A model generated the notes under the pieces. That model saw only the letters and a program-made list of their open reading frames with translations. It searched no databases and was not told the DNA's origin. This document shows, piece by piece, positions 1-21,868 of a stretch of DNA of 21,868 nucleotides. How positions within the stretch are numbered: position 1 is the stretch's first letter; each line of letters opens with the position of its first letter. The DNA comes from a virus, in IMG/VR virus record IMGVR_UViG_3300043429_000168, positions 1 to 21,868 of that record; one strand, given 5' to 3'. Made by a program: the position numbers and the translations under genes.

Positions 1-1
1 A

Positions 2-247
2 ACCACTAAGCCAACTAATCGCAATAATACTGCTAACCCAACCAGCATTACTGAAGTTGAGGTTCACTTTAATTACGCCGGCGACCTAGATGTTCTACCA
101 GGCCACCAGATCTTTGTGACCAGCTCACCGTACAACACGCCATTGACCAACATGATTTTCACAGTTCGTAGCTCGCTAAACAGTTCTAACCCATGGAGCA
201 GAACTCTTATTTGTGAAGTTGATGAGGAAGTTCGCCGTAGTGTCTAG
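2..247 (+). CDS. Neck/head-closure-type protein, C-terminal part (partial)
   Basis: This is the 3' end of a gene that begins before the window; its frame is open from base 2 to a TAG at 245-247 (81 residues). The visible part has a low-complexity Thr/Asn-rich start and then a beta-rich stretch containing LDVLPGHQIFV, ending EEVRRSV. It lies directly before a gp10-like neck gene and a tail terminator, where head-tail connector (stopper) genes usually lie, so a head-closure role is inferred from position only. It overlaps the next gene by 8 bases, using the GTG start chosen there. I do not recognise a specific family. Confidence 0.6.
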   Translation, partial: TTKPTNRNNTANPTSITEVEVHFNYAGDLDVLPGHQIFVTSSPYNTPLTNMIFTVRSSLNSSNPWSRTLICEVDEEVRRSV

Positions 248-1016
248 CAAGATTTCCGCAAAGGCCAAGTGGAATGTTAACGAGGCCTCAATCAACCGTA
301 TCCTAGATAGGTACGTTGATAAGAATCTTCGCAACATTGAGCAGATTGTTGACTGGTACGGCAGGACTGCTGCAGACTGGATTGAGCGCTTTGCAGTGCT
401 CTCTGGAAGCCCTACCGGCACCAACTGGCACAGATACAAGAACGCAGAGCGTGGCAACCAGTACGGCGCTCGTGTGGACTCTGGGACCATGTCTAGAATG
501 ATTGGCTTCGATACTTTCCCAGTCAACTCAGACGGTATTGTTGGTGCAGAGTTTGGTCTGCTACTACCTGAGGCTGGTGGCGAGAAATACTTTATGGACC
601 AGGAAACTGGTAACAACATCAAGAGCGGTAAGGGTATGAACTCTGCCGCTAGGGCACACAAGGCAATGAAGCCGCTATTCCGCAGAGAAATGCTTGCTAA
701 AGGTTTCTTGCGTGGTGCCAGAGATGTCCGAGGAATGACTGTGCTTTCCTTAATGCGTGGTGCTGCTGGTAAAAAGGTTGACTTTGACACCGCTTGGCGT
801 ATGACAAGCCCTGACCTGTCAGATGCTCAGAAGGCCGCCCGTGAGAACTACGCAGTCCGTGCTAACCGCAGGGCTTTGGCTCAGTTCCAGCGTCAGCAGA
901 AACTAGACCTAAATAAACGAATTATTGACGCTTCACGCATCAGCAGCCAAGCAGGATTCACTGCTTACACTGCAAGCAAGACAAAGCCAGCGTCCCGAGA
1001 TGAGGCAGGATTCTAA
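240..1016 (+). CDS. HK97 gp10-like neck / minor structural protein
   Basis: The product is about 258 residues. The start is placed at GTG 240 because a GAGGAAG ribosome binding site (224-230) lies 9 bases upstream; GTG 213 and ATG 222 are in-frame alternatives with poorer sites. The N-terminal half is helical and charged, followed by a segment (VDSGTMSRMIGF) that resembles the region of gp10-like neck proteins around their conserved Gly and small residues. The C-terminal third is Arg/Lys/Ala-rich and probably an extended helix. It lies between a connector fragment and the tail terminator, with its TAA overlapping the next ATG (TAATG), which is the usual place for this family. The family call rests mainly on gene order. 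Confidence 0.5.
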   Translation: MSSKISAKAKWNVNEASINRILDRYVDKNLRNIEQIVDWYGRTAADWIERFAVLSGSPTGTNWHRYKNAERGNQYGARVDSGTMSRMIGFDTFPVNSDGIVGAEFGLLLPEAGGEKYFMDQETGNNIKSGKGMNSAARAHKAMKPLFRREMLAKGFLRGARDVRGMTVLSLMRGAAGKKVDFDTAWRMTSPDLSDAQKAARENYAVRANRRALAQFQRQQKLDLNKRIIDASRISSQAGFTAYTASKTKPASRDEAGF

Positions 1017-1447
1017 TGGCACTAGCATTACTACCGGTTCAAGATCAAATTACAACCAAGCTAAAAGAACTAGCCCAGACCGTCTATGAGAACGGTGTGC
1101 CTGACGACAAGCAGTTGACCTACTCAGACGGCAAGTTGCTGCCATTCATCGTGGCAAGTTACGCTGGTTTTGTACAACTTCCAACCGAGCGTGGCATTAC
1201 AGGCCCTCGTCAAGACCTTGGCAAGTCAGCCGTAACCGTCATGTGCATCGGACCAACAGAGCGTTCGGCACGACAAGTTGCTGACCTTGTTGTGGATAAA
1301 CTAACCGGATTCAAACCATCGGATGCAGGTGTTTTGGAGCCGGAAACAGTAGGTAGAAATTACTCTGTTTCAGATTCTGCATCACTCCCAGTGAAGTATG
1401 TGAGTGAAGTTTCCTTTACTTACGCAGTCAACACTGTGGTATCATAG
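1016..1447 (+). CDS. Tail terminator / tail completion protein
   Basis: This 143-residue protein has the size and pattern of siphophage tail terminators, which cap the tail tube and join it to the head connector. An N-terminal helix (about residues 1-25) is followed by alternating beta-strands and a helix with RSARQVADLVVDKL near the middle, and it ends with a strand-rich tail (SFTYAVNTVVS). The gene starts at an ATG overlapping the TAA of the upstream neck gene and lies two genes before the major tail protein, which is the normal position. No catalytic residues are expected. Confidence 0.65.
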   Translation: MALALLPVQDQITTKLKELAQTVYENGVPDDKQLTYSDGKLLPFIVASYAGFVQLPTERGITGPRQDLGKSAVTVMCIGPTERSARQVADLVVDKLTGFKPSDAGVLEPETVGRNYSVSDSASLPVKYVSEVSFTYAVNTVVS

Positions 1448-1470
1448 AACTTAGTATTGGAAGGACCGTA

Positions 1471-1680
1471 ATGGCTCAAGCACTAAACAAGCGAACCGGC
1501 GTAATTGTCGATGTTCCAGCGCACTATATCGGGCACCCAAGTTTGGGCAAGAACCTAGTTGCTGTCAGCAACGAGGCTCAGGCTGCACCAAAGAAAGAAA
1601 ACAAGAAGGAGCAGCCTGCTCCAGTGGTTGAGGCTGTTAAGCCTGAACCTGAAACTAACATCGAAGAGAACGAGGAATAA
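1471..1680 (+). CDS. Small acidic tail-region protein of unknown function
   Basis: This 69-residue protein follows an AAGGA ribosome binding site (about 7 bases before the ATG). The N-terminal 30 residues look folded (RTGVIVDVPAHYIGHP), while the second half is a Lys/Glu/Pro/Ala-rich, probably disordered, tail ending in a run of acidic residues. It sits immediately before the major tail protein, separated by 3 bases, where many actinophages carry a small head-tail-connector or tube-associated protein. No family is recognised and its function cannot be stated. Confidence 0.75.
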   Translation: MAQALNKRTGVIVDVPAHYIGHPSLGKNLVAVSNEAQAAPKKENKKEQPAPVVEAVKPEPETNIEENEE

Positions 1681-1683
1681 AGC

Positions 1684-2775
1684 ATGGCTACAAAGATGCT
1701 TCGACCTAACGTTGGTCTTTATGTTGCATCCGCTGACGCTTTCGGTGGTGCCGACATTACTGCTTCGACCTGGGCTCCGACCCTTGCGCAGCTTACAGAC
1801 GCAACTAAGGTATTCAACATTTCACAGGCCGTCACTGACGACTACACACTCAACATGACCGACTCTGACAGCGACACTTCGCTTGCCATTGTTGACAACG
1901 CAAACGTTGAGACCCCAACCCTATACAACTACGAAGCATCTCTAGATGGCTTCCGTGACGCTAACGCTGGCGCAGACTCAGCATACAACTTGTTTAAGAC
2001 CAAGTTTGTTGACGCAGCCGTTGGCACCAAGTACTACCTAATCAAGCGCATTGGTAAGTTGCACGATGCAGCATTCGCTGCTGGTGACCTAGTATCTGTT
2101 TACGGTGTTACCACTGACTTCCCTGTTGCCCTAATCGGTGACGGCGAAATGATTCGTGACGGTGCCCGCTTCTTGACCACTGGTGAAGTTGCTGTAAACG
2201 TTGCAACCGCTGCTGGTACTGCTGGCTTGGGTCCTGTAACTAAGGCAATCACCGGCACCAAGCTTCAGTCAAACGGAAACCTTGCAGTTTACTGGGTTCC
2301 AGTTGCTGAGGTTGCTGACGAGGCTGACTTCATTGCTGGCCCAAGTGCTGCTGAAATCACCTCAGGCGTAGACCTAACCGCTGCAATTGCGTGGGATGGC
2401 TACGACCTAGGTGCAGGCGAATCAAACAAGATCGACGACAAGGGTATTGCTGACAAGTCAAACGCCCAGTCACGTGGTTTTGCACAGTTCTCTGGCTCAC
2501 TAACATTCTTCCGTGGTATCACTTCTGAGACCACCGGTGCTTACGCTGCTGCGTTTGACACCTTTAAGGCTGCTACTGACGCTCGTGTGACCGGTTTCTT
2601 GGTAACACGCATTGGCGATGGCTCAGGAGCCATCTCGATGGGTGACGTTGTATCAGTTTACAAGTTTGTTGCTGACGCAGTTATGGACAACACCGAAGGT
2701 GAAGACTCTGTTAAGTTCATGGTTAACTTCATGCCTCAGGGTCAACTAGGTGTTAACAAGACTGTAGTAGCTTAA
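1684..2775 (+). CDS. Major tail tube protein with duplicated domain
   Basis: This is the 363-residue subunit that polymerises into the tail tube. It has a GAGGA ribosome binding site 7 bases before the ATG and codon use typical of a highly expressed gene. Two copies of a similar segment are visible: around residues 82-150 (YEASLDGFRD, then LIKRIGK, then GDLVSVYGV) and around residues 268-330 (FSGSLTFFRG, then LVTRIGD, then GDVVSVYKF). This suggests a tandemly duplicated tube domain. Gene order (after the tail terminator, before the frameshifted chaperones and tape measure) fits a tail tube protein. A strong hairpin terminator follows, as expected where transcription drops after an abundant structural gene. 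Confidence 0.85.
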   Translation: MATKMLRPNVGLYVASADAFGGADITASTWAPTLAQLTDATKVFNISQAVTDDYTLNMTDSDSDTSLAIVDNANVETPTLYNYEASLDGFRDANAGADSAYNLFKTKFVDAAVGTKYYLIKRIGKLHDAAFAAGDLVSVYGVTTDFPVALIGDGEMIRDGARFLTTGEVAVNVATAAGTAGLGPVTKAITGTKLQSNGNLAVYWVPVAEVADEADFIAGPSAAEITSGVDLTAAIAWDGYDLGAGESNKIDDKGIADKSNAQSRGFAQFSGSLTFFRGITSETTGAYAAAFDTFKAATDARVTGFLVTRIGDGSGAISMGDVVSVYKFVADAVMDNTEGEDSVKFMVNFMPQGQLGVNKTVVA

Positions 2776-2781
2776 TAAGCT

Positions 2782-2819
2782 GGTCGGGTGGGGTTTGCGC
2801 CCATTCTCCCCACCCGACC
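2782..2819 (+). terminator. Hairpin terminator/attenuator after the tube gene
   Basis: A perfect 12-bp inverted repeat (GGTCGGGTGGGG at 2782-2793 and its complement at 2808-2819) flanks a 14-base loop, starting 6 bases after the tube protein stop. The sequence after it (TTAAACTT) is only moderately T-rich, so partial termination that lowers expression of the downstream chaperone and tape-measure genes is more likely than full termination. Confidence 0.75.
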
Positions 2820-2859
2820 TTAAACTTCCAAATGGGTGTAAACTTTGAAAGGCGCAAAA

Positions 2860-3444
2860 ATGAGCGAAGTAAACGAGACTTTAGAACTTGTAAAAGAAGC
2901 ACAAAAGCAGGGAACCTTTAACCTATCTGAGGTTATTAAGGGGCGTGGCTATCCATCTAAGGATGTCACCATTTATACTGACGTTGATTCAGCGTTTCAG
3001 TTAATTCAACTCGAAGATCGCATGAAAGAAGTTGCGCTAACCGACCTTGAACTACACACCAAACTTGAAGAGCAGGCCGAAGCCCTTGCTGAGGTTGTGC
3101 AGAAGTCTAAACTAATTTTCCACATGCGTGGAGTCAACCAGGGTATTGTTGAACTAGTAAGCAACGAAGCAGACAAACTTTACCCAGAGGATGAAAACGG
3201 GCAACGTGATGATGACTGGTACAAGTTCTACACCGTAAGCCTTGTGGCACACAACCTAGTTAAGGTCACAAACGCAGAAGGTCTAGTTGACGAGCGTGTA
3301 TTCACCTACGAAGATATTCTTGAAATCCGAAACAACATGCCGGTAGATTCATGGCAGATGATTGTTTCAACAATGCAGCAGTTGACCCTAGCCAGCGGCT
3401 ACTTTAAGGGATTGACTGATGCAGGTTTTTTACCGAAGTCTTAA
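2860..3444 (+). CDS. Tail assembly chaperone, short form (gpG-like)
   Basis: This 194-residue protein uses ATG 2860, preceded by GAAAGG 7 bases upstream; an in-frame TTG at 2845 lacks a good site. It is highly charged and helical, with the composition of siphophage tail assembly chaperones, which bind the tape measure during tail assembly and are absent from the virion. It ends just after a T TTT TTA slippery heptamer, and the next frame continues open into a second segment, so this is the unshifted product of a two-protein chaperone locus. The order tube, chaperones, tape measure is the canonical one. Confidence 0.88.
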   Translation: MSEVNETLELVKEAQKQGTFNLSEVIKGRGYPSKDVTIYTDVDSAFQLIQLEDRMKEVALTDLELHTKLEEQAEALAEVVQKSKLIFHMRGVNQGIVELVSNEADKLYPEDENGQRDDDWYKFYTVSLVAHNLVKVTNAEGLVDERVFTYEDILEIRNNMPVDSWQMIVSTMQQLTLASGYFKGLTDAGFLPKS

Positions 3445-3854
3445 CATGGCCCGCCAATAGGCAGCACATTGTTAAGATAAAAGCAGCAATCTCAGCAAGC
3501 ATCCGCCCTTGTGCCATGATATTTCATGAGCAGCCGGGTGATGACTGGGATACTTTTGACTTCATGCTACTTGAGGCGTACCAGATTTTGCAGGATGAAA
3601 CCTGCAACGAGTGTGGCAACCCTATCTGGATTTGCCGCAACGAAGATGCCACAAATGTGGGCTTCAAGGTAAAGGTCGCTAAATGCTTTGCCAAGGCAGA
3701 GCTTGACAAGTGGCAGGAAACTCAAGAGAAAAAGAGCTCTAAGAAGTCCTATGGAGAGTATCCATATGTTATTGCTCACACTTATGACGATGGGCCAATG
3801 CCTTCAAGGAACGAATACTACACCTCTTTGATGGAAAAGCATAAGGTAGAATAG
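2860..3854 (+). CDS. Tail assembly chaperone, long -1 frameshift form (gpGT-like)
   Basis: The long product is made when ribosomes slip back one base on T TTT TTA (3426-3432) and continue in the frame that stays open to TAG 3852-3854, giving about 331 residues. The added 140 residues contain LTWPANRQHIVK, the motif DDWDTFDFMLLEAYQ and a CNECGN...C pair that may bind zinc. An ATG at 3516 lies inside this frame but has no ribosome binding site, so independent translation is less likely than frameshifting. In lambda and most siphophages the ratio of short to long chaperone is critical for tail assembly; that requirement here is inferred from the family. Confidence 0.85.
3426..3476 (+). promoter_or_regulatory. 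Programmed -1 ribosomal frameshift signal
   Basis: The heptamer T TTT TTA at 3426-3432 is in the correct zero-frame phase for X XXY YYZ slippage. After a 7-base spacer comes a perfect 7-bp stem, CTTAACA (3440-3446) with TGTTAAG (3470-3476), whose loop contains a small GCC/GGC hairpin. The zero-frame TAA lies inside the stem. Slip site, spacer and stem match a classical -1 frameshift element. Confidence 0.85.
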
Positions 3855-3884
3855 GTATAGTATTTATTTCCCTTAGGTGGTCTA

Positions 3885-6800
3885 ATGTCAAACGAAGCCT
3901 CATTTCACGCTAGAATTACGGCTGATGCCAAACAATTCGTAGCAGAAATGCAGGGGGCTGCTGCTGCCCTTGCCACCCTTGTCAAGCAGGCTGAGTCCGC
4001 TGGCAAAGTAAGCACATCCGGTGCCAAGAATGAAGGCGCTAAGGCTGCCCGCGAAATCCAGGATGTTTACGGCACTGCCCGTAAAGAAGCAGACAAACTC
4101 CACAACCAGACTATGCAGGATATTTCTGCAGAGAACGCTGAACGTCGCAAGGCAATGTCTGGCGGTTCAAGGTCTGGAGATTTCTTTCAGCCACAGGGTA
4201 AGCGATCTGCTGCCCTTGGTCCTGTGCGTGAGGGCTCTATCGGTGCCCTTGACCAACTCGGTCTACAGCAGGTTCTTAAGTCTACTTATCAGTTAACTGA
4301 GGCTGAGCGCAAACGTGCTGAGATGAACAAGGCTCACGGGGCAGCAATCCGTGAAGACCAGCGTCGCACAAACGCAATGAACAACCTGCAGATTCAGGCT
4401 ATTCACGAAGACCGTCGCCGTACTGCTAAGATTGCAGCTGATGCGCTAAAGGCTCAACAGCGCCAGCTTGACGCTATGGTCACCGGTCGTTACGCACTTT
4501 ACGACCTGTCATCCACATACGACATGGTCGGAATGAAGGCACTCCAGTTCCTTGGCGTGATGACACAAATCCTTACAGTTGCTGGTAAGTTTGAAACTTC
4601 TTTCACTTCTGTTGAACGAGCAATGCAGCCGGTTGGCGAAGAGTTCGACAAAATCAAGAGCCAGCTAATTGGCCTAACCCAGACAATGCCGTTGGCCTTT
4701 GGTGACATCACAAAGATTGCTACCCTCGGTGCGCAGATGGGTGTTACCGCAAACGGTATCGAATCATTTACCGAGAACGTCGCTTCGTTCTCTGCCATTA
4801 CCGGTGCCAGTATCGATGAAACTGCCCAGCGCTTTGGTCGTATTGCTGGCCTTGCTGATATCGCATCAACTGACTTTAATAAACTTGGTTCTGCTGTGGC
4901 CTACACAGGTATTAACGCCGTTGCTACGGAGCAAGAAATTCTAGCTCTAACCGAATCTATTGCCGCTGCAACTAAGGGTGCTGGCTTTGCTGCTGACGAA
5001 ATCGTCGGTTTCGCAACTACTCTATCTTCACTTGGTATCGCACCGGAGCAGGCTCGAGGCGTTGTACTTCGTGTATTTGCTGATATTAACCGTGCCGTTG
5101 ATACTGGCGGTAAGAGCCTTAAGGCTTTTGGCGATGCCGCTGGCATGAGCGCTGAGAACGCTGCGGCTCTTTGGAAGGCAGACCCTGAGGAATACTTCCG
5201 TAAACTTCTAAACGGTCTTGGCACAGTTAGTAACTTTACTGAGGCTATGGACAAACTTGGCTTTACCGAGACTCGTGAGACAAACGTTCTGCAGCGTCTA
5301 TCGCAGAACATGGACATCTACACAAAGTCTATGGATGACGCAAACAAGTCTTATGAGGAAGGCACCTTCCTAGCTGAGGCCTACGGAAAGACTGCTGACA
5401 ACCTTGAGGCTCGCTTCACAATGCTTGCTAACTCAATTCAGTTGATGGCAGATGCTGCTGGCTCTGCAATGGTTGGACCTCTTGGTGAAATGTTCCGCTT
5501 CTTGACCGAAGCAGTCAAGAACATTACTGCATTTATGAAGACTCCTATTGGCCAGTTTGTTGCACCCTTGACTGCTGGCCTAACTGCGCTTGTGGCTATT
5601 ATTGCTCTATTCACTGGTGCAATGTACAAGTCAACCGCCCAGTTGTTTGCTATGCGTACCGCAATGATTCAGATGGGCCGTACCGGTCAGGTTATGAGCG
5701 GTAACTTTAGTGCCCTTATTTCTACAATGCTTGGATTCAACCAAGCCGTAAAGATGACCGATGGCTCAATCGAGTTCATGACTAAGAAGCAGGCACTTGC
5801 CGCTGAAAAGGCTGGAACCCTAACTAACGCAGTTGGCCAGTTTGAAAGAAGCAGCAAGACCGCTACTATCGCAGCTCGTGGCCTCGGTATTGCCATGGGT
5901 GCAATTACCGCAGTCGGAATCATTACTACACTTACAACAATTGTTGGAAGCCTAGTCGAAACACACAAGGCTGCCCGTGACTTGACTAACGGCACAACCG
6001 GGCTTCGTGAAGCGCTTGCTGGTGACTATGCCAGTGCACTTAAGACAATGGGTTCAGATGCTGAAGTTTCAGCAGCGATTGCATCAGGTGCCATTCAGGG
6101 CGTAACCCAAGAGGCAGAGACAAATACCGAAGCGGTTAAGCAAGCCGCTGAAGCCGCTGCCGACATGGCAGTTATCAATGGCACTAATGTGCCTGACGGA
6201 GTTGGCAAAGCAAGTGACGCTGTAAAGAAGCAGAACATTGTGCTTGGTGAAAATTATGATGCTTGGGTGCAGTCTGCTATTGCTGCATCTGACAGTTTTA
6301 AGAATGCAGCAAAAGATGAAAAGTTTATTCAGTTCCTAAAGGATACTGGTTACAACTTTGACGCTGCTAATGCCGCTGCTAAAAAGGGCAAGGCAGCCGC
6401 TGATGAATACTTTAACGGCCTTATTGAGGGTGCCCGTAAGAGTGGTAAATATGCTCAGCAGTTTGGTTGGCAGAACATCCTTGGCGGTAATGCTCTGGCA
6501 ATCCCGACCTATAACCTGAACCTACTTAAAGATGGCCTTGTTGGTGGAGCAAACTCTGCCTATGCACTTGGCTACGGAGTAGAAGATGCCAGCGATAAAC
6601 TTCAGGACTTTGGCTCAGATGCCGATGGCACCGCTGGAAGCATGGAAAACCTCAGCAAGTCTGTGCGTACAGTAGTTGACTACGCCGGTGACTTGGCTGG
6701 TGTCTTTGATCGTATTGGTGAAATTAAGTTTGGTCGCCAGCAGGCACTAGATGAAATTGCTAGTGGATGGGCAAAGATTAGTGACAAGGCAAAGGATGCT

Positions 6801-7940
6801 GCTGACGCAATCGAAGAGGTCAAGCAGACTCAGATGGAGCTTGACGCAAAGAAGGAACTTCTAAAGTACCAACTTGCTGTTGCTGAGCGTTATGGTGATG
6901 AGAAGCGAGCAATTCAGATTAAGGCTAAACTTGCTAAGGTCGAAAAGGACCTTGCCAAGGAAAGCAAAAAACTTACAGAGGCTCAAGAAGAGGCTAATAA
7001 GAGTACCACTGATGGCAGTCAGGCCGCTCGTGACAACAAGGATGCCCTGTTCGGCATGGTTGGTTCTTACCAGGGGCTTATCGAGATGTATGCCAAGACC
7101 GGCCTTAAGGGTGATGCTCTTAAGAAGAAGATTAATGAACTGGCTACTGAATTTAAGACTAGCGGTTTGGCTGCTGGCTTTGCCGAATCAGACCTAAAGC
7201 CTTATGTTGACAGCTTCAACGACTTTGCAATTGCTGCCGATAAACTTCCTCGTGATGTCACTGTTGAGTTCAATCTAAAGATTTCAGCGGCTCAGCAGGC
7301 CCTTAATGAGTTTGTTGCAAAACTAGACAAGGTTGATGGCACAACTAAGACAACTACAATTGTTTCTAGTTACAAGAGCACATTTGACTTAAGTGGGCTA
7401 AGCGTTCAAAAGTTGCTCGATAAGATTAGTGGCTTGCAGGCCAATGTTGAAATCGCTAAACTAAAGCTCTCGGACCCAACACTAAGTCGTGCAAATCGTA
7501 TCGGGTTTGGGCAGGGTGCTGTTTCTGCTGCTGCAGAAATTCAGCGCATTCACGACCAGATTATGAGACTAACTGGTGGACGCAACCCTATTGGCTACTC
7601 CGCCGGTGGATATGTTTACGGCCCAGGCTCATCAACAAGTGACAGTATAAACGCACGATTGTCTAATGGTGAATTTGTAATGCGAGCATCAGCAGTAAAT
7701 GCTTATGGCGTAGACTTTATGAATGCGATTAATCAGCAGCGCCCTGCTGCTGCAATGCCGATTGGGTCATCTGTATCATCTTCGGGTGGCAACTCCCAGG
7801 TTGTTTACCTATCACCAGATGACCGTGCCCTACTTCGTGCGGCTATCGATCGCCCAGTTAATCTTTACACCGATAACCAGAAGATTGCCGCATCGGCAAA
7901 TGCTGGCAATGTCATCTTGGCCCAGAGAGGTTCTAACTAA
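3885..7940 (+). CDS. Tail tape measure protein (TP901-type)
   Basis: At 1351 residues this is the longest gene in the window. The ATG follows a TAGGTGG ribosome binding site. The first 200 residues are an Ala/Arg/Gln-rich coiled coil. Residues about 230-500 resemble the TP901 tape-measure core (FETSFTSVERAM, then TLGAQMGVTANGIE, then GIAPEQARGVVLRVF). Hydrophobic segments lie near residues 556-580 and 665-692, a second coiled coil near 985-1040, and a C-terminal SAGGYVYGPGSSTSDSI...LSNGEFVMRA segment common at the end of such proteins. It sets tail length and is ejected with the DNA. By the usual rule of about 0.15 nm per residue the tail should be roughly 200 nm. Its stop overlaps the next ATG. 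Confidence 0.95.
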   Translation: MSNEASFHARITADAKQFVAEMQGAAAALATLVKQAESAGKVSTSGAKNEGAKAAREIQDVYGTARKEADKLHNQTMQDISAENAERRKAMSGGSRSGDFFQPQGKRSAALGPVREGSIGALDQLGLQQVLKSTYQLTEAERKRAEMNKAHGAAIREDQRRTNAMNNLQIQAIHEDRRRTAKIAADALKAQQRQLDAMVTGRYALYDLSSTYDMVGMKALQFLGVMTQILTVAGKFETSFTSVERAMQPVGEEFDKIKSQLIGLTQTMPLAFGDITKIATLGAQMGVTANGIESFTENVASFSAITGASIDETAQRFGRIAGLADIASTDFNKLGSAVAYTGINAVATEQEILALTESIAAATKGAGFAADEIVGFATTLSSLGIAPEQARGVVLRVFADINRAVDTGGKSLKAFGDAAGMSAENAAALWKADPEEYFRKLLNGLGTVSNFTEAMDKLGFTETRETNVLQRLSQNMDIYTKSMDDANKSYEEGTFLAEAYGKTADNLEARFTMLANSIQLMADAAGSAMVGPLGEMFRFLTEAVKNITAFMKTPIGQFVAPLTAGLTALVAIIALFTGAMYKSTAQLFAMRTAMIQMGRTGQVMSGNFSALISTMLGFNQAVKMTDGSIEFMTKKQALAAEKAGTLTNAVGQFERSSKTATIAARGLGIAMGAITAVGIITTLTTIVGSLVETHKAARDLTNGTTGLREALAGDYASALKTMGSDAEVSAAIASGAIQGVTQEAETNTEAVKQAAEAAADMAVINGTNVPDGVGKASDAVKKQNIVLGENYDAWVQSAIAASDSFKNAAKDEKFIQFLKDTGYNFDAANAAAKKGKAAADEYFNGLIEGARKSGKYAQQFGWQNILGGNALAIPTYNLNLLKDGLVGGANSAYALGYGVEDASDKLQDFGSDADGTAGSMENLSKSVRTVVDYAGDLAGVFDRIGEIKFGRQQALDEIASGWAKISDKAKDAADAIEEVKQTQMELDAKKELLKYQLAVAERYGDEKRAIQIKAKLAKVEKDLAKESKKLTEAQEEANKSTTDGSQAARDNKDALFGMVGSYQGLIEMYAKTGLKGDALKKKINELATEFKTSGLAAGFAESDLKPYVDSFNDFAIAADKLPRDVTVEFNLKISAAQQALNEFVAKLDKVDGTTKTTTIVSSYKSTFDLSGLSVQKLLDKISGLQANVEIAKLKLSDPTLSRANRIGFGQGAVSAAAEIQRIHDQIMRLTGGRNPIGYSAGGYVYGPGSSTSDSINARLSNGEFVMRASAVNAYGVDFMNAINQQRPAAAMPIGSSVSSSGGNSQVVYLSPDDRALLRAAIDRPVNLYTDNQKIAASANAGNVILAQRGSN

Positions 7941-8848
7941 TGGCTAGAAAAGTTTACTTCGGTAATGCTACCAAGCAGACTTGGATTACAGCACCGCAGT
8001 CTGGAATGACCGCATCTGCAGCTGGCTGGTCTGCTGAATCGCTACTACTAAACGGTCGCAGTTTTGTGAAGCGCTCTAAGGGCTCACACCGCCGCTTTGA
8101 AATGTCTTGGCTTGGCTCTATGAACGATGGCGACATCGAGAATAGCCTTCACACAATCAAGGACTTCGCTGATGGCGTTTACGGCGATGGCCCTTACTTC
8201 TGGAACGACCCATACGCTATGGCAAGTAATATGTTTGCTCCAGCTTGGGCCACACCGTTTATTGCAGTTGACTTTGACTGGCCCGGCATCTGCCCGGTAA
8301 GCGACGCAATCCAAAAGGAGACAGTTCTTACCTCAAGCATCACCAGCCTTGTCGGTGCTAATACCTACGACTATCCTGTGCGTACTGCAAAGTTTACTGT
8401 TGCTGGCGGTTCAGAGCCACAAAGCCTAAAGCAAACCTTTTATATTCCGGATGGCTATACCTTGTGGCTTGGCATTCATGGGCACAATGGCCCTGAGGGT
8501 GGGGCATTTGCGCTTCCCTACAATGCAGCCGGAGTTGCCGGAACAGAAGAAGAACTCACCATGCTTGGCGTAAACAGCGGTGTGCGTGTGAACAAATCCT
8601 ATAGCAGCACCGTTGCTAAAAAGGTCGAGGTCTATCTTGCTAAAGTAGCCCCACAGCCTTGCGTATTTCACCTAGTTGGAATGATTGCACAACTGCTACC
8701 CACTGGAACATCTCCCGCAACTGGCGACTTTATCACCGGTCGTGGAACTACAGGTCTTGAGTTCACCACAAGCCCTGAGATAGAATATTACTCTGCGGCT
8801 ATTAACAATGGCCAAATTGGAATGTCTGCAACTCTAGTAGAGGTCTAA
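7940..8848 (+). CDS. Distal tail (Dit-like) protein
   Basis: This 302-residue protein begins at an ATG overlapping the TAA of the tape measure gene (TAATG). Its place right after the tape measure, and an N-terminal beta-rich part with SFVKRSKGSHRRFEMSW, fit a distal tail protein that forms the hub joining the tube to the tail tip. The middle of the protein (about residues 120-230, IPDGYTLWLGIHGHNG) looks like an inserted beta-sandwich, possibly carbohydrate-binding, as seen in evolved Dit proteins. The assignment comes from synteny and size, and the inserted domain is a guess. Confidence 0.7.
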   Translation: MARKVYFGNATKQTWITAPQSGMTASAAGWSAESLLLNGRSFVKRSKGSHRRFEMSWLGSMNDGDIENSLHTIKDFADGVYGDGPYFWNDPYAMASNMFAPAWATPFIAVDFDWPGICPVSDAIQKETVLTSSITSLVGANTYDYPVRTAKFTVAGGSEPQSLKQTFYIPDGYTLWLGIHGHNGPEGGAFALPYNAAGVAGTEEELTMLGVNSGVRVNKSYSSTVAKKVEVYLAKVAPQPCVFHLVGMIAQLLPTGTSPATGDFITGRGTTGLEFTTSPEIEYYSAAINNGQIGMSATLVEV

Positions 8849-10431
8849 TGGGAATCTCAGTTGTCAACAACAACGGCAGTGGTTCGTTTGCTACAACCAC
8901 GCCAATTTCTTACGCATACTCTGAAGACGTAACTTCACTACAGCCAGCCGAACTTTCAGGCGGTGCTGGTCAGGTTAGCGTCAGTGCACCAGCAAACTCG
9001 CTGGACAAAGATGGCACAACTCATCCGAATAGTGCGCTTTTAATTAACAACGACATGACGCTGACTGATGACCAGTACGGCTCTGTTAAGTTCCAGGTTC
9101 GTCAAGTTACTGTTGGTGAGCACGTAGCCTCTGTGACCGGGAACACAATTATGTGGCGACTAAATGTTGAGAAGACCGCTCAGCCTATGGGCGGTAGTGG
9201 CATGACTTTGCTCACCGCACTCAACTACTACTGCGGCCTTGTTGAAATTACCCCAACATATGAGGCTGGCCTTGAGGCACTGCTAGACGCTATCCCAGTA
9301 AACTTTATCGGCTGGAAAGGTAACGTTTGGGAGCACCTCAAGATGCTTTGTGCCGGAGTCAGCCTAGATGACACCGAAAATATTGGCCTTGAAGTATTTA
9401 TTGATGTTGATACTTTGGTGTTCAGAAAAGCCCTGCAAACCCCTGCTGTTTTTAGCGTAAGCCCATCAGTAAGTTCTGTTGAGATAAATAGCTTTGAAGC
9501 TGCTAAGTCAGTAAACGTCATCAACTACAACACCTACTATGGTCTGAACAAGGTTGTTAAAGAGCAAGAAGGCACCACAGTCCTGTTCCAGACAAATGAG
9601 AACGTTTCGATTACAGATAGCCTGCAAGTAGAGGCTGGTCAAACTTTAATTAAGCGCTTTGCGATTAACGCATCCTTAGAGAATGTAAAAAATCCAATTC
9701 CAGTATCTGCAATTACCTCGCTGCCATACACAGGCACACAGGGGGAGTATGTAGTTGTTGGCTCTGACGATTTGCCTATCGATCCTGACCAATGGACCGC
9801 TCAGGGTGGTAGCCTAAAGGTTGCCCTGACCGAGAACCCTAACGAAATTGAAATTACAATTACCGCACCACCAGCAACATTCCTGACACACGCATCTGAC
9901 ACTGATGCTGGCTATGCACCTTACAAGGTTGGCGTTGAAGAAGCAGACGGCACTCAGTATCCTGCGCTTTATATTGTGGGTACAGGCGTGTTCTTTAAAA
10001 AGACTGAGCACACGTTCTTGACTGGTTCATCAGATGCTTTGACATCAAAAGACGCTGCTCCAGCAATTGACAACCCATTTATTACTAACCTAAAGGATAT
10101 GTCAATTCGTGGTGTAGCAGCTGCTCAGGCACTATGCGGGCCTACTATCACTCTTAGCGAAGAGCGTCCGATTGGCGCTCAGTTTGGTGCCACTTTAGGA
10201 AATGTGCTAACTAAAGATAGCAATAGGTATAGACTTACTTCTATAAGTTACACACCAGAATCTATCTCGTTCACCGGCAAGCCTTACGCAAGCGTAAGTG
10301 ACTTTAACGCAAAGTGGGCTGGTTTAGATTTTTCAGACTTTACAAATACAGCCTTGGACCCAGCAACATATCCTACTGAGGCCCTTAAGTTTAATGAGTT
10401 TAGTGTCATACCGCTAATGGAGAGTGCATAA
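8848..10431 (+). CDS. Tail tip / minor tail protein
   Basis: This 527-residue protein starts at a TAATG overlap with the Dit-like gene and ends at a TAATG overlap with the fiber gene. The N-terminal ~200 residues (including TLLTALNYYCGLVEI and NVWEHLKMLCAGVSL) resemble the hub domains of tail-tip proteins that follow Dit in siphophages, and the rest is beta-rich. No peptidase or glycosidase motif is visible. It probably forms the baseplate hub to which the downstream fiber attaches. The structural role is well supported by position, but the exact function is unknown. Confidence 0.65.
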   Translation: MGISVVNNNGSGSFATTTPISYAYSEDVTSLQPAELSGGAGQVSVSAPANSLDKDGTTHPNSALLINNDMTLTDDQYGSVKFQVRQVTVGEHVASVTGNTIMWRLNVEKTAQPMGGSGMTLLTALNYYCGLVEITPTYEAGLEALLDAIPVNFIGWKGNVWEHLKMLCAGVSLDDTENIGLEVFIDVDTLVFRKALQTPAVFSVSPSVSSVEINSFEAAKSVNVINYNTYYGLNKVVKEQEGTTVLFQTNENVSITDSLQVEAGQTLIKRFAINASLENVKNPIPVSAITSLPYTGTQGEYVVVGSDDLPIDPDQWTAQGGSLKVALTENPNEIEITITAPPATFLTHASDTDAGYAPYKVGVEEADGTQYPALYIVGTGVFFKKTEHTFLTGSSDALTSKDAAPAIDNPFITNLKDMSIRGVAAAQALCGPTITLSEERPIGAQFGATLGNVLTKDSNRYRLTSISYTPESISFTGKPYASVSDFNAKWAGLDFSDFTNTALDPATYPTEALKFNEFSVIPLMESA

Positions 10432-11546
10432 TGGTTTTTCCGGTAAATAACTTACCTTCCAATGCTCAGCCCTGGACCCGTGAGGTGCAGAAGCGTGTTG
10501 AGAATATCGAAGCAACGGCTGTGACCAATGAGATTAATAACGTTGTGCGTGATGCTCAGTTGCAAAATTCCTACAAGCGAATTAACACCATTATTAGCAA
10601 CGTGTTTTCGGTTGGCACAACAGAGATTAACGGATATAATATCAAGGCCGGAACTATTGATGCGGCCGCTGTCAACGCTGGTGTTTTAACTGGTTTTACT
10701 ATTCAAACCTCAGAAACCGGTAGTAGGGTTGTTTTAGATAGCGCTGGAATAAGAGCCTACAACTCCGGTGGTACGGTAGTCTTTAATTTCGCTACCTCTA
10801 CCGGAACACTATCATTATCTGGTTATGTTGAAGATGGCACCGCTGCTGACGATATAAATAATGGAACAACCACTATTAGTGGAACTAAAATTACAACTGG
10901 GACCCTTAGCGCTGATAAGATATTTGCCGGAACTATTTCAGCATCTAGCATTAATCTAACATCATCGTCTTATCAGTTAACTGTTGGCAGTTCATCGCAA
11001 TTTGCATACCTAAATGTTTTACCGGGCTCTACCAACGGTGTTACGATAAACTCAATTGGCTTTCAAAGTACTTCAACTGCCGGTTGGAACACCAACATGT
11101 ATCCATATCTAAATAACAGCGTTTTTTGTGGACTTCAGGCCTTTGCCTGGGCAGGCATTAGGTCTGTAACCGCAGTTGTGGTAACTTCTGATGAGCGCAC
11201 AAAGAACTCTATAGCCGATTCGGATCTTGGACTTGAATTTATTAATTCACTAAGACCAGTTTCTTACAAGTTTAATGTTGGCAGAAACGAAATAACTCGT
11301 GATGAAGATGGGCAAATAAATGGTTCAGTTGAGGTAGTTGGTAAACGTAAGCACTATGGTCTTATTGCGCAAGAGGTAAAGCAAACACTAGATAGTCTAA
11401 ATGTAGAGGATTTTGGTGGTTGGATTCTTGATGATATAGATGACCCAGATAGCAATCAGGGTTTGCGTTATGAGGAATTTATATCACCACTAATCAAGGC
11501 AGTACAAGAATTGTCTGCACGAGTTAAACAACTAGAAGGAAATTAA
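10431..11546 (+). CDS. Tail fiber with C-terminal S74 intramolecular chaperone
   Basis: The product is 371 residues. A short N-terminal helical region is followed by fiber-like repeats of a KITTGTLSADKIFAGTI kind around residues 140-175 and a beta-rich shaft and head. The C-terminal 119 residues match the S74 chaperone/peptidase domain: the motif SDERTK places the nucleophile Ser253 and its partner Lys258 five residues apart, followed by DLGLEFINSLRPVSYKF and HYGLIAQEV. In this family the domain drives trimerisation and then cleaves itself off just before the Ser, here between Thr252 and Ser253. A coiled coil (IKAVQELSARVKQLE) closes the protein. The mature fiber would be about 252 residues. 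Confidence 0.88.
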   Translation: MVFPVNNLPSNAQPWTREVQKRVENIEATAVTNEINNVVRDAQLQNSYKRINTIISNVFSVGTTEINGYNIKAGTIDAAAVNAGVLTGFTIQTSETGSRVVLDSAGIRAYNSGGTVVFNFATSTGTLSLSGYVEDGTAADDINNGTTTISGTKITTGTLSADKIFAGTISASSINLTSSSYQLTVGSSSQFAYLNVLPGSTNGVTINSIGFQSTSTAGWNTNMYPYLNNSVFCGLQAFAWAGIRSVTAVVVTSDERTKNSIADSDLGLEFINSLRPVSYKFNVGRNEITRDEDGQINGSVEVVGKRKHYGLIAQEVKQTLDSLNVEDFGGWILDDIDDPDSNQGLRYEEFISPLIKAVQELSARVKQLEGN

Positions 11547-11681
11547 ATGAGCGAAAAAGAAATTGACATCCAGGAAGTATTAGCCTATTTCCGTGAATTA
11601 GTTGGTCAGCAAGCCCAAGAGATTGCGCTATTACGTGCATCGCTCGTAAAGACCAATCAGCAAGAGGATAAGGTAGAATAA
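11547..11681 (+). CDS. 44-residue helical protein of unknown function
   Basis: The ATG follows the fiber stop codon directly, with AGAAGGA 6 bases upstream, so translation is well supported. The 44 residues (MSEKEIDIQEVLAYF...) are highly charged and predicted to form one amphipathic helix, QQAQEIALLRASL. Placed between two adsorption-related genes, it may be a small fiber-associated or chaperone-like protein, but no family is recognised. Confidence 0.72.
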   Translation: MSEKEIDIQEVLAYFRELVGQQAQEIALLRASLVKTNQQEDKVE

Positions 11682-11685
11682 TATA

Positions 11686-12051
11686 ATGGCAAATACTTTT
11701 AAGGGTGTCACCTACCCAACATCAAGCGACTCTATTGCGCCACTAGAAACCCACTTTGCTAACCTTGCTGAAAAGGCTGACAATGTTGGAATCTACTCGG
11801 CCAAGAAACTTTTCACTGGACCATCAGCAACTGGCGGCACCGTTGACGTTGCCGTAACCTTTACAACTGCATTCCCAACAGCACCAAAGGTGACTGCAAC
11901 CGTCGAAGGTGCATCAGGTATGAGCGTTTACGCAGTGTCTATCGCAGGCGCACCAACAACTACAGGCTTTACAGCACGGGTATTTCGTTGCAACGGCACA
12001 ACCGCAGAAACAAATCTACAGCTAGTGTGGAACGCTAGCACTTACGCATAA
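11686..12051 (+). CDS. Putative receptor-binding protein with H-type-lectin-like domain
   Basis: The protein has 121 residues. Residues 1-36 (TYPTSSDSIAPLETHFANLA) are like the short attachment segments of small siphophage fiber proteins. Residues 50-121 fit the H-type lectin pattern: a strand VTFTTAFPTAPKVTATV, then a central loop, then TTTGFTARVFRC, ending in LQLVWNAS. H-type lectins bind N-acetylgalactosamine-type sugars as trimers or hexamers, and related domains occur at the tips of phage fibers. The gene follows the S74 fiber and precedes the endolysin. The domain call is by eye from pattern only, and sugar binding here is inferred. Confidence 0.55.
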   Translation: MANTFKGVTYPTSSDSIAPLETHFANLAEKADNVGIYSAKKLFTGPSATGGTVDVAVTFTTAFPTAPKVTATVEGASGMSVYAVSIAGAPTTTGFTARVFRCNGTTAETNLQLVWNASTYA

Positions 12052-12060
12052 GGATAAAGA

Positions 12061-12861
12061 ATGGCAAAAGCACAGTGGCCGATTGACGGCAAGTTTGGAA
12101 GCACCTTCCGAGTAACATCACCTTTTGGTTGGCGTATGCACCCAGTACGCAAGGTCAAGGCACACCACAACGGCGTTGACATTTGGGGTGCAGCAGAAAC
12201 TATTTACATTGAATCAATGTTTGATGGCAAGGTGATCTTTGCAGGCCCATCAAAGAAGAAAAATAAAGATGGTTCAGTCGGTGGCTTCGGTTACCACGTT
12301 CAGGTTCTATTCAACTTCCGTGGCGAATGGTACGTTGCTACTTTTGCTCACATGAAGCAGGGTTCAATTAAGGTTAAGGTTGGCCAGAAGATCGAAGCCG
12401 GTACAGTGCTTGGCATTATGGGCGCAACTGGCATGGTTGACGGTCGTCACCTGCACCTTGAAATCACCAAGGGTAAGAAGTATGTCTGGACTGATAACGG
12501 TAAAGGCTTCATTGACCCAATCGAGTTCATCAAGGCCGCTATTCGCTTTGAGCGCATCAACGCAACAGCAGGCGATGCGACACCTGAAGATGCACCAGTA
12601 GCACCGGCACCTAGCCACGATGAAGCGCAGGCCGCAAAAGTGGAAGCAGAATATAAAGCGAAGAAGGCTTCACCAGCACCTGTGCAGAAGCCGCAGGATG
12701 CGCCAGAAAAGACCTATACCGTCAAGTCTGGTGATTCATACTGGGGAATAGCATCTGCCCACCCTGCCCTTGACAAGACCGTTGAGCAGCGTGTAAAGCG
12801 TCTACAGGAACTTAATGACAATAAACCGCTTCACCCAGGAACAGTCCTAAAACTTTACTAA
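12061..12861 (+). CDS. Endolysin: M23 peptidase plus LysM domain
   Basis: This 266-residue protein combines an N-terminal M23 (LytM-type) zinc endopeptidase domain (residues 1-160) and a C-terminal LysM domain (about 215-266, TYTVKSGDSYWGIA...HPGTVLKLY), linked by an Ala/Pro/Lys/Glu-rich spacer. M23 zinc and catalytic residues are visible: His36 and Asp40 in the HNGVD motif, a SPFGWRMHP signature just before it, and His130-Leu-His132 (HLH). M23 enzymes cut peptide cross-links of peptidoglycan and LysM binds its glycan. No signal peptide is apparent, consistent with holin-dependent release. It precedes the holin genes. Confidence 0.92.
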   Translation: MAKAQWPIDGKFGSTFRVTSPFGWRMHPVRKVKAHHNGVDIWGAAETIYIESMFDGKVIFAGPSKKKNKDGSVGGFGYHVQVLFNFRGEWYVATFAHMKQGSIKVKVGQKIEAGTVLGIMGATGMVDGRHLHLEITKGKKYVWTDNGKGFIDPIEFIKAAIRFERINATAGDATPEDAPVAPAPSHDEAQAAKVEAEYKAKKASPAPVQKPQDAPEKTYTVKSGDSYWGIASAHPALDKTVEQRVKRLQELNDNKPLHPGTVLKLY

Positions 12862-12891
12862 ATCATTTGATACAATAGTATTATCTATTAA

Positions 12892-12915
12892 CCAATGGGC
12901 GCATAACCATTGGAG
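12892..12915 (+). promoter_or_regulatory. Hairpin covering the holin ribosome binding site
   Basis: CCAATGG (12892-12898) and CCATTGG (12907-12913) form a perfect 7-bp inverted repeat with an 8-base loop. Its last two bases are the first two of the GGAG (12912-12915) ribosome binding site of the holin gene at ATG 12921. Folding of the mRNA would therefore partly hide the site and could delay holin synthesis. Confidence 0.5.
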
Positions 12916-12920
12916 TAAAA

Positions 12921-13172
12921 ATGGACAAATCAATTGTCAAAGACCTATCAGGTCGTACAGTAGCCTACATAATCCTGAAGATTAGCGGTGCGTTTGTTGG
13001 CGCATCTGCGCTAGGACTAGCGTTCTGGCAGTCAGTCGTAATGGCAGCAATCGCTGGCGTTATGGAGATTGCAGAAGAAATGTCACGCAACTACCTAAAT
13101 GATGGCCAGATTACAACCGAAGAGTTGAACTCGTCATTCACTAAGTTGCAGGAACAGAACGAAGAGAAGTAA
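12921..13172 (+). CDS. Holin (putative)
   Basis: This 83-residue protein starts 5 bases after GGAG. Two hydrophobic stretches are visible, about residues 13-36 (AYIILKISGAFVGASALGLAFW) and 38-50, followed by a charged, hydrophilic C-terminus (EELNSSFTKLQEQNEEK). Small size, membrane segments and a polar tail immediately after the endolysin gene are the hallmarks of a phage holin, which makes holes in the cytoplasmic membrane to time lysis. The second segment is short and partly amphipathic, so the number of membrane spans is uncertain. Confidence 0.78.
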   Translation: MDKSIVKDLSGRTVAYIILKISGAFVGASALGLAFWQSVVMAAIAGVMEIAEEMSRNYLNDGQITTEELNSSFTKLQEQNEEK

Positions 13173-13177
13173 GCCAA

Positions 13178-13417
13178 GTGTCTGAATCACCTGAACTTTA
13201 TGTAACCCTTGGAAGAATTGAGGAGAGTGTACGCAATATGCGTGAATCTCAAGAACGTATGGAAAAAAAGTTTGACGCTCAAGATATTCGTATTAACGAG
13301 ATCGAACTTGATGTCAAGGAACTAAAGACTCAGCGTGACGATAAGAGCAACAAGGTTGCTATTGCAATTGCAGTGCTTGCAGTTCTAGTATCTGCCGTTT
13401 CAGCTTTAATGCCGTAA
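13178..13417 (+). CDS. XhlA-like membrane protein of the lysis cassette
   Basis: This 79-residue protein starts at GTG 13178, 8 bases after GAAGAGAAG. Residues 8-55 form a charged coiled coil (RIEESVRNMRESQERMEKKF), and one membrane segment, VAIAIAVLAVLVSAVSAL, closes the chain. This cytoplasmic coil plus C-terminal anchor layout resembles XhlA-type hemolysin and holin-accessory proteins found beside holins. It is the last gene of the late operon, just before the convergent terminator. It could instead be the second part of a two-component holin. Confidence 0.68.
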   Translation: MSESPELYVTLGRIEESVRNMRESQERMEKKFDAQDIRINEIELDVKELKTQRDDKSNKVAIAIAVLAVLVSAVSALMP

Positions 13418-13429
13418 TTACCCGACAAG

Positions 13430-13466
13430 AATAAAACCCCCGGTAGAGGTGACCGGGGGTTTTATT
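13430..13466. terminator. Bidirectional intrinsic terminator between convergent operons
   Basis: A perfect 15-bp inverted repeat (13430-13444 with 13452-13466) has a CCCCCGGT core and a 7-base AGAGGTG loop. The AATAAAA arm gives a U-rich tract on each strand, so it can stop transcription from both sides. It lies 13 bases after the last plus-strand gene and its right arm directly abuts the stop codon of the last minus-strand gene. Confidence 0.93.
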
Positions 13467-13712
13467 TTACTGTGTATCGAATAATCGCTTGCACTGTTCG
13501 CAGTTGCCAGCAGCGCAGAAGCGGTCGCAGTGAGGGCAGTAGAAGTTATTCTCTGGGCCCTGCCTAATTACTCTCTCGTCACAAGCGCACACAAAACGGA
13601 GAATAAGTTCAGTGTTTGTTTCTTCGTCAAAGATTACCTCGGTCAAGTATTCTACATATTCGACGCTTGGTTTTTCTTTTTTCTTAAATAGATTTATAAG
13701 TCGTTTTATCAA
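13467..13712 (-). CDS. Cys-rich zinc-binding-like protein
   Basis: This 81-residue protein starts at TTG 13712, the only plausible start, with no strong ribosome binding site; it overlaps the upstream exonuclease gene by 29 bases. The N-terminus is basic (IKRLINLFKKKEK) and a middle acidic strand region follows. Residues 43-76 hold seven cysteines in CAC, CPHC and CEQC pairs, typical of a double zinc ribbon. It is the last gene of the minus-strand operon. Function unknown; nucleic acid or protein binding is possible. Confidence 0.65.
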   Translation of the reverse strand: MIKRLINLFKKKEKPSVEYVEYLTEVIFDEETNTELILRFVCACDERVIRQGPENNFYCPHCDRFCAAGNCEQCKRLFDTQ

Positions 13713-14415
13713 TTGGCTTATTGTCCCTCATCCATTTGCCGCAATCCATGCACTGATAGCGCTGGTAGGTGTGTGCCACGGTTATTGACTTACCACGGCG
13801 CTGAAGCAGTTTAGAGCCGCAATTTGGACAACCATCATCCAGTCCCTGCAGTCCAGCGTGAGGGTGGTTCTTAATCCAAGGCTTTAGAATCTCGTAAAGA
13901 TCAATCAGTAGATTCACATCTTGAATCTGATATTCCTTCATCTCTTTCCAGGCCTTGCGATTGCCAGCCATGCAGTCAATCCAAAGTTGGAAACCAGAGT
14001 GCTTTACCTTGGCCCCGACCCCAAGCTTCTGAGATACATAATCTAGTTTGTTCGATGGAAATTTAAACTGACTCTTGACGACTCGCATAAGGTCGAGTTC
14101 TTTGTAAGGGCTTGGTGGTAAGTAGCCGTTCTCCAAGAACTCCCTCTTAATATGCTTTGAGTCAAACGCTTGCGAGTTCCAGCCGACCAAAACATCAGCC
14201 TCTTCCATAAGTTCATGAAGCGCATCTAGCATTTCCTTCTTGCCGTGGTGGTGCACGGATTTAAAGTGCACCTTCTTTTCGCCAAGCCATCGGGCACCGA
14301 AACAGATAACTTCTGTTGATGCAACTAACTGGTTGATTGCCACGTTCTGGTCCCAAAGGCCCCAGACGTGTGCAAGATTAGGACTTGTTTCCAAGTCTAG
14401 AAATAGAATTTTCAT
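13684..14415 (-). CDS. DEDDy 3'-5' exonuclease-like protein with C-terminal zinc ribbon
   Basis: This 243-residue protein carries the RNase-H-like exonuclease fold of the DnaQ/YprB group. Visible motifs are Exo I with Asp7 and Glu9 (FLDLET), Exo II with Asn80...Asp85 (GWNSQAFD), a conserved ELDLMR (Asp108), and Exo III with Tyr162 and Asp166 (YQIQD), which makes it DEDDy. The last 50 residues add a zinc ribbon with Cys196, Cys199, Cys222 and Cys225. The gene lies downstream of the primase-helicase and RuvC-like genes, which suggests a role in proofreading, recombination or processing of phage DNA or RNA. Polarity and substrate cannot be told from sequence. Confidence 0.82.
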   Translation of the reverse strand: MKILFLDLETSPNLAHVWGLWDQNVAINQLVASTEVICFGARWLGEKKVHFKSVHHHGKKEMLDALHELMEEADVLVGWNSQAFDSKHIKREFLENGYLPPSPYKELDLMRVVKSQFKFPSNKLDYVSQKLGVGAKVKHSGFQLWIDCMAGNRKAWKEMKEYQIQDVNLLIDLYEILKPWIKNHPHAGLQGLDDGCPNCGSKLLQRRGKSITVAHTYQRYQCMDCGKWMRDNKPIDKTTYKSI

Positions 14416-14430
14416 GCGCCCTGTCTTTTC

Positions 14431-14784
14431 TTATTTTTCTTCTGGCTTGATTCTAGCAACCCAAGTTGCACCTGCGTCGCCACCCCAAGCATCCCAGGCT
14501 ACACGACCGGCACTAGGGAAACCTTCTTCACCGGAGTTGAATCCGGTTGCTTTCTTGTCAACTGCGTGACGTGCAAAATATGAGCGCATGCGATTTACGG
14601 TATCTCTGTTGATTGACCTACCAGATGCTAGTTGGCTTGCTCGTCTGCGACCGGTAGCAGTGAAGCCATCCCCAGCCTTACCCTCAGCAATCCACTTTAG
14701 AGCACGTTTAGCAGCGTTCTGAACACCCTGAGGCGGGTTGTACTTGTTGTCTGCTGCTTCTTTAAAGAATGAAAAATTAATCAT
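14431..14784 (-). CDS. Conserved 117-residue phage protein of unknown function
   Basis: The protein starts at ATG 14784 in a TAATG overlap, with AGGA 6 bases upstream. It contains an ordered helical segment, GVQNAAKRALKWIAEGK, a basic region GFTATGRRRASQLASGRSI, then RMRSYFARHAVDK and a Gly/Trp-rich end (GRVAWDAWGGDAGATW). I recognise this arrangement from other phage proteins, both stand-alone and as a domain of larger head-region proteins, but I know no function. Here it sits among nucleic-acid enzymes on the replication strand, away from the capsid genes. The basic middle suggests DNA or RNA contact; that is inference. Confidence 0.75.
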   Translation of the reverse strand: MINFSFFKEAADNKYNPPQGVQNAAKRALKWIAEGKAGDGFTATGRRRASQLASGRSINRDTVNRMRSYFARHAVDKKATGFNSGEEGFPSAGRVAWDAWGGDAGATWVARIKPEEK

Positions 14785-15002
14785 TAAATATCCTGTCCGT
14801 TATAGGTGACCTGAGGTTTTTGGTCACGGCTATAGAAACCATCAGCCTTAAAAATAACTGGTGGGATGTTGTTGTACACCCTTTGAAGTCTAGCAGTACA
14901 TTTACTACTAGGGCAATGAGTTGTCTTTTGATCTTCGTGAATGCTACGAATCTCCGTAGTTTCCCACTCGCACTGGGGACATCTGTAGTCGTAACTAGGC
15001 AT
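14784..15002 (-). CDS. FmdB-like zinc ribbon protein
   Basis: This 72-residue protein begins MPSYDYRCPQCE, the signature start of the FmdB family of putative regulatory zinc ribbons. The likely zinc ligands are Cys8, Cys11, Cys30 and Cys35. ATG 15002 is chosen over an in-frame TTG at 15017 because GGAGG lies 5 bases upstream and because it overlaps the TAA of the RuvC-like gene. The C-terminal half (YNNIPPVIFKADGFY) is also typical of the family, whose role is poorly known. Confidence 0.82.
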   Translation of the reverse strand: MPSYDYRCPQCEWETTEIRSIHEDQKTTHCPSSKCTARLQRVYNNIPPVIFKADGFYSRDQKPQVTYNGQDI

Positions 15003-15442
15003 TAATCCTCCGGCCAAAATCTTTTGAGCGTGTTCTTGTGACCACGATTCCTTAAGTAAATTATACCGTGGCGAACAGCATCCGTTGCGTGTGGCTTACC
15101 AATAATAAAGGTGGTCTGCCCACGCTTAAGAGTCTCATCTGGCACAAGGCGCTTCTGGCTTGGCATCTGATAGGTAATTGGCACCTCTGCCAGGGCCTCT
15201 AAAGCCCCAATAACATAAGCCGGGGTGATGTTTGCTCCATGCACGCCTGGGCGAAGCACGAAGGATTCACAAACAATCTCGTCGTACCAGTCTTTTGGCA
15301 GGCCTTTGAACCAGCGAATGAAGCCGACTGGTCCACCTGTAATCTGGTCAGAGTAGGTTACCGCCGGTCCACGGTGAGGGTCAAATCCGATGATGGCAAC
15401 TCCGGTTGTTTCGCCCGGGTCTAGGCTAAGAATTGTTGGCAT
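15002..15442 (-). CDS. RuvC-like Holliday junction resolvase
   Basis: This 146-residue protein has the RNase-H/RuvC fold signatures: a first strand with LSLDPGETTGVAI carrying Asp8, an IVCESF strand with Glu59, and a C-terminal HATDAVRHG helix with Asp121 flanked by His118 and His125. These are the acidic metal ligands of RuvC resolvases, which cut branched DNA. Length fits the family. The ATG has GAGGAA upstream, and the stop overlaps the FmdB-like start. With the Sak4-like and Cas4-like genes it completes a recombination set; it may resolve branched DNA before packaging. Confidence 0.82.
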   Translation of the reverse strand: MPTILSLDPGETTGVAIIGFDPHRGPAVTYSDQITGGPVGFIRWFKGLPKDWYDEIVCESFVLRPGVHGANITPAYVIGALEALAEVPITYQMPSQKRLVPDETLKRGQTTFIIGKPHATDAVRHGIIYLRNRGHKNTLKRFWPED

Positions 15443-15578
15443 TTAGTTTCCTCGTCTGCCAGCAAAGCCTAGCCAAAGAATCACGAGAACCGCTATCATA
15501 CCGGTCAGCATGGAATTCGAGTGCTTTCTTATCCTTTTTGACTTCCTCATATTTTGCTTTCCTTGAGTACAGGTCCAT
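15426..15578 (-). CDS. 50-residue charged protein of unknown function
   Basis: This small ORF starts at ATG 15578 behind a good GGAAAGAAG ribosome binding site (3 bases before the ATG) and overlaps the upstream HTH gene by 32 bases and the downstream RuvC-like gene by 17. The product is Lys/Arg/Asp-rich and helical (MDLYSRKAKYEEVKKDKK), with one Cys and one Trp near the end. The ribosome binding site and the fit between two genes support it; no family is recognised. Confidence 0.6.
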   Translation of the reverse strand: MDLYSRKAKYEEVKKDKKALEFHADRYDSGSRDSLARLCWQTRKLNANNS

Positions 15579-15972
15579 TTACTTCTTTCCTTTTTTCGTT
15601 AATCGACCATTGGCTTACTCCGGTAATGCGTTTTAGCATTCCCTGAGATGTGCCGTTATCTAGCACTTCAAGCACAAGTCTGTAGTCGGTTTGTTTGATA
15701 CTTTTTGAAAAGATAATTGCTCTCATCTTTTCTAGGTCTGAACCGTTTACTTTTCCACCAGTCTTTGCCGTCTTTGGAATAAGGCGACTGATGGCCACGT
15801 GGTTCATTCGGTTCTTAGTTAGTTTTGCTAATTGACGATTAGACATAACCCCATAGGATGCCACTTCTTGCAGTAGTTCCTTAAACTCGTCGTCGGTCAT
15901 TTTGTGCGCATTATCACGCAGACGCATTGCTAATGCGATAAACACTAGCGCCGTCTCTGGCTTTAGTTTCAT
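15547..15972 (-). CDS. Helix-turn-helix DNA-binding protein (putative)
   Basis: This 141-residue protein starts in an ATGA overlap with the primase-helicase stop. Two helix-turn-helix-like segments can be seen, about residues 44-64 (SNRQLAKLTKNRMNHVAISRL) and about 108-128 (SQGMLKRITGVSQWSINEKRK), each with the hydrophobic and Gly pattern of a turn between helices. The N-terminal 35 residues are a separate helical part. It could be a transcription regulator or a replication accessory factor binding the phage origin. The HTH call is by pattern only. Confidence 0.65.
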   Translation of the reverse strand: MKLKPETALVFIALAMRLRDNAHKMTDDEFKELLQEVASYGVMSNRQLAKLTKNRMNHVAISRLIPKTAKTGGKVNGSDLEKMRAIIFSKSIKQTDYRLVLEVLDNGTSQGMLKRITGVSQWSINEKRKEVNGPVLKESKI

Positions 15973-18167
15973 GACAGTATCTCCAAATATGTCTTGTGTG
16001 TTTCCACAACGGTTTTAACTCTGGCTTGTGAACGCAAAGCATCCACCATTTCATCGAACTCACGCTTACGCTTGTTACCAAAACGCTTGTACGCTTCTTC
16101 GTAGCGAACACGACCACCCTTGTTAGTGACAAAGGCCTCAAGGTTATCAACCTCTCGTTGCCACTCTGACTCACTAATCGATGCAGCCATGCGCACAAGG
16201 TTCTTAAACCAATCCTCTGAGTAGTGGATTGCAATTAGAACGTGGTCAACCTGCACTTCATCTGAGCGGTCGTACATTGTAAGTAACACGGCGCACTTCC
16301 AGATAGACAGCGCTAGACGCTGACGTGATGGCTCAATCGAATCTTCATTCGGGTGACCCTCCGTGAATGTGCCCATATCCCATTTGAACTTGTTGAATCG
16401 TGCAAGTGCTTCATCAGTCATGCGAACTGGGCGGGGGAATGGTGCACCCTTCTTCTGCCAGTACAGCGCACTATCGTAGATTGAACGCACAAGATCTTCC
16501 ATCTCATAATCTTGGTACGAAGCAACTTCGTCAGTAGCCTGCTCCACGGCCTCAAGTTCAAAGGTTCGCTCTGGTGCGTCAGCCACAACATACAAGAAAC
16601 GAGCCAAGAAACCTGAGCGGAAATAATCCACTGTAAGAATCTCAGACACTTTGCTTGTAATACCCATCAAGTACATGATGAAGTTAGTTTCAGCACGGTC
16701 AGATTGCACTGCGGTACTTGCGCTCTTACCACCGGTTGAACGAATCACAACAGGAACGTGACCGTCATAAAGTTCGGTGAACTGGTCAGCGGCTGTTGCC
16801 ATGTAAGTCTTAGTCACAAACTCTTTAAACATACCCTGGACTTCATCACGGTGGAACATTGATGTCATCTTGTCACGGCCAGCCAAGTGTTTCACAAGAC
16901 CTTCAGCGGTTACGTTTGAACCGATATCAATCTGGTAGCCAACATACTTCTCGTATGAGCGAATCATGCGAAGCATAAGTTGACGTGATGTTGACTTACG
17001 GCTAAGAGTTGTTTCACCAAGCAGCATGAACCAAAGATTTAGACCTAGTTTGCCATACTTTGGTGTGCCATATCCGGTATCAGAAAAAGCAGCAGATAGA
17101 ACAGTAAACGCAGATGCAATCTGGTACTGCACTGCACCGTCGGTTTTCTTACCGGCCCACGCAACATACTTGTCAATAAAGGTTGGGTAGCGGGCAACAA
17201 AGTCACGCTCTGCCGGCTCTAGGAAGTCAACAGTGCGTTCAAAGTCTGCCGATAGTTCTGCAGCAAGCGGTTCAATTTGCGCCTCTGGCTGGATGAACTG
17301 AGACTGCGCACGGATAACTTCACGCCATAGGTCACCATCTGCATCTAAACGCTTAGTGCGTGTAGGTGAGTGGTACTTGTTGCACTTAGCGTGTTTCGCA
17401 ATAACAAAGACTTCTTCAGCAGTAAGACCTGCACGAAACAATTCCATCTCAAGTTTCCAAAGCATCTTGGACATGTCCGAACTTGGTCCAGGCTGTTCAA
17501 GATACAGCGACATAATGTCAGTGTTCGCAGGAATCTTAGCCAATACCGCCATAACCTCTGGGGTTTTCTCTGGCATTGGTACATTAGAAACCTCCAACAC
17601 GGACTCAACCTCGACATCGGCGTAGACCTTCTCGATTTCGTCGAGGGTATATACTACGCCGGTCGAATACGCTTCAACCGTCTGCTTTTCAGCATACTTG
17701 CTATTGGCCGTGTTGGGGATTCTAAGTAGTTTGGTTGGGTTCCAACCAGACAAGTCGCACCCTTGATCCTTGTGCCCATAAGCAATGCGCTTAGAGGCCA
17801 TGGCGATGCGGTGTGGGTCGTATGAATTATCAAGGACCCAGTAAGTGTGCCATCTACCCTCAGATGTCTTTACGATAATCGAAGGCTGTAGACGAAAGTT
17901 CTCCGGCGCACAAGTGTCAGCGTCAGCGTAAACTACAGCAACAGACTTTGTGTTCTCACGAATGCGACGCTGTTCGTAGTACACGATTGGTGAGAAGTAA
18001 ACGTCACTAGCAGACTGCGTCTTTGCGTAGCCAACCATCTCATCAATGTCGTCAGGGTATGAGAAAAACTTCTGCACTGTTGGGTTGCCGTGAGCATCCT
18101 TGGTTACGATTGTGGCGTAACCGGCACCGTTGCCGTAAATCGTTTCGAGGAAATCTACTATCTCCAT
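15969..18167 (-). CDS. Primase-helicase (RepB-type primase plus ATPase)
   Basis: The product is about 732 residues. The N-terminal ~180 residues resemble RepB-like/prim-pol primases (VAVVYADAD, then WHTYWVLD, then GWNPTKLLRIPNT). The middle is an SF3/DnaB-like or DUF3987-type ATPase with a Walker-A-like GETTLSRKST near residues 384-393 and a Walker-B-like FHRDEVQGMF about 50 residues later. The C-terminus (about 660-732) looks like a winged helix. ATG 18167 is preferred because AAGGA lies 7 bases upstream; ATG 18182 is in frame but its AAAGGAG is only 1 base away. Upstream extension of the frame to 18275 runs through the tRNA gene and is not real. It presumably primes and unwinds phage DNA. 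Confidence 0.85.
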   Translation of the reverse strand: MEIVDFLETIYGNGAGYATIVTKDAHGNPTVQKFFSYPDDIDEMVGYAKTQSASDVYFSPIVYYEQRRIRENTKSVAVVYADADTCAPENFRLQPSIIVKTSEGRWHTYWVLDNSYDPHRIAMASKRIAYGHKDQGCDLSGWNPTKLLRIPNTANSKYAEKQTVEAYSTGVVYTLDEIEKVYADVEVESVLEVSNVPMPEKTPEVMAVLAKIPANTDIMSLYLEQPGPSSDMSKMLWKLEMELFRAGLTAEEVFVIAKHAKCNKYHSPTRTKRLDADGDLWREVIRAQSQFIQPEAQIEPLAAELSADFERTVDFLEPAERDFVARYPTFIDKYVAWAGKKTDGAVQYQIASAFTVLSAAFSDTGYGTPKYGKLGLNLWFMLLGETTLSRKSTSRQLMLRMIRSYEKYVGYQIDIGSNVTAEGLVKHLAGRDKMTSMFHRDEVQGMFKEFVTKTYMATAADQFTELYDGHVPVVIRSTGGKSASTAVQSDRAETNFIMYLMGITSKVSEILTVDYFRSGFLARFLYVVADAPERTFELEAVEQATDEVASYQDYEMEDLVRSIYDSALYWQKKGAPFPRPVRMTDEALARFNKFKWDMGTFTEGHPNEDSIEPSRQRLALSIWKCAVLLTMYDRSDEVQVDHVLIAIHYSEDWFKNLVRMAASISESEWQREVDNLEAFVTNKGGRVRYEEAYKRFGNKRKREFDEMVDALRSQARVKTVVETHKTYLEILS

Positions 18168-18202
18168 TGGCCCATCCTTCATTCTCCTTTTAATATTACA
18201 TG

Positions 18203-18274
18203 CTGCCCCCTCAGGACTCGAACCTGAAACCTCGATGTTAACAGCATCTTGCTCTGCCATTGAGCTAGAGGGCA
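18203..18274 (-). tRNA. tRNA-Asn (anticodon GTT)
   Basis: The minus strand folds as a full cloverleaf: acceptor TGCCCTC paired with GGGGGCA (one T-G pair), D stem GCTC/GAGC with a GG-containing loop, anticodon stem AGATG/CATCG with loop CTGTTAA giving anticodon GTT, a 5-base variable region, and T arm TCAGG/CCTGA with TTCGAGT. Discriminator G73. The top pair of the anticodon stem is an A-G mismatch. The 3' end continues CAT, so CCA must be added by the host. It lies between the structured RNA region and the primase-helicase gene. Confidence 0.96.
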
Positions 18275-18383
18275 TAGTACAGGTTATGAAAACCGACTGC
18301 CTGTACCAGTCAGGAGCAAATAGATTATAAGCCTATTTGTTATCTCCATAGAGCCCCTCAATTAAGACGAACTCTAGGCCACG

Positions 18384-18463
18384 TGGAACTGCTGGGAGTT
18401 GCACCCAGGTCCTACGCACGTCCGTATACGGCTTTAATGCGTAGTCGAAACTACTCCAGTCCC
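18384..18463 (-). ncRNA. tmRNA-like tRNA-like domain without tag region
   Basis: Acceptor GGGACTG (18463-18457) pairs with CAGTTCC (18391-18385), giving a G3-U70 wobble and discriminator A73, the alanine identity set used by tmRNA. TTTCGAC follows, matching the conserved D-loop sequence of tmRNA. CTACGCAT (18444-18437) pairs over 8 bp with GTGCGTAG (18419-18412), which corresponds to helix 2. The T arm is CTGGG/CCCAG with loop TGCAACT. The 3' part, GTAGGACCTGGGTGCAACTC, resembles actinobacterial tmRNA 3' ends as I remember them. Only 17 bases (with a CCG TATA CGG mini-hairpin) lie inside helix 2 where 200-300 would normally hold the tag and pseudoknots. CCA is not encoded. Confidence 0.72.
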
Positions 18464-18536
18464 TAGCGCCGTTTTGAACCATCACCAAGGAATGGCCGGG
18501 GAAATCCCAGCAAGATAACGGCAATCTGCTGGCCAG

Positions 18537-18606
18537 TGCCTCGGACAAGAATCGAACTTGTCTGCATCAAGGAAAGGAGGTAACTTGATGCTCCACCAGT
18601 GGAGGC
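18537..18606 (-). ncRNA. tRNA-like cloverleaf with anti-Shine-Dalgarno loop
   Basis: GCCTC (18606-18602) pairs with GAGGC (18542-18538), followed by an unpaired A at 18537. The T-like arm is GACAAG/CTTGTC with the canonical loop TTCGATT. In the place of the anticodon arm is an 8-bp perfect stem GCATCAAG/CTTGATGC (18591-18584, 18571-18564) with a 12-base loop TTACCTCCTTTC. Ten bases of the loop, ACCTCCTTTC, equal the 3' end of bacterial 16S rRNA. The D arm is vestigial; a CTCCA/TGGAG hairpin competes with the acceptor. It is not a decodable tRNA. Confidence 0.62.
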
Positions 18607-18648
18607 TAGTGAACCAGTTTAAAGACATGGTTCAGGTCTGCCCACTAG

Positions 18649-19122
18649 TTAGTTAACCCAAGCATCAGATACTGGGGTTGCACCAACTGCTGAGAGGTTA
18701 TCGACAGCCGAAGAAGCGCCCTTGGTGTTGAAACCAGAAACGTTGTTCTCCGCAGAATACTGTCCCTCTGCTTCACGGATGGTTACACGAGCCTCGGTTG
18801 CTTTACCAAGAATCTCTGAAGGTTCTGGAATAGCAAATGAACCCTTAACCGAGTAACCAAGAGACTCAAAGAAAGACTGAGTCTTCCAGAAGTCACCGGC
18901 CACATAGAGTGGAATGTAAACGAACAGACGACGGTTCTCGTACTGCCCTTCGGAAATACGCAACTGCACGTTCCAACGTGGCTTACCAGCGTTAGCACCA
19001 GACTTTACAGTCTCGGCCTTCACGTCGTACACGGTTACCGCATAGTTGCCCTTTGGCACTGGGCCAAGGTCGTTGCTCTTCTGCTGAGGCAGATTGTCTG
19101 GAATCTCAATGATAGTACTCAT
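18649..19122 (-). CDS. DUF669-like putative ssDNA-binding protein
   Basis: This 157-residue protein has the DUF669-like layout: a polar N-terminus, a beta-barrel-like core with GNYAVTVYDVKAETVKSG and QLRISEGQYENRRLFVYIPL, and an acidic, Gly/Ser/Ala-rich C-terminal tail. In phages such genes are often next to Sak4-type recombinases and are thought to serve as single-strand DNA-binding proteins. Here its ATG overlaps the stop region of the Sak4-like gene, which supports joint action. The core is clearly family-like, but ssDNA binding is inferred from context. Confidence 0.72.
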   Translation of the reverse strand: MSTIIEIPDNLPQQKSNDLGPVPKGNYAVTVYDVKAETVKSGANAGKPRWNVQLRISEGQYENRRLFVYIPLYVAGDFWKTQSFFESLGYSVKGSFAIPEPSEILGKATEARVTIREAEGQYSAENNVSGFNTKGASSAVDNLSAVGATPVSDAWVN

Positions 19123-19856
19123 TACTTCTTTTCTCCTAGGTTGTTAATTGCATCGATGATTTTCTTCATGCTTGGTTCGTACAACTTACCCGGCAAGCCG
19201 AATCGGTTACCCGAAACCAAGCGATCTGAGGATTGCAAGTGTAGCACACGCTTCACACCCTCCTCCGTTTTCTCACCAGTCAAATACCCAATAATGTCTG
19301 GGATTGCTGGCAGAGTGTTTTTAGCCGAGCCAGGAAGCATTGGCATAATCTTTACTGCGCCAGTCTGCTCGTCCTTCTCGTCTTGTGCGTGAGCAATAAG
19401 AATAGTTAGGAATGGTGCTGAGTGAAGTGCACGAATAGTTTTGTTCGTCCACTCCTTCAAGTCACCCCACTTGCCAAACTTATTGTTCTTGTTCTCCGGC
19501 TTTTCGCCAAAGGCTTTTTCTGCACGGTCCATTGCCACACCAAGGGTGTCAATGATTACCGTCTTGTACTTGTGCTTTGTTGTAATCAAACCTTCAAGCA
19601 CTGCTTCGAGATTGGCGTGGTTGTCAACATTGATAACATCAACATCCTTCCAGTCACGAGCAATAGCTGCTGCTCCACCTTCTACGTCAATTAGTAGAAC
19701 TGGTGATAGAGCGGCCACTTCGCTGGCTGATGCAGCCAACCAAGTCTTACCGTTCTTCGGGTCACCGTAGAGCAGGATTGACTTTGGGGCGTTAAGTGCC
19801 TCAGCTTTTTTGATGAACTTAGCAAATGCTAGTTCTGGGAAATTAGCGTCGCTCAT
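19122..19856 (-). CDS. Sak4-like RecA-fold ATPase (single-strand annealing/recombination)
   Basis: The protein has 244 residues. It holds a Walker A motif at residues 31-38 (GDPKNGKT), a Walker B strand YKTVIIDTLG near residue 103, and conserved downstream polar segments (LTILIAHAQDEKDE), as in Sak4-type RecA-like recombinases. ATG 19856 is preferred, with AAAGGA 5 bases upstream; ATG 19862 is an in-frame alternative. It likely promotes annealing or strand exchange on phage DNA together with the adjacent DUF669-like protein. The C-terminal RecA regions are reduced, as usual in this group. Confidence 0.85.
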   Translation of the reverse strand: MSDANFPELAFAKFIKKAEALNAPKSILLYGDPKNGKTWLAASASEVAALSPVLLIDVEGGAAAIARDWKDVDVINVDNHANLEAVLEGLITTKHKYKTVIIDTLGVAMDRAEKAFGEKPENKNNKFGKWGDLKEWTNKTIRALHSAPFLTILIAHAQDEKDEQTGAVKIMPMLPGSAKNTLPAIPDIIGYLTGEKTEEGVKRVLHLQSSDRLVSGNRFGLPGKLYEPSMKKIIDAINNLGEKK

Positions 19857-19881
19857 TTCCATCCTTTCCTGTATTGTGTAA

Positions 19882-19919
19882 TATGCTTAAACAGCATAAC
19901 ATATTCGGTTATTCCCGAA
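19882..19919. promoter_or_regulatory. Two palindromes upstream of the Sak4-like gene
   Basis: In the 63-base gap before the recombinase gene are two inverted repeats: TATGCT (19882-19887) with AGCATA (19893-19898), spacer 5, and TTCGG (19904-19908) with CCGAA (19915-19919), spacer 6. The gap is AT-rich and is one of the few non-overlapping junctions of the minus-strand block, so it may hold an operator or promoter. No good -35/-10 pair was found. Confidence 0.4.
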
Positions 19920-20147
19920 CTATAGGTTATCTTTATATTTTCTTTGAAACTTGAACATCAGGGTAATTCGATAGATGATGTTAAAAACAATCAACATACC
20001 AAAGACCCAGATGGTCGTTCGTGTAGCCGGTGTATCGATCTCGGGCACTGCGGTAAACAAGATGCCAGCCACAAGGGCTTTAATACCAGAGGATAAGGCA
20101 ACAATCAACCAGAGCAGGGCCTTAGCGTTTATATACCCATTGCGCAT
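19920..20147 (-). CDS. Small membrane protein of unknown function
   Basis: This 75-residue protein has two hydrophobic segments, about residues 9-33 (ALLWLIVALSSGIKALVAGILF) and 43-65 (TTIWVFGMLIVFNIIYRITLMF), and a basic tail (KFQRKYKDNL). It starts at ATG 20147 overlapping the Cas4-like gene by 19 bases, with no obvious ribosome binding site, suggesting coupled translation. Small two-span membrane proteins in phage early regions often act in superinfection exclusion or membrane modification, but nothing here allows a specific call. Confidence 0.65.
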   Translation of the reverse strand: MRNGYINAKALLWLIVALSSGIKALVAGILFTAVPEIDTPATRTTIWVFGMLIVFNIIYRITLMFKFQRKYKDNL

Positions 20148-20851
20148 TTGAAACAGTCCGCATCTTTCTCAATAGTTTCGATGTCAAGCCCAGACTGAAT
20201 CTGCGCCCATAGATTCTCTAGTCTAGTCCATACTGCATCAGCGAACTCACGAGAATACTCAAAGGTATGAGTCCAGATATCAGCCTCGGTTGTCCCGTCA
20301 CGGTTGATAAACACCAGCGAACAACCGTCAACGGCAGTGCCAGCATCCTCCATGCCACGAGCATACAACTGCACCTGAGCAATGTATTTCATCAGCGTAG
20401 AATAACTACCCGAGTCTTTGACCGTTTCGCCATTCTCAATAGCATCAAGAACACGGCGCATCTTCTTCATCTTGTCACGAGAAGAAGTCTTCCAGTCAAT
20501 CAGGTGGTCGTGCTTGACAAGCATCAAGTCAGGCTTACTGTTGATTGTGCCATAGCCCGGCAACTCACCAAGGTGAATCTTCTTCTCGACCACACAATCC
20601 TCAAGCTCTGGAAAGTCAGCGATGTCAGCCTTCTCAATAGCATCCTCAATAAACGAGTGAGTCGCTGTACCAATCTTTCCACCCAACCAATACTTGCTAG
20701 GCGCACTCTCAATACCAAGCAAAGCCTTAGCCAAGTGGTAATTACAAGGGTCACTAATCTGGCTTGCGCCGACTTTGCGTTGCTTATCTCTTTCAGTCTC
20801 GATCTTGAACAGGCGAACCGTCAAGTCGTGTACTTGTGAATCGTGTAGCAT
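20129..20851 (-). CDS. Cas4/RecB-family PD-(D/E)XK nuclease
   Basis: The protein has 240 residues. Motifs of the RecB/Cas4 nuclease family are in order: His65 in the GTATHSFIE helix, Asp108 in SKPDLMLV, Asp119-x-Lys121 in LIDWKTSS (the DxK core), and Gln161 in QVQLYARGM. A single early Cys36 and a C-terminal CFKC pair (Cys233, Cys236) recall the iron-sulfur cysteines of Cas4, though one of the four is not evident. The ATG has AGGAG 6 bases upstream. Next to Sak4-like and RuvC-like genes, it likely resects phage DNA ends for recombination. No CRISPR array is present. Confidence 0.82.
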   Translation of the reverse strand: MLHDSQVHDLTVRLFKIETERDKQRKVGASQISDPCNYHLAKALLGIESAPSKYWLGGKIGTATHSFIEDAIEKADIADFPELEDCVVEKKIHLGELPGYGTINSKPDLMLVKHDHLIDWKTSSRDKMKKMRRVLDAIENGETVKDSGSYSTLMKYIAQVQLYARGMEDAGTAVDGCSLVFINRDGTTEADIWTHTFEYSREFADAVWTRLENLWAQIQSGLDIETIEKDADCFKCAMGI

Positions 20852-20860
20852 TTTTCTCCT

Positions 20861-21217
20861 TTAGAATAACTTGTTTTCTTTTACTTCTAACTCTGCGCCA
20901 AAGTCTATGCCACCCCAGACACCGTGCTCTTGGTCGCTGGCAACAGCAAAATCATAGCAAAGTTTCAATAGCGGACAGTCTGCACAAAGCGCTTCGCAGT
21001 CATCTGCACTTAGCCCCTTCCTCAACCAATACTCTTCACGGTCATCTTCAAGCCCACGACCATCATAGTCAACATAGAAGTATGGGTTGTTCTTGCAGGG
21101 CCAAGACATATAAGTATCTTGCCCTTCGCACAAAGCGTTCCAAGCGTTGATTGCTTTCTTTGGAATACCAAAGTGTAGCGGTTCATACTTGTCGATTGTC
21201 TTATCGCCAACAGCCAT
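20861..21217 (-). CDS. WhiB-family transcription regulator
   Basis: This 118-residue protein contains the WhiB pattern: Cys78-x2-Cys81-x5-Cys87 with an upstream Cys (Cys41, or less likely Cys30) as ligands of a 4Fe-4S cluster, then EHGVWGG (Gly99-Gly103). WhiB proteins occur only in actinobacteria and their phages, where they regulate transcription, often through the sigma factor, so this gene identifies the host phylum. The distance from Cys41 to Cys78 is longer than usual because of a polar insert (DGRGLEDDREEYW). It starts in a TAATG overlap with a 58-aa gene. Confidence 0.85.
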   Translation of the reverse strand: MAVGDKTIDKYEPLHFGIPKKAINAWNALCEGQDTYMSWPCKNNPYFYVDYDGRGLEDDREEYWLRKGLSADDCEALCADCPLLKLCYDFAVASDQEHGVWGGIDFGAELEVKENKLF

Positions 21218-21393
21218 TACTTATTATCCTTTGGGTAGTCTGCCATCCAGTAAAAGATTGCTTCTACTTGTGATGAAGTGTGTGATAACAAATCAACGAT
21301 ATGAGCCTGCTCACCAAAGTCACGTTGAAGTGCACTCTTTAGTGAACTAGATAGAAACTCTAAATAGTCCTCAATTGTGAAATATGTTTTCAT
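21217..21393 (-). CDS. 58-residue helical protein of unknown function
   Basis: ATG 21393 is preceded by a very strong AAGGAGGAG ribosome binding site and overlaps the stop of the gene before it; its own TAA overlaps the WhiB ATG. The product (MKTYFTIEDYLEFLSSSL...) is probably two amphipathic helices with an aromatic-rich end (AIFYWMADYP). Coupling to WhiB on one side and the Cys-rich peptide on the other supports real translation. No family is recognised. Confidence 0.78.
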   Translation of the reverse strand: MKTYFTIEDYLEFLSSSLKSALQRDFGEQAHIVDLLSHTSSQVEAIFYWMADYPKDNK

Positions 21394-21497
21394 TACTCCT
21401 CCTTCTTAAAATGACACTCACAACTACAGATTGCAGCAGTGGCATTGATGATGCACTGCTCGTGCCTATCTGTTAGACACCAGCCAAACAATGCCAT
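21393..21497 (-). CDS. 34-residue Cys-rich protein (CxCxCH motif)
   Basis: This very short ORF runs from ATG 21497 (AGAAGG 6 bases upstream) to TAA 21393-21395, with one-base overlaps on both sides. It contains Cys7, His12, Cys15 and a CSCECH ending, five cysteines in 34 residues, which looks like a small zinc-binding fold. Similar short H...C...CxCxCH peptides are common in actinobacteria and their phages, but I know no function. It is placed between NrdH and the 58-residue protein. Confidence 0.7.
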   Translation of the reverse strand: MALFGWCLTDRHEQCIINATAAICSCECHFKKEE

Positions 21498-21745
21498 TAC
21501 CGGCCTTCTCTAGCCTTGATTGCTACAGACAAGTCACCAATCTTATCAAGACGGAAACCAGACCAAGTACCAATCTCACTCTCAATGATGGGTGCAGACA
21601 TTAGACCCTGCTCCTTGAAGACTTCAAGTTGATCCATATCTTCTTCAAGATTGTGTTCAGTGTATTTTATTCCCAACTTGTCAAATTGCTTTTTAGTCTG
21701 GTTGCACTGTACGCAATTGCTTTTGGTCCATACTTTAATTTCCAT
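21497..21745 (-). CDS. nrdH: NrdH-redoxin / glutaredoxin-like protein
   Basis: This 82-residue protein has a thioredoxin fold with the active site CVQC (Cys11, Cys14), a cis-Pro loop SAPII (Pro52) and the NrdH-type WSGFRLDKI motif (residues 61-69). NrdH-redoxins feed electrons to class Ib ribonucleotide reductase for dNTP synthesis, so a phage copy would boost nucleotide supply. No nrdE or nrdF lies in this window. It starts inside the end of a partial upstream gene (11-base overlap). Confidence 0.85.
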   Translation of the reverse strand: MEIKVWTKSNCVQCNQTKKQFDKLGIKYTEHNLEEDMDQLEVFKEQGLMSAPIIESEIGTWSGFRLDKIGDLSVAIKAREGR

Positions 21746-21868
21746 TTGTTTCTCCCTTGATAAGTTCGATTAGGTCTTTTGCGGTTGTGTAGCCAAGACC
21801 ATTTTGGCAATCATGTTCAATGCCATTAGCCTTGCAACCGAGCGGCTCTAGCAACTTGATAATGCGCT
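21735..21868 (-). CDS. Partial protein, C-terminal part, function unknown
   Basis: An open frame enters from the right edge of the window (first full codon at 21866) and ends with TAA at 21735-21737, overlapping NrdH. The visible 43 residues (RIIKLLEPLGCKANGIEHDC, then GLGYTTAKDLIELIKGE) suggest a small helical domain with two cysteines. GGGAG for NrdH lies inside it. The rest is beyond the window and no family is recognised. Confidence 0.6.
   Translation of the reverse strand, partial: RIIKLLEPLGCKANGIEHDCQNGLGYTTAKDLIELIKGETNGN

Follow-up and report, generated by a model that had tools for sequence, protein, structure and literature searches.

A pseudoknot-fused tRNA-like structure with an anti-Shine-Dalgarno loop, and a mini-tmRNA, between the DUF669 and primase genes of phages

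What occupies the 372 nt that separate a DUF669 protein gene from a tRNA-Asn gene in a viral contig fragment of 21,868 nt (hereafter the window)? The preliminary description of this DNA had read the interval as one pseudoknot-rich non-coding RNA of about 370 nt, and the borders that it gave, with DUF669 ending at 18649 and tRNA-Asn at 18274-18202, are correct. The minus-strand gene order is a Sak4-like recombinase, DUF669, the 372-nt gap, tRNA-Asn and DNA primase, and the genes around the gap are as follows:

18649..19122, minus strand: DUF669 protein gene (stop at 18649; Pfam DUF669)
18202..18274, minus strand: tRNA-Asn (GTT) (ARAGORN; RF00005 57.2 bits)
15969..18167, minus strand: DNA primase gene (phrog_10514 DNA primase, E 5e-167; start 18167 set from homology)

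Because the window, a fragment of a phage contig, also has a WhiB-type gene, an actinobacterial host is suggested; a search of genome contigs for relatives of the primase found none. The AlphaFold model of the DUF669 protein (pLDDT 75) has the ssDNA-binding protein PrgE as its best PDB match (E 5.3e-5), and the protein has weak matches to PHROG SSB families, with nothing at a useful E-value in a PDB sequence search. We consider it probably an OB-fold single-stranded DNA-binding protein (SSB).

A protein-coding gap was considered and rejected: the longest minus-strand frame inside it, a 71-aa TTG ORF, spans DNA largely not shared with two related loci (L001 and L002), in agreement with the earlier statement that no gene is supported here. 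The minus strand also carries more structure than shuffled sequences, in line with the dense helices described earlier: its minimum free energy is -133 kcal/mol (z = -3.2), a value to which none of 100 shuffles fell, and its perfectly complementary 7-mers form 11 pairs, where shuffles average 4.0 and 4 of 300 reach 11. At the gathering threshold, Rfam matched tRNA alone in the gap region, and at E up to 10 it listed tRNA, tmRNA, permuted tmRNA (E 1.8), mascRNA (E 0.11) and a plant-virus tRNA-like element (E 1.1), with no further families. A GOLLD- or ROOL-like RNA, a comparison raised in the preliminary description, was rejected, neither being matched at gathering or at E up to 10. Scans of the locus gave no promoters and one terminator-like site, which is chance level (shuffled mean 1.2).

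Comparison with relatives, found via DUF669 and primase homology, shows that the conserved part of the gap is made up of two separate minus-strand RNA elements, which we call PK-TLS (element 1) and mini-tmRNA (element 2). In these relatives DUF669 and primase are usually separated by about 110-150 nt, and this gap contains PK-TLS, which in most loci occurs without the remainder of the window's gap. A single RNA of 370 nt, rich in pseudoknots and able to switch by alternative pairing, would account for the low folding energy and the excess of complementary 7-mers; yet the two compact elements lie in poorly conserved spacers that differ among the window, L001 and L002, PK-TLS stands alone in most loci, and the proposed switch, a pairing of GAACCAT (18633-18627) with ATGGTTC (18482-18476) that does exist in the window, has no equivalent in any of three relatives (L001, L002 and L003), so that we find this reading scarcely credible. 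The broader proposal of a functional, structured non-coding locus beside Sak4/DUF669 and primase genes stands, for the locus recurs in relatives, and covariation, which had been named as the way to check it, was found in both elements. Among the folds listed at the outset, the pseudoknot at 18639-18610 and the tRNA-like folds at 18606-18538 and 18463-18385 are backed by covariation, and a further pseudoknot can be drawn at about 18311-18277, directly ahead of tRNA-Asn, with pairing not evident by eye upstream of the tRNA-Asn of L001. RNase P processing at tRNA-Asn, also suggested there, seems plausible.

Element 1 is an H-type pseudoknot fused to a tRNA-like structure (TLS) that lacks a D-arm:

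18643-18535, minus strand: PK-TLS, whole element (covariation)
18643-18640, minus strand: conserved GGGC ahead of the pseudoknot
18610..18639, minus strand: H-type pseudoknot (parsed in 77 of 80 loci)
18639-18636 with 18626-18623, minus strand: pseudoknot S1 (L1 = 18635)
18634-18628 with 18616-18610, minus strand: pseudoknot S2 (A-rich L3 = 18622-18617)
18535..18606, minus strand: TLS without D stem (R2 window score 116.1 bits; covariation)
18606-18602/18542-18538, minus strand: 5-bp TLS acceptor (D-loop with TGG)
18591-18584/18571-18564, minus strand: TLS anticodon-like stem
18561-18557/18549-18545, minus strand: TLS T-arm (loop TTCGATT; then ACT)

The same parts are found in relatives, namely GGGC, a pseudoknot with an S1 of mostly 4-5 bp, a short L1, an S2 of 5-8 bp and an A-rich L3, and a TLS that, as fitted, has 5-7 acceptor pairs (mostly 5-6), no D stem, an anticodon-like hairpin and a T-arm with a TTCGATT-type loop. 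The pseudoknot comes in two sequence types, TGAGCA-like and GTGCG-like, which share one architecture. RNAalifold, run on a broader and less uniform alignment of 37 sequences (A3), recovered acceptor and T-arm, both showing numerous two-sided changes, and missed the anticodon-like stem and the pseudoknot, and a more uniform MAFFT alignment of 25 PK-TLS sequences (A5) was therefore built. In A5, 93.9% of cells were paired, as opposed to 30-43% for structures slid by 1-3 columns, a percentage biased upwards because the rows come mostly from loci where the parser had already found pairing. Two-sided change occurred in 19 of 26 pairs, and the covariation score was 0.485 versus 0.214 +/- 0.014 in shuffles. 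For the pseudoknot itself, 99% of S1 cells and 85% of S2 cells were paired, with two-sided changes (25 sequences); the second sequence type of pseudoknot was 97.6% paired and had two-sided change in 6 of 10 pairs.

The T-arm and acceptor architecture is common to the window's folds and to RF00005 and RF00023, but the TLS lacks the cloverleaf of a tRNA (RF00005), with its D-arm, 7-bp acceptor and 7-nt anticodon loop. Rfam at E up to 10 matched the TLS (18606-18538) to neither RF00005 nor RF00023, and ARAGORN was silent. For PK-TLS as a whole, Rfam offered no family at gathering or at E up to 10, and the open-licence papers searched gave no report of a similar element, which is weak evidence of absence.

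A model of the element, R2, finds a match at E 0.0004 or better in all 81 metagenomic SSB-primase junction loci searched (81 of 81), a set that includes the window and from whose kind the 25 training sequences of R2 derive, and it matches none of 10 unrelated viral control contigs, which came from a 14-mer scan that itself gave mostly chance matches. On the whole records behind 12 junction loci or contigs it hit 12 of 12, usually with one strong match, and in two of them also with a second, weaker one. Of eight cultured-phage loci with a related primase, two gave matches, both weak: E 0.09 in L064 (Arthrobacter phage Amigo) and E 0.11 in L066; by eye, Amigo and Molivia have a PK-TLS-type pseudoknot followed by odd tRNAs annotated as Gly(ccc), Gly or undetermined. 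A gene-independent motif search returned 41 contigs, and 7 of the 11 new ones examined proved by homology to be DUF669 or DUF669-primase loci, while 4 did not.

Some individual loci deviate from this pattern. Three DUF669-primase gaps (L052, L056 and L058) contain two TLS copies each, the first with a short hairpin and following the pseudoknot, the second with a CTCC loop and no pseudoknot found. Phage G009 has a primase PK-TLS and, at L390 (32269-32378, minus strand), a second TLS-like fold, one with a strong hairpin, before a 204-aa ORF and its Shine-Dalgarno (SD) sequence. At L365:1140-1205 there is a TLS-like fold with the loop TTTTCTCCTTTTGG (R2 29.8 bits) and no primase or DUF669 neighbour detected. 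In Clavibacter phage CN1A (L068:2505-2625), a pseudoknot-like hairpin and a tRNA-like fold that ends in CCA and lacks an anticodon arm lie directly before primase.

The loop of the anticodon-like stem, which the preliminary description did not mention, offers a clue to what PK-TLS may do. It contains CTCCTTT, the anti-SD motif of 16S rRNA, and the primase leader holds a complementary stretch:

18572..18583, minus strand: anticodon-like loop TTACCTCCTTTC (anti-SD motif CTCCTTT at 18579-18573)
18184..18190, minus strand: primase-leader AAAGGAG (complement of loop 18579-18573; lies 17-23 nt before the primase start at 18167)

CTCC is present in 68 and CTCCTTT in 50 of the 72 parsed loops, a count that left out 15 loci; shuffled loops contained CTCCTTT in 3.6 cases on average and in 11 at most. 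The loop is 88% pyrimidine.

To compare loops with leaders we used 79 loops, 60 of them distinct. The parser had handled 81 of 92 regions, some wrongly, taking a tRNA or mini-tmRNA for the TLS; 13 loci were left out by hand (L064, L065, L066, L067, L068, L069, L070, L071, L076, L078, L096, L109 and L120), and hand-read loops were substituted in seven (L001, L002, L005, L030, L038, L050 and L051). Swapping the primase leaders among loci gave poorer matches to the loop than its own leader did, at four levels of primase-identity clustering, in permutation tests that remove the kinship among the many related loci only in part. With 17 clusters (75% primase identity) the mean run was 7.65 nt versus 6.58 permuted (5 of 10000 permutations) and the energy -14.1 versus -12.1 (0 of 10000), and with 42 clusters (85% identity) the counts were 0 of 10000 for run length and 9 of 10000 for energy. 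Clustering by text similarity, which collapsed to 5 groups and was replaced by the primase-identity clusters, gave no significant effect (1148 and 3578 of 10000). Set against the remaining ribosome sites of its contig, the own leader was the better match in 137 of 186 comparisons (drawn from 32 clusters, with L038 and L041 also left out; Wilcoxon 5e-4 for energy and 1.6e-6 for run length). Other leaders matched better than the own one in L080, L086, L108, L116 and L121. Taken as sequence comparisons, these results indicate that the loop is co-adapted with its own primase leader.

We propose that PK-TLS sits in the primase leader as a translational operator, primase being the likely regulated gene; the conserved structure, the position, the loop motif and the co-adaptation of loop and leader provide a basis, in sequence, for this proposal. 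The pseudoknot would precede a tRNA-shaped fold whose anticodon-like loop, a copy of the 16S anti-SD sequence, may pair with the purine-rich stretch of the primase message to which ribosomes bind, and such pairing would mask the ribosome site and lower primase initiation until the loop is freed. Two candidate triggers can be envisaged: the SSB encoded just upstream might free the loop, in the way that gp32 of T4 acts on the pseudoknot of its own leader, or RNase P/Z might cut at the TLS. SSB feedback through the pseudoknot is attractive as a trigger because the adjoining DUF669 protein appears OB-fold-like.

The E. coli thrS leader is a tRNA-mimicking translational operator that mimics the anticodon arm for its synthetase and, like PK-TLS, places a tRNA-like element just upstream of the SD; unlike thrS, PK-TLS has an anti-SD motif at the anticodon position. 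The gene 32 operator of T4 and RB69 resembles PK-TLS in having a pseudoknot upstream of the ribosome-binding site of a phage replication gene, with an SSB involved (PMC535899). Unlike in gene 32, however, the pseudoknot of PK-TLS follows the SSB gene, precedes primase and is fused to a tRNA-like fold. Judged by the gene 32 pattern, PK-TLS has the pseudoknot and the position, and an OB-fold/SSB-like neighbour as its putative binding partner.

Where the loop would act is less straightforward. The stretch of leader that matches the loop overlaps the proximal SD in 23 of the 32 clusters; in the remaining 9, which include the window's own clade (L001; match at about -24 to -17), it falls outside, and plain masking of the SD is a less obvious explanation for that clade. 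The mean run does not differ between loci in which the TLS is close to primase (7.97, n = 38) and those in which it is far (7.87, n = 39), and the far group often has a tRNA or mini-tmRNA between the two, so that pairing could take place in trans or before processing. An alternative is that the TLS is cut free by RNase P and 3′ processing and acts in trans, as a small anti-SD RNA of tRNA shape, on phage or host SDs, of which the primase leader is only the best-matched target. Complementarity is undiminished with tRNAs between TLS and primase, AC directly follows the TLS acceptor in 69 of 72 loci, and the loop is generic enough to fit many SDs, 55 of the 60 distinct loops having CTCC. It is harder to see, for a trans-acting RNA, why the own primase leader should fit the loop better than same-contig ribosome sites or swapped leaders, and why PK-TLS should stay at one locus in nearly all records, and we think this alternative unlikely.

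The TLS could instead be processing punctuation, an RNase P substrate that separates the SSB and primase messages and whose loop is incidental. PK-TLS does lie between two co-directional cistrons, and tRNAs are common in the DUF669-primase gap, some gaps having real tRNAs alongside the TLS. A real tRNA would, however, suffice for this purpose, also in the gaps that have both; RF00005 finds no match in the TLS at E up to 10; and punctuation leaves unexplained both the prevalence of CTCCTTT and the co-adaptation of loop and leader. Its chances appear poor.

The second element corresponds to the tRNA-like domain of tmRNA, so that the earlier remark on tmRNA, which had set the locus apart on account of its pseudoknots lying outside the tRNA-like domain, came close: it is the second tRNA-like fold that is of tmRNA type.

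18381..18463, minus strand: mini-tmRNA, tmRNA tRNA-like domain only (fold 18463-18385, 79 nt; RF00023, covariation)
18463-18457/18391-18385, minus strand: acceptor (G3 = 18461, U70 = 18387)
18456-18445, minus strand: D-loop
18444-18438/18418-18412, minus strand: P2-like stem (small hairpin cap)
18408-18404/18396-18392, minus strand: T-arm

It has a tmRNA-type tRNA-like domain, with a tmRNA D-loop and no D stem, a T-arm and an acceptor. RF00023 scores it at 40.8 bits, below the gathering score of 47, in an alignment that spans model ends 1-374 and skips 302 middle positions; only 19 nt lie between the P2 strands, with no tag-coding mRNA-like domain, and it differs from a full tmRNA both in this sub-gathering score and in having no room for a tag ORF. 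The main form is 77-79 nt long, and the form in Microbacterium phages 87-89 nt. Among 11 aligned sequences, 15 of 22 pairs show two-sided change and all 11 have the alanine-type G3-U70. Ten distinct mini-tmRNAs came from a scan that did not require G3-U70, and all ten have it; with nine further sequences from cultured phages and one free-standing copy added to the eleven aligned ones, it is present in 21 of 21 distinct sequences, across eight acceptor stems.

The model R1 gives the window's copy, one of its training sequences, 98.5 bits; since most of the sequences that R1 matches had served to train it, the independent finds are those in Armstrong (L344), CeilingFan (L352) and L389. With the window's mini-tmRNA as query, blastn against phages gave partial matches only, one of which led to Microbacterium phage Armstrong, whose copy matches 108 records, 22 of them covering at least 80% of that query; in Streptomyces phages 172 records match, 82 of them with coverage of at least 80%. 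Mini-tmRNAs are thus located in cultured Microbacterium and Streptomyces phages (L344:685-777, L345-L351 and L352:204-284), and most of the matches listed have no annotated feature beneath them, the BAjuniper copy being annotated as tRNA-Pro(agg). The copy in Stenotrophomonas virus Jojan60 reaches 61.8 bits with RF00023, above gathering. In the same phage, four tRNAs in L066:997-1511 are annotated on the plus strand, and Rfam puts them on the minus strand. L389:601-683 (IMGVR_UViG_3300009164_000128, 44200-44282) is a free-standing mini-tmRNA between structural genes, far from the primase junction, with the acceptor GGGTATG/CATATCC and G3-U70.

By its predicted fold, element 2 is a TLD-only tmRNA, a kind already known and rarely reported. 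The literature describes a TLD-only tmRNA in mycobacteriophage DS6A, similar CDS-less forms in plastids (PMC11915505 for the latter) and CDS-less tmRNA in jakobid mitochondria (PMC4131195 and PMC11915505, which cite Mao 2009 and Jacob 2004). As described there, all of these, like element 2, have the tRNA-like domain of tmRNA without the mRNA-like part, and that of DS6A is also phage-borne. Set against those descriptions, element 2 comprises 21 related sequences whose P2-like stem is short and capped, an AAAGCC-type inner motif being found in most of its 77-79 nt forms, and the advance for TLD-only tmRNA is this breadth. One of the same sources reports strong inhibition of tmRNA by a similar molecule, which may act through titration of SmpB and is inhibitory whether or not it can be charged (PMC4131195). 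Element 2 would, to judge from G3-U70, be charged with alanine, and it may bind SmpB and compete with host tmRNA, which would damp trans-translation during infection.

Both tRNA-like folds might also be remnants of decaying phage tRNA genes, which are common in the gap and whose T-arms they resemble. Decay does not sit with two-sided covariation, an invariant G3-U70 amid varying neighbours and a conserved loop motif, which argue for active constraint on both folds, and we give this explanation hardly any weight. On balance, and by a modest preference, we favour the joint reading in which PK-TLS is a translational operator of primase and element 2 a TLD-only tmRNA that competes with host tmRNA.

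Both elements recur across many phages and could give them control of translation. We hold a wider interpretation tentatively, with more doubt than conviction: PK-TLS may be a new RNA class whose anti-SD anticodon loop reads ribosome-binding sites and not codons, linking SSB level to primase translation in a widely distributed group of phages, in cis or after release, while in some of them an alanine-chargeable mini-tmRNA alongside would disable host ribosome rescue. If so, phages would read Shine-Dalgarno sites with a tRNA-shaped RNA to control their own DNA primase, a form of tRNA mimicry not found in Rfam or in the literature searched. The mini-tmRNA, for its part, had seldom been reported from phages and now stands as a recurrent family with members in cultured phages, so that phages of Microbacterium foliorum and Streptomyces offer a direct test of whether phages suppress trans-translation in their hosts.

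What the first reader, a model, noticed from the sequence alone, without database searches (positions are those of the whole stretch)
18384..18463. Miniature tmRNA-like RNA: tRNA-like domain kept, tag-encoding part absent
The minus strand has the hallmarks of the tRNA-like domain of tmRNA: acceptor GGGACTG/CAGTTCC with G3-U70 and A73 (the alanine identity set), the conserved UUCGAC, an 8-bp helix-2 equivalent (CTACGCAT/GTGCGTAG) and a T arm with loop TGCAACT, one base from the TTCAACT of E. coli tmRNA. The region that should hold the resume codon, tag and pseudoknots is only 17 bases. Intact pairings argue against decay. An Ala-charged, SmpB-binding RNA without a tag template could enter stalled ribosomes and block trans-translation, or act with the neighbouring structured pieces as a split tmRNA. 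The decoy and split models are inference.
Basis: partly seen in the sequence, partly recalled or inferred. Interest (0 to 1): 0.92.

Follow-up and report, generated by a model that had tools for sequence, protein, structure and literature searches.

The report
Viral tag-less tmRNA, probable rescue decoy
This virus carries an 80-base RNA gene that copies the tRNA-like half of the bacterial ribosome-rescue RNA (tmRNA) but has no tag message; the same kind of gene turns up, mostly unannotated, in well over a hundred other virus sequences, probably to jam or redirect the host's ribosome rescue.

Summary
Window 18384-18463 (-) is a complete tmRNA tRNA-like domain (TLD) with the message part deleted: Rfam tmRNA, 40.8 bits, model 1-374 in 83 bases, under the 47-bit cut-off, so standard annotation misses it. 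It is neither chance nor decay. Relatives with the same architecture were found in about 150 held virus contigs and six cultured phages, 117 distinct sequences. All 117 keep G3-U70 and A73. Helix 2 pairs at 94% of positions against 51% with shuffled strands, and a hairpin caps helix 2. No SmpB was found in 60 virus records. The kind is not new: Mycobacterium phage DS6A has a TLD-only tmRNA, and a similar molecule inhibits tmRNA in E. coli (Mao 2009, known here only through PMC4131195 and PMC11915505). New here is that it is a broad, conserved, mostly unannotated virus class. Best explanation: an alanylated decoy that uses host AlaRS, EF-Tu and SmpB to block or divert trans-translation. Invariant charging determinants argue against a pure SmpB sponge, so tag-less rescue is a live rival. 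The split-tmRNA idea is not supported. A separate structured RNA with an SD-complementary loop lies upstream (noticed in passing).

The parts
18384..18463 (-). mini-tmRNA (TLD-only tmRNA), 80 nt, G1 at 18463 to discriminator A73 at 18384; CCA not encoded
   Evidence: RF00023 40.8 bits over model 1-374; homologues L001, L002, L029
18457..18463 (-). acceptor stem 5' strand GGGACTG (G3)
   Evidence: 7/7 pairs with CAGTTCC; G3-U70 invariant in 117/117 relatives
18445..18456 (-). tmRNA-type D-loop GAGTAGTTTCGA, with the conserved UUUCGAC
   Evidence: conserved in the class
18437..18444 (-). helix 2, 5' strand CTACGCAT
   Evidence: covaries: CTATGCTA/TAGCATAG in L001, CTGCATGT/ATGTGCAG in L002
18420..18436 (-). 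17-nt cap TAAAGCCGTATACGGAC with hairpin CCG-TATA-CGG, in place of the tag and pseudoknots
   Evidence: cap hairpin in 99/107 standard-size relatives vs 37.7 (max 48) with shuffled loops; no tag ORF enrichment
18412..18419 (-). helix 2, 3' strand GTGCGTAG
   Evidence: 8/8 pairs with the 5' strand
18392..18408 (-). T arm CTGGG-TGCAACT-CCCAG
18385..18391 (-). acceptor stem 3' strand CAGTTCC (U70), followed by A73 at 18384
18202..18274 (-). tRNA-Asn(gtt), downstream neighbour
   Evidence: ARAGORN and Rfam
18649..19122 (-). upstream gene, DUF669 / ssDNA-binding-like
   Evidence: Pfam, PHROGs
15969..18167 (-). downstream gene, phage DNA primase (phrog_10514); start codon placed by inspection

Best explanation
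A virus-encoded, tag-less tmRNA (TLD only). After processing and CCA addition by the host it would be charged with alanine by host AlaRS (G3-U70, A73), bound by host SmpB and EF-Tu, and delivered to ribosomes stalled with an empty A site. It can take the nascent chain but offers no resume codon, tag or stop, so host trans-translation is blocked or diverted during infection, and SmpB is tied up. Shown here: identity, conservation, charging determinants, absence of a message, absence of viral SmpB. Inferred: expression, charging, SmpB binding, inhibition.
For: Rfam tmRNA match across the whole model with the centre deleted, and in 50 of 50 sampled relatives, 47 over the gathering score. Helix 2: 94% paired vs 50.6% with shuffled strands, max 57.9% of 2000. 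G3-U70 and A73 in 117/117. No tag ORF beyond chance: 25/117 vs 28.2 expected. No SmpB in 60 virus records while 10 bacterial controls ring. Five cultured phages carry only the mini form in whole genomes. Virus-specific: about 8 true cases among 84,980 bacterial/archaeal genomes, four of them in clear phage gene contexts. Precedent: DS6A TLD-only tmRNA, and inhibition of E. coli tmRNA by such a molecule (Mao 2009 itself not readable).
Against: No expression, charging or binding data for this RNA. The quoted work says the inhibitor works whether or not it can be charged, which would not explain invariant G3-U70; pure SmpB titration alone predicts less conservation than seen. Streptomyces phage Riptide has a degenerate mini form and a full tmRNA together, odd for a dedicated inhibitor. 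T-loop TGCAACT departs from the usual TTCGANT in this lineage (3 of 60).
Confidence: 0.57

Rival explanations
1. Tag-less rescue effector: the charged mini-tmRNA enters stalled ribosomes, accepts the chain on alanine, and the ribosome is then freed by release or drop-off without a degradation tag. It rescues ribosomes yet spares truncated phage proteins from tagging.
For: Invariant G3-U70 and A73 in 117/117 imply selection for charging, hence for peptidyl transfer. Tag-less tmRNA is kept together with mitochondrion-targeted SmpB in some eukaryotes, and CDS-less forms occur in some plastids (PMC11915505).
Against: The one quoted experiment on a TLD-only molecule in bacteria saw inhibition. No step is known to me that frees a ribosome after the transfer without a stop codon. 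Nothing here tests release.
Confidence: 0.27
2. Sponge for another partner (AlaRS, EF-Tu or a tRNA-cleaving defence nuclease), not aimed at trans-translation.
For: tRNA-like, sometimes within tRNA arrays of large phages.
Against: The tmRNA-specific UUUCGAC loop and long helix 2 are kept, which a tRNA sponge would not need; 59 of 82 loci hold no tRNA gene.
Confidence: 0.08
3. One piece of a split tmRNA whose tag-coding piece is one of the neighbouring structured RNAs.
For: Structured sequence flanks it; two-piece tmRNAs exist.
Against: No two-piece tmRNA family matched the region except a sub-threshold permuted-tmRNA hit to the TLD; flanks are not conserved in L001/L002; helix 2 is closed by a conserved cap hairpin in one transcript; most relatives stand alone.
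Confidence: 0.03
4. Decay remnant, assembly deletion, or attP copy of a host tmRNA gene end.
For: Phages do carry 3' tmRNA fragments beside integrases (Validus); deletions in assembled genomes are reported.
Against: Both halves are kept with compensatory changes and constant spacing over 117 sequences; found in finished cultured phage genomes.
Confidence: 0.02

Closest known systems
TLD-only tmRNA of Mycobacterium phage DS6A (Mao et al. 2009; cited in PMC4131195, PMC11915505)
   Same: [quoted passage not shown] a similar molecule inhibits E. coli tmRNA
   Different: DS6A sequence was not held, so not aligned here. It is the only TLD-only phage form named in the papers read; this report adds a broad class with a conserved helix-2 cap hairpin and other host groups
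Full-length phage tmRNAs (Bxz1-type mycobacteriophages, Streptomyces BE phages, Gordonia GMA2)
   Same: Phage-encoded, same TLD
   Different: They are full length, with a tag such as ANSNFALAA where annotated; the mini form has none
CDS-less organellar tmRNAs (jakobid mitochondria, Mallomonadaceae plastids ~65 bp; PMC11915505)
   Same: TLD without message
   Different: An organelle's own tmRNA, not carried by a parasite into a cell with a full host tmRNA
Bacterial tmRNA, Rfam RF00023
   Same: All TLD features, whole-model match
   Different: Resume codon, tag and pseudoknots deleted (302 model positions become 11 bases)

Membership tests
tmRNA (RF00023), TLD | Acceptor stem with G3-U70 and A73 | tested here: met
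tmRNA (RF00023), TLD | UUCGAC D-loop, T arm and helix 2 | tested here: met
tmRNA (RF00023) | Score at or above gathering score | tested here: not met
   40.8 vs 47 for the window; sibling L029 49.4 and 47 of 50 relatives pass
Canonical tmRNA | Resume codon, tag ORF with stop, pseudoknots | tested here: not met
   insert of 17 nt; Ala-to-stop ORFs not above chance
DS6A-type TLD-only phage tmRNA | Phage-encoded TLD with no message | tested here: met
   definition
DS6A-type TLD-only phage tmRNA | Inhibits host tmRNA | not testable with these tools
   needs expression in a laboratory strain
Two-piece / split tmRNA | Separate conserved tag-coding piece | tested here: not met
Canonical tRNA | Recognised D arm and anticodon arm | tested here: not met
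   ARAGORN finds only tRNA-Asn in the window

The most novel reading that the evidence does not exclude
Many unrelated phages run their own tag-less ribosome rescue: an alanine-charged mini-tmRNA, using host SmpB, takes chains off stalled ribosomes without marking them for destruction, replacing the host outcome (tag and degrade) during infection.
Probability: 0.25. Interest if true: 0.82.

Novelty: new member of a known kind. Interest (0 to 1): 0.62.

Why it matters
Trans-translation is nearly universal in bacteria, yet viral control of it is hardly studied. The papers read name one phage with a TLD-only tmRNA. If the class shown here acts as the DS6A-like molecule is reported to, then targeting ribosome rescue is a common viral strategy. 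It has been overlooked because ARAGORN does not call the gene and, in this lineage, Rfam's cut-off rejects it. Cultured Streptomyces phages carry it unannotated, so it can be tested directly.

Tried and rejected
Mini-tag idea: in the window and L001 the cap can be read GCC GUA UAC GGA ... UAG (AVYGRA*/AVYGIA*), but L002 has no stop in that frame and the class shows no excess of such ORFs (25/117 vs 28.2). Palindrome/dimer idea for CCGTATACGG: relatives have non-palindromic caps such as CCGCACGCGG and CGCGCAAGCG, so a hairpin fits better. attP fragment: contradicted by the intact 5' half. E-value alone: weak RF00023 hits occur in archaeal controls, so not relied on. DS6A record not held; Mao 2009 not held. 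blastn with the 80-nt window sequence found no full-length relative in the phage collection; a consensus-like relative did. The non-redundant set was filtered on G3-U70; removes that filter. MAFFT misplaced some acceptor stems, so helix counts were made by fixed distances instead.

Full report
What is there. The minus strand at 18384-18463 reads GGGACTG GAGTAGTTTCGA CTACGCAT TAAAGCCGTATACGGAC GTGCGTAG GAC CTGGGTGCAACTCCCAG CAGTTCC A (split as). This is acceptor, tmRNA-type D-loop, helix 2, a 17-nt cap, helix 2 return strand, T arm, acceptor and discriminator. Rfam's tmRNA model aligns end to end (1-374), with 302 model positions reduced to 11 bases, 40.8 bits. That is under the gathering score, and ARAGORN does not call it, so routine annotation would leave the place blank. 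The predicted fold is the TLD, z -2.9.

Surroundings. The record is a 21.9-kb virus fragment with tail genes on one strand and, on the other, an exonuclease, Sak4-like ATPase, DUF669/ssDNA-binding-like gene and primase, plus a WhiB-like gene that suggests an actinobacterial host (host is inference). The mini-tmRNA lies between the DUF669 gene and the primase, with a tRNA-Asn downstream.

Close relatives. The DUF669 protein drew 62 loci from IMG/VR. Of 50 records searched with RF00023, three have the mini-tmRNA: L001 and L002 in the same place, and L029 elsewhere in its contig beside a tRNA-Asn. Helix 2 differs by compensatory changes: CTACGCAT/GTGCGTAG, CTATGCTA/TAGCATAG, CTGCATGT/ATGTGCAG, while the cap stays AAAGCCGTATACGGA. 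The flanks on both sides differ strongly. L003 and L005 lack it.

The class. The pattern GTTTCGAC-N(20-50)-GGTTCGANTCC, which says nothing about acceptor, helix 2 or cap, hit at least 120 stretches in IMG/VR, and a second pattern 59. Most hits have a spacing of 52-59 bases. A detector demanding only T arm, seven acceptor pairs and TTYGAC gives 117 distinct mini-tmRNAs in 158 held loci (a few contigs are held twice); pair 3-70 is G-U in all 117 and base 73 is A in all 117. In 60 non-redundant sequences, with helix 2 placed by fixed distances and not by fitting, 94.0% of positions pair, against a mean of 50.6% and a maximum of 57.9% in 2000 strand shuffles; pairs 2-8 show four to six standard pair types each. 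Relatedness between sequences is not removed by that shuffle. A hairpin of three or more pairs caps helix 2 in 99 of 107 against 37.7 (max 48) for shuffled loops. Shorter forms of 62-65 nt, with helix 2 closed directly, also occur.

Viral, and without the rest of the system. In 50 sampled virus records RF00023 rings in all and passes its cut-off in 47; no record has a second match over the cut-off. None of these 50, nor ten further records including the window, holds SmpB, whereas ten bacterial controls do. One scan of 84,980 bacterial and archaeal genomes gave 15 stretches, about eight of them true mini-tmRNAs, four beside terminase, portal, tape-measure or head genes. Many records are fragments, so absence within one is weak; finished phage genomes are the better test. 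Cultured phages with the gene not annotated as tmRNA are Streptomyces phages LuckySocke, pSt2308, BRock and Shaeky, and Stenotrophomonas virus Jojan60, all five with no full tmRNA in the genome; by similarity also GiJojo (100% of the query) and Alone3 (80%). In Jojan60 it sits directly before the primase, after an ATPase and the gene that matches the DUF669 protein, the same gene order as in the window. In most loci (59 of 82) no tRNA gene is present, so it is not just part of tRNA arrays.

How it probably works. Shown: TLD identity, invariant AlaRS determinants, no message, no viral SmpB. Established knowledge: such a TLD is what AlaRS, EF-Tu and SmpB recognise in tmRNA. Reported: a DS6A-like TLD-only molecule strongly inhibits tmRNA, whether or not chargeable, perhaps by titrating SmpB, and did so when expressed in E. 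coli (Mao et al. 2009, as quoted in PMC4131195 and PMC11915505). Inferred: expression and inhibition here. The absolute G3-U70 and A73 suggest charging matters in nature, hence action in the ribosome rather than titration alone; that leaves tag-less rescue as a serious rival.

Known or new. A TLD-only phage tmRNA is known from DS6A, and CDS-less tmRNAs from organelles. The papers read, including a 2025 database paper that searched RefSeq viruses, name no other phage case in their main text. The window RNA is therefore a new member of a known kind; the breadth, covariation, cap hairpin and unannotated cultured cases are what this work adds. The paper library is partial, so an unseen report is possible.

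A second RNA nearby. Between the DUF669 gene and the primase, nearly all of the loci read carry another structured element (window 18536-18655): an H-type pseudoknot followed by a tRNA-like fold whose long arm carries a pyrimidine loop such as ACCTCCTTTC. Its loop is complementary to the primase ribosome-binding site of the same virus more than to those of others: mean match 8.38 against 7.36 in 300 permutations (max 7.97) over 29 loci. No Rfam family matched. It is present in loci without the mini-tmRNA, so it is a separate element, perhaps a translation switch for primase.

Noticed in passing
window 18536-18655 (-); L002-L061 after the DUF669 gene: Conserved structured RNA between the DUF669/SSB-like gene and primase: H-type pseudoknot plus tRNA-like fold (acceptor, TGG, T arm) whose long hairpin loop (e.g. 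ACCTCCTTTC, CTTCTTCTCC) complements the primase SD of the same virus (mean 8.38 vs 7.36 permuted). No Rfam match. Possibly a new SD-sequestering leader.
   Followed up: partly
L112:4019-4083, L161:8487-8552, L188, L150, L084, L144: Ultra-short mini-tmRNAs (62-65 nt) in which helix 2 is closed directly without the internal loop and cap.
   Followed up: partly
L195 (Streptomyces phage Riptide), 83.3 kb and 94.9 kb in the record: A degenerate mini-tmRNA (UUUCGAC lost, cap AAAGCCGCACGCGGAA kept) in a phage that also has a full tmRNA.
   Followed up: partly
L193 (Microbacterium phage Armstrong) 2438-2527: Unannotated 90-nt RNA with G3-U70 acceptor and T arm before tRNA-Asn, but no UUCGAC and no RF00023 match; a possible far relative.
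   Followed up: partly
L212 (Mycobacterium phage Validus) 1501-1534: 3' end of a tmRNA gene beside a tyrosine integrase gene, probably an attP site, not a mini-tmRNA.
   Followed up: partly
window 18275-18380 (-): Strongly folding stretch (z -3.0) between mini-tmRNA and tRNA-Asn, not conserved in L001/L002; unexplained.
   Followed up: no
L052, L056, L057, L058 after the DUF669 gene: Two tRNA-like elements in tandem, only the second with the SD-complementary loop.
   Followed up: no
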